Source: Serratia proteamaculans
GTDB taxonomy: Bacteria; Pseudomonadota; Gammaproteobacteria; Enterobacterales; Enterobacteriaceae
DNA: 64,000 bases
Direction of reading: 5' to 3'
Assembly (NCBI RefSeq): GCF_013337185.1
Contig: NZ_SWDE01000005.1
Location: 124,001-188,000 of the forward strand
A program made the position numbers and the translations under genes. The notes beneath the pieces are model-generated. The model was not told the origin of the DNA and ran no database searches. It saw nothing but the letters and a program-made list of their open reading frames with translations. Each line of letters starts with the position of its first letter. The stretch's first letter is position 1. Shown piece after piece: positions 1 to 64,000 of this stretch.

Positions 1-319
1 GTACCGGGCGCTCTGGCGGAAAATTGGCGTGTAATGCCTGGAATTCATTCGGCAGAACAATATCCGCCCGGCTCAGAATACCTACCGGCAGCAGGGTGTT
101 CAGCACCCGCTTGGTTTCCGGCACGTCCATGCGCAGCACGGCCTCCGCCAGCGGCTGGCGGACGGAATGAGCAATATTTTCCAGTTGCTGGGCATAGTCA
201 TCCCTGCGCTGCTGCACAAAATGGAATAACTGGATCACGATAAAGATACAGATTGTCACCAGCGCCACGCCGGAAACCGTTGCCATCTGTTTAATCGTTA
301 ATGAACGCCTGACCCGCAA
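1..319 (-). CDS. pdeK: c-di-GMP phosphodiesterase PdeK/HmsP, N-terminal part
   Basis: About 106 N-terminal residues are inside the window; the rest runs off the left edge. The protein reads from a TTG start at 319 (LRVRRSLTIKQMATVSG...), preceded by GGAG at a suitable distance. One membrane segment at roughly residues 15-35 is followed by the start of a periplasmic sensor region with the conserved phrase SRADIVLPNEFQAL. This matches the start of E. coli YhjK/PdeK and Yersinia HmsP, inner-membrane proteins with degenerate GGDEF and active EAL domains that degrade c-di-GMP; those domains lie outside the window. Its position downstream of bcsC, on the same strand, is the same as in E. coli. By family it would lower the c-di-GMP that activates cellulose synthesis. 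It is separated from bcsC by a terminator, so it is probably transcribed alone. Confidence 0.85.
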   Translation of the reverse strand, partial: MRVRRSLTIKQMATVSGVALVTICIFIVIQLFHFVQQRRDDYAQQLENIAHSVRQPLAEAVLRMDVPETKRVLNTLLPVGILSRADIVLPNEFQALHANFPPERPV

Positions 320-345
320 ACCTGCTCTCCGCTAATTCGGGCTGA

Positions 346-375
346 AATAAAAAAGGGATGAATAATACCCATCCC
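346..375 (-). terminator. Rho-independent terminator after the bcs operon
   Basis: On the minus strand a GGGATG/CATCCC stem (355-360 with 370-375) is followed by a T-rich run (346-354). It lies downstream of bcsC and just upstream of pdeK, so it probably ends the bcsRQABZC transcript. Confidence 0.6.
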
Positions 376-556
376 TCGGACCGGTCTGAGTATACTCGAT
401 CGTTAGCTGTTTTTATCTTGCCATACCCAGGACAAAACCAAGAAAACCGCGGGTTTCAGTCTTTTCCTAATGAAACGCGACTTACAAAGCCGGTTATTAG
501 TGATAGCGCACCTCGGTGCGTCAGGTCCGGGTATCTCAGGCTACATACCAAACTCA

Positions 557-581
557 CACAGGGTAGCAAAACTACCCTGTG
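557..581. repeat. Perfect 10-bp inverted repeat downstream of bcsC
   Basis: CACAGGGTAG and CTACCCTGTG flank a 5-nt loop (CAAAA). No T-run follows on either strand, so it is not a standard intrinsic terminator. It may stabilise the 3' end of the bcsC mRNA or be a protein site. The 320-609 gap otherwise holds only the terminator and the pdeK promoter region. Confidence 0.55.
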
Positions 582-609
582 CCGACACTCTGAATCTACC
601 TGAGTTGGG

Positions 610-3600
610 CTATTTGAAATCGGCGTATGGCGTCAGCGGCTGCGGCGGTAAATCCAGGTCGCCTTGCCAACCGGCCATCGAATAGCGCAGATAAATCAAT
701 GCGTGGCTTGGCGTATAGTCTTTCGCCTGCTGGATATCAAGCCCGGCACCCAGCGTCCAGTGTGAACTGAGACGTCGCTCGACAATCGCCCGCAGGGTAT
801 AACCGACACCGGAAGAGGAACTGCCGTCCTCTACCGCAAACTTGTCCGGCAGCGAGTCCGGGATCAGCCCTTGTAGCGGATAACGTTGCTGACTGTTGGT
901 TTTCGAATGGGACAACGACACCGACCCACCCAGCTCCCATGACCAGTTCTCGGTCCGCTGGCGATAATTGACCGGCACCGCCAGCGACATATATTGCTGC
1001 GGACTGTAATAGCCCCCCTGGCCGAGAGAGTAACCGCTCAAATCCTTCTGATAGTGCCACAGCATGGTGTTCAGCCCGACGGTGACGCGACGGTTATCTT
1101 CATTGATCAGCTTGTAATAATAACCGGCCATAAAGCGTTCACGTTGGTTATCCTCAACGTTTTTGCCGGTCAACTGATGTGCGCTGAGATCGGCCCAGAC
1201 GCCATGAGCCTCGCCACGATCGTAGCTGCCGCTCAGGCTGACCCCGGTGGCGCGTACGCCGCCCCAGGTGGTGCCGGTGTTCGGATCCTTGGTGCCGCCA
1301 AACGCCAGCAATGAGCTGGAAATCGGACGACGCGAAGCCGCCAACGTCCAGCCAATGTGGTTCCAGTCATTGCTGTAGGCCAGCCCGCCGACCCAGTCGA
1401 CCACCTCAAAGCCCATCGGCGTGGTCCCGATGTCCCCTGACCAGCGATCGTTCTGCCAGCCGACCGCCACGCTGGTGCCGGTGGTTTTTTGATGCTCGTC
1501 GCCGCTACACCCCTGAGTATTACAGGTGCCAAAGGTCTCGTAATATTTGCCGCTACCGCCTGTTGCGAAACTGCCGGCATCCAACTGCACGGTATCGGAA
1601 CGGAAAAATGCCCGCCCGTCGTACAACGGCATATCCACCTGCAGCATGGTGTCGTGCGCTTTGTAATCTGAGATACCGCCGGTACCGCTCGAGCCCCAAT
1701 AATCGTGATCGAGCGTGACGTTAACATCCTGCTGACGGTACAAATCTGCCGCGTCCGAGCGAATACCCCGCTTGAGCCAGTCGTCGCCCGGATTGTTGCG
1801 TGTCAGATAGGTGTAGCTGTCGTTATCCTGCGGCACGCCTGGCGCAATGCCGCTGGCCACCATCGCCTGTTTGTAATCCTGTTGCGCCAGCGCCGGTTGT
1901 AACTGGTCGCGCTCGAGCCGCGCCGCATCGCGGTAAATCAACGCCTTCGACTGGCTTGCCGGCTCTGGTTGGGCCGCCGTTTTTAGCCGGGTAAAGATGT
2001 CGGTGGCTTTTTGCGGTTCGCCAACGGCATACCAGGCGTTAGCCTCCCGTCGCTCGCTGTTGCCTGAGGGTGCCGGCTCCGGCGTTTTGGTTTGCAACTG
2101 CTGGCGTGCCTCGCTCAGCCTGCCCTGCGCCACATAGGCCTCGATTTCGCCCAGTCGCGCATCCGGGTTATTCGGTTCGCGTGCCCGCACCCGCTGATAA
2201 TCGGCCAGTGCGGCGTCATAGTCACCGCGTGCCAGCGCCCAATCAGCCAACTGGAGATCGATACGGGTATCCGCCGGTTGCCGACGCAGGTAAGCCACCG
2301 CGCCCGGCTCGTCACCCGCGGCGCGTAGCTGCTCGGCATGCTCCAGCGTCGCCTGCATTTTCAAGCGCTGCGCCAGTTCGCGCATATTGTCGTTCCACTG
2401 TGCGGTAGGCAAAGAGTTCAACTGTGCCAGCGCCTGCTGGTCGCGATCGCTGCCGGAGAGATACAGCGCATAGGCATAGGTCAACTGCGGATTGGCACGC
2501 TGTTTTTGCGCCAGTCGAGCGAACAAGGCATCCGCCTGTTGTGGCTGCCCAGCCTGACGCAGGGTTTGCGCGTAGTGATAGGTCAGCCAGACGTCATCGG
2601 GGTCCATCTGCTGGGCGCGACGGTATTTTTCCGCCGCCTGATGCCACTGCTGCTGCTGAACCAGCTGATCGGCCTGCTGCTTGAGCATATCGAGCTGCAA
2701 ACCCTCCAGCGTACTGCGCATTTTGTTTTGCTGGCTGCGCGGCAGGCTGTTGAGATAGGCCAGCGCCTTTTCCGGCGATTGCCGTTGGTAAATATTCACC
2801 AGGCCACGCACCGCACTGCCGCTGCCCGGATCCAGCCGTAATGCCTGCTGATAAAAGCGTTCGGCGGCGGCGTCATCTTTACGCGCGACCGCAACGTCAC
2901 CCAAACCGATCACCGCACTGCTGTCCGTGTTGTCGAATTGCCGCGCCTGTTGGTATTTTTGCTCGGCCAGCGCCAGATTGCCGGCTTTCAACGCCTTGTC
3001 ACCTTCGTCGACCGCCAGCCAATAGCTGTTGCTCTTGATCAAACTCTGCCATTTACTGCTGCCATAGCCGCTTTTATCGGCCTGCAATGCCTGGCGGAAC
3101 AGGCTCAAGGCCTGCGGACGATTACCTGCGCGGGAATAAGCCTGCCCAAGCGCGCCCAGCACTTCGGCATCATTGGGAGAGGCCGCCAGCGCTTTCTTCA
3201 GTTCGGGGATCGCCGCCCGGCTGCCGCCCTTGTCGACCTGCGCCAACCCGCGCACCCGGGCCTGATAGGCCGGATCCGACAACAACGCCTGCTGCCGGGC
3301 CAGCTCTTGCCGGGCGCTGACCGCCTGATCGCCGGTTTCAAACACCCCGAGGAAACGGTTAAGGGCCGCCACGCTTTGCGGGCTGACCGGCATGGCTTTC
3401 ACTTTCTCCAGCCACAAATCGGCAGCGTCCCCACGCCCGACCGGATCGGCCGCCACTTTCTGCAGCAAATCATAAGCCTGCGCGTCACGATCCTGACTAA
3501 ACAGCATCCGCGCCAGCGACATGCGCAGCGGCACGTTGCCGGAATATTGTTGATCCAGCGTCTGCAGTTGTTTCAGTGCCGCCGCTTCCTGCCCCGGCAG

Positions 3601-4083
3601 CCGTGCCACCAGCCGCCAGTATTCCACCGCCAGTTCAAGCGTCGGCGGATCCCCATGGAACAGGGCATCATACTGCGCCTTCGCCTCCGGCAAACGACCG
3701 GCGGTCGCCATCAGCCGCGCCTGCTGTAGCTTTTGGCGGGTCTCCGGCTGGGTCAGCAGCATATTCATTTCCGCCTGGCGGTAGGCGCTGGACTGCGGCG
3801 CAATCTTTTTCAGCTTATCCAGCTGCTGCTGCGCCAACGCCTGATTCCCCTGGCGTAACGCCAGCCGCATACGCGCTGAAATCACCTCCGGGTTGTTCGG
3901 ATCCATCAGTTCAAGCCGGTAGAGCGATTGACGAACCAGCTCATCTTTGTTGCCGGCCTCGCCAACGCGCACCTGCTCCAGCAGCCACTGCTCCGGCGCG
4001 ACGGTTTCTGCCCCCTGCGCCTGTGGCAATATCGCCAGACTTAAAGGCACCAGGCCCAGCCAGTTTATTCGGAAGTTACGCAT
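610..4083 (-). CDS. bcsC: Cellulose synthase outer-membrane subunit BcsC
   Basis: This is the exporter of the cellulose synthase complex: a periplasmic TPR scaffold joined to an outer-membrane beta-barrel through which the glucan leaves the cell. The 1157 residues equal the length of E. coli BcsC. A Sec signal peptide (about residues 1-24, ending AQG) is followed by many 34-residue TPR units to about residue 780, with repeated A..Y..AL..DP patterns. The last 330 or so residues form the BCSC_C barrel, rich in alternating aromatic and polar residues and with a short Cys pair (TCNTQGCSG) probably in a loop. The start overlaps the end of bcsZ by 19 bp, which implies translational coupling. It is the last gene of bcsRQABZC. 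Identification is firm. Confidence 0.95.
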
Positions 4084-5177
4084 TGGCCGCCCCAGGAGGG
4101 TTGAAGTTCACCCTGCCGATTAAAACGATAACGTTGTTGATCCCATCCCTGGCCGAACAGCACCAGCGAGGCGCTGAAATAGGCGTTGTCGCCCGGCGGG
4201 TTTTGCTTAATGCGTTGGCGCTGCACCTGCAACGCCTCGGGTTGATTGGCCAGCATCGGCAACATCGAGGCAGAGAAGCCCACCGGGCCGTCACCCGTGG
4301 TTTTGCCACTGGCGGTGTCGGTTTTCTCCGGTGGAACGCCCTGTTGAACGGTGAGCTGTGCCATAGGTTGCAACTGCTTGAGCAGCGCCGCCTTGTGTTG
4401 ATCGTCGTCTGCCAGCATGCCGGCCCACAAATAGGCCCGGATGGCGTCATAGCTGCCGATGTTCGGCTTGACGGTGTCCGGTTGCCAGCCTTTACCGACC
4501 TGCCACACCACCCAGTCCGGCAAGAAGCCGTGCGGGGCAGTTTCCAGCCATAGCCGTTGATTGGTTTGCTGCATCGCACGCCATGGGCCGTTCAACGCGG
4601 CAAAACGCGCCAACAGTTGCGGCGGCAGATAGCTTGGGTTGAGCCGCCAGCGATCTTCCGCCACAAACCCCACCTTACCCGGTAACAGCATCAGCCCCAG
4701 ACCGGGGATATCGGCCACTTCTTCACGGGCAATACGCTGCAACAGCAAGGTACCCAGGGTCTGATAGCGACGGCTTTTCCACAGGCGACCGGCCTCCAGC
4801 AGGTTATAGGCAATCCACAGATCGGAATCGGAGGCCGAATTACTGTCCAGCACCGTCCACTGTTTTTTATCGTCTTCCCCCCATAACCAGGCCGGCAAAT
4901 GGGCGCTGAGATCGCCCGCCGCCAGATTATTTTCCGTCCACGTCAGCAGTTGGTCGAAAGCAGGCCGATCGTTGGCCACCAGGGCGAAGAACAGGCCATA
5001 ACTCTGGCCTTCCGAAGTGGTGATACGATTCGGGCTACTCGGGTCGATCACCCGCCCCTGATCGCTGATATAAAACTGTTTGTACTGTTGCCAGGCCGGC
5101 CACTCGCAGGCGGCTACCGCGCTGAATGAGCACAGTAGCAGCATGCCGAATGTCAGACGCTTCAATGCCGCAGGCAT
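4065..5177 (-). CDS. bcsZ: Periplasmic endo-beta-1,4-glucanase BcsZ (GH8)
   Basis: A GH8 cellulase that trims or edits nascent cellulose in the periplasm during export. The 370 residues compare with 368 in E. coli. A signal peptide covers residues 1-23 (ends AVAA). The catalytic acid is Glu56 in TSEGQSYG, and the catalytic base region is Asp244 in [13 protein letters not shown]; both match the E. coli enzyme. It sits between bcsB (5 bp gap) and bcsC (overlap), the standard enterobacterial order. BcsZ is known to lower cellulose amount and change fibre properties rather than being strictly required for synthesis. Nothing looks truncated. Confidence 0.95.
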
Positions 5178-5182
5178 GGCGA

Positions 5183-7492
5183 TTAATCCCGATCTTCAGG
5201 CGACAGACGACGACGGCTGAAGGCTTTCAAACCACGCCACAGCATCAGCGCCAGGATCACCACCACTGCCACCGCGATCACCGCCAGCAGCACCGGGTGG
5301 GTCGACAGCGCATGCCAGATACGCTCCCACCACGGCAGGTGACCGACATAATAAACGTCGCCCACGCGCAGGCTGTTCACCCCGGATTCCCGGATCACCG
5401 CCACCGAACCAAACACCGCCGCCCGCTTGCCGCTGTCCAGCAGTGCATTGTTGAGCAGGTCGTAGCCTCGCGGGCTGTCGGCCAGCAATGCCACGATGCT
5501 GCGCTGATCGTTAAACGGCGACTGTACGCCGACAATCGCCGACATGGCCCCTTCTGAACTGATGGTGGTTTTGCTGTCCGCTCTGGTGTCCTCCGCCAAC
5601 ACGTCCATGGTCGGCAGCGGCAACTGCCGCGTCGGCTGTTTCACCCAGCTTTGGGTAGCGTCCACCAGCAGGTTGATTTTTTTGTCGTCCCGCAGTTCCG
5701 GCGGAATAGTGCCGATCATCAGAATATCGGCGTCGCGCTGTTTGGCTTGCGACCAGTCGTCGCTCACCGTCACTGCCAGCGCCGGGTAACCGGTCTGGGC
5801 ACCGATAATGCCCATCGCGTTCAGCAATGCGCTGACCTGCGGTGGCTGTGGCTGTTTGTTCACCAGCACCAGCGTTTGCGACAAATCGGCCAAACGGCTG
5901 AAAGGGAAACCGGCGTTGGCAAAGGCACGCAGATCCGGCATCGCCATAAAGTGGCGGTAACCGGAGAAATCGATGGTCGATGCGCCGTCAATCACCGCGT
6001 GGTTAGGGGTGAAGGAGTAGGTTTCACAGCGCCCTTCGGCACCGCTGGCCAACAGCGTGGTGTAGTCAAAGTCGAAACGCAGTTGGTTGGTGGCCCCCAG
6101 CCGCAGCGCCGGGATATTGACGCTCTTGTCCGAGTCAATCAGCCCCTGGGTCAGTGGCAAACGCAACAGTTGAGCGCCCTGCTCGTGCTCCGGCACCAGC
6201 GAATAGGCCTGCACAAACTGGTTGTTCAGGCTGACGCTCAGGCGCGAGCCGTCCTGAATACGCGGCGCGGTGTAGCGATACTTCAGATGCATATCAATGC
6301 CGGTACTGCGGATCAGGAACAGGTCCGGCGGCAGGTTCATGGTCAGCGAGATCGGGCCAGGCTCGATACCGCTGGTCTGCAGTTGTTCAGCATATTGCTG
6401 CAACTCGGCAAAGGTCATCGGCCTGTCAGTACGCACCCAGTTAGGCGCGTCGTACGGCTGGCGCGGCGCCAGTTGTTCGACCTTGTCCACCGTAACATTC
6501 TGGCCGCGGAACAGGATGTTGCCCTGCGCGATGCCTTTCACGGCGGTGATCAAATCGTTGTCGTCACGGCCCTGCACCAGCAGCAGCTTGATGTACGGAT
6601 TATCCGGATGGCTGATCATCTCCACCGTCGGGCCGTCGACCGGCGGATAATCACGCAGGAAGTCCGGGCGCTGCTTGTTGGTGGCAAAGACGATGGCATG
6701 CTGTTCCGGCAGCTTGTTATACAGCGTCGGGAACGACTGGCCGCGCCACTGCGCTTTGCTGCCGAACCACGAGGCCAAAATGCCCGCAGCCCGCTGCTGG
6801 GTGACATCCGGCTGGCCGGCAAACACCATTGGCAGGGTCAGCGGTCGGTTGTCGCGGCTGTCAAAGAACGGCTCCGGGAAATGCGACAGCTCGTTTTTCA
6901 CCGGCAGAGTTTGGTAGCGCAAATTCAACGAACTGGATTTGCTGACTTCAAGCCACAGCGTGGTGCTGGCCGGGTTTTCACAAATGTTCTGGTAGTGGCC
7001 AACGAACACCAACCGCACGCGGTTAAAATCGGTGATATAGCGCGGATCGATCGCCATCTGGATGCGATTGGGTTTGCCGAGCTGCTCTTTGGCGAGGGTG
7101 GTCACGCCCATCAGTTCGTCATTGAGGTAGACCTTGACGTGCGACTCCACCGGGATCAGCGAAGGTGACGGGGTGAATTCCAGGTCAAGCATCGCCTGCG
7201 ACACCACTTCATCGCTGCGCACACCGAATTCGACCTGACCATCCGGCCGGGTGCCACGCAGGGTAAAGGTGCCCGGCGGCGGCGCAATTTTGGCAAACTG
7301 CAATTGCACGTCACGCACCGGCGCATTCGGATCCTGCGGCGCGACCGATCCCATGGGTGTCGTAACCGCTGCGTCGGCAGGCACCGCCAGCGGCGGCTGT
7401 GCGGCAACGGTCGGCGCGGTGGCAGTTTCAGCCTGAGACAGGGTGCTGATGCCTAAGGCCAGGGCGGTAAACCAGGTTATTTTTCTCGTCAT
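5183..7492 (-). CDS. bcsB: Cellulose synthase periplasmic subunit BcsB
   Basis: BcsB forms the periplasmic part of the synthase core and guides the glucan from BcsA toward BcsC; its C-terminal helix anchors it beside BcsA. The chosen start is the ATG at 7492 (MTRKITWF), giving 769 residues with a signal peptide, as in E. coli. The longer frame from 7594 overlaps bcsA and lacks a signal sequence at its end. No strong ribosome site is visible, so coupling to bcsA, 55 bp upstream, is likely. Conserved blocks include FAKIAPPPG near residue 70, [10 protein letters not shown], and repeated jelly-roll/flavodoxin-like modules. The last 60 residues hold a membrane helix ([18 protein letters not shown]) and a basic tail. 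Confidence 0.93.
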
Positions 7493-7547
7493 CGTATCAT
7501 CATCAATGTTAGAGCCTGGGGGCCAGGCGAGTAAGCGGGCGGTTTGC

Positions 7548-10151
7548 CTATACCACTGTCTCTTTTTGGCTGAAGGCCGGAGCCCTGCCGACACCGTGCG
7601 GGATAAATGACACTATCCAGCCAATCAGCGTCGTGGTTCCAACCAGCAAGCGGCGCACCAACGGCGGTGCGTAATCCGCCATACGTATATAACCCCGGAA
7701 GCCCAGCGCCAGAACATCGCGCAGGCTTTCGATCGGTTTATCTTCAGGGAAGCCGTCCTGCCACAGCGCCCAGGTATCGGCGCGGGCAAAGGTGCACTGA
7801 ATAAAATCAATATGTTCGCGGGTGCTGAGGCCGACCATGCGGATGCCCACCTTGCTGCCGAAGGCCCGCGTCACCACGCACGGGAAGCTGTATTCCTGCT
7901 GACCGCGCTTGAGCAGCAGCGACACCTTGTCACCGTCTTTCAGCGCATCCGCCACGCGCATCTCAATCCCCACCCCACCGTCGGAATAATCACGCAGCGT
8001 GCAGGGGAACAGATGACCGTCGGCGCGAGCAATGGCGGCCGGCATGGCAATCTCCACCCGGTGCGCCTGGCGAACCTGCTTGGCCTCTACCGCCACCGCC
8101 ACCGCGCCACCGAGAATGGTCATGTTGTACAACACCCACACCAGGCTGATGATTACCGTCATCACTTCATCCGCCGGGCCGTAGCCCAATCGCCAGACGC
8201 CGAACACCAACCCGGCCAGGTTCAATATCACCAGGAACATATAGGGCCGGGTAATCACCCAGTCGACATGCTCCTCCTCCACCAGCCCGCCTTTGGCGGT
8301 CACGTTGAATTTGCCCTTGTGCGGATTGAACAGCGCCACCGTGGTCGGCCGGGCGATGTACCAGGCCAGCACCGTTTCGTAGATCTCGCTCCAGAAAGAG
8401 TGGCGGTATTTACCCTGGATGCGCGAGTTGGTCAGGCTGGCGTGGATCATATGCGGCAACACGTACAGCGCGATCGCCAGCGCCGGAGCAAAGATGATAT
8501 AGGCGTGCAGCAGCAGGAAGGCCAAAGGCGCGGTGAGGAAGATCAGCCGCGGAATACCGGAAAGGAAGTGCAGCATGGCGTTGGCATAACACAACCGCTG
8601 CGCCAGTTTCAGCCCCTTGCCGAACAACGGATTATCCAGTCGGAAGATCTGCACCATGCCCCGCGCCCAGCGAATACGTTGGCCAATGTGCGCCGACAGG
8701 CTCTCGGTCGCCAGCCCCGCCGCCTGCGGGATACGGATATAGGCCGAAGTATGCCCACGCCGGTGCAAACGCAGCGAGGTATGGGCATCTTCGGTAACGG
8801 TTTCCACCGCAATACCCCCGATTTCATCCAGCGCGCTGCGCCGCAAGATAGCGCAGGAGCCGCAGAAGAAAGTCGCGTCCCACATATCGTTGCCATCCTG
8901 CACCAGACCGTAGAACAGCGTGCCTTCGTTCGGCGTCTGACGAAAACGCCCGAGGTTGCGTTCAAACGGATCCGGCGAGAAGAAGTGATGCGGGGTCTGC
9001 AGCATCGCCAGCTTTTTGTCTTTGAAGAACCAGCCCATGGTCAATTGCAGGAAAGAGCGCGTCGGCACGTGGTCGCAGTCGAAAATCGCCACAAACTCGC
9101 CGGTAGCCTGCTTCAACGCGTTATTGATGTTACCGGCCTTGGCATGTTCATGGGTTGACCTGGCGATATATTTCACCCCCACCTCTTCGGCGAAGGCCTT
9201 GAATTCAGGCCGGTTGCCGTCGTCGAGAATGTAAATGGTGACCTTCTCTTTCGGCCAGTCGATGCCCAGCGCGGCGTAGATAGTGGGCTTCACTACCCCC
9301 AGGTCTTCGTTATAGGTGGGCACCAGCAGATCGATGGTCGGCCAGGTCGCGCTGTCGGCGGGCATAGGTACCGGCTGGCGGTTAAGCGGCCAGACGGTCT
9401 GGAAATAACCCAGCACCAGTACCACCCAGGCATAGGTTTCCGCTATCAGCAACAGCAGACCACAGGTCAGACTGAGCGGATCATCCCAGTTCAGCGTGGC
9501 GGTATAGCGCCACCACAGGTAGCGGCAGGACACCGTCAGCGACAGCACGATCAGCATCAGCGCCGGCAAGCGGCCCGGTACCCGGCGCACCACCATGGCG
9601 ATGCCCCACAACAACAGCACAAACACAAATTGCGCAGGCAGGTCGAACGGCTGCGAAATACACAGGATAGCCAGGATCGCCGCCAATACGCCGACAATAA
9701 TAAACAGTACGCGGCGTACTCGCCGGTTCATCCGGCTCAGCCGTGCTACCGAGCGCTGCTCCAGCCCGGCATTTTCCAGCCGTTGAGGGATAGTATTCAG
9801 CCAATTGGCGTAGCGTAATTGCAGGCGCCTCCAACCGGCGAAACGCTGATGGTCCATCGGTTCGCGGTCGGTACGGAATACCAACAGCCACAAGCCCTGC
9901 ACCAGATAACGCAGCACATCCGCCGGTCGCGGGCGGTTAAACGAAAGGTGCGGGAACCAATAGGCGCGACCGGCCCGCAGCCGTTGCCAGCCCGGCGATT
10001 CAAAGCGCAGAAAAATCCAGCCCAACGCCACCAGCAACGTGGTGAAAAAAGCAGTGAAGGCCGATGAGCCATGGCGACGATAGGCACGATAACGCGTCTG
10101 CACCGCCTGTTGGACCGGCGGCACCAGCAGCAGGCTCATCACCCGGCTCAT
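7548..10151 (-). CDS. bcsA: Cellulose synthase catalytic subunit BcsA
   Basis: An inner-membrane family 2 glycosyltransferase that polymerises UDP-glucose to beta-1,4-glucan and threads it through its own channel. All hallmarks are present: VPTYNED, FDCDHVPT, the TED motif (VTEDAHTSL), and QRIRW at residues 491-495. The C-terminal PilZ domain has R694xxxR698 (RQAHR) and DYSDGG, the c-di-GMP binding residues that release the gating loop. About eight membrane helices flank the GT domain. The ATG at 10151 overlaps the TGA of bcsQ (ATGA), which supports this start over the longer frame from 10181; it gives 867 residues versus 872 in E. coli. Activity should depend on c-di-GMP, which the neighbouring PdeK would lower. 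Confidence 0.95.
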   Translation of the reverse strand: MSRVMSLLLVPPVQQAVQTRYRAYRRHGSSAFTAFFTTLLVALGWIFLRFESPGWQRLRAGRAYWFPHLSFNRPRPADVLRYLVQGLWLLVFRTDREPMDHQRFAGWRRLQLRYANWLNTIPQRLENAGLEQRSVARLSRMNRRVRRVLFIIVGVLAAILAILCISQPFDLPAQFVFVLLLWGIAMVVRRVPGRLPALMLIVLSLTVSCRYLWWRYTATLNWDDPLSLTCGLLLLIAETYAWVVLVLGYFQTVWPLNRQPVPMPADSATWPTIDLLVPTYNEDLGVVKPTIYAALGIDWPKEKVTIYILDDGNRPEFKAFAEEVGVKYIARSTHEHAKAGNINNALKQATGEFVAIFDCDHVPTRSFLQLTMGWFFKDKKLAMLQTPHHFFSPDPFERNLGRFRQTPNEGTLFYGLVQDGNDMWDATFFCGSCAILRRSALDEIGGIAVETVTEDAHTSLRLHRRGHTSAYIRIPQAAGLATESLSAHIGQRIRWARGMVQIFRLDNPLFGKGLKLAQRLCYANAMLHFLSGIPRLIFLTAPLAFLLLHAYIIFAPALAIALYVLPHMIHASLTNSRIQGKYRHSFWSEIYETVLAWYIARPTTVALFNPHKGKFNVTAKGGLVEEEHVDWVITRPYMFLVILNLAGLVFGVWRLGYGPADEVMTVIISLVWVLYNMTILGGAVAVAVEAKQVRQAHRVEIAMPAAIARADGHLFPCTLRDYSDGGVGIEMRVADALKDGDKVSLLLKRGQQEYSFPCVVTRAFGSKVGIRMVGLSTREHIDFIQCTFARADTWALWQDGFPEDKPIESLRDVLALGFRGYIRMADYAPPLVRRLLVGTTTLIGWIVSFIPHGVGRAPAFSQKETVV

Positions 10152-10885
10152 GGCGCCGCATCCTTCAGATTGATCAGACACCAGTTGGCCAGCGTCAGCA
10201 CTTCATCTGCGGCCAGACTTTCCGGTCGATACTCGCCCAGCGGCTGCTTTACCGCCAGCGACTCGGCCATCGCCTCATCACGGTGGATAACCACCGGCAA
10301 CAACCCGCCCAGCGTTTGCAGCCACAGCTGATGCAAATCCTGCTGAAGCTGGCTGGCAGCGAAATACTGGTTAATCAGGAAACGGCAGCCTTCCGGCAAC
10401 GCCTGTTGATGCAACCGTACCTGGCAGTTGGCATCCGGAGCGATCAGCATAAATACACAATCAGCAAACGACAGCACCTGCGCGGCCAACACCTGATCAT
10501 CCGCCGGCAGATCCAGCAATATCCAATTGTACTGCGCACTGGCGCTTAGCTGCGTCAGATTCTCCTGCCAGCGGGTGGGATGTTGCCGGCAGTATTGTTG
10601 TAAATTTAACCGTTCAGCCGCAGCGAGTCGGCCAAAGGGCAGAAAGTCGAGGTTTTCGCAGTAGCGCATCGCGCCCTGTTGCCACTCGCCGCCATCCTGC
10701 TCCGCCCTGGCCCAGCCACGCGCCAGCTCAAACGGCGTATTAAAATGCAGACGCAGCAGGTTATCCGGCGCGAAATCGACGGCCAGCACCGACTCACCCA
10801 ATTGCTGTAATGCCCACGCCAGCGCCGCGGTGACCGACGTTGTGCCCATCCCGCCTCGCAAACCCTGCAGCGCAATCACTGGCAT
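10148..10885 (-). CDS. bcsQ: Cellulose biosynthesis ParA/MinD-like ATPase BcsQ
   Basis: A SIMIBI-class NTPase that, in E. coli, is needed for cellulose production and cellular placement of the synthase, working with BcsR and BcsE. It has 245 residues. The Walker A region at residues 10-17 reads RGGMGTTS, so the usual GKT lysine is replaced, as in E. coli BcsQ (GTT). Later blocks typical of the family are PDNLLRL, WILLDLPADD and HRDEAMAESLAVKQPLGEYR. It begins three nucleotides after the bcsR stop codon and its own stop overlaps the bcsA start. The gene is intact; several E. coli K-12 strains carry a nonsense mutation here, so this copy predicts a functional cellulose locus. Confidence 0.93.
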   Translation of the reverse strand: MPVIALQGLRGGMGTTSVTAALAWALQQLGESVLAVDFAPDNLLRLHFNTPFELARGWARAEQDGGEWQQGAMRYCENLDFLPFGRLAAAERLNLQQYCRQHPTRWQENLTQLSASAQYNWILLDLPADDQVLAAQVLSFADCVFMLIAPDANCQVRLHQQALPEGCRFLINQYFAASQLQQDLHQLWLQTLGGLLPVVIHRDEAMAESLAVKQPLGEYRPESLAADEVLTLANWCLINLKDAAP

Positions 10886-10888
10886 AAA

Positions 10889-11080
10889 TTAGCGACTCCC
10901 CGTGTTCTGCACGAGTTCGGCCAGCAGCGGCCAGCGCGTCATCATCTGCGTTAAACGCTCCTGACGCGAAATATCGATATAACTTAATTTGGGTAAAGAA
11001 AATGCGTGACTGAGGGCCAACAGATCATCCTGTGTTTCTGGCGGTACCACTGCGTGAAAGCGCGTTAATTGATTATTCAT
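10889..11080 (-). CDS. bcsR: Cellulose biosynthesis regulator BcsR
   Basis: A 63-residue protein that opens the bcs operon. It keeps the BcsR core: AFSLPKLSYIDISRQE followed by RWPLLAEL. In E. coli BcsR binds BcsQ and stabilises the BcsRQ complex that associates with BcsE and the synthase. A ribosome site (AAGGCGG) precedes the ATG at 11080. The divergent gene bcsE starts about 200 bp away, so this intergenic region must hold promoters for both transcripts. Confidence 0.88.
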   Translation of the reverse strand: MNNQLTRFHAVVPPETQDDLLALSHAFSLPKLSYIDISRQERLTQMMTRWPLLAELVQNTGSR

Positions 11081-11188
11081 TCTGCCGCCTTTAAAAATAG
11101 GCTAATGTTAATTAACTATAGCAACGTAATAAAAAGACATGGCCAATAAGATGATTCCTAACAGATATTATTACACAGAATGTAAGAT

Positions 11189-11216
11189 TTGTTATTATTG
11201 ATCCCAATGATAATAT
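11189..11216 (+). promoter_or_regulatory. Possible sigma70 promoter for bcsEFG
   Basis: TTGTTA, a 16-nt spacer and TAATAT lie about 65 bp upstream of the bcsE ATG, in the AT-rich gap between bcsR and bcsE. Found by eye only; other promoter pairs could be drawn in this AT-rich stretch. Confidence 0.35.
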
Positions 11217-11278
11217 GACTGAATAGCAATGCTCAGTTGGCCGCGACGACACTTCCAACGAAAGTAGAAACATAACCT

Positions 11279-12847
11279 ATGGCGCAATCTTTCTCATTAG
11301 GTATTCGGCAGGTTTGGGAAGAACTGTCTGTCATGCAGGCCCCGGGCCTGTATTGGGTAAATATCGACCGTCAAACCGATGCTAACCTGCTCTGCCAACA
11401 AACCCTGGCCGCCCAGGCCGCAACCAGCCAGGTGGCATTGATTTGCAGTGGGGATAAACCTGACCGACTGTTGGCCGAGCTGGCCTCACCCGCCCTGAAA
11501 AAAATTCCGCTGTACCAACTGCCGGAAAAAAAAGCCGCGCTGACGCATTTCAGCGACGACCTGATGCGCGCCTTAAAACCTCAAAACCGCTTATTAATCC
11601 TGTTGGCCCATGCCAGCCTGTGGCAAACCTTCACCAGCGAAGAATTGCGCAGATGGGCGCGTGCCACCGCCATCTGGCTACGCCAACAAGGCTGCACGCT
11701 ACTGATCCTCAGTCACGGCAGCGGCGTCAACAAGCTCAAAGGGCAGCTCAGCGGCCAGCACCGGATCCTTAACGGCCTGTCCAGCCTGCAGTGGCAACAG
11801 GATAGCGCACAGTACTTGGTTAACTGGTGGAGTACCGAAAACGGCATTAATGCCAACCAACTGCTGACGCTGTATGCCGGTGAAAACGGCTGGCAGGGTG
11901 ACGATGACAGCAACAAACCCTCGCCGACCTCCATTCGCAGCGATGAAGGACTTTATCTGGCCCAACAGAGCATTCTGGAAGGTGCGCCGCCGCTGTCGGC
12001 CAACTGGCAACTGCTGGAAAGCAATGCACTACTGGCGCAGCACGGCATGTTAACACTCTCGGCAACCTTGATTTTTGCCCTGTACCAAAGCGATGAAATC
12101 GATGCGCTGGCGCACCAAATTCACAGCCTGCGCCGCCAACGCGGTAACGGACTGAAAATCGTGGTGCGCGAGATGAGCGCCAGCCTGCGTTACAGCGACG
12201 AACGTCTGCTGTTGGCCTGCGGCGCCAACCTGATTGTGCCACACGTGGCACCGCTGTCGCGCTTTCTGACCATGCTTGAAGGCATCCAGGGGCAACGCTT
12301 CTCACGCCACGTTCCGGCAGATATCGACGCTCTGCTGGCCGGACTGCGGCCGTTGCAGCTAAAAGGTTACCTGCGGCCGGATGATTTTAGCCAGGCGGTA
12401 AATTCATTGATGGCCAACACGCTGCTGCCGGAAGACGGCAAAGGCGTGATGGTCGCCCTGCGCCCGGCCCCAGGGCTGCGGGCCGAGCAGGCGATGACCC
12501 TGTGTTTCTTACGCCGCTTCGGCGACGTGATGACCGTGGTGCAAGGCCGGCTGGTGCTGTTCCTCTCCACCTGCCGAATTAACGATTTGGATACCGCCCT
12601 GAAATTTATCTTCCGCCTGCCGGTAGACGAAGCCTTCAGTAACCGGGTGGTGTGGTATCAGGACGTAGATATTATTTCAGAAATCAAACGGCTGGCGCAC
12701 AGCGCCAATATTCCGTTGGCGGCGACAATCGCACCGGTAACGCCGCGCCAGACCGCCGCCAAGGTAGAAAGCCCAGAGGAGCGCCGTCAGCCGGTGGCCT
12801 TCACGCTAGCCACCGTGGCACAGGAGAACAAGCATGTTGAATCTTAG
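11279..12847 (+). CDS. bcsE: Cellulose biosynthesis c-di-GMP-binding protein BcsE
   Basis: BcsE is the cytoplasmic c-di-GMP receptor of type II cellulose systems. It binds BcsRQ and BcsF and raises synthase output. The 522 residues match the family. The C-terminal GIL domain carries an RxGD I-site motif, RFGD at residues 413-416, almost the same position as the E. coli motif (415-418). The N-terminal half is a degenerate P-loop/REC-like region. Its end overlaps bcsF by 14 bp. A divergent bcsEFG operon beside bcsRQABZC is the enterobacterial arrangement. Confidence 0.92.
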   Translation: MAQSFSLGIRQVWEELSVMQAPGLYWVNIDRQTDANLLCQQTLAAQAATSQVALICSGDKPDRLLAELASPALKKIPLYQLPEKKAALTHFSDDLMRALKPQNRLLILLAHASLWQTFTSEELRRWARATAIWLRQQGCTLLILSHGSGVNKLKGQLSGQHRILNGLSSLQWQQDSAQYLVNWWSTENGINANQLLTLYAGENGWQGDDDSNKPSPTSIRSDEGLYLAQQSILEGAPPLSANWQLLESNALLAQHGMLTLSATLIFALYQSDEIDALAHQIHSLRRQRGNGLKIVVREMSASLRYSDERLLLACGANLIVPHVAPLSRFLTMLEGIQGQRFSRHVPADIDALLAGLRPLQLKGYLRPDDFSQAVNSLMANTLLPEDGKGVMVALRPAPGLRAEQAMTLCFLRRFGDVMTVVQGRLVLFLSTCRINDLDTALKFIFRLPVDEAFSNRVVWYQDVDIISEIKRLAHSANIPLAATIAPVTPRQTAAKVESPEERRQPVAFTLATVAQENKHVES

Positions 12848-13049
12848 CGATATTGTGCAGTTGATTATCCTGTGCGCGATTATTTTTATTCCACTGGGCT
12901 ATGCCTTTCATCGACGTTTCCCGCACTGGCGCCAATACTGGCAAAACCTGTTGTTATCACCGCGCTATTTAAAATCCGCCGGGTTATGGGTGCGCGAAGG
13001 TTCTTCATCTCAGATTAAGCGTAAAAACAGCCATGAAGCCAAAAAATAA
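12834..13049 (+). CDS. bcsF: Cellulose biosynthesis membrane protein BcsF
   Basis: A 71-residue single-pass inner-membrane protein. A hydrophobic segment (about residues 7-24, VQLIILCAIIFIPLGYAF) is followed by a basic tail. In E. coli BcsF recruits BcsE to the membrane and connects it with BcsG. The ATG lies inside the end of bcsE, and the stop overlaps the bcsG start by 17 bp, so the three genes should be translationally coupled. The C-terminal tail is slightly longer than in E. coli (63 residues). Confidence 0.88.
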   Translation: MLNLSDIVQLIILCAIIFIPLGYAFHRRFPHWRQYWQNLLLSPRYLKSAGLWVREGSSSQIKRKNSHEAKK

Positions 13050-14685
13050 CCCGCAATCCGATAACTCTCTGTGGCGCTACTGGCGTGGGCTGGGTGGCTG
13101 GAACTACTACTTCCTGGCCAAGTTTGCCCTGCTGTGGTTCGGTTATCTGAACTTCCACGCCCTGCCCAATCTGGTGTTCATGGCGTTCCTGCTAATGCCG
13201 ATACCGGCGCTGCGCGTGCACCGCTGGCGCCATTACCTGGCGATCCCGATTGGTTTCGCGCTGTTCTATCACGACACCTGGCTGCCTGGCATCAACAGCA
13301 TCATGAGCCAGGGCTCGCAATTGACCGGCTTCAGTCCCCAATATCTGCTGGAGCTGACCAACCGCTTTATCAACTGGCAGATGGTCGGCGCCGCCTTTGT
13401 GATGCTGATTGCCTATCTGTTTTTATCCCAGTGGATACGGGTAACGGTGTTCACCGTCGCCGCGCTGGTGTGGCTGAATCTGGTCAATATTGCCGGCCCG
13501 GCAGTATCACTGCTGCCCGCCAGCAGCACCGCTTCCACCAGTAGCACACCGGCAGCGACAGCCCCGGCGGCCGGCGGTGATAACGCCCCGGCGGACAGTG
13601 CGCCGCCAACCAGCGCCAACCTGACGGCCTATCTGAACCAGTTCTACGATAAGGAAAAGGCCCGCGCCACCGCCTTCCCGGCCAGCCTGCCTGCCGATGC
13701 TCAGCCGTTCGACCTGTTGGTGATCAATATCTGTTCGCTGGCCTGGGCCGACATGGATGCGGTGAAACTGGAAAACCACCCGCTGTGGTCGAAGATGGAC
13801 ATCATGTTCGACAACTTCAACTCGGCGACCGCCTACAGCGGCCCGGCGGCCATCCGTTTGCTGCGCGCCAGCTGCGGCCAACCCTCACACCACGATCTGT
13901 ATCAACCGGTGAACCAGCAGTGCTACCTGTTTGATAATCTGGCCAAACTGGGCTTCAAAGAACAGTTGATGCTGGATCACTCCGGCGTATTCGGTAACTT
14001 CCTCAAAGAGCTGCGCGAACAGGGCGATATGCAGGCACCGCTGATGTCTCAGGCCGGGATTGGCAATGAACTGGCATCGTTTGACGGCGAACCGATATAC
14101 AACGATCTGGAACTGCTGACTCGTTGGTTGAGCCAACAGCAAAAGGCCGGCGATACCCGCAGCGCTACCTTCTTCAACATCATTCCACTGCACGATGGCA
14201 ACCGTTTTACCGGTTCGAACAAGAGCGCCGACTATCAGCCACGGGCGCAGAAGCTGTTCGACCAGTTGAATACCTTCCTTGACCAACTGGAGAAATCCGG
14301 GCGCAAGGTGATGGTCGTGATTGTGCCGGAGCACGGCGCAGCACTGGTGGGTGATAAAATGCAGATGTCCGGCCTGCGGGATATTCCAAGCCCGAACATT
14401 ACCCATACGCCGGTGGGCATCAAACTGGTTGGCATGAAAGCGCCGCATCAGGGCAGCCCGTTGCAGATTAAGACGCCAAGCAGCTACCTGGCACTTTCCG
14501 AGCTGGTCTCACGCCTGGTCGACGGTAAAGCGTTTACCGCCCCGAGCGTCGACTGGCAGGCGCTGACGCAGAACCTGCCGCAGACGGCGGTTATTTCGGA
14601 GAATGACAACGCCATCGTGATGCAATACCAGGGTAAACCCTACATCCGCTTGAACGGCGGTGACTGGGTTCCTTACCCACAATAA
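13033..14685 (+). CDS. bcsG: Cellulose phosphoethanolamine transferase BcsG
   Basis: An inner-membrane, zinc-dependent transferase that adds phosphoethanolamine from phosphatidylethanolamine to cellulose in the periplasm. Five N-terminal membrane helices (residues about 20-160) are followed by a Pro/Ala/Ser-rich linker and the catalytic domain. The nucleophile is Ser269 (AYSGPAAIR), and zinc ligands Cys234 (NICSL), Glu433 and His434 (VPEHGA) are present. Each is exactly nine positions before its E. coli counterpart (278, 243, 442, 443), consistent with 550 versus 559 residues. The product should therefore be modified cellulose rather than plain cellulose. It is the last gene of bcsEFG and is followed by a clear terminator. 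Confidence 0.95.
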   Translation: MKPKNNPQSDNSLWRYWRGLGGWNYYFLAKFALLWFGYLNFHALPNLVFMAFLLMPIPALRVHRWRHYLAIPIGFALFYHDTWLPGINSIMSQGSQLTGFSPQYLLELTNRFINWQMVGAAFVMLIAYLFLSQWIRVTVFTVAALVWLNLVNIAGPAVSLLPASSTASTSSTPAATAPAAGGDNAPADSAPPTSANLTAYLNQFYDKEKARATAFPASLPADAQPFDLLVINICSLAWADMDAVKLENHPLWSKMDIMFDNFNSATAYSGPAAIRLLRASCGQPSHHDLYQPVNQQCYLFDNLAKLGFKEQLMLDHSGVFGNFLKELREQGDMQAPLMSQAGIGNELASFDGEPIYNDLELLTRWLSQQQKAGDTRSATFFNIIPLHDGNRFTGSNKSADYQPRAQKLFDQLNTFLDQLEKSGRKVMVVIVPEHGAALVGDKMQMSGLRDIPSPNITHTPVGIKLVGMKAPHQGSPLQIKTPSSYLALSELVSRLVDGKAFTAPSVDWQALTQNLPQTAVISENDNAIVMQYQGKPYIRLNGGDWVPYPQ

Positions 14686-14716
14686 ACGCGACTAAGAATA
14701 TTCTCTTTAATACTCA

Positions 14717-14739
14717 GCACGCCTTCGGGCGTGCTTTTT
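14717..14739 (+). terminator. Terminator of bcsEFG
   Basis: GCACGCC-TTCG-GGCGTGC followed by TTTTT, about 30 bp after the bcsG stop. The UUCG-type tetraloop and T-run make this a strong intrinsic terminator. Confidence 0.9.
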
Positions 14740-14860
14740 CATAGCCGATACCAGGCAAAGTGAAATTTAAGCGATTCATTTATTATGATCGTGCGAAGAT
14801 CCCTAATTAATGGCTATTCGTAAGGATTCCGTTAAGAAAAATAAGCGCTATTAATACAAA

Positions 14861-14908
14861 TTAATTAATTGCTCAACAAACTAATTAATTGCTCAACAAA
14901 CTAATTAA
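14861..14908. repeat. 20-bp tandem repeat between bcsG and dppF
   Basis: Two copies of TAATTAATTGCTCAACAAAC lie head to tail, with a third partial copy (CTAATTAA). The stretch is AT-rich and lies between two convergent terminators, so it is outside any gene. Origin is unclear; replication slippage is the simple explanation. Confidence 0.8.
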
Positions 14909-14926
14909 CACGCCAGTGGTTTAATC

Positions 14927-14956
14927 AAAAAAAATGCCGGCATGTACGCCGGCATT
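14927..14956 (-). terminator. Terminator of the dpp operon
   Basis: On the minus strand AATGCCGGC-GTACAT-GCCGGCATT is followed by a run of T, 26 bp after the dppF stop. Confidence 0.9.
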
Positions 14957-14982
14957 CAAATTAATCGTGATTGATAACAAAG

Positions 14983-15972
14983 TTATGCCTCAGGATTTTC
15001 ATCCTGATCGACCGCAAAGCAGGCCACCATCTGTTCGCCGTATTGCTTCAACTGCGGCTGCAACTGGGTACAGGGTCCAAAAGCACGGCGGCAGCGAGCA
15101 TTGAATGCACAACCCGGCGGTGGATTCATCGGACTGGGCAGTTCGCCGGTCAGCTTGATACGTTCACGACGCATATCCGGATTCAGACGTGGCGTCGCGG
15201 ACAACAGCGCCTGGGTATACGGATGACGCGGGTTGTTGAAAATGGCATCTTTGCTGCCCTTTTCCACGCAGCGGCCGAGGTACATCACCATCACTTCGTC
15301 GGCAATATGCTCTACTACCGACAAATCGTGCGAGATGAACACATAGGACAGCCCCAAATCCTGCTGCAGATCCATCATCAGATTAAGTACCTGCGCCCGC
15401 ACCGAAACATCGAGGGCGGAGACAGGTTCATCGGCAATCACCACGTCCGGGTTAAGCATCAGCCCACGGGCGATAGCAATACGCTGCCGTTGTCCGCCGG
15501 AAAACATGTGCGGGTAGCGATCGTAATGTTCGGTTTTCAGGCCGACCTTGGCCATCATCTCCAGCGCTTTTTCACGACGTTGCGCGCTATTTAGCCCGGT
15601 ATTGATCTGCAGCGGCTCCTCGAGGATCTGCCCGACCTTTTTACGTGGGTTGAGCGATCCGTAAGGATTCTGGAACACAATCTGGATCTTCTGGCGCCGC
15701 AGCTTCTCCGCGGTGACGTCAGGCTTCAGCAGATCCTGCCCCTGGTAGTACAGCTCACCGCCGGTCGGCACTTCAATCATCGTCAGCAGACGACCCAGCG
15801 TTGACTTGCCACAGCCGGACTCGCCCACCACCGCCAGCGTTTTACCACGCTCCAGGGTGAAAGAGACGCCGTCCAGGGCTTTAACCAGCCGTTCCGGGGC
15901 AAAGATGCCCTTCTTGACCGGGTAGTGTTTTTTCAGGTCAATCGCCTGTAACAAGGGTTGGTTCTGGCTCAT
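14983..15972 (-). CDS. dppF: Dipeptide ABC transporter ATPase DppF
   Basis: One of the two cytoplasmic ATPases that drive dipeptide (and haem precursor) import through DppBC. It has 329 residues. Walker A is GESGCGKST, the signature is [16 protein letters not shown] and Walker B is [14 protein letters not shown]. The C-terminal oligopeptide/dipeptide ABC extension contains the spaced cysteines of this subfamily (GCAFNARC..., GPC). The ATG overlaps the dppD TGA (ATGA). It is the last gene of dppABCDF and precedes a terminator. Confidence 0.95.
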
Positions 15973-16949
15973 ACGGTCGGCCTCCCCGCATCATCCAGCG
16001 GTGTGTGACATTTAACCTGACGGCCGGGAATGGTGCGTAATTCCGGCTCTTCAACGCGGCAGCGCTCATTGGCGTACGGGCAACGCGGGTTGAGCAAACA
16101 GCCGCTTGGGCGGTCATATTTGCCCGGCACCACGCCCGGCAGCGAAGCCAGGCGCGCCTTGTCGGCCGCGAACTCCGGCAGTGCGCGCAATAGCGCCTGA
16201 GTATAAGGATGCCGCGGTGCGCGGAAGATTTCCGATGCTTTACCGGACTCCACCACCTGGCCTGCATACATCACGATAATATGATGCGCCGCCTCGGATA
16301 CCAGCGCCAGATCGTGGGTGATCAGCAGCAGCGCCATATTTTCCCGCTGCTGTAATTCCAGCAGCAGTTCGATAATTTGCGCCTGGATGGTCACGTCGAG
16401 TGCGGTGGTAGGTTCATCGGCAATCAGCAGCTTTGGCCGACAGGCAATCGCCATGGCGATCATCACGCGCTGGCTCATACCACCGGAAAGCTGGTGCGGG
16501 TACACGTCCAACCGCGAGGCCGGATCGGGGATGCCCACCTGCGTCAGCAGATCGATAGCCCGCTGGCGACGAGTGCGACGGTTACCGCCCTGATGCACCT
16601 TCAGCGCTTCCATAATCTGGAAACCAACGGTATAGCACGGGTTCAGGCTGGTCATCGGATCCTGGAAGATCATCGCCACTTCCGAGCCCACTAGTTGGCG
16701 GCGCTCTTTTTCGGAAATTTTGCGCAGATCCTGGCCGTTAAACTCCAGCTTTTCGGCCATCACCTTACCGGGAAAATCGATCAGGCCCATAATCGCCAGC
16801 GAGCTGACGGATTTACCGGAGCCGGATTCACCGACGATCCCCACCACCTGGCCCTGCTCCACGCTGTAACTGATTCGGTCTACCGCGCGGAAAGGGGTGC
16901 CTTCGTCACCGAAGTGCACCGAAAGCTTGTCTACATTTAATAACGCCAT
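15969..16949 (-). CDS. dppD: Dipeptide ABC transporter ATPase DppD
   Basis: The partner ATPase of DppF, with 326 residues (327 in E. coli). Walker A is GESGSGKS, the signature [15 protein letters not shown] and Walker [15 protein letters not shown]. The C-terminal part has the oligopeptide-transporter ATPase cysteine cluster ([15 protein letters not shown]), which in related proteins can hold an iron-sulfur cluster. It is 14 bp after dppC and overlaps dppF by four bases, so expression of the two ATPases is coupled. Confidence 0.95.
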
Positions 16950-16963
16950 CTCTCTCGTCCTCT

Positions 16964-17866
16964 TTACTGCTTGAGTTTGGGGTCGAGAGCATCACGCAAG
17001 CCGTCCCCCATCAGGTTAAATGCCAGCACCGTCAGCAGGATCGCCACGCCGGGGAAGGTCACCACCCACCAGGCGCTTTGTGCGAACTGCAACACGTCGG
17101 AGAGCATGGTGCCCCACTCCGGCGTAGGCGGCTGTGCACCCATACCCAGGAAGCCGAGAGCGGCCATATCCAGGATAGCGTTCGAGAAACCAAGAGAAGC
17201 CTGAACGATCAGCGGCGCCAGGCAGTTTGGCAGGATATTGATAAACATTTGGCGCATCGCACCGGCCCCCGCCACGCGTGAAGCGGTGACGTAGTCGCGG
17301 TTCACTTCCACCAATACCGCAGCACGGGTCAGACGCACATAGTGCGGTAAGGCAACGAAGGTTAGCGCCAGGGAAGCATTGACGATCGACGGACCGAAAA
17401 TCGCCACCAATACCAACGCCAACAGCAGGCTCGGCAACGCCAGCATGATATCGACGATGCGCATGATGATGGCATCCACCACGCCGCCAAAGTAACCGGC
17501 CAGCAGGCCCAGTACCACACCCATGATCAGCGACAGCACCACCACCAGACAGCCAACCAACAGTGACAGGCGGGCGCCGTACATCAGGCGCGACAGCACA
17601 TCGCGGCCAACGTCATCGGTCCCCAGCAGATATTGCCAACTGCCGCCCTCCTGCCAGACCGGCGGCCTGAGCAGCGCGTCGCGGAACTGATCTGCCGGCG
17701 CATGCGGTGCCAGCACCCCGGCACCGATGGCAATCACAAACATCAGAACGATATACACCAGGCCGACAACGGCCCCTTTATTGCGCTTGAAATAGTGCCA
17801 GAACTCCTGGAACGGGCTCATCGGCTTCGGCGCACCTTTAACTACAGACTCAGTGATTTGAGACAT
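16964..17866 (-). CDS. dppC: Dipeptide ABC transporter permease DppC
   Basis: A 300-residue inner-membrane permease with an N-terminal cytoplasmic tail and six predicted helices. The EAA loop that contacts the ATPases is recognisable ([17 protein letters not shown]...). The C-terminal part, [18 protein letters not shown], is the standard signature of the OppC/DppC subfamily. It lies 11 bp after dppB. Confidence 0.95.
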
Positions 17867-17877
17867 CAGAGCGCCCC

Positions 17878-18897
17878 TTATTTCTTGTGGCGAATACGCG
17901 GGTTGACCACGCCGTAGAGCACGTCTACCAGCAGGTTAACCAGAATAATCATACAGGCGACCAGCAACACGCCGCCCTGAACAACCGGATAGTCGCGACG
18001 TTGCAATGCGTCCATCAGCCAACGCCCCAGGCCTGGCCAGGAGAAGATGGTTTCGGTCAGGATCGCACCGGCCAGCATGGTACCGACCTGCAGACCGATC
18101 ACCGTCACGACCGGCAGCAAGGCGTTACGCAGCGCATGCACCACAATCACCCGCATACGGCTCACGCCCTTGGCGCGCGCGGTACGGATATAATCTTCGC
18201 CCAGCACTTCCAGCATTGAGGAGCGCGTCATACGCACGATCACCGCTAACGGGATGGTCCCCAGCACGATGGCCGGCAGGATCATATGCATTACTGCGTC
18301 AACGAAGTCGCCCGGTTCACCCCAGATCAGGGTGTCGATCAGCATAAAGCCGGTCAACGGCAGGCTATCGTCAAGGAACACCGTATCGCTGACCCGTCCC
18401 GAGACCGGCGTCAGGTTGAGCTGCACCGAGACCAGCATGATCAACATCATGCCCCACCAGAAAATCGGCATCGAATAGCCGGTCAGTGAGATGCCCACCG
18501 CGGTATGATCGAATATTGAGCCTCGCCTGACCGCCGCCAACACCCCAACCGGAATGCCCACCAGCACGGCGAAAATCATCGCGCAGAAACCCAACTCCAG
18601 GGTGGCCTTGAAGCGCGGGACGAACTCTTCCCAAACGGAGATACGGCTTTTAAGCGAGGTACCCAGATCGCCATGCAACACGTTGGATACGTAAGTGAAA
18701 TATTGTTGATAGAGCGGTTTATCCAGCCCCATTTCCGCCATCAGGTGTGCATGGCGTTCTGCGGAGATCCCGCGTTCCCCGGCCATGATGGTCACCGGGT
18801 CGCCGGGGATCATATGGACGAATGCAAAAGTCAGCAAAGTGATGCCGATAAACGTTGGGATAACTAACCCCAAACGTCGGAGTATGAACTGCAACAT
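17878..18897 (-). CDS. dppB: Dipeptide ABC transporter permease DppB
   Basis: A 339-residue permease, the same length as E. coli DppB. The ATG at 18897 (MLQFILRRLG) was chosen over the longer frame starting at 18933 because it matches the family start exactly. Six helices are visible, plus the EAA loop (ARAKGVSRMRVIVVHALRNA) and the C-terminal YGVVNPRIRHKK. It follows the dppA gene after a gap that holds a strong hairpin, an arrangement that usually gives more binding protein than membrane components. Confidence 0.95.
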   Translation of the reverse strand: MLQFILRRLGLVIPTFIGITLLTFAFVHMIPGDPVTIMAGERGISAERHAHLMAEMGLDKPLYQQYFTYVSNVLHGDLGTSLKSRISVWEEFVPRFKATLELGFCAMIFAVLVGIPVGVLAAVRRGSIFDHTAVGISLTGYSMPIFWWGMMLIMLVSVQLNLTPVSGRVSDTVFLDDSLPLTGFMLIDTLIWGEPGDFVDAVMHMILPAIVLGTIPLAVIVRMTRSSMLEVLGEDYIRTARAKGVSRMRVIVVHALRNALLPVVTVIGLQVGTMLAGAILTETIFSWPGLGRWLMDALQRRDYPVVQGGVLLVACMIILVNLLVDVLYGVVNPRIRHKK

Positions 18898-18990
18898 ATC
18901 CCGAACTCTCTGTATCAATGCCCGGCAGCTCATCGTCCGCCAGGCTTATTAAAGCTCACACACTTCTGGTGTTTCTCTGCCTACGGGCAA

Positions 18991-19021
18991 CCACGCCCCT
19001 CCCTTAAAGAGAGGGGCGTGG
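18991..19021 (-). promoter_or_regulatory. Intercistronic hairpin between dppA and dppB
   Basis: CCACGCCCCTC and GAGGGGCGTGG form an 11-bp GC-rich stem 19 bp after the dppA stop. There is no T-run on the minus strand, so it is more likely an mRNA-stabilising or partial-attenuation element than a full terminator. This fits the common excess of binding protein over permease. Confidence 0.7.
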
Positions 19022-19039
19022 TATTAACCGGTAGTGAAA

Positions 19040-20647
19040 TTAATCCAGAGAGACATTCTCAAAGTGATGCTTACCAAGCGGATCCACGACGTAGCCTTTC
19101 ACTTCCTTACGCACTGGCTCGTAAACGGTGGAGTGGGCAACAATCAGCGCCGGAGCCTGATCGTGCATCACTACCTGAGCCTGTTTGTACAGTTCTATGC
19201 GTTTGTCGTGGTTCGATTCGGCGCGCGCCGGTTGAATGAGATCTTCAAACGGCTTGTAGCACCAGCGAGAGTAGTTGGAACCGTCTTTGGCCGCGGCGCA
19301 GCTAAACAGCGTAGCGAAGAAGTTGTCCGGATCCCCATTGTCGCCGGTCCAGCCCATCATCACCGTCTGATGTTCGCCCGCTTTGGCGCGCTTGAGGTAT
19401 TCGCCCCACTCATAGGTTACGATTTTGGCTTTCACGCCGATTTTCGCCCAGTCAGACTGGATCATTTCCGCCATGCGGCGCGCGTTCGGGTTGTACGGAC
19501 GCTGTACCGGCATTGCCCACAGATCGATGGAGAAACCATCTGCCATGCCCGCCTCTTTCAGCAGTTCTTTAGCCTTGGCCGGATCGTAAGCGTAGTCTTT
19601 CACCGCATCGTTATAGCCCCACATGGTCGGTGGGATCAGGTTCTTGGCCGCCTGGCCTGCACCCTGGTACACCGCGTCGATGATCGCCTGCTTGTTGACC
19701 GCCATGGTCAACGCCTGGCGCACCTTCAGGTTATCCAGCGGTTTTTTCTCAACGTTGAATGACAGGTAACCGACGTTTAGCCCCGGTTGTTCCATCAGAT
19801 TGATGGTTTTGTCCTGCTTCATGCGTGCGATGTCAGCCGGGTTCGGATACGGCATCACCTGGCATTCGTTTTTCTGCAGTTTGGCGTAACGCACTGAGGC
19901 GTCAGGCGTAATGGAGAACACTAAACGGTCAATCTTCGGCTTGGTGCCCCAGAAACCGTCAAACGCCTTGTAGAGAATTTTGGAGTCTTTCTGGTATTGC
20001 AGCAGTTGGAACGGACCGGTACCGATTGGGTTCAGGTCAATTTTCTCCGGGGTGCCGGCTTTCATCATCACGTCAGCGTATTCGGCAGACATAATAGAAG
20101 CAAAGTCCATGCCCAGGTCAGCCACAAATGGTGCCTCAGGACGGGTCAGCACAAAGCGTACGGTGTAGTCGTCCACTTTCTCGATTTTGGCAATCAGCTT
20201 CGGCATGTCCATGCCTTCAAAGTACTCATAGCTGCCGCCGGAGACTTTGTGATAGGCATTGTTGGCATCTAACTGGCGTTCAAAGGAGAACACCACGTCG
20301 TCGGCATTGAAATCACGGGTCGGTTTGAAGTCTTTGCTGCTCTGCCACTTCACGCCTTTACGCAGGTGGAAGGTGTAGATTTTGCCGTCTTCGCTGACGT
20401 CCCATTTTTCAGCCAGGCCAGGCTGCAGCTCGGTGGTACCGATTTTGAACTCGACCAGACGGTTGTAAATAGGCACCGAACTGGCGTCATAGGTGGTGCC
20501 AGAGGTGAACAACTGCGGGTTGAACCCTTCCGGGGAACCTTCAGAACAGTAAACCAGAGTCTTGGCTTGCACGCTGGCCGCAACGGTCAACGCAATCAGC
20601 CCAATACCGAATTTCAGAATCCCTGTTTTTCCCAAGGAACTTGTCAT
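19040..20647 (-). CDS. dppA: Periplasmic dipeptide-binding protein DppA
   Basis: The SBP family 5 receptor that captures dipeptides in the periplasm and delivers them to DppBCDF; E. coli DppA also serves peptide chemotaxis and haem uptake. It has 535 residues. A signal peptide covers residues 1-28 (ends VQA), followed by KTLVYCSEGSPEGFNPQ, the typical mature start. The SBP_bac_5 signature around the FERQLDANN / YEYFEGM region is present. The ATG at 20647 follows GGAG. The long untranslated region upstream is usual for dppA, which in E. coli is repressed post-transcriptionally by the sRNA GcvB; no GcvB pairing was verified here. Confidence 0.95.
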   Translation of the reverse strand: MTSSLGKTGILKFGIGLIALTVAASVQAKTLVYCSEGSPEGFNPQLFTSGTTYDASSVPIYNRLVEFKIGTTELQPGLAEKWDVSEDGKIYTFHLRKGVKWQSSKDFKPTRDFNADDVVFSFERQLDANNAYHKVSGGSYEYFEGMDMPKLIAKIEKVDDYTVRFVLTRPEAPFVADLGMDFASIMSAEYADVMMKAGTPEKIDLNPIGTGPFQLLQYQKDSKILYKAFDGFWGTKPKIDRLVFSITPDASVRYAKLQKNECQVMPYPNPADIARMKQDKTINLMEQPGLNVGYLSFNVEKKPLDNLKVRQALTMAVNKQAIIDAVYQGAGQAAKNLIPPTMWGYNDAVKDYAYDPAKAKELLKEAGMADGFSIDLWAMPVQRPYNPNARRMAEMIQSDWAKIGVKAKIVTYEWGEYLKRAKAGEHQTVMMGWTGDNGDPDNFFATLFSCAAAKDGSNYSRWCYKPFEDLIQPARAESNHDKRIELYKQAQVVMHDQAPALIVAHSTVYEPVRKEVKGYVVDPLGKHHFENVSLD

Positions 20648-21201
20648 CGCTTGTGCTCCATTATGTGATGTGATGTGTGTATTACCGCCAGAGCCTATAT
20701 TTTTTATTGCGCGGCCTGTGCAGTCGGTGCCCGAAGGCTGGGAGGGATAATGGCGCGAGAGAGCCGGGTGAACGCATCCCGGTGGGGGCGTCTGAGCGCG
20801 TGGAATTCACTCAAACAACTCTCGCTCTTACCCCTGAGGCTACCAAATTGCCAACTGTTTGGGGTGTCGTCAATATAACCAGTGGGGATTTACGCAGACT
20901 GTGAGAAACAGCAAACAAACATAAAAAAAACCTTTTTTTAACAGGGGCAGCATGAAAACTTATGCTATGCGGTCATTTTTAGTTCGATAGGCTGTGTTAC
21001 AGAAAGTTGCTGGTGTTTAACTCCGATAAAAAACTAAAAAAGTTTGTTGCTGAATGATGAATATCTGAACGGTTATTTTTGTGATCGGCGTAAAAGACAG
21101 GACGAAATGCTGTCCTGTTACCCGAAAGGGTGAGGCGTCGGCGTATTTTTTTAGCCGGGTGACGCCACAATCTATTCATCGTAAAAAAACTTTCGTCTGT
21201 T
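20648..21201. other. Intergenic region between dppA and chiA (no gene seen)
   Basis: About 550 bases with no convincing gene. It must carry the dppA promoter. The part near 20920-21070 is AT-rich with oligo-A and oligo-T runs. An imperfect inverted repeat (GGCGTC...GACGCC around 21130-21170) encloses a T-run. Short frames here lack ribosome sites and similarity. Confidence 0.5.
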
Positions 21202-21233
21202 AAAAAGCCGGGGGCAAAAGGATATCCCCCGGC
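21202..21233 (-). terminator. Terminator of chiA
   Basis: On the minus strand GCCGGGGG...CCCCCGGC followed by TTTTT, 18 bp after the chiA stop. Confidence 0.9.
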
Positions 21234-21250
21234 AACGTGCTACAACCGAT

Positions 21251-22981
<1,731 letters not shown>

Positions 22982-23067
22982 TTAATGACGGCCGCCGATT
23001 GTCGGACAAGAATAATTCCGCAATAATCTAGGCCGGTTAAAATGAATAAATAAGCATTAATCTTTCC

Positions 23068-23100
23068 CACGAGATGGAAATCTATCATTCCCATCTCGTG
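23068..23100. promoter_or_regulatory. Long dyad upstream of chiA
   Basis: CACGAGATGG and CCATCTCGTG form a perfect 10-bp inverted repeat around a 13-bp centre, about 125 bp upstream of the chiA ATG. Neither strand has a T-run after it, so it is not a normal terminator. The size and position suit an operator, for example of a LysR-type chitinase regulator; that link is inference. Confidence 0.5.
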
Positions 23101-23255
23101 TATTCAGACTATAGATAAAATAATCATTAAAACAATAGCGCCATCAACCGGGTTTTAGTTGGCAACAATGAATTAATTTAATAATGCATAACCCACGGCC
23201 GGGGGAATAAGGAGAGTGAATTAAATTCAGGGAAAGGATAAATATTTGTCATGGT

Positions 23256-23279
23256 TTTGATGTCATCGTTGACATCAAA
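23256..23279. promoter_or_regulatory. Operator-like palindrome upstream of the TumE-like gene
   Basis: TTTGATGTCA-TCGT-TGACATCAAA, perfect 10-bp arms, lies 41 bp before the first ATG of the two-gene module. The downstream partner is a helix-turn-helix protein, and toxin-antitoxin antitoxins usually autoregulate through such a palindrome. Confidence 0.6.
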
Positions 23280-23320
23280 TTATTATTGGTGGTAGCGTAA
23301 ACTTCAACAAGGAATGTTCA

Positions 23321-23617
23321 ATGCCGGCAACACTGGTCATGAAGCGGCGCATTTGGCTCGATACAAGCAGTTTGCTTAGTCTGGTTGTCTGGGATGTCAC
23401 CCCCTCGGTCAGAGGCAGTAACCACAGGTACAAGTATCGTTTGGCCTATGTGGTAAAGGATGAATGCCTATTGCGCTATGACAATGAAGCGGGTAAAGGC
23501 GATCACAAGCATCTCGGCGTAGCCGAGGTCCCGATAGAGTTTATTGATATCAATAAGCTGGTTGATGATTTCGTTACGGAAGTGAACCAGCTGAGGAGGC
23601 CGAAATGCGCACTCTAA
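23321..23617 (+). CDS. TumE/DUF6516-family toxin-like protein
   Basis: A 98-residue soluble protein recognised as DUF6516/TumE-like from the pattern YKYRLAYVVKDECLLRYDNEAGKGDHKH near residues 35-65, followed by a conserved acidic segment and an ending with FVTEVNQLR. Families of this kind are annotated as the toxin of a two-gene toxin-antitoxin system; the biochemical activity is not well defined. AAGGAAT precedes the ATG at 23321; Met7 (23339) is an alternative start. The gene overlaps the next by 13 bp and has a palindromic operator upstream. It lies between chiA and tRNA-Pro, a place where E. coli has no genes, which suggests acquisition. Confidence 0.7.
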   Translation: MPATLVMKRRIWLDTSSLLSLVVWDVTPSVRGSNHRYKYRLAYVVKDECLLRYDNEAGKGDHKHLGVAEVPIEFIDINKLVDDFVTEVNQLRRPKCAL

Positions 23618-23961
23618 TGGTCAGTGTCATGCCTGTCCAACAGGCGATCGACGGGCTTAAAATCGATTTGTCCAAAGCATTATCCGGCGCGGATATGGGC
23701 AGCAGGCTGATATTCCCGGATGTCAAAACGTTAACCTATGTACTGCTGAACAACAACCGGATGACTCTGCTCGAGGAGATGTCCGGAGCAGAAGCAATGT
23801 CAATCCGCGAACTCTCCAGACGAGTCAATCGGGATTTCAAAGCCGTACATACGGATGTCCAGGCGCTGCTGAATGCCGGAGTGTTAGATAAGAAAGGCTC
23901 GAAGATTATCTTCTCGTACGACGAAATCCATTTTGACTTCGTCACTGGCAAAGCCGCCTGA
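23605..23961 (+). CDS. Helix-turn-helix antitoxin-like partner
   Basis: A 118-residue protein with a winged-helix/MarR-like DNA-binding core at about residues 60-100 (MSIRELSRRVNRDFKAVHTDVQALLNAGVLDK). This resembles the HVO_A0114-type transcriptional regulators that pair with TumE/DUF6516 proteins. The short N-terminal part may bind the toxin. Start at 23605 overlaps the upstream gene and follows GAGGAGGCC. By analogy it would neutralise the toxin and repress its own operon at the 23256-23279 palindrome. Function is inferred from family and layout only. Confidence 0.7.
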   Translation: MRTLMVSVMPVQQAIDGLKIDLSKALSGADMGSRLIFPDVKTLTYVLLNNNRMTLLEEMSGAEAMSIRELSRRVNRDFKAVHTDVQALLNAGVLDKKGSKIIFSYDEIHFDFVTGKAA

Positions 23962-23971
23962 ATGACAGACG

Positions 23972-24004
23972 AAAAAAAACCTGCTGTAAAAAGCAGGTTT
24001 TCTT
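23972..24004. terminator. Bidirectional terminator between the TA module and tRNA-Pro
   Basis: AACCTGCT (23978-23985) pairs with AGCAGGTT (23992-23999). T-rich sequence follows on the plus strand and a run of eight T on the minus strand, so it can end both the TA transcript and the tRNA transcript. Confidence 0.85.
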
Positions 24005-24009
24005 GAATG

Positions 24010-24086
24010 TGGTCGGCGAGAGAGGATTCGAACCTCCGACCCACTGGTCCCAAACCAGTTGCGCTACCAAGCTGCGCTACTCGCCG
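24010..24086 (-). tRNA. proM: tRNA-Pro (anticodon UGG)
   Basis: The 77-nt minus-strand sequence folds as a tRNA with encoded CCA. The acceptor stem is CGGCGAG/CTCGCCG, and the anticodon loop TTTGGGA sits inside ACTGG/CCAGT, giving anticodon UGG. It matches E. coli proM. In E. coli the dppA-eptB interval holds proK (anticodon CGG) instead. Confidence 0.97.
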
Positions 24087-24097
24087 ATGCGGGGCGC

Positions 24098-24126
24098 ATC
24101 TTACTGCTGACGATATTACGCGTCAA
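24098..24126 (-). promoter_or_regulatory. Promoter of tRNA-Pro
   Basis: On the minus strand TTGACG, a 17-nt spacer and TAAGAT are followed by a GC-rich discriminator (GCGCCCCG) just before the tRNA. A GC-rich discriminator is typical of stringently controlled stable RNA promoters. Confidence 0.8.
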
Positions 24127-24168
24127 TCACTTTCTTACCCCGGCCAATCAAGTGGTGATAAAAACGGC

Positions 24169-24200
24169 ATAAAGCGCGCTGCAGCAGCCTGCAGCGCGCT
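24169..24200 (-). terminator. Hairpin terminator after uhpC
   Basis: AGCGCGCTGCAG-CAGC-CTGCAGCGCGCT is a perfect 12-bp stem just past the uhpC stop. The T-run is stronger on the plus strand (TTTTT) than on the minus strand (TT). Confidence 0.7.
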
Positions 24201-24206
24201 TTTTCA

Positions 24207-25538
24207 TCATGCCTTCGCCGTTTTCAGCGCCGGTGATTGAGCGCGCAAGAACGGCAACAGGAACAGCGCGGACAAACAGGCGGCGATCGAGATCACTACG
24301 AAGAAACCGTTCCAGTGCCAGATTTCCATGATGCGGGCAATCGGGTAGCCGGACAGCGCCGCCCCCAGGTAAGCAAACAGGCCGACAAAGCCGGTTGCCG
24401 CCCCGGCAGCATCCTTGTGCGAACATTCCGCCGCCGCCATGCCGATCAGCATCTGCGGACCAAAGATAAAGAAGCCGATAGCAAAGAAGCAGGCGGCCTG
24501 CAGCAGGAAGGTGACGCCCGGCATGATCCACAGCGCCGCAACCGACAGGAAGATGCCGATGGCAAAGATCAGATTCATTGGCCCACGATTACCGCGGAAC
24601 AGCTTGTCAGAACCCCAACCGGCCACCAGCGAACCAATAAAGCCGCCCACTTCGAACAGCGAGATCGCCGAGTTGGCGGTCATCAGCGAATAGCCCTTTT
24701 CCTGGGTCAGGTACAGGTTGCCCCAGTCGTTAATCGCCGTACGTACGATGTACACCAGCACGTAGGATACCGCCAACAACCAGATGTACTTGTTGGTCAA
24801 CACGTAGCGCTTGATGATTTCGCGGTTGGTCAGCCCCTGGCCTTCCGATTCCTGCACCAGCTCCATGGCGTCGTTACGCCATTTCCCCACGCTAGGCAGG
24901 CCCATGGTGGACGGTTTGTCACGCAGGCGCCAACACATCAACAGACCCAACACCACGCCGATAATGCCCGGAATAATCATGCCGTAGCGCCAGCTGAAGT
25001 GCAGCGAGATAAAGCCAACCAGCAGCGGGATTAGTGCACCGCCAAAGTTATGCGAGGTATTCCAGATCGCCCACCAACTGCCGCGTTCGGAACGCGAGTA
25101 CCAACTGGTGAGGATTTTTGAACATGGCGGCCAGCCCCAGCCCTGGAAGAAGGCGTTGAGGATCCACAGCGTCCCCAGCATCAGCAGCGAAGAACTGAGG
25201 CCGAAGAAGATATTGAGTATGCCGGTCATAATCAGGCCCAACCCCATAAAATAGCGCGGGTTGGAACGATCGCTGATCATGCCTGAGATAAATTTCGAGC
25301 AGCCGTAAGTGATGTAGAACAGCGTACCGAGGATGCCGACGTCAGACATTGTCAGGCCAAGATCGCTCAGCATCGCCGGCATAATGAAGTTGAAGCTTTT
25401 GCGCGTGAAGTAAAACGCGGCATAGCCGATGTACATCGTCCACATCAGCTGGATGCGCCAGTATTTATAGCTGGCATCGATCTGTTTTTGATCGGTCACC
25501 GGCGGCACATCGTCGCGGCTTTTAAGGAAAGACCACAT
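24207..25538 (-). CDS. uhpC: Glucose-6-phosphate sensor UhpC (MFS)
   Basis: A 443-residue member of the organophosphate:phosphate antiporter family, with 12 predicted helices. In E. coli UhpC is mainly a sensor that detects external glucose-6-phosphate and signals through UhpB. The identification rests on strong agreement through YFTRKSFNF, the YGCSKFISG / DRSNPRYFMG loop, and the C-terminal FGPQMLIGMAAAECSHK segment, which is typical of UhpC rather than UhpT. GAGG precedes the ATG. It follows uhpB after a 94-bp gap rather than directly. No uhpT lies downstream; a terminator and tRNA-Pro follow instead. Confidence 0.9.
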   Translation of the reverse strand: MWSFLKSRDDVPPVTDQKQIDASYKYWRIQLMWTMYIGYAAFYFTRKSFNFIMPAMLSDLGLTMSDVGILGTLFYITYGCSKFISGMISDRSNPRYFMGLGLIMTGILNIFFGLSSSLLMLGTLWILNAFFQGWGWPPCSKILTSWYSRSERGSWWAIWNTSHNFGGALIPLLVGFISLHFSWRYGMIIPGIIGVVLGLLMCWRLRDKPSTMGLPSVGKWRNDAMELVQESEGQGLTNREIIKRYVLTNKYIWLLAVSYVLVYIVRTAINDWGNLYLTQEKGYSLMTANSAISLFEVGGFIGSLVAGWGSDKLFRGNRGPMNLIFAIGIFLSVAALWIMPGVTFLLQAACFFAIGFFIFGPQMLIGMAAAECSHKDAAGAATGFVGLFAYLGAALSGYPIARIMEIWHWNGFFVVISIAACLSALFLLPFLRAQSPALKTAKA

Positions 25539-25619
25539 GTGAAACCTCAGAGAATATGAAAAGTGCCGCTATCATGCTGCGCGCGCGCGGAAATGACTTA
25601 CGCCGGATTCCCGACGCGG

Positions 25620-25636
25620 CTAGGAGTATTTCCTAG
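25620..25636. repeat. Small inverted repeat at the uhpB end
   Basis: CTAGGA-GTATT-TCCTAG overlaps the uhpB stop codon. It lies in the gap before uhpC and may be an mRNA hairpin or a site; no function can be assigned. Confidence 0.35.
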
Positions 25637-27174
25637 TTTGGCCCTTCCGCCGGTGAAACTGTGGGTAAGATCACATTCAAACAGGTGCCCTTCTCCGATG
25701 TCAGTCGCAGGCGGCCGCCCAATGCGCTGATGCGTTCCTGCATGCCGCGCAGACCATAGCCCGGCTCATGATGGGCCAGATCGATACCCACGCCGTTATC
25801 GCGAATGGTCAGCAACACCTGCGGCAACTGCCCTTTGCGCTGACGGAGACGTGCATCCAGCTCAATCCGGCTGGCGCCGGCGTGACGACAGACATTGGTC
25901 ACCCCTTCCTGACACACTCGATACAGCGTAATTTTCAACGTCTCATCCAGCAGTTCATCCGGCACCTGCCACTGCATCACGCTCACCAGCGACGTATCCT
26001 GCGGTAATGATTCACGCAGCATCGCCGCCACCGCCGCCGACAGCGGCAAATTATTCAGCGCAGCCGGCCACAGCTGGGTCAGCACATCATGCACGCCGTC
26101 ATACACCCGCAGCGCCAGGGTATCTATCGCCTCGGCGCAGCCCATAACCTGCGGCTGTGGTGCCAACCGTTTGATAATACTGGCCTGGGTGCGGATCACG
26201 GTGATGGTTTGACCGACCTCGTCGTGCAACTCCCGCGCCACCTCGCGCCGGGTCTGTTCTTCTGCCGTGACCAGCGCACGCGCCAGTTGGCGGTTTTCCG
26301 TCAGCCGCAGCCGCAGTTGCTGGTTCAGCTCGCGCTGGCGTTGAATACCTGCGCCGAGCAACAGACCGGTCAGGCTCTGGGCCAGCAGCGACAGCAGCAA
26401 ATCACGGTGTGATTCAGGTTGTGGCGGCTCGTTGGCCACCAGTACTACACCATTGAGCAAAGTTGCCAACAGCGCGCCCTGCCAGCCATAGCGATAGGAC
26501 ATAAAGACAATCGGAATGGCCAGACAGAAGGGGGCAAAGCGGCGCAGCTCGGCGGCATTGACCTGCTGTTGCAGCCAGATGCTGAGCGCAAACAGCAGTA
26601 AATAGCTGGCCAGATGGCGCAACCGTAGCGTCACTGGCTTATGGATCAGGCCCGGTTCGAGCGGCACCCAGATCTGCCGCGCCAGGTAGTGCCACAGCAG
26701 CAGACAGGTCGGGGCAATAGTGAATCCGCCCGCCAACCCCAGCAATAGCGCTCGAGCACCCTCACCATTCACCAACTGCCACACCAACGCCTGCAGCAAC
26801 GCGGCCACCGCAACCACCGCGCCCTGCATCAATGGCCATTGCCATTCGCTGTCATTTTCCTGATGCCGCAGCAGCCAGGGGGAAGCCACCAGGCTGAGCA
26901 ACACCGTCAGCACCAGTACCACCACCGAAGCCCAGAGTGCCGGCCCGTAACCGAACTGATCGGCCAGCACCACCATCAGCAACAGGTCGGCCAGCAGAAT
27001 GCCCGGCCAGAAACGGTAAGGGCTTTGCAGCAGAATGCCCATACGCAGACCAAACGGGAACAGTAACAGCGCCTGCCACGGCGGGTCGATCAGCGCGGTG
27101 CCAATGCCCCACAGGCAAAACGCACTGGTGGCATAGATAAAGAACAACGCCAGTTGGGTGATCAGGCGTTGCAT
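25633..27174 (-). CDS. uhpB: Sensor histidine kinase UhpB
   Basis: An inner-membrane histidine kinase that, with UhpC, phosphorylates UhpA in response to external hexose phosphate. It has 513 residues from the ATG at 27174; a GTG one codon earlier is possible. About eight hydrophobic segments form the N-terminal MASE1-like region. The dimerisation/phosphorylation site is His317 (ARELHDEVGQT), close to E. coli His313. The HATPase_c domain follows, with NVCRHA and DNGVGID. The start overlaps the uhpA stop (TGATG). The gene is intact. Confidence 0.93.
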   Translation of the reverse strand: MQRLITQLALFFIYATSAFCLWGIGTALIDPPWQALLLFPFGLRMGILLQSPYRFWPGILLADLLLMVVLADQFGYGPALWASVVVLVLTVLLSLVASPWLLRHQENDSEWQWPLMQGAVVAVAALLQALVWQLVNGEGARALLLGLAGGFTIAPTCLLLWHYLARQIWVPLEPGLIHKPVTLRLRHLASYLLLFALSIWLQQQVNAAELRRFAPFCLAIPIVFMSYRYGWQGALLATLLNGVVLVANEPPQPESHRDLLLSLLAQSLTGLLLGAGIQRQRELNQQLRLRLTENRQLARALVTAEEQTRREVARELHDEVGQTITVIRTQASIIKRLAPQPQVMGCAEAIDTLALRVYDGVHDVLTQLWPAALNNLPLSAAVAAMLRESLPQDTSLVSVMQWQVPDELLDETLKITLYRVCQEGVTNVCRHAGASRIELDARLRQRKGQLPQVLLTIRDNGVGIDLAHHEPGYGLRGMQERISALGGRLRLTSEKGTCLNVILPTVSPAEGPN

Positions 27175-27764
27175 CACAGGTTCAGCATCCGCTTCGCCAG
27201 TTCGACGTTGTTATTGATACCCAGCTTGGCGAACAGATTGGCGCGATGCACGTGCACCGTTTTAGGAGACAACCCCAGCGCAGCGGCAATCTCCCGCACC
27301 TCCTGCCCTTGCGCCAATAACAGTGCGATTTCGCGTTCGCGGCGGGTCAGTGGATCCACCTTCACCCGCGCCAGTTGCTGGGCGATTTCAGGCATCAGAT
27401 ACACGCCGCCGCTGGCGACGGTGCGCACCGCGGTGATCAAATCCTCCGGCTTGCAGCGTTTGGACAAGAACCCGCAGGCACCGCGCTCCAGCGCCAGCTC
27501 CACCAGCGCCGGGTTGTCATGCATTGACAGCATCACCACCCGAATACCCGAGGGAATATCCGCCAGCAGATCCAGTCCACTGCCGTCCGGCATCGAAATA
27601 TCACAGATGCAGATTTCCGCCTCCAGCCCGGGCAGACCGGCACGTGCCTGAGCCGCACTGCTGAACTCGCCGACCACCTGAATATCCGGCTCCAGCGACA
27701 ACAGTTGCACAAAGCCCGATCGCACAATGTCATGATCGTCAATAAACGCCACGCGCAAGGTCAT
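27174..27764 (-). CDS. uhpA: Response regulator UhpA
   Basis: A NarL/FixJ-type response regulator of 196 residues, the same length as E. coli UhpA when read from the ATG at 27764 ([11 protein letters not shown]). The receiver domain has the acidic pair Asp9-Asp10, the phosphorylation site Asp55 (CDISMPDG) and the conserved Lys in FLSKR. The LuxR-type helix-turn-helix is at about residues 135-190 ([36 protein letters not shown]). In E. coli its only well-known target is uhpT; that gene is not in this window, so UhpA must act elsewhere in the genome. Confidence 0.93.
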
Positions 27765-27852
27765 GGAAATCTCCGGTCCGAGGGGGAAAGTGCGCAAGTA
27801 TACCGCAAGCCTGGGCCGGATTAGTTGATGAAGGGAAGGTATTAACGGATTT

Positions 27853-27875
27853 TACCGGGCGCAATGCGCCCGGTA
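27853..27875. terminator. Hairpin between eptB and uhpA
   Basis: TACCGGGCGCA and TGCGCCCGGTA form a long GC-rich inverted repeat just past the eptB stop. No T-run follows on the minus strand, so termination efficiency is uncertain. Confidence 0.45.
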
Positions 27876-27884
27876 TGGGAGAGG

Positions 27885-29579
27885 TTACAGCTGAGCCGGC
27901 GCCGCTTTTTCCTGCGGAATATTACACCAGTTGTTTTTCGCCACGATGCCACCGTTCGGCGAGGTATAGCCGAGACAACCGAGAATGGTATCGAACAGCT
28001 CAACATGGCGGTGGGTCTTGCCAACCCGCTGCTGCGCCTGCAATTGCTCGAAAGCACTGCGATGCTGTGGGTCTTCCAGGAACTTGTCGGACGCCCATAC
28101 CATCATTGGCACGCGGAACTGCTCCACCGGTGCCATTTCACGCGGCGTACCATGCAGGTGTGAGTTCTCGCCTATCGATTCGCCGTGATCGGAAGAATAG
28201 AACACAATGGCCTTCTTCTCGCGCACCTGGTCAATCACATTGGCGATAAAGCTGTCGGTATACAGCACCGAGTTATCGAAGGCGTTAACCAACTGATCCT
28301 TGGAGCAGAAATCGTCAACGCCGATACACTCCGGCTGATAGCGCGCGTAGCTGCGTGGATAACGTTGGGAATAGAGATAATGTGAGCCTTTGGTGTGCAG
28401 GATCACCAGATGCTTGCCCTTGGGATAACGGGCCAGCGACTCCTTCATTTCATCCACCAGCAGCATATCGTCAACCGATTTGCCGTCGTTGCGCTTTTCG
28501 GAGGCGATCATCTCGCGGAACGAATAGTTGTTCACTTCGGTATTGTTATAGAACCAAACCTCACTCTGCATGGCGAACAGCTCGGAGGTGAAGCCCAGAT
28601 CTTTCATTACCGCGAACACGTTTTGCTCTTTCAGCGTCCGTTGCGGGTTATCTGCCGTGCCGCCTTCCCGCACGAACATACAGCGCAACGACAGTTTGGT
28701 GGCGGTATCACAAGACGTGCCGCGGAACGCCACCAGATTTTTCTCTTTGGACAGCCGCGGCGTGGTGTCACGGTCGTAGCCGAGAATGCCCATGTGATCC
28801 CAGCGGGTGGTTTCGCCAATGATAAATACCACGTAGGTGTCATCAATATCGGCTGGGGCTACATAGGTAAAGTTCTTGGCCGGGTCGAACAAATTGGCCT
28901 GATCCTGACTTTCGTCATAACGGGTGTAGGCAAACAGCCCCAACGCCGACAGCCAATTGGATGGCAAATAGGAATGCGCGACCACGCCACCGTAGCTTGG
29001 CAAGTCCACATTGGTGATTTTTTCCTGCGCGCTTTGCTCGTTATCCAGCATACGCAGCGGCACCCAGACCAGCGCCACTACCGCCACCAGCACCACCAGC
29101 GGTTTGATCCGGTGTCCGGGCGTTTTCAGTTGCTCGATCAGGGTATAACGCAGGTTGTTTTTCCAGATGCAAAGCAGCGGCAATGCACTGAGCACCACCA
29201 TCCACAGCACAAAGTGCATGCCGACCACTTCTTTCGACAGGTCAACATCGGTGGTCATCACCGACACCACGATGCCGTAGCCGATCACCACGTTGAAAAA
29301 CGTCATGTAATAGCTGGCAGCCACGGAAATCAGCACCAAGAGCGAGGCCGTGATGCGGTAGAACAGCCGGCCGCCGAGCGAAACCAGCCGCATAATAAAG
29401 AAGGTGAACAGAACGATGGCGATAACCTCGGTTACCGCAGAAATAACCTTAATCCCCTGAATGCCGTGCGAAAACGAATCAAAGCGACGATAGAAAACGG
29501 AAAGGTTCAGAAATATGCCGATATAGATCGCTAACAATAACGATAAATTCTGCTGTGATAGCGATTTAACTTTGTTCAT
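27885..29579 (-). CDS. eptB: Kdo2-lipid A phosphoethanolamine transferase EptB
   Basis: A 564-residue inner-membrane enzyme of the alkaline-phosphatase superfamily that adds phosphoethanolamine to the outer Kdo residue of LPS, changing surface charge. Five N-terminal helices (to about residue 185) precede the periplasmic catalytic domain. That domain contains FIIGETTRWDHMGILGY, the nucleophile region CDTATKLSLRCMF and the metal motif YSSDHGESIGE. It matches E. coli EptB along its whole length. In E. coli the enzyme is calcium-activated and its mRNA is a target of the sRNAs MgrR and ArcZ; this cannot be judged here. It stands alone, downstream of a 220-bp upstream region. Confidence 0.92.
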   Translation of the reverse strand: MNKVKSLSQQNLSLLLAIYIGIFLNLSVFYRRFDSFSHGIQGIKVISAVTEVIAIVLFTFFIMRLVSLGGRLFYRITASLLVLISVAASYYMTFFNVVIGYGIVVSVMTTDVDLSKEVVGMHFVLWMVVLSALPLLCIWKNNLRYTLIEQLKTPGHRIKPLVVLVAVVALVWVPLRMLDNEQSAQEKITNVDLPSYGGVVAHSYLPSNWLSALGLFAYTRYDESQDQANLFDPAKNFTYVAPADIDDTYVVFIIGETTRWDHMGILGYDRDTTPRLSKEKNLVAFRGTSCDTATKLSLRCMFVREGGTADNPQRTLKEQNVFAVMKDLGFTSELFAMQSEVWFYNNTEVNNYSFREMIASEKRNDGKSVDDMLLVDEMKESLARYPKGKHLVILHTKGSHYLYSQRYPRSYARYQPECIGVDDFCSKDQLVNAFDNSVLYTDSFIANVIDQVREKKAIVFYSSDHGESIGENSHLHGTPREMAPVEQFRVPMMVWASDKFLEDPQHRSAFEQLQAQQRVGKTHRHVELFDTILGCLGYTSPNGGIVAKNNWCNIPQEKAAPAQL

Positions 29580-29755
29580 GTAACGCGGTGGCTCCGGGGG
29601 CTTTAACAGTTCTGAAGTCAGTCAGACATTCGATGCGGCTGCAGGTTCAGCCGATCGGCAATAAGCGCTATTTTGGGGGTAAGAATCAAGAGAATTCTCA
29701 CAAAATAACCATTTTTGCCATTTTTTGTGCAAGGGATAAAGGGTGACGAGGCGAG

Positions 29756-29780
29756 AAATGGAGGGCTGAACCCTCCATTT
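29756..29780 (-). terminator. Hairpin terminator after ohr
   Basis: AAATGGAGGG-CTGAA-CCCTCCATTT, a perfect 10-bp stem 24 bp past the ohr stop. The T-run on the minus strand is short. The rest of 29580-29803 is the eptB upstream region, with no gene. Confidence 0.65.
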
Positions 29781-29803
29781 ATTCCGTGATATTGGCGAAA
29801 AAC

Positions 29804-30229
29804 TTACTTAACGTTCAGCGTCACATCAATATTGCCACGGGTGGCGTTGGAATAAGGGCAGACCACGTGGGCTTTTTTCACCAGGTCTTCCGCCACGCTG
29901 CGCTCGATGCCCGGCAGAGAGATATCCAGCTGCACTTCGATACCGAAGCCGTTGGGGATTTCGCCGATACCGACGGTGCCGTCAATTTTGGCTTCGGCCG
30001 GGATCTTCACTTTTTCTTTCGCCGCGACAAACTTCAGTGCGCCGAGGAAGCAGGCCGAATAACCGGCAGCAAACAACTGTTCCGGGTTGGTGACTTCACC
30101 GCCCGCGCCGCCCATTTCTTTCGGCACGCCCAGTTTGACATCCAACACGCCGTCAGATGAGGTCGCACGGCCATCGCGGCCACCGGTTGCGGTGGCATGA
30201 GCACGGTACACAACTTTTTCAATCGACAT
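29804..30229 (-). CDS. ohr: Organic hydroperoxide reductase Ohr
   Basis: A 141-residue OsmC/Ohr-family thiol peroxidase that reduces organic and fatty acid hydroperoxides, using lipoylated protein as reductant. The reactive Cys60 (YSACF) and resolving Cys124 (HVVCPYS) are at canonical positions. The family Arg18 (GGRDG) and Glu50 ([10 protein letters not shown]), which position Cys60, are present. AAGGAATGATGT precedes the ATG. It is next to, and on the same strand as, ohrR, with 156 bp between, so both its own promoter and control by OhrR are expected. Confidence 0.95.
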
Positions 30230-30312
30230 ACATCATTCCTTCTTTCTGGTTGGAGGCAAGACGGCAATTCCTGCTGGCGGAACGTCGTCATTGGTATATC
30301 TTTCACGATTAA

Positions 30313-30324
30313 ATAGCACGCTAT
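30313..30324. promoter_or_regulatory. Possible OhrR site upstream of ohr
   Basis: ATAG-CACG-CTAT is a short dyad in an AT-rich stretch about 85 bp before the ohr ATG. A related spaced pair (ATAGT...ACTAT) lies just upstream of ohrR near 30871-30897. OhrR regulators bind AT-rich dyads, but this match is short and by eye only. Confidence 0.3.
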
Positions 30325-30385
30325 ATATTTACTGCTTACTTCCAGTGTAGTCCACCCGTGCCGATCCTGCGTCCGGCACTGGGTA

Positions 30386-30850
30386 TCAAAGCTGGTTGAT
30401 CAGCTTGCCGCGCAGCTTTTCCAACTGCTGCTTGATATTGACGATTTCGTCGAGGCTGCAATCGGTAGCGCACATTACCGCTTCCGGCACCGACTGCGCT
30501 TTATCTCGCAGAGCGCGACCGGCGTCGGTTAACGCAATAATCACCTGCCGCTCATCGACAGTGGCGCGATAACGCGCTAACAAGCCGGCGGTCTCCAGCC
30601 GTTTCAGCAGGGGGGTCAGGGTGGCGGAATCGAGAAATAGCCGTTCGCCAATGTCCGTGACCCTGATTTCGTCCCGCTCCCACAGCACCAGCATCACCAG
30701 ATATTGCGGATAGGTGATATCAAGCTGGCTCAGCAGTTTGCGGTACACCTTGTTCAGCGCCAGGTTGGCGGAGTACAGGGCAAAGCAAAGTTGCTGGTCG
30801 AGCAGCAGCAGGTTTTTCGCTGTCGGTTGTTCGGTGTTTTCGATTTTCAT
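30386..30850 (-). CDS. ohrR: Peroxide-sensing MarR repressor OhrR
   Basis: A 154-residue MarR-family repressor of ohr. The sensing Cys22 is in [11 protein letters not shown], the classic OhrR N-terminal motif. A second cysteine at 127 matches the partner position of the 2-Cys OhrR of Xanthomonas (22/127), and another is at 131. This suggests oxidation to an intersubunit disulphide rather than the mixed disulphide of Bacillus-type 1-Cys OhrR. The winged-helix core is at about residues 55-100 ([23 protein letters not shown]). No strong ribosome site precedes the ATG. Confidence 0.9.
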
Positions 30851-30961
30851 GTTCTGAATATAGATAGTGCACGATGTAATCGCAAACTATTTTTTAGACA
30901 ATATGCTACCTTGTTAAAAGCAGGGGATGCCACAGCGAGGTGCTGTGTGGAGGGAAAGGAC

Positions 30962-31561
30962 ATGACAGACACTCTGACAGAACGCGCGCGCCGCTACGCC
31001 ACCAAGGCGCATGCGGCCATCGATCAGCGCCGCAAATACACTAATGACCCCTACATTGTTCACCCGCAGGCGGTGATGGAAATCGTCAGCAGCGTGCCAC
31101 ACAGCGAAGAAATGCTGGCCGCCGCCTGGCTGCACGATACGGTAGAAGATACGCCTACGACCCTGGGTGATATCGAAAGCCATTTTGGCCCACAGGTCGC
31201 CAGTCTGGTGGCGATGCTGACCAACGTCAGCGGCAGCGGGGACGGCAACCGTTTCGAGCGTAAAAATCGCGATCGCCGCCACAGCGCCAGCGCTTCACCG
31301 CAGGCCAAAACCATCAAGCTGGCGGACCTGATCGACAACACCCGTTCACTGCTCGACTATGACAGTCATTTCGCCCAAACCTACCTGATCGAAAAACAGC
31401 GGCTGCTGGAAGTGTTGACCGAAGGTGACCCTACCTTATGGCAGCAGGCGCATCATATTGTCGAAAAGGGGCTGGAAAGGCTGCAATTGCCACCGCATAA
31501 CGTCCCGGCAAGCTGGTTTGAACATGCCCGCCAGCGCTACCGGGAAAGCGATGCGGCATAG
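30962..31561 (+). CDS. Small alarmone hydrolase-like HD protein
   Basis: A 199-residue HD-domain protein that resembles the stand-alone (p)ppGpp hydrolases related to MESH1. The metal and catalytic positions are His34 (YIVHP), His58-Asp59 and Glu62-Asp63 (WLHDTVEDT), and Asp122 (KLADLIDN). There is no synthetase, TGS or ACT domain, so it is a small alarmone hydrolase type rather than SpoT. The ATG at 30962 follows GGAGG; an upstream extension of the frame runs into ohrR and is not used. It is divergent from ohrR. Substrate could be ppGpp, pppGpp or another nucleotide such as NADPH, as reported for human MESH1. Confidence 0.75.
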   Translation: MTDTLTERARRYATKAHAAIDQRRKYTNDPYIVHPQAVMEIVSSVPHSEEMLAAAWLHDTVEDTPTTLGDIESHFGPQVASLVAMLTNVSGSGDGNRFERKNRDRRHSASASPQAKTIKLADLIDNTRSLLDYDSHFAQTYLIEKQRLLEVLTEGDPTLWQQAHHIVEKGLERLQLPPHNVPASWFEHARQRYRESDAA

Positions 31562-31573
31562 CCGACAACGACT

Positions 31574-32332
31574 TCAGTGCGCAAAATAATGCATACCACC
31601 ATCTACCGGGATCACCGCCCCGGTGATATAGCGCGCTAGTGGAGAACAAAGAAACGCGGCCAGATAGGCCATATCCTCCGGCTCGCCAAAGTAGCCAATC
31701 GGGATATTCTGTTTGATAAACGCCTGGCGCGCGGCCTCGGTCGGGTGCAGTTTTTCACGCACCTGTTCGCTATTAATCCGCCCAGGCTGCAGCGTATTGA
31801 CGGTAATCCCTTGCGCCGCCACTTCGCCTGCCAGCCCCTTGGCCCACAGATGCAATGCCCCTTTGGCGGCGGTGGCGGCATTCAGGCTACGCGGCTCCAT
31901 CGAGCCGCTGATGTTAATCACGCGTCCCCAGCCCTGAGCCTGCATGCGGGGCAGCAACGCATGGGTTATCCGACGCGCCGGTGTAAAGTTCAGGGCAAAC
32001 GCCTCTTCCCAACCGGCATCGCCTTCGCTCAGTGACGTCGGGCGGGCACCGCCGACCGCATTAATCACAATATCAATGGTCCCGAAACGCTGCATCACCT
32101 GCGACAGCATGCCCTCGAGCGCTTGCGCATTGGTGATATCCGCCGCGATTGCACAGGGCCGAATGCCACCGGCTTGTTCAACTTCGTCCGCCAGAGCCTG
32201 CAAACGATCTGCCCGGCGGGCTGTCGCCACCACAATCACGCCCTGCGCCGCCAAGACCCGCACCATACCGGCACCGATCCCTTCGCTGGCGCCGGTCACC
32301 AGCGCGATACGCCCCTGCAGATGCAAATTCAT
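31574..32332 (-). CDS. Atypical SDR oxidoreductase without the catalytic tyrosine
   Basis: A 252-residue short-chain dehydrogenase-fold protein. The cofactor motif TGASEGIG (residues 14-21) and the NAVGG segment are intact, and Arg residues after beta-2 suggest NADPH. The active-site Ser is present (INISGSM), but at the usual YxxxK position the sequence reads ATAAK, so Tyr is replaced by Ala while Lys stays. Such atypical SDRs exist, but normal hydride-transfer chemistry is doubtful. AGGATATCTT precedes the ATG. It is divergent from a LysR regulator 114 bp away, which probably controls it. Confidence 0.8.
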   Translation of the reverse strand: MNLHLQGRIALVTGASEGIGAGMVRVLAAQGVIVVATARRADRLQALADEVEQAGGIRPCAIAADITNAQALEGMLSQVMQRFGTIDIVINAVGGARPTSLSEGDAGWEEAFALNFTPARRITHALLPRMQAQGWGRVINISGSMEPRSLNAATAAKGALHLWAKGLAGEVAAQGITVNTLQPGRINSEQVREKLHPTEAARQAFIKQNIPIGYFGEPEDMAYLAAFLCSPLARYITGAVIPVDGGMHYFAH

Positions 32333-32446
32333 AAGATATCCTAATTGAATAATTCAACCTGGTGACAAAGATAGCGCTATTGAATCACGTCCCTGTCTGT
32401 GTGAATATTCCGTAAACTCGCGGCAATACTGTGCAGGAATTCACTG

Positions 32447-33310
32447 ATGTTCGATTGGCAGGATTTAAAACACTTCGTGGTGCTGGCACGCACCGGTTCA
32501 TTGTCGGCAGCGGCACGGGAACTGGGCTGCGATCACGCCACGGTAGGTCGACGGGTGGCGGCACTGGAGAAGGCACTCGGCGTGCCGCTGATCCTTCGTC
32601 TGCCGCGCAGCACGCCGCTGACGCAGGACGGAAAGGTGATTGCCGGCCTGGCGAGCGACATCGAAAACCAAAGCCACGCCATTATCCGCCATGCGCGCAG
32701 CATTGGTGAAACACCGCAAACTCAGGTGCGTATCAGCGCCCCGCCGTCGATTGCCGCGCGGGTTATCGCCCCGCAGATTGCGCAATTTCACCAGACTTTT
32801 CCACATATTACGCTGGTGCTCTCAGGCGAATCGGCGATCGCCGAACTCGATCGCGGTGATGCCGAAGTGGCAGTGCGTATGGTGCGCCCACAACAACCGG
32901 ACCTGCTGGTGCAGCGCATTGGCATGATGCGCTACGCGTTGTATGCCGCACCACAGCACGCTGCCCTGCCGGAGGCGGCGCGGGCCTTTATCGCCTACGA
33001 TCATCACTACCAAAACCAACCGCATCAACAGTGGCTGCAACAGCTGTTGCAGGGCCGTCCGGTGGTGTTTCAGGCCAGCGACCTGTTCTCACTGCAAGAA
33101 GCCGCACGATCGGGGCTTGGTGCGGTAGTATTACCGACGTTTGTCGCCGATGGCGACCCAAATATGGTTACACTGCCCACGTCAATCGCTGCACCGACCC
33201 GCGAGCTGTGGCTGGTCACTTACCCGGATCTGGCGCGCTCAACGGCCGTGCGCGCGGTAATGAATTTTCTGGCCGAAATCGTCGGAGAAAAATGTCCGCT
33301 GGCAGGCTAA
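32447..33310 (+). CDS. LysR-family regulator
   Basis: A 287-residue LysR-type regulator. The N-terminal helix-turn-helix is FVVLARTGSLSAAARELGCDHATVGRRVAALEKALGVPLILRLPR (about residues 9-53). The C-terminal substrate-binding domain follows, with VRISAPPSIAARVIAPQIAQF and VRMVRPQQPDLLVQRIG. AGGAATTC precedes the ATG. It is divergent from the atypical SDR and most likely regulates it, as is usual for divergent LysR pairs. The inducer is unknown. Confidence 0.85.
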   Translation: MFDWQDLKHFVVLARTGSLSAAARELGCDHATVGRRVAALEKALGVPLILRLPRSTPLTQDGKVIAGLASDIENQSHAIIRHARSIGETPQTQVRISAPPSIAARVIAPQIAQFHQTFPHITLVLSGESAIAELDRGDAEVAVRMVRPQQPDLLVQRIGMMRYALYAAPQHAALPEAARAFIAYDHHYQNQPHQQWLQQLLQGRPVVFQASDLFSLQEAARSGLGAVVLPTFVADGDPNMVTLPTSIAAPTRELWLVTYPDLARSTAVRAVMNFLAEIVGEKCPLAG

Positions 33311-33403
33311 AACATAAGGCATGCTAATTTGATACTGGACAAATCTGACGCGGCGGATTATTACTGGTCTCCACAGAATGGACTTTAGGGACTGGTTGAG
33401 ATC

Positions 33404-34153
33404 ATGACTTTGCGCACTGAATTTGGACGAATTCTGATTACCGGCGCGGGCGGCCGGGTGGCGACGGCATTCCGTCAATCGGTGGGAAATCGCTATCAAC
33501 TGCGGCTGGCGGAAAAAGACCTCGGGCTGCTAACCAACCTGCAGCCAAATGATGAGATCATCAGCTTCGACATTGCCGACTTAGCCGCCTGCCGCGCGGC
33601 CTGCACCGACATCGATACCGTGTTGCACCTGGCGGCCGATCCCTCTCCTGATGCGGACTTTTGCCACTCGCTGATGGATAACAATATCCTCGGTACCTTC
33701 AATATTTTCCGCGCGGCAAAAGACGCAGGCTGTAAGCGCGTAGTCTTCGCCAGCAGTGCGCAGGCGGTGGAAGGTTATGCGCTGGATTATCAGATTAGGC
33801 CGCAGGACGCACCAAAACCGAAAAATATGTACGGCGTCAGCAAGGCGTTTGGCGAAGGCATCGCCGCCTACTTTGCCCATCAGGAAGGGCTTTCTGCGCT
33901 GTCGGTACGCATTGCCAATTTCACCACACTGGAGCCTGGTGAGCAGCTCAGCGCCCGCGATATGAGCGCTTTTCTCAGCCACCGCGATGCCGCCGATCTG
34001 CTGGAGCGCTGTCTACGCGTTGAAGGCGTGCACCATGCGGTGGTGCACGGCGTTTCCAATAATCGCTATAAGCGGCTGTCGCTGGAGGAAACCAGTCAAC
34101 TGCTCGGTTACTACCCGCAGGACGACGCGTTTAGCATCCTCGGTTTCGCCTAA
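33404..34153 (+). CDS. NAD-dependent epimerase/dehydratase family protein
   Basis: A 249-residue extended-SDR protein with the Rossmann motif TGAGGRVATAF near residue 13, the LHLAADPSPDADF substrate loop, a catalytic Ser in VFASSAQAVEG, and YGVSK as the Tyr/Lys pair. The motif set and size are close to uronate-dehydrogenase-like and small sugar-nucleotide-type oxidoreductases, but the substrate cannot be named. It ends four bases into the stop of the convergent hydrolase gene. Confidence 0.75.
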   Translation: MTLRTEFGRILITGAGGRVATAFRQSVGNRYQLRLAEKDLGLLTNLQPNDEIISFDIADLAACRAACTDIDTVLHLAADPSPDADFCHSLMDNNILGTFNIFRAAKDAGCKRVVFASSAQAVEGYALDYQIRPQDAPKPKNMYGVSKAFGEGIAAYFAHQEGLSALSVRIANFTTLEPGEQLSARDMSAFLSHRDAADLLERCLRVEGVHHAVVHGVSNNRYKRLSLEETSQLLGYYPQDDAFSILGFA

Positions 34154-35598
34154 AGTTTGCTATCTATGCGCTGCAGCAGGTAAGGGAAAAACGGGTTGGA
34201 GGCAATGCGCAATAGCGAATCGAGACTGACCACCAACACTGAGCTTTCCCCACGTGCGGCAATGGTGCCGAGGCTAATGCCGAACTCATCACGCTGCGCC
34301 GGAAAACGACCATAAAGTGAATCGCTCACCGGGAACGGTAATGCCACGTGAGACAACGAATAAATATCCGCTGGATAAGTCATGCCCAGTGGCTGCTCAC
34401 TGGCCATAGTTGCCCCGGCGGGTGTTACGCTGGCGATCGCTTCGCTGCTTTCCGGCGAGGCGTTGGCGATCACCGTGGTCTGGTAACGGCGTGGCGGTGC
34501 CGGCAGCAGTTGGCTGACCGCCGCCGCCGCATTTGGTCGCAGCAGCGGCCCGAAGTTTACCGTACGATTAACGTCAAACAGCACCAGTTCGCTGCCGTTA
34601 GCCGGCAATTCGTTGTATAACGCGCGGATCACCGCCCGGGTGCTTACCGTGGAATCCATCGCCGACTGGAACGTCAGTATCGGCGCTAATTTATCCAGCT
34701 TGCCGTCACGCGCCGCACGGGCAATTTGCTGTTGCAGACCATTACTGAGCAGATAAGACTGACGCGCTCCGTTCACCGGGAACGAGTTGTATTTGAAAGG
34801 GTTAAATTCCGGCAGTACCCCGAGCCAGGCGGCTTTGGCAAACGCCGGGAACACTGCGGGCCAACCGGCAATACCGGCGAAACGAGCAAAGCTGGTCACG
34901 CCGATCATCGGTGAGATCAGCACCAGTCGTTGTGGTGTCGCCAATTGCGGATCGTCCAATGCATCCAGCGCGTACTTCATCGCCAGCGCACCGCCGTTGG
35001 AAAAGCCAACAATATGCAGCGGCTTATCGCCCCCGGCTTTGCTGCGCGCCTCGCGCACGGCTAAACGTGTCGCCGCCAACCAGTCTTGCCATTCAATATC
35101 GGTCAACGCACCCGGTACCGTACCGTGCGCAGGCAGGCGAATACCGACCGCCACATATCCCTGCTGCCGGTAGTTCTCGGCAATGTGGCGCAGGCTGTAA
35201 GGGGAGTCGGTCAGGCCGTGCAACAGCACCACCGCGCCACGCGGTTCGCCCTGTGGCAGCAGTTCATAGGAACGGTTCCAGTCGTGGGCGAAGTGCTCCG
35301 GGTATATCGGGCTGCCGTCAAAGTAGCGGTTGAGCGGAATACGTTCGCTGGCGGAGAGTTTGTCCGTGACGTTAGCCTTCACCTCATCAAACACCCGGCT
35401 CTCTGCGGTCAGATAGCCCTGCCAGTCGGCCTTGTCCAGCTCGGCTGCCGACAGCTCGTGCGGTATAAAAGTGTGCCAGGGTTCCAGCGTCGGGCCGCTC
35501 TGAGTATCGTAAATACGTACCGCAAACAGCGTGAGCAGTACGGTGACAATCACTATCGTCAGCCGTTTGGTCCATTTGATTATCGCCCTGGAAGGCAT
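34150..35598 (-). CDS. Membrane-anchored alpha/beta hydrolase
   Basis: A 482-residue protein with one N-terminal membrane helix (about residues 12-30, TIVIVTVLLTLFAVRIY) and a long periplasmic domain of alpha/beta hydrolase fold. The oxyanion region is VVLLHGLTDSPYSLRH. The nucleophile elbow is VGFSNGGALA, and an Asp/His pair is likely further on. The start at 35598 is set by AGGAGT five bases before the ATG. The exported location and serine hydrolase motifs suggest lipase or esterase activity on envelope or external substrates; the substrate is unknown. Its last codons overlap the convergent epimerase gene. Confidence 0.75.
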   Translation of the reverse strand: MPSRAIIKWTKRLTIVIVTVLLTLFAVRIYDTQSGPTLEPWHTFIPHELSAAELDKADWQGYLTAESRVFDEVKANVTDKLSASERIPLNRYFDGSPIYPEHFAHDWNRSYELLPQGEPRGAVVLLHGLTDSPYSLRHIAENYRQQGYVAVGIRLPAHGTVPGALTDIEWQDWLAATRLAVREARSKAGGDKPLHIVGFSNGGALAMKYALDALDDPQLATPQRLVLISPMIGVTSFARFAGIAGWPAVFPAFAKAAWLGVLPEFNPFKYNSFPVNGARQSYLLSNGLQQQIARAARDGKLDKLAPILTFQSAMDSTVSTRAVIRALYNELPANGSELVLFDVNRTVNFGPLLRPNAAAAVSQLLPAPPRRYQTTVIANASPESSEAIASVTPAGATMASEQPLGMTYPADIYSLSHVALPFPVSDSLYGRFPAQRDEFGISLGTIAARGESSVLVVSLDSLLRIASNPFFPYLLQRIDSKL

Positions 35599-35777
35599 GC
35601 TCACTCCTGATTTCACGGTTATCCAAGCTGCGATTATAGAAGTTAAATGCTCTCAGGGGCAGCCCAATGACTGCCAATCGCTACCCGCCGATTCAGGCTA
35701 GGCAGCGAAAAAGTTGCCGGAGAATTTTATTGAGCTGATGTGGGAACGGCTGGCGCTTATTCGGGGGAATCATAAGG

Positions 35778-35796
35778 TGCCGGGCGATGCCCGGCA
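35778..35796. terminator. Hairpin after the propeller gene
   Basis: TGCCGGGC-GAT-GCCCGGCA lies about 27 bp downstream of the leftward operon. The T-rich side (TTATTTT) is on the plus strand, so efficiency on the minus strand is uncertain. Confidence 0.45.
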
Positions 35797-35822
35797 TTAT
35801 TTTCCAGAGATTGGTTCGCAGC

Positions 35823-37085
35823 TCAACGCTGGTTCAATAATGGAATTTCGTTGTAATGAACGACGATTTTGGCATCTTTAGCTACATAATAATTCGGCAC
35901 GGAGTAAGCGATAGTGGCGAAATCAATTTTGCCACGGTTCTTGAAGTCAGCAATAGCGATACGCGCCACGGACTCGTCGGAAATACGCCATTTGGCAAAA
36001 ATGCCCTTGCTGATATCGATAGCCTTGTAATAAAAAACTCCCTGCCAAGGCCAAGGGCCGCGCAGACCAATAATAAACTCGTCCTCACCATCGCCGTCAA
36101 AATCGGCACAGACCACCTGGTGCCCAGGACCTTCACCATTCTCATTAGGATCCCCATAAATATCCAACAACACACGCTGCCATTGCGCATCTTGTGGCTG
36201 AGCATCGTCCTGTTTGTAATACACGGCGACGGTATTGCCATGAAAAGGTTCTATCGCTGCAACATAGCTGAAAGGATCATTGCCGATGCGTCCAACATCC
36301 ATATCACCGCTGCCTTTAAAGCCGGTTTTTTCGAACTGAGTCAGTTCCCCAGCCCCAATCAGCACCCGACGCCATACCAGTTCCTGTTCGTCAAAATAAA
36401 GCCAAGTGACCCCTTCGTCAGAAGCCAGTACCACTGAATCTCGGGTTGAACCGGGTATCAACCCCCTTTTCTTCTCCGCACCGTGGATCATGCGAAAACT
36501 ACTGTCGTCAATAACCGTCATCTGCCATTCATCGGCGTTAAGCACATCATCCGGCTGGGTAAACAACACCACCGGCAACACGGCATGAACATCTTCTTTG
36601 GCAACAATCGGAAAGCCCAGGATTTCGATCTTTTCGCTTTGAGTAAAATAACCCGCCCGCAGGCGATGCATCCCGGTCGTTCTACCAACATAATGCCTTT
36701 TCCAACGCTCCCCTTTGCTTAAATCAGCGCCTGGATTCTCAATCCAGTCTATCTTTCCACCGGCGGTGTCAGGATCGTGAATAGTTCCTATTGGCCCATA
36801 GAGCTCATAACAAACAATGGCGTCAGGATAACCATTACCACTGATGTCTGCATAATCAGCCCCTACCGGCATCTTGATTTTGTCGACTATAAGGTGTTTT
36901 TTCCATTCCGGGTTTTCATACCAATAAAGTTCACCCAAGGTCAGGCCATAGCCAAACAGATCCGTTTTCCCATCCTGATTTAAATCAGCCGCTTCCAGCC
37001 AATAGCCGTCACGCAAATTTTTAGCCACGACTTCCTTGGTGAATTCAGGGATGATCAAGGGTGTGTTGCGCTCATTATCAGACAT
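35823..37085 (-). CDS. FG-GAP/VCBS beta-propeller, similar to the N-terminal part of aldos-2-ulose dehydratase
   Basis: A 420-residue propeller protein without a signal peptide, so probably cytoplasmic. FG-GAP-type calcium-like loops are DLNQDGKTD near the start and DFDGDGEDE near residue 325. From memory of the fungal aldos-2-ulose dehydratase/isomerase (AUDH), shared blocks in the same order are GYWLEA, FGYGL, PVGADYADISGNGYPDA, GGKIDWIENPG, GMHRLRAGYFT, PIV, FTQPDD, FHGNTVAVY, HQVVCADFDGDGEDEF and ATIAYSVPNYY. AUDH uses this propeller for the dehydration of 1,5-anhydrofructose or glucosone. The start at 37085 follows GAGG and overlaps the cupin gene by 8 bp. It is third in the leftward operon. 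Enzyme function is inference; the similarity needs a database check. Confidence 0.7.
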   Translation of the reverse strand: MSDNERNTPLIIPEFTKEVVAKNLRDGYWLEAADLNQDGKTDLFGYGLTLGELYWYENPEWKKHLIVDKIKMPVGADYADISGNGYPDAIVCYELYGPIGTIHDPDTAGGKIDWIENPGADLSKGERWKRHYVGRTTGMHRLRAGYFTQSEKIEILGFPIVAKEDVHAVLPVVLFTQPDDVLNADEWQMTVIDDSSFRMIHGAEKKRGLIPGSTRDSVVLASDEGVTWLYFDEQELVWRRVLIGAGELTQFEKTGFKGSGDMDVGRIGNDPFSYVAAIEPFHGNTVAVYYKQDDAQPQDAQWQRVLLDIYGDPNENGEGPGHQVVCADFDGDGEDEFIIGLRGPWPWQGVFYYKAIDISKGIFAKWRISDESVARIAIADFKNRGKIDFATIAYSVPNYYVAKDAKIVVHYNEIPLLNQR

Positions 37086-37812
37086 TTTTTGCCTCATCAT
37101 TGGATAACGGATGATATTCCAAAGCCAGCCACACACTGGGTGTGTCGGCATAGTATTGGTGGAAGGGGTAGCTGTATTGCTGATTGCTGATTCGGCAAAA
37201 TGCCTGTGAAGTCGTTGCCCCTGGAGCCAATATCAGATCTTCGCAAAGTGATGTTTCCGCTTCATTTTGGAAAGTCTGCATGCGGCCAATACCCAGAACC
37301 TGAGTATGTAACTCAATAAACGAATGTTCGTTGTGTATACCACAGTGAGTGCCTGCGTCGGCAAACCACAGATTGGCACATAAACTGAAGCCTTGATTGT
37401 CGTAGACAGCATCGCTGCTGACCGTCAGTTTTTGGGGGGGAAAATACAGCTCTGCAATCTCATCCTGCGGAGAGCGAAAAAAATCCACATCGGTCTGGGC
37501 CCCACAATAGCGCGATCCAGGGTAGCGTTCCTGCTGTTCCCAGAAGATGTTTCCATCCGCCTCCAGCGTTTCCGGCAACTCAAACAACAGGCAGCTCAAT
37601 GCCGGAGTAATGAACTCATTGCAACGAATCACAGATGAGAACGCCGCCAATTGTGTGTCCTGAGAGTTATTAAGCCGGATCACCTGTGGATTAAAATTCA
37701 CCACCAGACCGCGCCCTTTCAAATATCGTTTTTCACCTGCAGCCAATAACCAGCTTGGCAACGCTGGATGAGAAAAATGGGTGTCCCGCGAACGAACTGC
37801 CGTCAGATCCAT
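37078..37812 (-). CDS. Cupin-like protein, similar to the C-terminal part of aldos-2-ulose dehydratase
   Basis: A 244-residue protein whose C-terminal half looks like a cupin. The putative metal cluster is His160, His163, Glu167 and His169 (GIHNEHSFIELHTQ), followed by GIGRM, YPFH with His218, and VWLALEYHP. The same motif order (GFHNH..SFCEIH, G.GGM, YPWH, VWVAFEF) is remembered from the C-terminal zinc-binding cupin region of fungal AUDH. The start at 37812 follows GAGGAAAG, 16 bp after the 2-epimerase stop. The next gene encodes the propeller half, so the two proteins together look like a split AUDH with the gene order reversed. There is no signal peptide. The N-terminal 120 residues have no clear match. 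Confidence 0.65.
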   Translation of the reverse strand: MDLTAVRSRDTHFSHPALPSWLLAAGEKRYLKGRGLVVNFNPQVIRLNNSQDTQLAAFSSVIRCNEFITPALSCLLFELPETLEADGNIFWEQQERYPGSRYCGAQTDVDFFRSPQDEIAELYFPPQKLTVSSDAVYDNQGFSLCANLWFADAGTHCGIHNEHSFIELHTQVLGIGRMQTFQNEAETSLCEDLILAPGATTSQAFCRISNQQYSYPFHQYYADTPSVWLALEYHPLSNDEAKNV

Positions 37813-37828
37813 ACTCTTTCCTCGCATA

Positions 37829-39010
37829 TCAGGCAGCGCTGGTAACGAAATAGCGTTCCGGTTTCATCTCACAGCCGCAATAGAATGGCTGAACAGCCGG
37901 GCCAAGCCCGAAAAAGTTGGCCATCGCACCAATAACCCGCTGCGTCGCCAAACCGTCGCCATAGTGATCCGTTTGAATATTGGCGCTTTTGAACGCGTTC
38001 AGATTATCGAGAATGCGATTAACGTGGTGGATAATCAGCTCACCCGAATTGCCCACCAGAATGGCGGAACCCGAGTGAGTGGCTTCTGGTCGCTCCGTGA
38101 GCGAGCGCAGAATCAACGTCGGTTTACCGAGCGTAGGTCCTTCCTCTTCAGCTCCGCTGCTGTCGGAAAGAATAACGTCCGCACGGTTCATCAGACGGCA
38201 GAAGTCCAGGTAGTTCAACGGCTCGATCAGATCGACATTGTCGATATCGACCAGAGCACTTTGGAAAGCCTGTCGAACAATCGGGTTCTTGTGCATCGGG
38301 ATCACTACCCGTACGTCCTGACGCTGGGCGATCTGCTTAATCGCATCGGCGATCTCAGGGATCTTCTCCCATGCCTCGCGCCGGTGGGCTGAAGCCAATA
38401 TAATTTTTCGCGTATCCTGCTGCAGCTCCGCAAGCAACCCAATGTCTGAAGGGGCTGGCTGGTCAATTGCCCAAAGCAAGGCGTCCACCACGGTATTTCC
38501 AGTGATCACAATGCGGTTCTCTGCAATACCTTCACGAATCAGGTTGGCGGCATTGCCCGGCGTGGGTGCCAAATGCAGCGAAGCAATCTGCGCAACCAGC
38601 TTTCTGTTACCCTCTTCAGGAAACGGGGAACTAATATTGCCACTGCGCAGCCCAGCCTCAATATGAATCACCGGAATATGGTGGTGGAAACCCGATAGTG
38701 CAGCAGCCAATGTGGTGCCAGTATCGCCATGCACCGTGAGCGCATCCGGCTTCAGTTGTGGCAGCAACTTGGCCAAACCGTCAGTAATTCGCGACGTAAT
38801 ATGCGCCAGCGTTTGCCCCGGTTGCATCACCTGCAGATTGTAATCCGGCTGAATACCGAACACGGCCAACGCATCATCCAGCATTTCTTTATGCTGACCG
38901 GTAGAAATAACAAACACTTCAAAGCGTTTATCATTTTTTAAAGCATTAATCACCGGGCCATATTTGATCGCTTCTGGCCGCGTTCCTAAAATTACAGCAA
39001 TTTTCTTCAT
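37829..39010 (-). CDS. UDP-N-acetylglucosamine 2-epimerase-like enzyme (WecB family)
   Basis: A 393-residue GT-B-fold protein of the non-hydrolysing UDP-GlcNAc 2-epimerase family. Conserved blocks are GTRPEAIKYGPV, STGQHKEML, VHGDTGTTLA (catalytic Asp), HIEAGLRSG (Glu), FPEEGNRKL (Glu), AHRREAW (His) and LTERPEAT, so catalytic residues appear intact. The usual TDSGGIQEE segment is changed to SDSSGAEEE, and there is a non-standard C-terminal tail with a Cys-x-Cys. It is not in an enterobacterial common antigen cluster, so it is a paralogue with another job. It is first in a three-gene leftward operon with the cupin and propeller genes, divergent from a LysR regulator 183 bp away. Confidence 0.85.
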   Translation of the reverse strand: MKKIAVILGTRPEAIKYGPVINALKNDKRFEVFVISTGQHKEMLDDALAVFGIQPDYNLQVMQPGQTLAHITSRITDGLAKLLPQLKPDALTVHGDTGTTLAAALSGFHHHIPVIHIEAGLRSGNISSPFPEEGNRKLVAQIASLHLAPTPGNAANLIREGIAENRIVITGNTVVDALLWAIDQPAPSDIGLLAELQQDTRKIILASAHRREAWEKIPEIADAIKQIAQRQDVRVVIPMHKNPIVRQAFQSALVDIDNVDLIEPLNYLDFCRLMNRADVILSDSSGAEEEGPTLGKPTLILRSLTERPEATHSGSAILVGNSGELIIHHVNRILDNLNAFKSANIQTDHYGDGLATQRVIGAMANFFGLGPAVQPFYCGCEMKPERYFVTSAA

Positions 39011-39193
39011 TATCTGACTCCTGGAGTGGATGATAAATAGAAATAGCAGTTTATTGATTATTACTTATGCAAAAAAAATTTAAAAAGAAAGCGTTAGATT
39101 CCACTTATGGTCTATATTCTATTGAAGACGAAGTTGGGTTTGGTTGAAAGCGATATTTTGGATAAACACTTACGCTGGAAAGGAACATATTAA

Positions 39194-40096
39194 ATGAAAA
39201 ATCTTGATGACCTGGAGGCTTTTGTCCGCGTGGTCGACAGCAGTGATTTTTCAAGTGCAGCGCGTTCATTAAATGTTACCGCTGGGGCAATAAGTAAACA
39301 AATAAGGCGGCTTGAAGGTTCACTGGGGGTCACTCTGTTTGAGCGTAGTACCCGACGTATTCGCGTAACGGATGAAGGATTACAGATTTATGAATGCATT
39401 AAAAGAGGGTTAAGCAGTATTCGTGAAGCCTACGGCATTGCCGAACAAGGCAGACAAAGCCTTTCTGGTAACATCGCCATCAGCAGCCCTTCTACATTTA
39501 ATGACTATTTTTTGATCGAGGCTATCGAAAACTTTAAACAAGATCATCCGGAGGTTAGCTTCTATCTGGACAGCTCTAACCGTGTGGTAGATATCTATTC
39601 TGATGGTATTGATCTGGCTATTCGATCAGGCCAACTTTCCGACTCGCAACTAGTGGCGCGTAAAGTATTTGAACAGCATCGGGTCTTGGTCTGTTCACCC
39701 ACTTATCTGGCCAGAATTACGCCCCCAAACCATGTTCAGGATCTTTCGCCTTTGAATGGTCTGGTGTTTGCCTATCCAGGCTATAACTCTGCCTTCTGGA
39801 CGTTGGAAAATACCGAAAATGGTGAGGTGCGACGTGTCCCGATCAAAAAAGCCATGAGTTCTGACGATGGTATGGCATTGCTCAACTGGGCTTTGCAAGG
39901 GCATGGCATCGCATTGCGTGAATCCTGGAGCGTACAAAAACACCTCGCATCCGGTGAACTGGTCAATATATTACCGGAATGGCATGAACCTATTAGCCCA
40001 ATTCAGATTGTCCGAACCGGTCGCAATTCTGTACCAATAAGGATTTCAATGTTCTCTAATTTTCTTATTGAATTTTGTCAGAGTAAGATGGAATAG
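39194..40096 (+). CDS. LysR-family regulator of the 35.8-45.1 kb cluster
   Basis: A 300-residue LysR regulator. The helix-turn-helix is FVRVVDSSDFSSAARSLNVTAGAISKQIRRLEGSLGVTLFERSTR (about residues 10-54). The C-terminal domain is of the type common in the DsdC/GcvA-like YafC group (GNIAISSPSTFNDYF, GIDLAIRSGQLSDSQLVARKV). AAGGAAC precedes the ATG. It sits between the leftward three-gene operon and the rightward five-gene operon, the natural place for a common regulator. The region around it is clearly more AT-rich than the flanking core genes. Confidence 0.85.
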   Translation: MKNLDDLEAFVRVVDSSDFSSAARSLNVTAGAISKQIRRLEGSLGVTLFERSTRRIRVTDEGLQIYECIKRGLSSIREAYGIAEQGRQSLSGNIAISSPSTFNDYFLIEAIENFKQDHPEVSFYLDSSNRVVDIYSDGIDLAIRSGQLSDSQLVARKVFEQHRVLVCSPTYLARITPPNHVQDLSPLNGLVFAYPGYNSAFWTLENTENGEVRRVPIKKAMSSDDGMALLNWALQGHGIALRESWSVQKHLASGELVNILPEWHEPISPIQIVRTGRNSVPIRISMFSNFLIEFCQSKME

Positions 40097-40112
40097 TTAT
40101 TTTATATAACAA

Positions 40113-40131
40113 AATAGCCTTTAAGGCTATT
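40113..40131. terminator. Hairpin between the LysR and MFS genes
   Basis: AATAGCCTTTAAGGCTATT, an almost perfect palindrome 17 bp after the LysR stop, followed by AT-rich sequence without a clean T-run. It may end or attenuate the LysR transcript before the MFS operon, which has its own 120 bp of leader. Confidence 0.4.
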
Positions 40132-40253
40132 AATTAATACTGACCGCACATTGTGACAGAACTTCACAAGTGATGTTCCAAACAATGTATAGCGCAATTT
40201 TTTAAGGCTGGGCATTATCATCTCCATAGTAATTTCATTCTTAGGAGTATGAT

Positions 40254-41414
40254 ATGCCTCTTGCCTTACTGGCGTTGGCCATTAGTGCTTTTGCTATTGG
40301 TACAACGGAATTTGTCACGACCGGGTTATTGCAGGATATTGCTCGGGATCTTCATATTACTATTCCGCAAGCAGGTTACCTGACATCTGGATATGCTTTA
40401 GGTGTGGTAATCAGCGCTCCTATTTTAACCATATTACTGGCCCGTTTTAACCGAAAACATACTCTGATATTTCTGATTCTTTTATTCATTGTCGGCAGTA
40501 TTCTTTCTGCCAAGGCTGCAACCTTTGAGCAATTGATGTTTGGCCGAGTATTGTCCGCCTTCTGCCATGGCGCATTTTTCGGTATCGGGGCTGTAGTGGC
40601 TACCACGGTGGTAGCGCCCAACAAGAAAGCCAGCGCCATTGCACTGATGTTTACCGGCCTGACGCTGGCCAATGTAGTTGGTGTTCCTCTCGGCACCTAT
40701 TTTGGTCAACATTTCGGTTGGCGCGCTGCCTTCTGGGCCATTGCGGTGCTTGGGATCGTTGGTTTTGCCGGACTGGCTGTGCTGGTCCCCAAACAACTGG
40801 CCGAACGCAGCCACATTATGGATGAAATTGCGGTGTTCAAACGCCCGCAGGTCTGGCTCGCGCTGATCGTAACCGCCATCGGCTTTAGCGGATTGCTGGC
40901 CTCTTTTGCATATATATCACCAATGATGACAGAAGTAGCCGGCTTTTCACCGGAAAACCTGGCTTGGATCCTGTCGATTTACGGCGTTGGCCTGGTGGTC
41001 GGCAACATTGTTGCCGCCAAATTTGCCGACCGCGCTCTGGTACCAACCATTTTAACCCTACTGACCCTGCTGGCTCTCGTTCTGCTGCTATTCACCTACA
41101 CCATTCACATCAAGCCATTAGCCATTATCACCGTGTTTTTCCTCGGCGCAATTGGCTTTGGCACCATTCCGCCACTGCAAATGTACGTCATGGAGAAAGC
41201 CACTGGCGCACCTACTCTTGCCTCTGCGGCCAATATTTCGGCGTTCAATCTGGGTGCATCAGGGGGGGTTTGGCTGGGTGGCATGGCGATCAATGCGGGT
41301 TACGGCTTCGTCTCACCAAACTGGGTTGGGGCTATTACTACCGGAATCGGTCTGCTAATCGCTATCTATGCGGTACGACAGAAGCGGGATTTGGTGTTGG
41401 AAAATAACTGCTGA
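40254..41414 (+). CDS. MFS transporter of the AraJ/YdhP drug-efflux type
   Basis: A 386-residue major facilitator protein with 12 predicted helices. The start LALLALAISAFAIGTTEFV and the motif-A-like region LLARFNRKHT are typical of the DHA1 subfamily with AraJ, YdhP and PbuE-like exporters. VVGVPLGTYFGQHFGWRAAF is the motif C region of drug-efflux antiporters, so export is more likely than import. AGGAGT precedes the ATG. It opens a five-gene rightward operon (33 bp to the acyltransferase) and is a natural exporter for whatever that cluster makes or detoxifies. Confidence 0.85.
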   Translation: MPLALLALAISAFAIGTTEFVTTGLLQDIARDLHITIPQAGYLTSGYALGVVISAPILTILLARFNRKHTLIFLILLFIVGSILSAKAATFEQLMFGRVLSAFCHGAFFGIGAVVATTVVAPNKKASAIALMFTGLTLANVVGVPLGTYFGQHFGWRAAFWAIAVLGIVGFAGLAVLVPKQLAERSHIMDEIAVFKRPQVWLALIVTAIGFSGLLASFAYISPMMTEVAGFSPENLAWILSIYGVGLVVGNIVAAKFADRALVPTILTLLTLLALVLLLFTYTIHIKPLAIITVFFLGAIGFGTIPPLQMYVMEKATGAPTLASAANISAFNLGASGGVWLGGMAINAGYGFVSPNWVGAITTGIGLLIAIYAVRQKRDLVLENNC

Positions 41415-41446
41415 CATTTCCTTCGAACGATCAATGAGGTTATCGG

Positions 41447-42598
41447 ATGATGAGCAATAACATGATTAACGCACAACGCCCTAAAAATTTAACCTCATTG
41501 ACTGGTATGAGGATCTTTGCCGCCCTGTTGGTGTTTCTTTTCCATGCATCACTCGGCAAGATGCTCAATCCCTTTGAGGATCTACAGGTTGCCAATACTT
41601 ACGCCCTGGTGTTCAAAAATGCTGGCTGGCTGGGTGTTTCGTTCTTTTTTATCCTCAGCGGGTTTGTCCTGACCTGGTCGGCTAACCCACAGCAGTCCAA
41701 CCGGCGCTTTTGGCTGAAGAGATTGGGGAAAATCTTTCCCAACCACCTCGTAACCTGGGCTCTCATGCTGGTATTTTTCAGAAGTTACGTGTCAGATAGC
41801 CATGCCTGGTTACCCAACCTGTTTCTACTCAGCTCCTGGTCGAACAACATCGACATTTTCGTCAGCGTTAACCAGCCTAGCTGGACGTTGTGTTCCGAAC
41901 TATTGTTTTACCTTCTGTTTCCGGCGATTTTTCTGATAGTGCGCAAATTGCCACCCCATTGGCTACTTCATGCACTGGTAGCACTTTTCCTTATGCTGGC
42001 ATTAACTCAGTTTGCCATTGCTCAGTGGGTCGAAGGTACGCCACAACTCAAAGAGTGGCCGCTGTCGGAGAACCAATGGTGGTTGGCCTATAACTTCCCA
42101 CCATTTCGTCTGTATGAATTCGCCGCCGGCATGATAATGGCTCGTTTGCTCCAGGCCGGTCGACACATCCCCCTGCCACTGTCTGGCGCGGTGTTACTGG
42201 TGTTGGCGGCTTATGTGGCAACCTACTTTGTGCCTTTCCAGTACTCACTGAATCTCCTCACATTCATTCCTTTGTGTCTGCTGATTACCGTCGCGGCACA
42301 AAGTGACCTGGCCGGGACACCCACGCTGATAAATGCCCGTCTGACCGTCTGGTTGGGTGAGATTTCATTCGGCATGTACATGGTCCACTACCTGGTTCTG
42401 ATTACGGCAAAACAGATGATGTCGGGCCAACTCTATGGACTGACGTCCTCGCTGCTGATTATTTTGACATGCCTGCTGGCTTCGCTGGCTGGCGGCTATC
42501 TGCTTTATCGCTATATCGAATTGCCCGTAATGCATCAGTTGGCAAAGACGGAAAAGAAGCCTGTTGTCATTGCCACTCAATCCATCACGGAACGTTAA
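41447..42598 (+). CDS. Membrane acyltransferase (acyltransferase-3, OafA-like)
   Basis: A 383-residue integral membrane protein with about ten helices, of the acyltransferase-3 family that moves acetyl or other short acyl groups onto sugars, glycans and small molecules such as macrolides. The early block LTSLTGMRIFAALLVFLFHASLG contains the active-site His, followed by GVSFFFILSGFVLTWS and a basic segment (RRFWLKRLGKIFP). Near the C-terminus is GEISFGMYMVHYLVL. There is no SGNH extension. GAGG precedes the tandem ATG. Acceptor is unknown; the operon context suggests a small molecule rather than LPS. Confidence 0.82.
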   Translation: MMSNNMINAQRPKNLTSLTGMRIFAALLVFLFHASLGKMLNPFEDLQVANTYALVFKNAGWLGVSFFFILSGFVLTWSANPQQSNRRFWLKRLGKIFPNHLVTWALMLVFFRSYVSDSHAWLPNLFLLSSWSNNIDIFVSVNQPSWTLCSELLFYLLFPAIFLIVRKLPPHWLLHALVALFLMLALTQFAIAQWVEGTPQLKEWPLSENQWWLAYNFPPFRLYEFAAGMIMARLLQAGRHIPLPLSGAVLLVLAAYVATYFVPFQYSLNLLTFIPLCLLITVAAQSDLAGTPTLINARLTVWLGEISFGMYMVHYLVLITAKQMMSGQLYGLTSSLLIILTCLLASLAGGYLLYRYIELPVMHQLAKTEKKPVVIATQSITER

Positions 42599-42615
42599 TG
42601 CATAAGGTAAAATAA

Positions 42616-43572
42616 ATGAATGAAATATTGAGCGATTTTCTTGCCGAGCAAAATGAAAAAAATCCAGTTAATTTTAACCAACTGGATGTCGTCGAATTTC
42701 GACAAGCCTTTCCGGAACGTTTTGCCGAAGGCAGTTATCGGCAGAACGTAAATAAAATAGATATCGAGATTAATTTAACCGGAAATAAAATCCTTGCGCG
42801 TCTTTATAAGCCATTCGATATTGCCGGGACATTACCGGTTCTGGTGTATTTTCATGGCGGTGGCTTTGTTATCGGTACACCGGCGCTGAGTGACTCTATC
42901 TGCGAAGGGCTAGCCTACGGCGCTCAATGTGTCGTAGTTTCTATTAACTACCGGCTGGCCCCCGAACACCCTTTCCCCGCTGGGTTGCAAGATGCCTTCG
43001 AGGCCCTGAACTGGGTTTATCACAACGCCGCTACGCTGGGTATCGATCCAGAACGCATTGCCGTTGGCGGCAACAGTGCTGGTGGAAACTTTGCTGCCGT
43101 ACTGGCACAGGCCAGTTCGGACGTCGTTCCGGTGCTTTGCCATCAGGTGTTGTTATTCCCGGTGGTGAATTATGGATTTGACTCAGCCTCAATGCACGAA
43201 TACACGCAGGGCTTCTTTTTAAGTCGGAACATGATGCAATGGTTTTGGGAAACCTATGTGCCAGGTCATTATGATAAACAGGATCCGCTAATTTCGCCCT
43301 TGCAAGCACACCAATTAAAAGGCGTTTGCAGTGCAACCATTATTACTGCCGAGTATGACATCTTGCGGGATGACGCCCACAGCTATGCCGAAAAATTAAT
43401 AAAATCTGGCGTTCCGGTCACCCTAAAGTGTTGGAGTGACAGCATACATGACTTCATTCTCATGCCCGATAAATTCCCTGCGGCCGATGACGCCCTTATT
43501 TTCGCCGCTGAAAAATTAAAAAATGCCTTTGCTACTTTTAGCGTCAGTCATGGAGAGCGTAAATGGAACTAA
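42616..43572 (+). CDS. HSL-family alpha/beta hydrolase (esterase)
   Basis: A 318-residue carboxylesterase of the hormone-sensitive-lipase (type IV) family. The oxyanion motif is YFHGGGFVIGT, the nucleophile elbow GGNSAGGNFAA, the acid residue probably in TAEYDILRDD, and the His in DSIHDFIL. No signal peptide, so it is cytoplasmic. The ATG follows AAGGTAAAAT. It overlaps the next gene by 10 bp. Beside an acyltransferase it could remove acyl groups, tailoring or self-protecting; the substrate is unknown. Confidence 0.85.
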   Translation: MNEILSDFLAEQNEKNPVNFNQLDVVEFRQAFPERFAEGSYRQNVNKIDIEINLTGNKILARLYKPFDIAGTLPVLVYFHGGGFVIGTPALSDSICEGLAYGAQCVVVSINYRLAPEHPFPAGLQDAFEALNWVYHNAATLGIDPERIAVGGNSAGGNFAAVLAQASSDVVPVLCHQVLLFPVVNYGFDSASMHEYTQGFFLSRNMMQWFWETYVPGHYDKQDPLISPLQAHQLKGVCSATIITAEYDILRDDAHSYAEKLIKSGVPVTLKCWSDSIHDFILMPDKFPAADDALIFAAEKLKNAFATFSVSHGERKWN

Positions 43573-44351
43573 ATTTATCGAATAAAATTGTACTCGTCAC
43601 TGGCGCCGCCTCAGGGATTGGGGCCAGCGTGGTAAATAAAATGCTGGAGGCGGGTGCCAACGTGGTGGGGGCAGATATCAATCCTGTACCCTTCGAGGCC
43701 ATTCAAAACCGCAAAAAATTTCTACCGCTAGAAGCGGATCTGGCTGACTCTAGTGCCGCACAATATATCGTTGATGAAACTGTCCGCCATTTCGACAAGA
43801 TCGACGTATTAATCAATAACGCAGCGGTGATCAAAGTACGTAAGGGTTTTCTCAGCGTTAAAGATGAGGACTGGTTCGAAACATTTAACCTGAACTTCCT
43901 CGGTTACGTTCGCACCTCGCGTGCAGCACTACCACATATGCTGGCCCAGAAAAGCGGTGTAATTATACATACCGCGTCAGAAGCTTCAGTCATGCCCAAC
44001 CCACTGTTGCCAGACTACAGCGTATTCAAATCAGCGGTTGTCGCGTTATCAAAAGCGCTGTCTCGGGAGTTTACTCCACTTGGCGTGCGTTCCAACGTCG
44101 TCTCTCCCGGCTTTATTCGTACGGCGGTCTACGATGCGCCGGGCGGCATTCTCGATTCTCTGGCAGAAAAATATGATGTCGATCGAGAAAGCGCATTGGA
44201 GCAGTTCCTTAGCCAAATCGGCATGCCTGCCGGACGATTGGGTACACCAGAAGAAGTTGCCGATCTCATCGTCTACCTGGCTTCGGAAAAAGCGGCATTC
44301 ATGTCTGGATCAAATATTCTGATGGAAGGCGGCATTGTCCCGACCGTTTAA
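43563..44351 (+). CDS. SDR-family oxidoreductase 1
   Basis: A 262-residue classical short-chain dehydrogenase. The cofactor motif is TGAASGIG, a following Asp (GADINPVP) favours NAD(H), NNAAV is intact, and the catalytic pair is in DYSVFKSAV (Tyr and Lys). The C-terminal LASEKAAFMSGSNILMEGG is typical. GGAGAGCG precedes the ATG, and the gene overlaps the esterase gene. It is followed, 11 bp later, by a second SDR that is not a close copy. Confidence 0.88.
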   Translation: MELNLSNKIVLVTGAASGIGASVVNKMLEAGANVVGADINPVPFEAIQNRKKFLPLEADLADSSAAQYIVDETVRHFDKIDVLINNAAVIKVRKGFLSVKDEDWFETFNLNFLGYVRTSRAALPHMLAQKSGVIIHTASEASVMPNPLLPDYSVFKSAVVALSKALSREFTPLGVRSNVVSPGFIRTAVYDAPGGILDSLAEKYDVDRESALEQFLSQIGMPAGRLGTPEEVADLIVYLASEKAAFMSGSNILMEGGIVPTV

Positions 44352-44362
44352 CTGAGGTGAAT

Positions 44363-45148
44363 ATGATTATCGATAATTCCAAACGAAAGGCACTGATTAC
44401 CGGCGCGACTTCCGGCATTGGTTTTGCAGCAGCGAAAGGGCTGCTGGAGACGGGGGCGGATGTTTATATTAACGGGCGCAACCCGGAAAAATTGGCCACA
44501 GCACTGCAACGCCTCAATATCACCGACTCCAGCAAGGGTATTCTCGCCGATGTGGGAACGGCAGCAGGTTGTGCGGCTCTGATTGAGCAACTGCCGCAGG
44601 TGGACATTCTGGTAAACAACGCCGGTATTTTTTCGCCACAACCGTTGGTGGAAATTGACGATGAAGAATGGTTCAAGTTTATCAATGTCAACTTTATGAG
44701 TGGTGTCCGCCTTACCCGGCATTATATGCCACAAATGCAGAATGCAGGTTGGGGACGCGTGGTATTTGTCTCAAGCGAATCAGCCATTCAGGTACCACCA
44801 GAAATGGTGCACTATGCCGTGACTAAAACGGCACAACTGACCCTGGCACGCGGATTTGCCGAGGTAGCCAAAAACACCAACGTAACAGTTAACAGCATAT
44901 TGCCCGGTCCCACAATGAGCGAAGGAGTCGAGCGATTTGTACGAGAAATGGTACCGGATCAGAGCGTGCCGCTGGATGAAGCGGGACGCATCTTTATTCG
45001 CAACGAGCGCTCTACGTCTTTGTTGGGCAGAATGGCCAGTGCCGATGAAGTGGCCAATCTGATCGTTTATCTCAGTTCCGAACTGGCTTCTGCCACTACG
45101 GGTACTGCTGTACGTGTAGACGGGGGCGTCTTGCGCGGCATTATCTAG
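44363..45148 (+). CDS. SDR-family oxidoreductase 2
   Basis: A 261-residue classical SDR, last gene of the rightward operon. The cofactor motif is TGATSGIG, NGRNPEK after beta-2 suggests NADPH, NNAGIF is intact, and Tyr/Lys lie in HYAVTKTAQ. It carries the extra loop around DQSVPLDEAGRIFIRNERSTSLLGRM seen in a known SDR subgroup. The ATG at 44363 follows GAGGTG; a GTG two codons earlier is possible. A hairpin terminator follows. Together the two SDRs allow two redox steps on a product or substrate of the cluster. Confidence 0.87.
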   Translation: MIIDNSKRKALITGATSGIGFAAAKGLLETGADVYINGRNPEKLATALQRLNITDSSKGILADVGTAAGCAALIEQLPQVDILVNNAGIFSPQPLVEIDDEEWFKFINVNFMSGVRLTRHYMPQMQNAGWGRVVFVSSESAIQVPPEMVHYAVTKTAQLTLARGFAEVAKNTNVTVNSILPGPTMSEGVERFVREMVPDQSVPLDEAGRIFIRNERSTSLLGRMASADEVANLIVYLSSELASATTGTAVRVDGGVLRGII

Positions 45149-45160
45149 CCTGGCAAAAGA

Positions 45161-45190
45161 AACCCTCTGGTGCCAAGGCTCCAGAGGGTT
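45161..45190. terminator. Bidirectional terminator after the SDR operon
   Basis: AACCCTCTGG and CCAGAGGGTT, a perfect 10-bp stem. The minus strand continues TTTCTTTT; the plus strand has only ATCATT. It probably separates the SDR operon from the convergent DUF4282 gene. Confidence 0.7.
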
Positions 45191-45219
45191 ATCATTGAAG
45201 CTTCAAGAGTTCTATTTAG

Positions 45220-45456
45220 TTACGGCTTTTCGGAGATTTTGCGCAGGTATTCGTTATTTTTAAACGCAATAATGATCATTTCAAAGCAAACGCGAGTAAA
45301 CACTCCGCCGATGATGATGGCGAACAGACCACGGAAAAACTCACCGTAGAACATCGCCCCAATCCCACCAACAATAATGCTCAGCAGGCACAGCCAGTAG
45401 ACACCGGTGATGATTTTCGGAGTCAGCATCGCATCAAAAAAGAAAATGTTTTTCAT
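45220..45456 (-). CDS. DUF4282 small membrane protein
   Basis: A 78-residue protein from the ATG at 45456, which follows AGGAAGGA; the longer upstream frame is not supported. It begins MKNIFFFDAMLTPKIITGVYW and has two hydrophobic segments (about residues 17-35 and 40-60). This matches the DUF4282 family of small inner-membrane proteins with unknown function. It appears monocistronic. Confidence 0.75.
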   Translation of the reverse strand: MKNIFFFDAMLTPKIITGVYWLCLLSIIVGGIGAMFYGEFFRGLFAIIIGGVFTRVCFEMIIIAFKNNEYLRKISEKP

Positions 45457-45601
45457 TGTAAATCCTTCCTTAGGCCAGTATTTAATTATCCCAGAGGCGC
45501 CGCATCGGAGCGGCAAGCCCTTTTTGTCACACCGGTAATGATAGCGAGTAACGCGACCAAAAGCGCATAGAAATCAGCAGGCCATTACATAAGGGTTGAG
45601 G

Positions 45602-46189
45602 ATGTTTAACAAAGTAGCTCACAATTTACTCGGCGGTTTGGCGGCGTTGCTGTTATTGAGCCAAAGCGCGCTGGCGCAGGAAACGCTGATCTTTGTGCGG
45701 CATGGAGAAAAACCGGCCAACAACAGCGGGCAGTTAACCTGCAAGGGGCTGAACCGCGCGCTGGCGCTACCGGACGTGCTGCTTAATCGCTATGGCAAAC
45801 CGGATTTTATCTTTGCCGCCGGGCCGAAAGAAGACAAGACCGGCAGTTCACTGCGGGCGCTGTCGACCATCATGCCCACCGCCGTACGGGTAGGATTACC
45901 AATCGGCATTCAGTTCCACGCCGATGACATCGCCGGGCTGCAGCAGGAACTGCTGAGCGATAAATACCAAAACTCACGCATTTTTATCTCCTGGGAGCAC
46001 AAGAATCTCGATAAGGCAGTCAAGAATATTGTGGCAGCACGCGGGGGCGACGCCGATTCAGTGCCAAAATGGCCGGGCAGCGACTTTGACAGCATTTTCG
46101 TGGTCACGCTGGATCAGGACAAGGTTTCATTCAGGCAGGAAAGCGAGGGGTTGACCGCGTTAGCGGAAACCTGCCCTTCGGGGGGATAA
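45602..46189 (+). CDS. Exported histidine-phosphatase-family protein
   Basis: A 195-residue protein with a signal peptide (about residues 1-25, ends ALA) and the histidine phosphatase motif FVRHGEKP directly after the cleavage site. Later the family blocks GLNRALALPDVL and KNLDKAVKNIV are present. It is likely periplasmic. These RHG proteins hydrolyse phosphate esters, but substrates vary widely. The ATG at 45602 was chosen over a TTG two codons earlier. It converges with the luxR-type gene and occupies the place where a luxI gene would be expected. Confidence 0.78.
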   Translation: MFNKVAHNLLGGLAALLLLSQSALAQETLIFVRHGEKPANNSGQLTCKGLNRALALPDVLLNRYGKPDFIFAAGPKEDKTGSSLRALSTIMPTAVRVGLPIGIQFHADDIAGLQQELLSDKYQNSRIFISWEHKNLDKAVKNIVAARGGDADSVPKWPGSDFDSIFVVTLDQDKVSFRQESEGLTALAETCPSGG

Positions 46190-46255
46190 TGCCAAACGGC
46201 CTTTGGCAGGGATAACATCAGGAGCATCACCGGGCTTGGCAGCCCGACATCCATG

Positions 46256-46987
46256 TTACCTGACCGCCGTCGACGTAATAAGCCCCAGTTCAACGCCCAG
46301 CCGAATAGCCTGACGGGCGTTGCTGACGCCAAGTTTAATCACAATATTCCCCATATGAAACTTCACCGTACTCAAGGAAATACTGGCAATGGTGGCAATC
46401 TCTCCATAAGTTTTCCCCATGCTGGCCCAATACAACACCTCACTCTCCCGCGGAGTGAAAATGGGTTTGTCCGCGTCCGCATGATGCCTCTGCCGACAGG
46501 ACGAGACCGACTCGGCGAGACGATACATTTGCTCATTAATATCGATCAGCAGCATTTGTATGGCTCCGCGATCGGATGAAAGCCGCTTTTCCAGGTCCTT
46601 TTCTCCGTTGCCGCCGAGGATGACCGATAACAACGCCAGGCTATTCATCGAGTCGTGCAATACAAAGGTGAAGCCGTTAACAATGTTGTACCGCCTGGAA
46701 AGGCAAAAAATCTTATCTGACATCAGGGTAATATTTTCGTCCCAAACAAAGGGCGAACTACGCTTGAACGCGGTCAGCACCACTGGGTCAGTAAGCTGAA
46801 AATTGTTGGTGCGATAGAGATCTACCCATTCCTCAGGATAACTGGAAATAATAAGCGCATCCGACGGATCTTTTTTTCTGACCACGGTGTAAGCGTATTC
46901 CGGGCTACCGAGTAAGGACAATTTTCTGTCGATATGGTCCCGAAGCGTTTCCGTTATTGTTTGATTTTCACTGAAGGAAGAAAACAT
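46256..46987 (-). CDS. LuxR-family AHL receptor (EsaR/SpnR/SmaR type)
   Basis: A 243-residue quorum-sensing regulator. The autoinducer-binding domain keeps Trp54, Tyr58, Asp67, Pro68 and Trp82, each three positions before the TraR residues 57, 61, 70, 71 and 85, so acyl-homoserine-lactone binding is likely. The C-terminal helix-turn-helix (about residues 175-235) reads TPRESEVLYWASMGKTYGEIA and NARQAIRLGVELGLI, close to Serratia SpnR/SmaR and Pantoea EsaR, which act as repressors released by AHL. The ATG at 46987 follows GGAG; the longer frame is not used. No luxI homologue is in the window. A lux box lies 65 bp upstream. Confidence 0.9.
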   Translation of the reverse strand: MFSSFSENQTITETLRDHIDRKLSLLGSPEYAYTVVRKKDPSDALIISSYPEEWVDLYRTNNFQLTDPVVLTAFKRSSPFVWDENITLMSDKIFCLSRRYNIVNGFTFVLHDSMNSLALLSVILGGNGEKDLEKRLSSDRGAIQMLLIDINEQMYRLAESVSSCRQRHHADADKPIFTPRESEVLYWASMGKTYGEIATIASISLSTVKFHMGNIVIKLGVSNARQAIRLGVELGLITSTAVR

Positions 46988-47051
46988 AGGGACTCCGTGG
47001 CAGTTTGACCCTTCCCTGTGGTGCAAGAACCTACACTTATGTTGAGGTATG

Positions 47052-47071
47052 AACTGTACTTAAGTTCAGGT
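47052..47071. promoter_or_regulatory. lux box upstream of the luxR-type gene
   Basis: Read on the minus strand the site is ACCTGAACTTAAGTACAGTT, with 8 of 10 dyad pairs matching and the ACCTG...CAG(G/T)T ends of classic lux/esa boxes. It lies 65-84 bp upstream of the LuxR-type start, where it could overlap the promoter and give autoregulation. Confidence 0.7.
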
Positions 47072-48003
47072 TATGAATCAGGCACTCTGTCTTATAATGA
47101 ACCACGTTAGGTGAAGAGTAAAAGCATACTCTGTACGGTCAGGTAGGCCACTCAGCCAACACCAGGGAAATTTTCCGGTCGGACAGAATAGACAAAAAAA
47201 ACTTCTGACCGGGATCCTCACGTTAACACCGCTAATTTATCCTTTCAAATTCATCTTCGCCAAGACCATAGTTTGTCTACCAAAGCCCATAGGATTACTT
47301 GACTCTCTGTATCATAAAGAAAACGAGTATTATCAGAAATCGCGCCTAAAATGAGCGCGCCGGCGTTTATAAAAGGTTATTTTAAAAGTTCCGGCTGGTC
47401 ATTTTTATCAGATTTATACTCAATCAGAGATGCTCTCTTAAAAGAAAGGGGAAATCATAAGCTCAAATACCTACCCCATCACTCCTTCCCTGCTGCGGAA
47501 CCAGCTCAGAGCCTTCTCTGGTTAGTATCATGCTCAGAAAAGACATTAACAAATGTTAATCATGAGAAACTATTTCATATTTTAACTAAAATCCAGTGTA
47601 AAACAGATGAAATATACAGCGACCATTGATTATTATCAATATTGCTACTGAATTATTTAAAAAACAAAAGAATTACATATAAATCAACAATATAATTAAA
47701 AACACGTCATTATTTCAACAACCAAAAAGAACATGTTAAAAGAACATTTCCCATTTTAAAAAGATGATAACAATTGGATGCGCATTCTGGTCAGATATAA
47801 CATTCGCCCAAGGACAGGTCTTTGCGCAATTTTCTACTATACCAACAATAATCTGATAAATATCTGACCTTACAGATTGTGATAACAATTACATTGAATA
47901 TATGGGTTGCCACCTTAGATCAGCGAAAAATTCTTATCCAGGAATGTATCGCTCATCCTAAAAAGTAAAGCCTAGTGCTTGGCTGAGAGTGAGTTACCCA
48001 TAA
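47072..48003. other. AT-rich intergenic region upstream of the autotransporter
   Basis: About 930 bases with no supported gene. From 47350 on it is markedly AT-rich, with many A and T tracts that could bind H-NS. A 92-codon frame at 47351-47629 lacks a ribosome site and recognisable similarity and is not called. The region probably contains the autotransporter promoter and regulator-binding sites. Confidence 0.5.
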
Positions 48004-48039
48004 ATGAGCAACAACACCATCGAGATTACAAACGCATGA
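48004..48039 (+). CDS. Possible 11-codon leader ORF coupled to the autotransporter
   Basis: ATG at 48004 opens an 11-residue frame (MSNNTIEITNA) whose TGA overlaps the autotransporter ATG as ATGA. The autotransporter has no good ribosome site of its own, so ribosomes finishing the leader could reinitiate there. GAGTGAG lies about 10 bases before the leader ATG. No similarity is known; this is an arrangement seen in the sequence, not proven translation. Confidence 0.4.
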   Translation: MSNNTIEITNA

Positions 48040-51000
48040 AATATATTTATAAAGCAGTGTCCCGCGAAGGGTTGGGATTGATTATTTTAGCATCGCTGAC
48101 TACGACCGTAAATGCGGCCCCGGTGGTTATCAATAAGCCTTCTGTCGTCAAGGATCTGCCGACAGATCCGAACGCCTTGTATATTGGTCAGGGAGGAACA
48201 GGTTCACTGGTTATTTCAAAAGGAGAAACGGTTACTTCTGGCCAGAATAAGAACGATAATACAGGTTCTGTGCTGGGTTATAGCCAAGGCGATATTGGGA
48301 GTTTAACTGTCGACGGTGCTACCTGGTACGATAGCGTTACCACTTCTAATGTTCCCTCTGGCCGTGGCACCACGGCAGTTGGCGGCGGCGGCAACGGCAC
48401 TCTGGACATTAAAAACGGTGGCAAAGCTTCCACGATGTTTATCAACATCGGACAAAACCAGGGAAGTACCGGCGTTGTTAACGTCGATGGCCCAGGCTCT
48501 GAGTTGTTTGCAACTGCGGATAGCACCTCTGGGATCACCGTTGGCACCAATGGCACGGGAACACTGAGCATCACCAACGGAGGGAAAGTTACCTCTAATA
48601 CCTCTTCCAGTTTGGGCTATGGTCCGGGGTCAAGCGGCACAGTAAACGTTGATGGCCCAGGCTCTAACCTTACCATTACAGATGGCTCCATAGAGGTCGG
48701 TCGCCAGGGGACGGGTATATTGAACATTACCTCCGGTGGTACGGTGAATAGCCAATCTGGGGGGATTGGCACAGAGGCTGGTTCAGTGGGGACTGCCACG
48801 GTAAACGGCGCGGGATCGGTATGGAACGTCGGGCCAAAAAAAGGTATCAGCCTTGGCTTTACCCGGGATGTGAATCATCCAAACGACGTTAATAATACTG
48901 CCACCGGCACACTGATTATTGGTAATCAAGGCAAGGTCGTGGCAGAGGGGGGCATCAATGTATCTGGTAATTCCAGCACGCTCATTATTGGTGCCAAGGC
49001 TGGCGATCAGGCCATTACCCCCGGAACGCTGGAAGCTCCTACCGTTAGATTAGTGAATGCTACAAGTTCATTGGTATTTAATCACTCAGATGTTACAGGC
49101 AATTATCTGTTTTCACCCAAGGTGAGTGGCCTGGGTTCGGTGACGAACTTGAGCGGGACAACCGTCTTGACCGGCGCAAATACCTACACCGGCGGCACAA
49201 CTATCAACGGTGGAACATTGCAATTAGGCAATGGTAGCTCAACCGGTTCCATCGTCGGCAATGTACTTAACAACAGCGCATTTGTTATCAATAACCCCGT
49301 AGAAACCGCCCTGACGGGTGATATCTCGGGTACCGGCACGTTGACCCAGCAAGGCGCTGGTACCACAGTTCTTAGTGGTAATAATAGCTACACGGGAAAA
49401 ACCACCATCAATGCAGGCGCGTTGCGTACTGATGTGGTTGACAGTATCGCCAGCAGTAACGAGCTGAATATCAATGGCGGCGTGTTTGACCTGAACAGTA
49501 ACAACCAGCGAGTGAATCGTCTGAACGGTACCGGTGGTGAGGTTCATCTGAATGGCGCAACGCTGACCGTCAACAATGCGGCCGCTACAGATAATACCCT
49601 CTTCGCCGGCGATATTATTGATGGTTCATCCAAAGGTGGGCTGACGAAAACAGGTGACGGTAGCCTGACGCTGAGCGGCAAAACCGGCTGGACCGGTGAC
49701 ACCCATATCGACGGTGGCGAATTGGTGCTCGATGGCAGTAACGGCGGCGCACAATTGGTCAGCAATATCATTGCCAAAGACAACACCGCGTTGTCTCTGC
49801 GTAATGGGGCTACGCTGACCGGCTGGATTGACCCGACGGATGTCAATATCGATTCGGCAAGCCGTTGGAACATGACGGCAGACTCGCTGGTCGATGACGT
49901 CAACCTCGCCGGTACCATCAACTTTGTTGCCCCAGCAACACTGCCAATGACTGCCGGACGTACCCTGACGGCCAACAACTGGAATGGTCAGGGCGGTACG
50001 GTCATGCTCAATACGGTGTTGGGGGATGATACTTCCGTCACTGATAAGATTTTGGTCAACGGCAACACCAGCGGAAACACCTTCGTGAAGGTGAATAATG
50101 CCGGCGGTGGCGGCGCATACACGGTGCAAGGCATTCGCGTGGTGGAAGTGAAAGGCCAGTCTGACGGCACCTTTACCAAATCAGGTCGTATCGTGGCCGG
50201 GGCTTATGACTATAGCCTGGAGAAAAAAGGCACCGACTGGTACCTGACCAACCTGCAAGCTGCTCCTCCGGTGGTTGTTCCGCCGGTAGTTGTTCCGCCG
50301 GTAACCGATCCAACAGACACGCCTCAGGGAGATAATTCGTCTCCGATTGTCCGTCCGGAATCTGCCAGCTATACCGCCAATTTGGCCGCGGCCAATACCA
50401 TGTTCGTCACGCGTCTGCATGATCGACTGGGTGAGCCTCAGTACACCGACATTCTGACCGGTGAGAAGAAAGTCAGCAGCCTGTGGCTGCGCCAGGTGGG
50501 TGGTCATAATCGTTGGAAAGACAGCAGTGGGCAAATCAGCACTCAGAGCAACCGTTATGTGGTACAGCTGGGTGGCGATATTGCACAGTGGAGCTCGGAT
50601 GAGCTGGAACGCTGGCATCTGGGGGTCATGGCTGGGTACGGTAACGAACACAGCAACAGCAATTCCAATGTGACGAGTTATAAATCCAAAGGCTCAGTTA
50701 ATGGCTACAGTGTGGGCCTTTACGCCACCTGGTACCAAAACGACGAGACCAAACAAGGGATGTATCTGGACAGCTGGGCCCAGTACGGCTGGTTTAACAA
50801 TCATGTGAAAGGCCAGGATATTCAGGGTGAGTCCTACAAATCCAGCGGTATCACTGCGTCGCTTGAAACGGGTTATACGCATAAGCTGGGTGAGTTTGCC
50901 GGCAGCCAGGGGTCACTGAACGAATGGTATATCCAACCTCAGGCGCAGGCCATCTGGATGGGGGTCACGGCGGAAGACCATCGTGAAAGTAACGGCACCC

Positions 51001-51329
51001 GAGTCAGCGCTGAGGGTGAAGGGAATCTCCAGACTCGCCTGGGTGTACGTACCTATCTGAAAGGTCATAACAAAATTGATGATGGAAAGAACCGGACCTT
51101 CCAGCCGTTCGTAGAAGTAAACTGGATCCACAATACCCAGGACTTTGGTACCCGGATGGATGGGGTGAGTATTTCCCAAAGCGGCGCCCGTAATCTTGGT
51201 GAAGTCAAAACAGGTGTTGAAGGTCAGCTTAACCCACACCTGAATCTGTGGGGTAACGTGGGTGTTCAGATCGGGGACAAGGGCTACAGCGACACCGCAG
51301 CCATGGTCGGTGTGAAGTACAGTTTCTGA
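48036..51329 (+). CDS. Type Va autotransporter (adhesin-like, MisL/AIDA class)
   Basis: A 1097-residue autotransporter from the ATG at 48036. A signal peptide (about residues 1-27, ends VNA) is followed by a beta-helical passenger. This has glycine-rich repeats of the pattern NGTGTLxITNGGKV / SSGTVNVDGPGS (to about residue 280) and three passenger-associated transport repeats (TGANTYTGGTTINGGTL, SGNNSYTGKTTINAGAL, SGKTGWTGDTHIDGGEL). A short Pro-Val linker (PPVVVPPVVVPPV) precedes the C-terminal barrel of about 280 residues that ends in YSF. No protease triad is seen, so it is probably an adhesin. The neighbouring tethered regulator and FidL-like gene suggest its control. A TTG at 47979 in the same frame is less likely as a start. 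Confidence 0.9.
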   Translation: MKYIYKAVSREGLGLIILASLTTTVNAAPVVINKPSVVKDLPTDPNALYIGQGGTGSLVISKGETVTSGQNKNDNTGSVLGYSQGDIGSLTVDGATWYDSVTTSNVPSGRGTTAVGGGGNGTLDIKNGGKASTMFINIGQNQGSTGVVNVDGPGSELFATADSTSGITVGTNGTGTLSITNGGKVTSNTSSSLGYGPGSSGTVNVDGPGSNLTITDGSIEVGRQGTGILNITSGGTVNSQSGGIGTEAGSVGTATVNGAGSVWNVGPKKGISLGFTRDVNHPNDVNNTATGTLIIGNQGKVVAEGGINVSGNSSTLIIGAKAGDQAITPGTLEAPTVRLVNATSSLVFNHSDVTGNYLFSPKVSGLGSVTNLSGTTVLTGANTYTGGTTINGGTLQLGNGSSTGSIVGNVLNNSAFVINNPVETALTGDISGTGTLTQQGAGTTVLSGNNSYTGKTTINAGALRTDVVDSIASSNELNINGGVFDLNSNNQRVNRLNGTGGEVHLNGATLTVNNAAATDNTLFAGDIIDGSSKGGLTKTGDGSLTLSGKTGWTGDTHIDGGELVLDGSNGGAQLVSNIIAKDNTALSLRNGATLTGWIDPTDVNIDSASRWNMTADSLVDDVNLAGTINFVAPATLPMTAGRTLTANNWNGQGGTVMLNTVLGDDTSVTDKILVNGNTSGNTFVKVNNAGGGGAYTVQGIRVVEVKGQSDGTFTKSGRIVAGAYDYSLEKKGTDWYLTNLQAAPPVVVPPVVVPPVTDPTDTPQGDNSSPIVRPESASYTANLAAANTMFVTRLHDRLGEPQYTDILTGEKKVSSLWLRQVGGHNRWKDSSGQISTQSNRYVVQLGGDIAQWSSDELERWHLGVMAGYGNEHSNSNSNVTSYKSKGSVNGYSVGLYATWYQNDETKQGMYLDSWAQYGWFNNHVKGQDIQGESYKSSGITASLETGYTHKLGEFAGSQGSLNEWYIQPQAQAIWMGVTAEDHRESNGTRVSAEGEGNLQTRLGVRTYLKGHNKIDDGKNRTFQPFVEVNWIHNTQDFGTRMDGVSISQSGARNLGEVKTGVEGQLNPHLNLWGNVGVQIGDKGYSDTAAMVGVKYSF

Positions 51330-51384
51330 ACAGGTTAATGTAACCAATCACCAATCTTGGACGCATTTCAGTTAGCGACTAATG

Positions 51385-51421
51385 AGATCTGAGTTCAGCA
51401 CTCCGCTGGACTCAGATCTTT
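51385..51421 (+). terminator. Terminator of the autotransporter gene
   Basis: AGATCTGAGTTCAGC pairs with GCTGGACTCAGATCT (one G-T wobble) around a 5-nt loop, then TTT. It is 55 bp after the stop. Confidence 0.85.
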
Positions 51422-51745
51422 AAATATCAGCCGTATTTATCGCTGGGTGTGAAATGCTTTTGGATTAATCCTGATTTTATTCCATTCATAGGCAGTTCAT
51501 TTTAAAAAATGGACGCTGATGTTATATATTCGTTAAAACTCGCATCCACCTCAGAAAATAAAATAAAAAATAACTGCAACACAATCAACTAGTTAAATAT
51601 AAATATTTTAGCTTTACTGTCTTTTTATATATGAATGTGTAAAAAAGAACATTATATATAGACGCGATAAGTTGCAAAGGTATTATATGTAAATTAGAAT
51701 AATTGTGAATTACAAAATATATTGATATTTATGAAAGAAGAAACC
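51422..51745. other. AT-rich upstream region of the tethered regulator
   Basis: About 320 bases, strongly AT-rich, with no gene. It probably carries the promoter for the regulator and the FidL-like gene; several TATAAT-like hexamers occur, so none can be chosen by eye. Confidence 0.5.
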
Positions 51746-52561
51746 ATGTCATTTGAAGCGGTTGTTGAGAGTTACATCATAGATAGAACTCTCATATTTA
51801 TCCCAGATGAATCATTTATTCAAAATTTGGAAACCAGGGAATACAAAAAACTTAAACACACAGAAAGCCAATGCTTACTGTTATTGTTGGCAAAGCAAGG
51901 CGTAGTAGTGCCACAGCTCGATCTTATGAAGTTCGCATGGGGCGAAAAACATCGAGATGTCAGTTTCAACATATTTTACCAGCGTATACTGGCCCTGAGA
52001 AAAGCTTTTGTCCAACTGGGAATGACTAAAAACATCATTATTACCCTGCCACGAAAAGGGTTAATCATAGACAATGGCATCACTATTGAAACGCATGATG
52101 AAACATCATCAAAATTAAATAATGACGCCTTTGAAATAAATGATGAAGTTTGCAAAAACAAGAACCACATGATTAATTGCTTACCTTCTCATCCCGCAAT
52201 CAATTTCTTTACCACCAGACTTAATCGATATACCATCATTGCAATTATTTTATCCACAGTAATTATCAGCCTGTTTACTCTTTACTCTGGCAATGACCGA
52301 GATTACTTTTCTGATTATTATCTTGCCAGCAAAAACAACAACCCTTGCCAGATTTTTTTTAACACTGATACAGATAACCACTCGCGACACTGGCTGTTTA
52401 TCAATCAGAACCTCGAGCTATGCCGCCCTAAAAAAACCATATATATCACCACCTATAACAACACAAAAAATCTATCTCTCCTAATATGTTCCGCACCAAT
52501 TTATCGAACTAAAAACAATCGGTGCTCCTCATTCTACTATCCTGATTATCAAACAAAATGA
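51746..52561 (+). CDS. Membrane-tethered ToxR/CadC-like regulator (MarT-like)
   Basis: A 271-residue one-component regulator. The N-terminal winged helix (about residues 1-105) has KHTESQCLLLLLAKQG and the recognition region NIFYQRILALRKAF, ending with TLPRKGLII. One membrane helix lies near residues 165-185 (TIIAIILSTVIISLFTLY), followed by a short periplasmic domain with several cysteines. This is the layout of CadC, ToxR and Salmonella MarT. The ATG at 51746 follows AAAGAAG; an ATG five codons earlier is possible. Its stop overlaps the start of the FidL-like gene (ATGA). Codon use and AT content differ clearly from the core genes, suggesting transfer. Confidence 0.82.
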   Translation: MSFEAVVESYIIDRTLIFIPDESFIQNLETREYKKLKHTESQCLLLLLAKQGVVVPQLDLMKFAWGEKHRDVSFNIFYQRILALRKAFVQLGMTKNIIITLPRKGLIIDNGITIETHDETSSKLNNDAFEINDEVCKNKNHMINCLPSHPAINFFTTRLNRYTIIAIILSTVIISLFTLYSGNDRDYFSDYYLASKNNNPCQIFFNTDTDNHSRHWLFINQNLELCRPKKTIYITTYNNTKNLSLLICSAPIYRTKNNRCSSFYYPDYQTK

Positions 52562-53058
52562 AATTAATTAAGCTTTCTATGCATAAGATGGCAATTGCTG
52601 CGGTTGCTGTTTTCATCTTATCATCCACAACCTTATATTTTTTTCACATAAAAAAAGAAGAGTATCAAAAAATAACCTGCCGTGCAGATATGACAATAAA
52701 AAACACGCACTCGACTTTCAATGGTATTATGGACTTTAAAATCGGCCAAGAAAAAGGCATTGCCAATATAGCGGGCTCAGTATCCAATGAATCAGGCAAT
52801 GAGTATATTGTTCAACGCACCATATTTTTCACTTTGACCAGCTACGGGGGAACGCCCATATGGCTTTCAAATAAAATCGTAGTTTCAGATGTTGAAAACT
52901 CCCCTGCAGCACTATTATCGGGCACACTTCCTGATTTTTATGTAAAGCCCTCAACAGTAAATGATGTCAATATAATCCCTATCAGCAAGGATGGCTGGTT
53001 GATAACAAAATCCAGCATCCCACTCCTATACTGTAAAAATTATAAAATAAATGATTGA
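52558..53058 (+). CDS. FidL-like membrane protein
   Basis: A 166-residue protein with one N-terminal membrane helix (about residues 11-29) and a periplasmic domain. Family features are a Cys soon after the helix (ITCRADM), the Gly-rich middle (GSVSNESG), PDFYVKPS and a final Cys (LLYCKN), which may pair with the first. The pattern matches the FidL-like family found beside ToxR/CadC-like regulators. The ATGA overlap with the regulator implies coupled synthesis and a working pair, like ToxR-ToxS, in which the partner may stabilise or modulate the regulator. Exact role is unknown. Confidence 0.72.
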   Translation: MKLIKLSMHKMAIAAVAVFILSSTTLYFFHIKKEEYQKITCRADMTIKNTHSTFNGIMDFKIGQEKGIANIAGSVSNESGNEYIVQRTIFFTLTSYGGTPIWLSNKIVVSDVENSPAALLSGTLPDFYVKPSTVNDVNIIPISKDGWLITKSSIPLLYCKNYKIND

Positions 53059-53110
53059 ATACTCGCTAAAGACACAGAGCGAGTACCAGTCTCAATCAGA
53101 AGAGGTCGCA

Positions 53111-54247
53111 CTAATGATCCAAGTAGAGATAGTGCATCCAACTGGTCATCCGCAGCAGTACCTTGCGCATGACCGCCACGTGGGTAAAGTGATCGGAGTA
53201 TACCGCCACCTGCGAGAAAATCCCGTCAGGCAATTCGTCGATTTCACTGTTGGGTGCCAGCTCAATCACCGCCAGCACGCCATCACTACCAGCGGCCACG
53301 CTCAGCGATTGTAGCGTCCCTTGCGCCTGGTAAGACCCACCGGGCACTACCGGAAGAATTCTGATCAATTTACCGGGGAATACCTGACCGGGAAAGGCAT
53401 TAAACACTACTTCGGCTTCGTCGCCGGCCTTCAGGCGCAGCAAGGAGTTTTGGCGGAACTGAGCAATAATTTGCCTTTTTTGCTCAGGGATAAACACCAT
53501 CACCGGCCGCAGCGGAATTGCCGCGGCATAGGTGCCTGGGCGGATCAATACCTGGGTAACGTAGCCATCGCTGGGGGCACGTATCACCGTTTGATCAAGA
53601 TTATATTTGGCCTCAGCCAACTGCGCTCTGAGACTGACGATTTGAGACTGTTCCCCGTTAATCACGCTGTCTAACTGACTTTTTATTTGAGCTTGCTCAG
53701 CCACTGAGCCTTTTACCAGCGCATCTTGTGCCAGATAGTTCTGTCGTGCGTTATCAATATCACTTTCCGAAAATGGATTAACCTTGGCCTGGCTACCTTT
53801 GACATAGCGCTGATAGTCTTTATATAGCCGATCGCGCTCTGCGCTTACCCGAGAAGTATTGGCAATAGCTTCGTCGAGCTGACCTTTAAGCACCTGCGTA
53901 TTATTAATTGCGGTAACCAAATCAGCCTGGAGTCGATTGACTCGCGCCTGGTAGCGCACGGGGTCTAATTTAAACAGCACTTCACCTTTTTTCATTAATA
54001 CACTTTGCTTATCGGTTACTTCGATTACCACGCCAGTCACCTGTGGCGTAATAGGGATAGAGATAACCGCTTTTTGCGCCAAATAAGTATAGGGGTGGTT
54101 ATAATTCATTAGCAAAATTAACGCCCCAATTAAAAATACCCCGCCTAATGCAGCCGTCGGCACGGTCCATTTATTGACTGGAATTTTGAAAATTTTAAAT
54201 ATTGACCAGGCAAATGCGACATAAGTCAGGATAATGAGCAGATCCAT
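53111..54247 (-). CDS. yiaV: HlyD-family membrane fusion protein YiaV
   Basis: A 378-residue protein, the same length as E. coli YiaV. Two N-terminal hydrophobic segments precede the periplasmic adaptor: a lipoyl half-motif ([16 protein letters not shown]), a coiled coil (about residues 105-210) and the second lipoyl half plus beta-barrel ([17 protein letters not shown]). It resembles EmrA/AaeA-type adaptors of tripartite efflux, but no inner-membrane pump gene follows. It lies 5 bp after yiaW, the same pair as in E. coli. Confidence 0.88.
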
Positions 54248-54252
54248 GGTGG

Positions 54253-54576
54253 CTACTCCAAAGGTGGCGTTTTATTATCAACCAGTTTCATCTCCAGCTC
54301 CGCTACACGTTGCTGTAACTGTGCGAACGACGCCTCCTGACCTTGCATACCCCAACCGCGCTCGGGGCGATATAAAGTAGCCCATATCCATAAAAACGGC
54401 CAGATCACGTGCAGAGTGAATAAACTCACCCAGCCCGCGACATGAATCGCATCGGCATGCGGATGGTTGCGTGCCTTGGCAATAAGATAGGGGATATCAT
54501 GCAGGATAATGATCCCATAGAAAATAATAAGGAAAACCAGAATAAGTACACCCAACGCGAAGTAATTAAGAAACAT
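54253..54576 (-). CDS. yiaW: DUF3302 membrane protein YiaW
   Basis: A 107-residue protein, identical in length to E. coli YiaW and very similar through [26 protein letters not shown]. Two membrane segments (about residues 7-28 and 48-68) and a C-terminal short coiled coil are visible. GAGAGGCAG precedes the ATG. Function is unknown; it is always paired with the HlyD-like YiaV, so it may be its membrane partner. Confidence 0.9.
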
Positions 54577-54741
54577 AACTGCCTCTCATTTGCGGTTCCA
54601 ATGTTCACTGGTAAAGTAAAGATAGTCGCGTTTTTAGCTCTTTGTGCTAAAACTGGGTAAGTTTATTACGTCGGGTGTACCTTATAGGAAATGAACCAAA
54701 ACAGATAACAACGCCCCTTTGATTTTATGGGTTTTTTAGGT

Positions 54742-55314
54742 TTAAGCGAAAGATCCGTTACCACTCAGACGAGTAGCGCAAACCATCCAGTAATAATGAT
54801 TATTATTAAAGGTAAACTCATTCAAAACCTGGAGCCCCAGTTTACGCGTATGTGCCGCATAAGAGCGTGGGTTAATTTTATTCACAAATGTGACCAAGAC
54901 ATCAAAACGCGATGACATTTGTTTTAATGCAAACGCAAACAGCGCTTCAAGCACCCCGCTGCCCCGAACCGAAACGTCGACACAGATCGGCCCATATTGG
55001 TAAGAGTTATCCACCGTCAACACCTGGCCGGCAAACTCACATTCTTCCAATCTGCCAATCATGTGCTCAAACAAAGGCCAGGGGGCCCAAAACTGCCAGG
55101 AAGCGGCCATCACGAACGCGACAATCTTACCTTTCTGCCTGGCGACAAACAGCCCTTGCTCTTGCTCGATCAACGCGACCATTTGCTCATAGGTCAGCAA
55201 AGTGGTCACAAAACCATCTTTCTTGTCTTCCTCACTGATGGTTGCTACCTGATACCGCTTGAGCAGTTCAGTCACTTGTTCAATATCAGCCACATTGGCC
55301 ACACTCAATTCCAT
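54742..55314 (-). CDS. GNAT-family N-acetyltransferase
   Basis: A 190-residue protein with a GNAT-like layout: an N-terminal VADIEQVTELLKRY, LFVARQKGKIVAFVMA in the middle, and YGPICVDVSVRGSGVLEALF in the region that binds acetyl-CoA (a diverged R/QxxGxG/A). GAGGAGG precedes the ATG. It is divergent from a MocR-type regulator 272 bp away, which suggests regulation by that protein. The substrate is unknown. Confidence 0.72.
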   Translation of the reverse strand: MELSVANVADIEQVTELLKRYQVATISEEDKKDGFVTTLLTYEQMVALIEQEQGLFVARQKGKIVAFVMAASWQFWAPWPLFEHMIGRLEECEFAGQVLTVDNSYQYGPICVDVSVRGSGVLEALFAFALKQMSSRFDVLVTFVNKINPRSYAAHTRKLGLQVLNEFTFNNNHYYWMVCATRLSGNGSFA

Positions 55315-55586
55315 GCAAACCTCCTCGCAAGTCGAAATAGCCCAGTTTTTTAGAAATTTATCATTGCAGTAAAAATTAATTCTCTGTATTCCATCAAAGT
55401 TATCTTTTGATAAATAACAAACGGCTCAGTCACAGGAATATAAACCTCGGTCATTCACCAATTCGAGCTGACAAACTTTCTGCGAATGAACACATTGAAT
55501 TCATTATTTCTAAGCCTTGCTAGCTAAACTACTATCAAAGTAATCTGTTTTATACGTACAGATCAGAGCGATATGGAGTGGAACAG

Positions 55587-57041
55587 ATGCCAATGGAGCA
55601 GACGGAAGCGGGAAAACAGGGCAGCCTGTACCGTCAGATTGCCGAACAGATAAAACAGGCAATCCACGCAGGATTTTTACCTGCCAATGCACGTTTGCCG
55701 TCGGTAAGAACGCTGGCCACTCAATACAACATCAGTCTGACAACCGCACTTAAAACCTTGCGTACCCTGGAAGATGAACATTACGCCGTAGCCAAACCCA
55801 AATCCGGTTTTTTTGTCGCACCAAAGCGACATTCGCGGCAAAAGGACGCCGTTATCGTGGAACAGCCACGTGAGATTGCGCCGCTGGATGAACAAACCGA
55901 ACTGCACATGGCAATGGTGGGAGAAGACTGCCGCGTTCGTCTGGATCTGGCCAATGGTGACAGCTCTTTGTACCCCATCAAAAAGCTGAGTTTGATCATG
56001 CGCCAGCTTGGTTATAGCAAACCATTTTTGCTCGGTGATACGGTCAAAGGCTCTGGCTATGCGCCGTTAAAAACAGAAATTGCCCGACGAGCGATAGACT
56101 ATGGCTGCAATATTAATCCGGATAACATTTTAGTGACCAACGGCTGCGTGGAGGCGCTGTCGCTTTCTCTGCTTGCGACAGTGCAACCGGGAGATGCGGT
56201 TGCCGTTGAATCGCCCTGCTATTTCGTTTTATTGCAAATGTTGCGTCATCTCAAACTACGCGTGATTGAGGTTGAAACGGGTAACGAAGGCTATGTTGAT
56301 AGCGAAAAGCTGATTGCGCTGTTCCAGAGAAAAGCGGTGAAGGTGTTTGTCACCCTCGCCAATGTTAATAACCCACTGGGCAAAACCATACCGAACGAGC
56401 AAAAAGCTCACATCGCGCGGCAGGCCGATGAAAACGATGTGATCATTATTGAAGATGACACCTTTGGCGACATCGCCTTTGGTGATCAACGGCCATTTCC
56501 CATGAGGGCCTTTAGCCCCAATGTTATCCTGTGCAGCGGTTTCTCTAAAACCGTGGCGCCTGGCGTGCGTGTCGGTTGGGTTCACAGCAACCATTACATG
56601 CGCAAAATCACCTCACTGAAATATACCTCGACCATGGGCTCACCAATATTGCCGCAGGCAACCATTGCCGAATTACTGAGCAATGGCGGATACGACGCCC
56701 ATCTGCGCAAACTCAGGCATAAGTTGGCTAACCTGGTGAGCAAGATCCGTCAGGTAGTGTTACGAGCATTCCCCCCTGGCACAAAAGTCTCTGAGCCTGA
56801 AGGCGGTTATGTGCTGTGGGTGGAAATGCCGAAGAATGCCTTGAATGTACGTTCACTGTTTATCAAAGCGCGCAATGCCGGGATCGGCATCGCCCCCGGG
56901 CATATTTTTGCCACGGATGACCGCTACGATCACTGTTTCCGACTGAATGCAGGCTTTGGTTATAACGATGAGGTTGAACAGGCGATCGCCCAGCTTGGGC
57001 AATGGTGTACTCAGTCACTTGTGGGGAATGAAGCGGATTGA
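55587..57041 (+). CDS. MocR/GntR-type regulator with aminotransferase domain
   Basis: A 484-residue fusion. The N-terminal GntR winged helix (about residues 10-75) reads [19 protein letters not shown] and [19 protein letters not shown] fold-type I aminotransferase domain follows (about residues 115-480), with [20 protein letters not shown] and the PLP lysine in [16 protein letters not shown]. MocR proteins bind PLP and usually control a neighbouring gene; the divergent GNAT gene is the likely target. The ATG at 55587 follows GGAG. The gene ends two bases before the 3' end of tRNA-Sec. Confidence 0.88.
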
Positions 57042-57042
57042 T

Positions 57043-57137
57043 TGGCGGAAGATCACAGGAGTCGAACCTGCCCAGGACCGCTGGCGGCCCCAACCGGATT
57101 TGAAGTCCGGCCGCCCCACCGGGGACGAGGATCTTCC
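57043..57137 (-). tRNA. selC: tRNA-Sec (selC)
   Basis: A 95-nt minus-strand tRNA nearly identical to E. coli selC: acceptor GGAAGATC/GATCTTCC, anticodon UCA in GGACTTCAAATCC, a long variable arm and encoded CCA. It inserts selenocysteine at UGA codons, so the organism should have the sel pathway. Its 3' end faces the 45-57 kb accessory block; selC is a well-known island insertion site. Confidence 0.97.
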
Positions 57138-57162
57138 TTCGGGTACAGGAAGCAAGGGGCTG

Positions 57163-57191
57163 ATTATAGCGCAGTTTACCCTTAGCGCTAA
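57163..57191 (-). promoter_or_regulatory. Promoter of selC
   Basis: On the minus strand TTAGCG, a 17-nt spacer and a consensus TATAAT, about 25 bp upstream of the tRNA. Confidence 0.65.
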
Positions 57192-57238
57192 GAGGGAAAT
57201 AGCGCTAGCCCCCGGCAATATGCCGGAGGCAGGCAGGG

Positions 57239-58585
57239 TTAAGGCTTCAGCAAGTCTTTGACGTCCAGCAGGATAAACTCGTTGTCATCCGCCACGTTCG
57301 GCTGGCGGCTGGAGGAGAACGGGAAGTTATTATCGTTGCCGACGATGATATGGCTGCCATCCACCACATCCACGTTTTCAATGGTGAAGAACGGGAAGGT
57401 CAGCACGCCGTTATTCAGCGGTTTGCGTGCCAGCTTGTTTGGGTCCTGAATGTTCATCAGATCAATATAAGCCAATTTATCGACCGGTTTGCCGACGTTA
57501 TCGTCGGAAAAAGCGATTTTGTACACTCGCTTGAACTTCGCCACCTGGCTGAAGCAGTTATCGGTCGGTGCGCCCGCAACGCAGGCTTTGTCCGCCGTGC
57601 CTTCGTTATTATCGCGCTCGATCACCAGGCCATGGGTGGCGTCGATCATATTAAAATCGCCGATGGCGTTCTGGTTGTCTTCCAACACATATTGCCAACT
57701 GCGGCCGGTCCAGGCCTGTTGTTTCACGTCAAATTCCAGCACCCGCAGATAGCGTTTACCATCGATATTCTCGAATTTTTCACCGTCCCACAGCGCACCT
57801 TCAAGCAACGGGTACAATTTGCTGCCGTCCGGTGATGCCGCCATGCCCTCAAAGCCCTTGGAACGTGCCACCTGGAAGTTCTGTTTGCCGTCCGGTGCGC
57901 CCGGCAGGGTCAGCGTCGGGTTATCCGGCGACTTCACCACCTTGCCGTCGACCTTGGTATCGAACACCGCCAATACCTTACCGTTCAAATCGGCCTTAAT
58001 CAGATAGGGGCCGAACTCATCGCCAATCCACAGGGCATTGTCGGCAAACTGGAAGCTTTCCGGGTCAAAATCGCTGCCGGTCAGGTAACGTTTATCGCTG
58101 CTCTCATTGATGATATGGAAGGGGACATTTTTGTCCGGATCGTGCAGGAATACCGTTTTCAGCGGCGTCACCGTGCCGTTGTCGAAGTCGATTTTGTAGT
58201 GGTTGAGGTACAGCATGGCGTCCGGTGAATTGGCCTTGCTGCCAAAACCGTTGTCAGTCAGCACCCAGTAGGTGCCGTCGGGCATATGTTTGATGCCGGA
58301 ATGCCCCTGCAGCGGCTGCCCGTTGATCGGCAGGCCAATACCGGTCATGCGATCGGCGGATTTACCCGCCACGCTGCCCAGTTCGGTCACGCGTTTGCCG
58401 CTGGTGTATTTACCGCTTTGCTGTAAATCGGCGGGGGCATCCTGCGGTGCGGCAACGTTGGATTTCACCGCCAGTAACGCGTGCCCGGCCAGGGTTGCCG
58501 GCACCGGTTGAGCTTGCGCCCACAGGTTAGTGCTCAGCGCCATACAGCCGGCTAACAGCGCCAGGCGGGTTTTGGTTATGTGCAT
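57239..58585 (-). CDS. Esterase-like activity of phytase family protein
   Basis: A 448-residue exported protein with a signal peptide (about residues 1-23, ends LWA). The body is a beta-propeller-like domain of the phytase-esterase family: [70 protein letters not shown] and [21 protein letters not shown]. The acidic motifs suggest metal binding. It would act in the periplasm on phosphate esters or phytate-like compounds; the true substrate is unknown. AGGGAACC precedes the ATG. It is monocistronic. Confidence 0.82.
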
Positions 58586-58661
58586 GTCTTGGTTCCCTTT
58601 TTGTTGTTATCGCCCAGAGGTAAAAGCAACGTCACTATAGGGAACCGCAATGACAGTAATA

Positions 58662-59861
58662 TTATTCGGCGAACGCCCGCCGGTAGCTGCGCGGATGGAA
58701 GCGCCAGGTGATGGCGATCAGCACCACCACCAGCAGCGCATGGATTTGCCAATCCAACACAAAGTCACCGCTGTAATCACGCAACAGGCCAGAAATATAA
58801 GGCGTGGCCCCCGCCAGCAGGAAACCAATGCCCTGCATAAAGGCCACCAATCGCCCCGCTGCCGCCGGGTGCGGAATATGATCGAGCGCCAGCACCAGGC
58901 ACAGCGGGAAAGCCCCGCCCAGCCCCAGGCCGGAAACCAGTACCCACAACCACGGCAACGTCTGCGGCAAATAAATCAGGCCGATGAAGCCGATCAACTG
59001 CATGACTAATGCCAGCAATAATAACGGCCGCCGATCTACCGATCGCGCCAGCGCCGGTAACAGCAGCGCCCCGACAACCTGCCCGAAGGTCATCAGCGCC
59101 AACAGCGATCCACTGGCCTGCGGCTGCCAGCCGAGCTGCATATAATACGGCGGCAGCCAGGCGATCAGGCTGGTATAGCCGCCATTGATCAAACCAAAAT
59201 AAGCACCGAGCAACCAGGCGCGACGGCTGAACCACAGGCTCGGCCCGGAGGAGGTTCCGGATGGCGTCAGGCGCTTCAGGCCACGGCTGACCGGCCACCA
59301 GGCGATTAATGCCACCAGTGCAGGTACCGCCCACCAGGCCAGTGCACTGTGCCAGTCATGACCGACACTCATCAGCCAGGGGGTCATCGCCGCCCCCAAA
59401 CCGCCACCGCCCATCAGAGCCGCCGACCACAGCCCGGCCACCAGGGCCATCTGCTTGAGAAAGTGATGTTTGATAATGCCGGGCATCACCGCCTGGATCA
59501 CCCCAATCCCCAGTCCACCCAACACTGCGCTCAGCAGCAATTGCGTGCTGCCCGGTGCCAGTTCACGCCAGGCGGCCCCCAGGCCAATGGCCAACAGGCT
59601 CAGCACTACGCTGGTACGCTCGTCGAACAGGCGGTTGATCGCCCCACCCGCCAGCGCCATCAGCCCCATCATCAGCACCGGCAAGGTGGTCAGCAACGCC
59701 GCCCCGCCAAAACTCAGTCCGGTGGCCTGCCGCAACGTCGGCAACAACGGGCCGATCGAGGTCAGCAACGGCCGCATATTCAGGCCAATCAGCACCAGCG
59801 CCCACAGCAGGGGGTTGAACCAGCGGCGTAAGAAAGGGGGAGCAACAAATTGATTTAACAC
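58662..59861 (-). CDS. MFS transporter of the CynX/NimT family
   Basis: A 399-residue major facilitator protein with 12 helices. LVLIGLNMRPLLTSIGPLLPTLR near the start is the signature of the CynX/NimT (cyanate, 2-nitroimidazole) group, and GLGLGGAFPLCLVLALDHIPHPAAAG is a second characteristic block. The GTG at 59861 follows AGGAA; no ATG fits. Substrate cannot be assigned. It is divergent from a LysR regulator, which probably controls it. Confidence 0.82.
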   Translation of the reverse strand: MLNQFVAPPFLRRWFNPLLWALVLIGLNMRPLLTSIGPLLPTLRQATGLSFGGAALLTTLPVLMMGLMALAGGAINRLFDERTSVVLSLLAIGLGAAWRELAPGSTQLLLSAVLGGLGIGVIQAVMPGIIKHHFLKQMALVAGLWSAALMGGGGLGAAMTPWLMSVGHDWHSALAWWAVPALVALIAWWPVSRGLKRLTPSGTSSGPSLWFSRRAWLLGAYFGLINGGYTSLIAWLPPYYMQLGWQPQASGSLLALMTFGQVVGALLLPALARSVDRRPLLLLALVMQLIGFIGLIYLPQTLPWLWVLVSGLGLGGAFPLCLVLALDHIPHPAAAGRLVAFMQGIGFLLAGATPYISGLLRDYSGDFVLDWQIHALLVVVLIAITWRFHPRSYRRAFAE

Positions 59862-59987
59862 GGTCTATTCCTGAACTTCCGGGATGAAGAGTGCGGGGTC
59901 ACAGAGTGGCTGCCGCAACGTTGCCTTACTCTAGGCTTCCCCGTTAGTATTGGGAAATTAAATAATAAAATAGCCAACAGTGGAAAA

Positions 59988-60842
59988 ATGAATCGTTACC
60001 CGATGTTCAATCCGCAGTTACTGCTCAGCTTTGTCGCAGTCTGCGACAGCAATAGCTTCACTCGCGCCGCAGAGCGGGTGTTTTTGTCGCAGTCGACCGT
60101 CAGCCAACAGGTGCGCCGCTTGGAAGAAATGCTGGGGAAACCCCTGTTCGAACGTTCGTCCCATCAGGTATTGCTGACCGAGGAAGGCGTCAAGCTGTTG
60201 AGCTATGCGCGGCGCATCATCGCGCTGAATGAAGAGGCGCACGACGCCTTGACCGGCATCTGGCGCGACGGCGTACTGCGGTTGGGGATGCCGGAGGATT
60301 TTGCCGCCCCCACCACCGAACTGCTGGCGGAGTTCAGCCGGGCGCATCCGCATCTGCGGCTGGACGTCACCAGCGGCCTGAGCGCCGATCTGCACAGTGC
60401 CTACGCCCGTGAAGAGCTGGATCTGATCCTGGTTAAACAACGCCGTAGCCAGCCGCCGCGGGCCGCCCGGCCGGAACCGCTGCTGTGGCTGGACAGCCTG
60501 GCCTTCCCGGCAATAGAACAGTCGCCGGTACCGCTGGCGGTGTTCCCGCTCAATGGGTTATATCGCGATGATTTGTGTCAGGCGCTGGATAACCTCGGCA
60601 AGCGCTGGCGTATTGGCTACAGCAGCGCCAGTCTGGCCGCACTCACCGCCGCGTCTGCCGCCGGACTGGGTGTCACCCTGCTGCCGGCCAGTTGCCGCTT
60701 GCCCAGCCACCGGGTATTGGGCAGCGCCGAAGGTTTACCGCCGATCGACAACATTGAGCTGGCGCTGTATTACCGCGACGGCGCCCCCGCAGCTACGCCC
60801 GCGCTGGCCGAACGGCTAAAGGCGTTTTGTGGGTTGGTGTGA
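59988..60842 (+). CDS. LysR-family regulator
   Basis: A 284-residue LysR-type regulator. The helix-turn-helix FVAVCDSNSFTRAAERVFLSQSTVSQQVRRLEEMLGKPLFERSSH spans about residues 15-59. The C-terminal domain starts GVLRLGMPEDFAAPTTELL. Met6 is an alternative start, but GGAA lies just before Met1. The divergent NimT/CynX-type gene (126 bp gap) is the likely target. Confidence 0.85.
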   Translation: MNRYPMFNPQLLLSFVAVCDSNSFTRAAERVFLSQSTVSQQVRRLEEMLGKPLFERSSHQVLLTEEGVKLLSYARRIIALNEEAHDALTGIWRDGVLRLGMPEDFAAPTTELLAEFSRAHPHLRLDVTSGLSADLHSAYAREELDLILVKQRRSQPPRAARPEPLLWLDSLAFPAIEQSPVPLAVFPLNGLYRDDLCQALDNLGKRWRIGYSSASLAALTAASAAGLGVTLLPASCRLPSHRVLGSAEGLPPIDNIELALYYRDGAPAATPALAERLKAFCGLV

Positions 60843-60849
60843 TGAAACC

Positions 60850-60889
60850 TGTAGCTTGATTAGCTACATATGTAGCCATAACGGCTACA
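60850..60889. repeat. Two tandem hairpins between convergent LysR and xylR genes
   Basis: TGTAGC/GCTACA (60850-60868) is followed directly by TGTAGCC/GGCTACA (60871-60889). The four related arms could also pair alternately. There is no T-run; the location suggests 3'-end formation or mRNA protection for both genes. Confidence 0.6.
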
Positions 60890-60895
60890 CCCACC

Positions 60896-62074
60896 CTAAT
60901 ACCCAACCTCGCCATAACGCCCACGGTAGTCTTTGGGGGTCATGTCATAGCCCTTCTTGAACACCGAATAAAAATACTGCAGCGACGGGTAGCCACACAT
61001 CTGCGAAATCTCGTTGATGGTCAATGAGGTTGCCGTCAACAGGTTGCGGGCGCGATCCAGCTTTTCCTGATGGATAACATGGTGGATAGTTTCGCCGGTC
61101 TCATCCCTGAAGCGTTTTTCCAGATTGGAACGCGACAGGCCGATCGCATCCAGCACCTGCTCAACCTTGATACCCTTGCAGGCGTGATGGCGGATGTAAT
61201 GCATCGCCTGGATCACCGCCGGATCGCGCAACGAGCGGAAATCGGTAGAACGGCGTTCAATCACCTTCACCGGCGGCACCAAAATACGCTGCAATGGCAG
61301 TTCACGGCGATCGAGCAGTTGGTGCAGCAGCTTGGCGGCGCGGTACCCCATCTGGCGGGTGCCCTGCGCCACCGAAGACAGCGCCACCCGCGACAGGTAA
61401 CGCGTCAGTTCTTCATTGTCGATACCGATCACGCACAGCTTTTCCGGCACCGCGATGTCCAGATGTTCGCACACCTGCAGCAAATGGCGTGCCCGCGCAT
61501 CGGTCACGGCGATAATGCCGGTCTGCTGCGGCAGGGTCTGCACCCAGTCCGCCAATCGGTTCTGCGCGTATTGCCAGTTATCCGGCGCGGTGGCCATGCC
61601 CTGATACACCACGCCCTGATACTGCTCCAGCGCCACCCGCTGACGGAAAGCATGCTCACGCTCCTGCGCCCAGCGTTTACCGCCTTCACTGGGCAAACCA
61701 TAGAAGGCAAAACGATTAATGCCTTTTTCTTTCAGGTGACTGAAAGCCGCCTCCACCAGCGCCTGATTGTCGGTGGCAATGTAGTGCACCGGCGGATAGT
61801 CCTCGTCACGATGATAAGAGCCACCCACCCCGACAATCGGCACCCGGACGTTATGCAGTAGTTGCTCGATGGCACCATCGTCGAAATCGGCGATCACCCC
61901 ATCGCCCAGCCAGTCCTTGATGTTGTCGATACGGCAGCGAAAATCCTCTTCGATAAAGATGTCCCAATCACATTGCGAAGCCTGTAAATACTCGCCTACG
62001 CCCTCGACCACCTGGCGGTCGTACACTTTATTGGCGTTGAACAGCAAGGTAATGCGAAAGCGCTTTTCGAACAT
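60896..62074 (-). CDS. xylR: Xylose operon activator XylR
   Basis: A 392-residue regulator, the same length as E. coli XylR. It has a LacI-like periplasmic-binding-fold D-xylose sensor domain (residues 1-270) and a C-terminal AraC-type DNA-binding domain (about 285-390) ending in MCGYPSLQYFYSVFKKGYDMTPKDYR. The ATG at 62074 (MFEKRFRITLLF) matches the family start and follows GGGGA. In E. coli XylR with xylose activates xylAB and xylFGHR. Here it follows xylH on the same strand, as the last gene of the transport operon. Confidence 0.95.
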   Translation of the reverse strand: MFEKRFRITLLFNANKVYDRQVVEGVGEYLQASQCDWDIFIEEDFRCRIDNIKDWLGDGVIADFDDGAIEQLLHNVRVPIVGVGGSYHRDEDYPPVHYIATDNQALVEAAFSHLKEKGINRFAFYGLPSEGGKRWAQEREHAFRQRVALEQYQGVVYQGMATAPDNWQYAQNRLADWVQTLPQQTGIIAVTDARARHLLQVCEHLDIAVPEKLCVIGIDNEELTRYLSRVALSSVAQGTRQMGYRAAKLLHQLLDRRELPLQRILVPPVKVIERRSTDFRSLRDPAVIQAMHYIRHHACKGIKVEQVLDAIGLSRSNLEKRFRDETGETIHHVIHQEKLDRARNLLTATSLTINEISQMCGYPSLQYFYSVFKKGYDMTPKDYRGRYGEVGY

Positions 62075-62172
62075 GGGCATCCCCGGTAAGTAGACTGCTC
62101 TCTGGGATAGCACAACCTCTCTGTGGGAGCAGCAGGCATCACCTCATAACTGTGAGCTCAGACGCGATTCTT

Positions 62173-63357
62173 TTATGCCCGGCGCTTGGTGGCGGAGTCC
62201 ATCCATACCGCCAGCAGCAAAATGGCGCCCTTGACGATGTACTGCCAGAAGGTCGGCACGTCCAGCATGCTCATGCCATTATCCAGCGACGCCATAATGA
62301 ATGCGCCCATCACCGCCCCGGCCACGCTGCCGATGCCCCCGGCCAGGCTGGTGCCACCAATCACGCAGGCGGCGATGGCGTCCAGCTCGGCAATATTGCC
62401 CGCCGAAGGCGAACCGGCCCCCAAACGTGAACTGAGGATCAACCCGGCGATCGCCACCATCAGGCCGTTGATGGCGAACACCGCCAGCTTGGTGCGTTCG
62501 ACGTTGACGCCCGACAGCCGCGCAGCGTCAATATTGCCGCCGATGGCGTAGATCCGACGGCCAAAAGCGGTGCGGGTGGCCATAAATATCCCCGCCAACA
62601 TCAGTGCAGTGAGGATCAGCACCGGCGTCGGTACCCCGCGGTAATCATTGAGCAAATAGATAGCCCCGAGCACCAGCAACGCCAAAATGCTTTGTCGGGT
62701 GACATCACCGCCTGCTGTCGCTACCGGCAAACCCAGTTGGGCACGCCGACTGCGTCGCCGCCACTGCCAGGTGACAAACAGCATCAACCCAACGGCACCG
62801 ATGCCAAAACCCAGGCCGTTCGGCAAATAGCTCTGGCCAATTTGCGACATCGCCCCGCTGGTCGGCGCGACCGTGGTGCCATTGGTGATGCCGATCAGGA
62901 TGCCGCGAAAGGCCAGCATCCCCGCCAGGGTGACAATAAACGACGGCACCTTGCGATAGGCGACCCACCAACCGTTCCAGGCCCCCAACAGCAGGCCGGC
63001 CAGCAGCGTCACCACGATGGTCAGCGGCAGTGGCCAACCCAGCCAGACGTCAAAAATCGCCGCCGCCCCGCCCAGCAGGCCCATCATTGAGCCGACCGAC
63101 AGATCGATTTCTGCCGAAACAATCACGAACACCATGCCGACCGCCAAAATACCGGTGATCGCCGTTTGGCGCAGCAGGTTGGAGATATTACGCGCGCTGA
63201 GATAGGCCCCTTCGGTGGTAAAGGTAAAGAACAGCATAATGACGACTATCGCCGCCAACATCACAAACACCTGCAAATTGATGGATTTTAGTTTCACTAT
63301 GGGTTTCTTCTCCACCATTGCCGGCACGATCGCTTCAGACTGCGTGTTTTTCGACAT
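62173..63357 (-). CDS. xylH: Xylose ABC transporter permease XylH
   Basis: A 394-residue inner-membrane permease (393 in E. coli) with 10 or more hydrophobic segments. The family blocks [35 protein letters not shown] and [15 protein letters not shown] are present. The ATG at 63357 follows GAGGAG at good spacing; the frame extends to a GTG at 63366 that overlaps that ribosome site and is not used. It overlaps the end of xylG by about 20 bp. It imports D-xylose with XylG and a periplasmic XylF outside the window. Confidence 0.95.
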
Positions 63358-64000
63358 CTGTTTCACTCCTCAATGCGGCTTCCATCACCTGTTCCTGGGT
63401 CAGACCCTGGTTGACTAACGAAGCCTTGATACGCCCCTGGTGCATCACCAATACCCGATCGCTTAATCCCAACACTTCAGGCAGCTCCGAAGACACCACG
63501 ATCACCGAAATGCCCTGCTGGACCAGCTGATTGATTAACTTATAGATTTCGTGTTTGGCACCGATATCGATACCGCGCGTCGGCTCATCCAGAATGAGAA
63601 TTTTCGGCTTCAGCAGCAGGCATTTGGCGAGTATGGCCTTCTGCTGATTACCGCCGCTCAGCCGGGCTATCGCCAGTTCGGGCGAGGAAGTCTTCACTTT
63701 TAGCTGCGCCAGCGATTGGCGTATGGTCGCCTGCTCCCGGGCATCATCAATCACCGTCAGCACGCCGCTGAAATCGCTCAGCGCCGCCAATGTCATATTG
63801 GCCCCCACCCCCATCACCGGCACGATGCCATCACGCTTGCGATCTTCCGGCACCATGGCAATGCCATATCGCATCGCCTGGCGGCAATTGTTGATGACGG
63901 CCGGCTGGCCATTGAGGCTAATGCTCCCCTGCCAGCGGCCAGGGTAGACGCCGAACAGGCACTGCATGGTTTCGGTGCGCCCGGAGCCGACCAAGCCAGC
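63335..64000 (-). CDS. xylG: Xylose ABC transporter ATPase XylG, C-terminal part
   Basis: The last 221 residues of XylG; the N-terminal part runs off the right edge. This piece holds the second nucleotide-binding domain: GSGRTET (a diverged Walker A, usual for NBD2 of this family), the signature [16 protein letters not shown] and Walker [16 protein letters not shown]. It matches E. coli XylG closely up to the end ([12 protein letters not shown]). It couples ATP hydrolysis to xylose import through XylH. Confidence 0.93.

What the first reader, a model, noticed from the sequence alone, without database searches (positions are those of the whole stretch)
35823..45148. Possible new pathway: amino-sugar glycal to exported pyranone-like product
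Non-hydrolysing UDP-GlcNAc 2-epimerases work through 2-acetamidoglucal plus UDP. 2-Acetamidoglucal is the N-acetyl enamine counterpart of 1,5-anhydrofructose, the substrate class of aldos-2-ulose dehydratase, which makes antimicrobial pyranones (microthecin, cortalcerone). Here an epimerase-like gene heads the operon with a split dehydratase-like pair. The divergent operon supplies an efflux-type MFS protein, a membrane acyltransferase, an esterase and two SDRs, with a LysR regulator between. The set fits synthesis, tailoring and export of a small sugar-derived molecule, or its detoxification. The chemistry is my hypothesis.
Basis: inference. Interest (0 to 1): 0.85.

Follow-up and report, generated by a model that had tools for sequence, protein, structure and literature searches.

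The report
Bacterial sugar-to-pyranone gene cluster
A rare, mobile set of bacterial genes appears to strip the nucleotide off an activated sugar and dehydrate what is left, using a split version of a fungal antibiotic-making enzyme, so it probably makes a small exported antimicrobial-like molecule by a route for which no description was found.

Summary

The chemistry needs changing. 16 of 22 trio loci carry an extra GalU (UDP-glucose synthase), recruited at least twice; 0 of 8 pyranose-oxidase-linked PROP loci do. All 21 aligned trio epimerases share SSG in place of SGG in the phosphate loop. Best reading: EPI eliminates UDP from UDP-glucose, giving 1,5-anhydrofructose, the known AUDH substrate; PROP dehydrates it, CUP isomerises it, the rest tailors and exports. 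No enzyme was assayed; the product is unknown.

The parts
37829..39010 (-). EPI: variant non-hydrolysing UDP-sugar 2-epimerase, proposed UDP-sugar lyase
   Evidence: TIGR00236 399.8 bits; 46.6% identical to the genome's own canonical WecB, a second gene at 574 bits; SSG instead of SGG
37078..37827 (-). CUP: bi-cupin protein, proposed isomerase half of a split AUDH; a start at 37812 behind AGGAAAG is possible
35823..37085 (-). PROP: AUDH-type seven-bladed propeller, proposed metal-dependent dehydratase (the ORF extends to 37151; the likely start is 37085)
39194..40096 (+). LysR-type regulator between the two divergent operons
   Evidence: PF03466 and PF00126; a LysR hit in 6 of 22 trio loci
40254..41414 (+). 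MFS efflux-type transporter (Cmx/CmrA and AraJ-like, below those cut-offs)
   Evidence: PF07690, NF033135 339.5 bits against 400; linked in 17 of 22 trio loci
41447..42598 (+). Membrane acyltransferase, acyltransferase_3 family
   Evidence: PF01757 113 bits; linked in 15 of 22 trio loci
42616..43572 (+). Alpha/beta hydrolase esterase
   Evidence: PF07859 239 bits; similar gene linked in 11 of 22 trio loci
43563..44351 (+). SDR1, short-chain dehydrogenase
   Evidence: PF13561; linked in 17 of 22 trio loci
44357..45148 (+). SDR2, short-chain dehydrogenase
   Evidence: PF00106; linked in 7 of 22 trio loci

Best explanation
An accessory, horizontally spread biosynthetic cluster for a small sugar-derived pyranone-type metabolite. 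EPI, a variant of the non-hydrolysing UDP-GlcNAc 2-epimerases, performs the first half of their reaction: it eliminates UDP from a UDP-hexose, most likely UDP-glucose, and lets the product go. From UDP-glucose this is 2-hydroxyglucal, the enol of 1,5-anhydro-D-fructose. PROP, the metal-dependent dehydratase half of a split aldos-2-ulose dehydratase, removes water to give ascopyrone M (2,3-dihydrokojic acid), and CUP, the isomerase half, turns this into microthecin or a relative. The SDRs, acyltransferase and esterase (in 14 other loci also a BBE-type FAD oxidase) modify the product, MFS exports it, and LysR controls both operons. Shown here: gene content, homology and fold of PROP and CUP, conservation and linkage, GalU recruitment, the SSG signature. 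Inferred: every reaction, the substrate and the product.
For: PROP is an AUDH propeller, with the histidine that aligns to AUDH His155 invariant in 16 of 16 (its catalytic role is recalled). CUP is closest to the AUDH cupin pair. EPI-CUP-PROP in the same order in 22 loci; in 392 Streptomyces genomes the 14 with strong CUP matches are the 14 trio genomes. PROP pairs either with EPI and CUP (22 loci) or with pyranose oxidase, the glucosone maker, and an IolE-like protein (8 loci), never both in the loci examined; the oxidase and IolE pass NCBIfam cut-offs. Extra GalU at 16 of 22 trio loci, 0 of 8 oxidase loci, recruited at least twice; phosphoglucomutase/phosphomannomutase in the two G456 copies. 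SSG in 21 of 21 trio EPIs, SGG in 7 of 7 canonical WecB and 11 of 11 other Streptomyces epimerases. Released glycal plus UDP is thermodynamically favoured in this family (PMC11464976 passages), and KasQ releases much 2-acetamidoglucal (PMC8869731 passages). A GT-B glycogen synthase has been crystallised with 1,5-anhydrofructose (PMC11046441 passage).
Against: No assay and no metabolite. KasQ binds UDP-glucose but does not turn it over. Window EPI keeps all 14 functional residues listed for the family, including the allosteric site described for UDP-GlcNAc, so it could be an ordinary epimerase. GalU is not linked in 5 loci: window, L013, L007, L008, L009; L057 cannot be judged. Most GalU-bearing loci (14 of 16) are Streptomyces and not independent. 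CUP relatedness rests on a structure model; sequence searches did not reach a cut-off and Foldseek's first 50 rows lack AUDH. L006 lacks both SDRs and the acyltransferase.
Confidence: 0.52

Rival explanations
1. One reading: EPI acts on UDP-GlcNAc, releases 2-acetamidoglucal, and PROP/CUP dehydrate this to an acetamido-pyranone that is tailored and exported.
For: EPI is most like UDP-GlcNAc 2-epimerases and window EPI keeps the allosteric UDP-GlcNAc residues. KasQ acts only on UDP-GlcNAc and releases 2-acetamidoglucal (PMC8869731 passages).
Against: GalU, not GlmU, is recruited next to the trio and the one linked mutase scores as phosphomannomutase/phosphoglucomutase, not GlmM. 2-Acetamidoglucal lacks the C2 ketone on which AUDH chemistry relies (recalled). 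The sister PROPs sit with pyranose oxidase, which makes a 2-keto sugar.
Confidence: 0.25
2. EPI is an ordinary epimerase giving UDP-ManNAc or UDP-mannose for a glycan or glycosylated product, and PROP/CUP act on that sugar or an unrelated one.
For: All 14 functional residues kept in window EPI.
Against: Serratia and Xenorhabdus trio genomes already hold a canonical WecB. No glycosyltransferase was identified among the nine window genes or the genes scanned from the L058 cluster. SSG in 21 of 21.
Confidence: 0.12
3. The cluster detoxifies or catabolises an anhydro-sugar or pyranone taken up from the environment; MFS is an importer.
For: Sinorhizobium uses 1,5-anhydrofructose (PMC12441222 passage).
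Against: A nucleotide-sugar enzyme plus recruited GalU point to building from UDP-sugar. MFS scores best with drug efflux models. AUDH relatives in fungi make antibiotics (recalled; PMC12441222 passages).
Confidence: 0.1

Closest known systems
[quoted passage not shown]
   Different: Two proteins instead of one 900-residue chain; no further domain was found in CUP or PROP; headed by a nucleotide-sugar enzyme; bacterial, in a cluster with an exporter.
Non-hydrolysing UDP-GlcNAc 2-epimerases (WecB/MnaA, KasQ)
   Same: TIGR00236 above cut-off; catalytic and allosteric residues kept in window EPI.
   Different: SSG for SGG, T97A or T97G, W129F, A297G and other changes shared by the trio rows; Streptomyces rows (14 of 14) also lose the family's Arg (VMR).
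Fungal and algal anhydrofructose pathway (alpha-1,4-glucan lyase, then anhydrofructose dehydratase and ascopyrone tautomerase)
   Same: Proposed intermediate 1,5-anhydrofructose and products ascopyrone and microthecin.
   Different: Entry would be from UDP-glucose by a GT-B enzyme; [quoted passage not shown]
Pyranose 2-oxidase plus pyranosone dehydratase route to cortalcerone; bacterial P2O-IolE-PROP loci
   Same: Shares PROP (L012, L015, L068-L072, L074).
   Different: First step is an oxidase, second partner is IolE-like instead of CUP; no EPI, CUP or GalU in those 8 loci; trio PROPs form one side of the PROP tree, support 73/49.

Membership tests
AUDH (aldos-2-ulose dehydratase/isomerase) | AUDH-type propeller | tested here: met
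AUDH (aldos-2-ulose dehydratase/isomerase) | Two cupin folds of AUDH type | tested here: met
AUDH (aldos-2-ulose dehydratase/isomerase) | His155, proposed base/acid of the dehydration (recalled; paper not held) | tested here: met
   Chain position 155 in GMHRL aligns with PROP H162; invariant in 16 of 16
AUDH (aldos-2-ulose dehydratase/isomerase) | Catalytic zinc in propeller and cupin (recalled) | not testable with these tools
   Candidate ligands are invariant but metal binding was not measured
AUDH (aldos-2-ulose dehydratase/isomerase) | Single chain with C-terminal lectin-like domain (recalled) | tested here: not met
   PROP and CUP are separate ORFs of 442 and 249 residues with no further Pfam domain. 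I therefore call it a split AUDH-like pair, not AUDH
AUDH (aldos-2-ulose dehydratase/isomerase) | Dehydration of glucosone or 1,5-anhydrofructose | not testable with these tools
   Needs an enzyme assay
Non-hydrolysing UDP-GlcNAc 2-epimerase | TIGR00236 above cut-off | tested here: met
   399.8 against 210 bits
Non-hydrolysing UDP-GlcNAc 2-epimerase | 14 strictly conserved functional residues listed in PMC10622841 | tested here: met
   14 of 14 in window EPI by my mapping; the Arg (VMR) is lost in 14 of 14 Streptomyces rows
Non-hydrolysing UDP-GlcNAc 2-epimerase | SGG phosphate-binding motif | tested here: not met
   SSG in 21 of 21 trio rows; SGG in 7 of 7 canonical rows and the distant L024 and in 11 of 11 other Streptomyces rows
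[quoted passage not shown]
   Needs an enzyme assay
Glucan-lyase anhydrofructose pathway | GH31 lyase in the pathway | tested here: not met
   No GH31 among the ten window proteins scanned; the rest of the genome was not searched for it
Pyranose oxidase-pyranosone dehydratase pathway | Pyranose oxidase beside PROP | tested here: not met
   0 of 22 trio loci, 8 of the 14 other PROP loci or remnants

The most novel reading that the evidence does not exclude
EPI is the founder of a family of nucleotide-sugar lyases: a GT-B, WecB-derived enzyme that makes 1,5-anhydro-D-fructose from UDP-glucose. With the split AUDH (PROP plus CUP) it gives bacteria a complete UDP-glucose to ascopyrone/microthecin route. 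In Streptomyces and Paraburkholderia, where a BBE-type FAD oxidase is added, the dihydrokojic-acid intermediate could be oxidised to a kojic-acid-type 4-pyranone.
Probability: 0.45. Interest if true: 0.86.

Novelty: new variant of a known kind. Interest (0 to 1): 0.72.

Why it matters
If true, it is a second, nucleotide-sugar entry to 1,5-anhydrofructose, alongside the GH31 lyases that a 2025 review gives as the known glycoside lyases (PMC12441222), and a bacterial natural-product family whose genes carry no telling names: in NZ_CP107901.1 the annotation reads wecB, hypothetical protein and VCBS repeat-containing protein. The cluster occurs in soil, plant- and insect-associated genera known as metabolite makers (general knowledge), and the pathway can be tested with three purified proteins and two cheap substrates. 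It would also show how half of an epimerase reaction can be turned into a biosynthetic committed step.

Tried and rejected
Linked GAPDH as a self-resistance gene: a type I GAPDH lies beside the L058 cluster, but it was not found in the other cluster stretches nor, apart from the same gene seen again in L130, in the 12 further stretches fetched. Rejected as a shared feature.

Phage, plasmid or E. coli origin: CUP has no match in the phage collection, the trio DNA none in E. coli genomes; PROP has 3 plasmid records, 2 Streptomyces and 1 Persicobacter. No vehicle for the Serratia island was identified.

CUP by sequence: phmmer gave nothing, the 13-row profile gave only two chance-level hits, Pfam gave PF18637 in 10 of 13 rows at E up to 1, best 0.00073. 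Foldseek's first 50 rows are other cupins; the AUDH match appeared on realignment.

Known name for the product: searches of the open PMC library listed no paper describing this cluster; most subscription papers and preprints are not held, so this is weak evidence. The AUDH structure paper is not held; what I say of its His155, zinc ions, lectin domain and substrates is recalled.

Idea that loss of the allosteric site makes EPI release glycal: not supported, window EPI keeps those residues.
Full report
WHAT IS THERE. The window is G000:C15:124001-188000 of a 5.28-Mb genome; the same gene order at high identity is in Serratia plymuthica NBRC 102599 (L013: EPI 94%, CUP 70%, PROP 93%, rightward genes 80-95%). 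EPI and CUP are one base apart as listed, and PROP most likely starts at 37085 in an ATGTCTGA overlap with the CUP stop, so the three look like one translationally coupled unit.

THE TRIO IS A UNIT. PROP relatives were found by a genome-contig scan (10 loci), whole-genome searches and plasmids. PROP occurs in 2 of 30 genomes of the window's genus (own included), with broken remnants in one other genome of the order (3 of 99 matched in all), 1 of 398 across the phylum (own only), 6 of 30 Xenorhabdus-genus genomes, 1 of 144 of the Paraburkholderia genus and 22 of 392 Streptomyces (PF22301). Of 36 PROP-bearing or remnant loci tabulated, 22 hold EPI, CUP and PROP, in that order; of the other 14, 8 hold pyranose oxidase with an IolE-like protein, 2 (L014, L155) an IolE-like protein without an oxidase hit, 1 (L073) neither, and 3 (L085-L087) are remnants. 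These loci were found through PROP, so the reverse test matters: CUP matches 15 of the same 392 Streptomyces genomes; 14 are strong (E 7e-49 or better) and are the 14 trio genomes, the fifteenth (G135) is marginal, E 9e-5. Trio-type EPI gives 532 bits or more in 13 genomes, all trio genomes, plus a frameshifted copy in G480 (382 bits); the best other epimerase has 413. The tool scored at most 6 and 4 candidates per genome in these two searches.

LINKED GENES. In the 22 trio loci (hits of at least 80 bits within the stretches held): SDR1 17, MFS 17, acyltransferase 15, BBE-type FAD oxidase 14, GalU 13, esterase 11, luciferase-type monooxygenase 11, SDR2 7, LysR 6, phosphomutase 2. In the 8 pyranose-oxidase loci: SDR1 1, SDR2 1, MFS 0, acyltransferase 0, BBE 0, GalU 0. 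SDR and MFS families are common and the loci are not independent, so these counts show a pattern, not a significance. L006 has the trio with MFS, LysR and GalU but neither SDR nor acyltransferase, so part of the tailoring set is optional.

THE SUBSTRATE. Three further GalU copies lie just beyond the stretches, 7.7-8.0 kb from EPI, in G285 and at both copies in G456, giving 16 of 22. The window, L013, L007, L008 and L009 have none near; L057's contig ends too early. Nearly all searched genomes have a further GalU elsewhere. The two tested cluster GalUs pass the NCBIfam GalU cut-off: L006 368.7 and L011 327.6 against 326.8; several others score just below. A tree of 34 GalU rows, 9 of them cluster copies, forces at least two recruitments: the Xenorhabdus copies sit inside the enterobacterial GalUs and the Streptomyces copies inside the actinobacterial ones. 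G456 also has a linked phosphomannomutase/phosphoglucomutase (753.8 bits against 618; GlmM models below cut-off). No glycosyltransferase was seen among the window genes or the L058 cluster genes scanned, so EPI is the visible consumer of a UDP-sugar. This argues for UDP-glucose. Elimination of UDP from UDP-glucose would give the enol of 1,5-anhydrofructose, which tautomerises spontaneously (PMC12441222 section 3.1).

EPI. In 21 trio rows (L056 left out) against 7 canonical WecB, SSG replaces SGG in 21 of 21; 11 of 11 nearest other Streptomyces epimerases with fetched context keep SGG. In the Thermus enzyme the backbone amide of this glycine contacts the phosphoryl groups (PMC10622841 sections read). 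Window EPI keeps the 14 strictly conserved functional residues named there, by my mapping, including the allosteric site; 14 of 14 Streptomyces rows lose the Arg of the VMR motif. The enterobacterial trio genomes searched have a canonical WecB besides EPI. In this family free glycal plus UDP is favoured and must be trapped (PMC11464976 passages). KasQ gave 23.8% 2-acetamidoglucal, 64.4% UDP and 9.2% UDP-ManNAc after 12 h; it bound UDP-glucose (Kd 9.5 uM) but did not convert it (PMC8869731 passages). That last point counts against UDP-glucose for unmodified family members, and I hold the SSG set of changes to be the possible reason; this is inference.

A TELLING PARALLEL. L012 shows pyranose oxidase (TIGR02462, 561.8 bits against 544.9), an IolE-like protein (305.6 against 290) and PROP in a row. 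Pyranose oxidase makes 2-keto sugars, the substrates of AUDH. So PROP is paired either with an oxidase that makes a C2 ketone or with EPI, whose product from UDP-glucose would be one too. Trio PROPs fall on one side of the PROP tree (one change, support 73/49, 74% of bootstrap trees); support is modest and some branches (L084, L073, L014) are long.

HISTORY. The trio has GC 0.50 and the rightward operon 0.49, against 0.54 for the window and 0.59 for the neighbouring hydrolase; some other window genes, such as the autotransporter, are also AT-richer. The flanking hydrolase is in 12 of 30 genomes of the genus. In G002 it lies about 0.5 kb from the gene that flanks the cluster on the other side (an empty site), and in G026 a 103-residue MFS remnant lies between (L149, L153); the other 8 cluster-free genomes did not show that neighbour within the 1.5 kb fetched. 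With the Streptomyces plasmid case this fits a mobile, often lost accessory cluster.

VERDICT. A real, conserved and apparently undescribed biosynthetic cluster family (open-library searches). PROP as AUDH-type: near certain. CUP as its partner: likely (about 0.9). A biosynthetic role: likely (about 0.85). EPI as a releasing lyase: about 0.7. UDP-glucose as substrate: about 0.6; UDP-GlcNAc about 0.25. Ascopyrone M or microthecin as intermediates follow from the recalled AUDH chemistry and are untested.

Noticed in passing
L058:16810-18255 (also L130): A type I GAPDH gene stands at the end of one Streptomyces trio cluster; it was not found in the other cluster stretches.
   Followed up: yes
L087 (G063 C9:112530-113791): An AT-rich 2.5-Mb genome of the same order keeps broken PROP and GalU remnants side by side, with stops inside.
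   Followed up: partly
L065 and L066 (G456): One Streptomyces genome carries the trio twice, near both ends of a 10.13-Mb contig in opposite orientation, as in terminal inverted repeats.
   Followed up: no
L154 (NZ_CP107901.1 42726-69967): In Streptomyces sp. NBC_00464 the cluster lies on a 241-kb linear plasmid; EPI is annotated wecB, CUP hypothetical, PROP VCBS repeat protein.
   Followed up: partly
L012, L015, L068-L072, L074, L014, L155: Bacterial pyranose oxidase-IolE-PROP loci, and IolE-PROP without an oxidase hit in an alphaproteobacterial bin and a Persicobacter plasmid: a possible bacterial glucosone route.
   Followed up: partly
L058:15268-15804: A conserved 178-residue protein without Pfam or NCBIfam hit sits beside the luciferase-type monooxygenase in 11 of 22 trio loci.
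   Followed up: no
47979-51329: A large autotransporter-like ORF of 1116 residues lies downstream of the cluster.
   Followed up: no
57043-57137: A selenocysteine tRNA gene on the minus strand.
   Followed up: no
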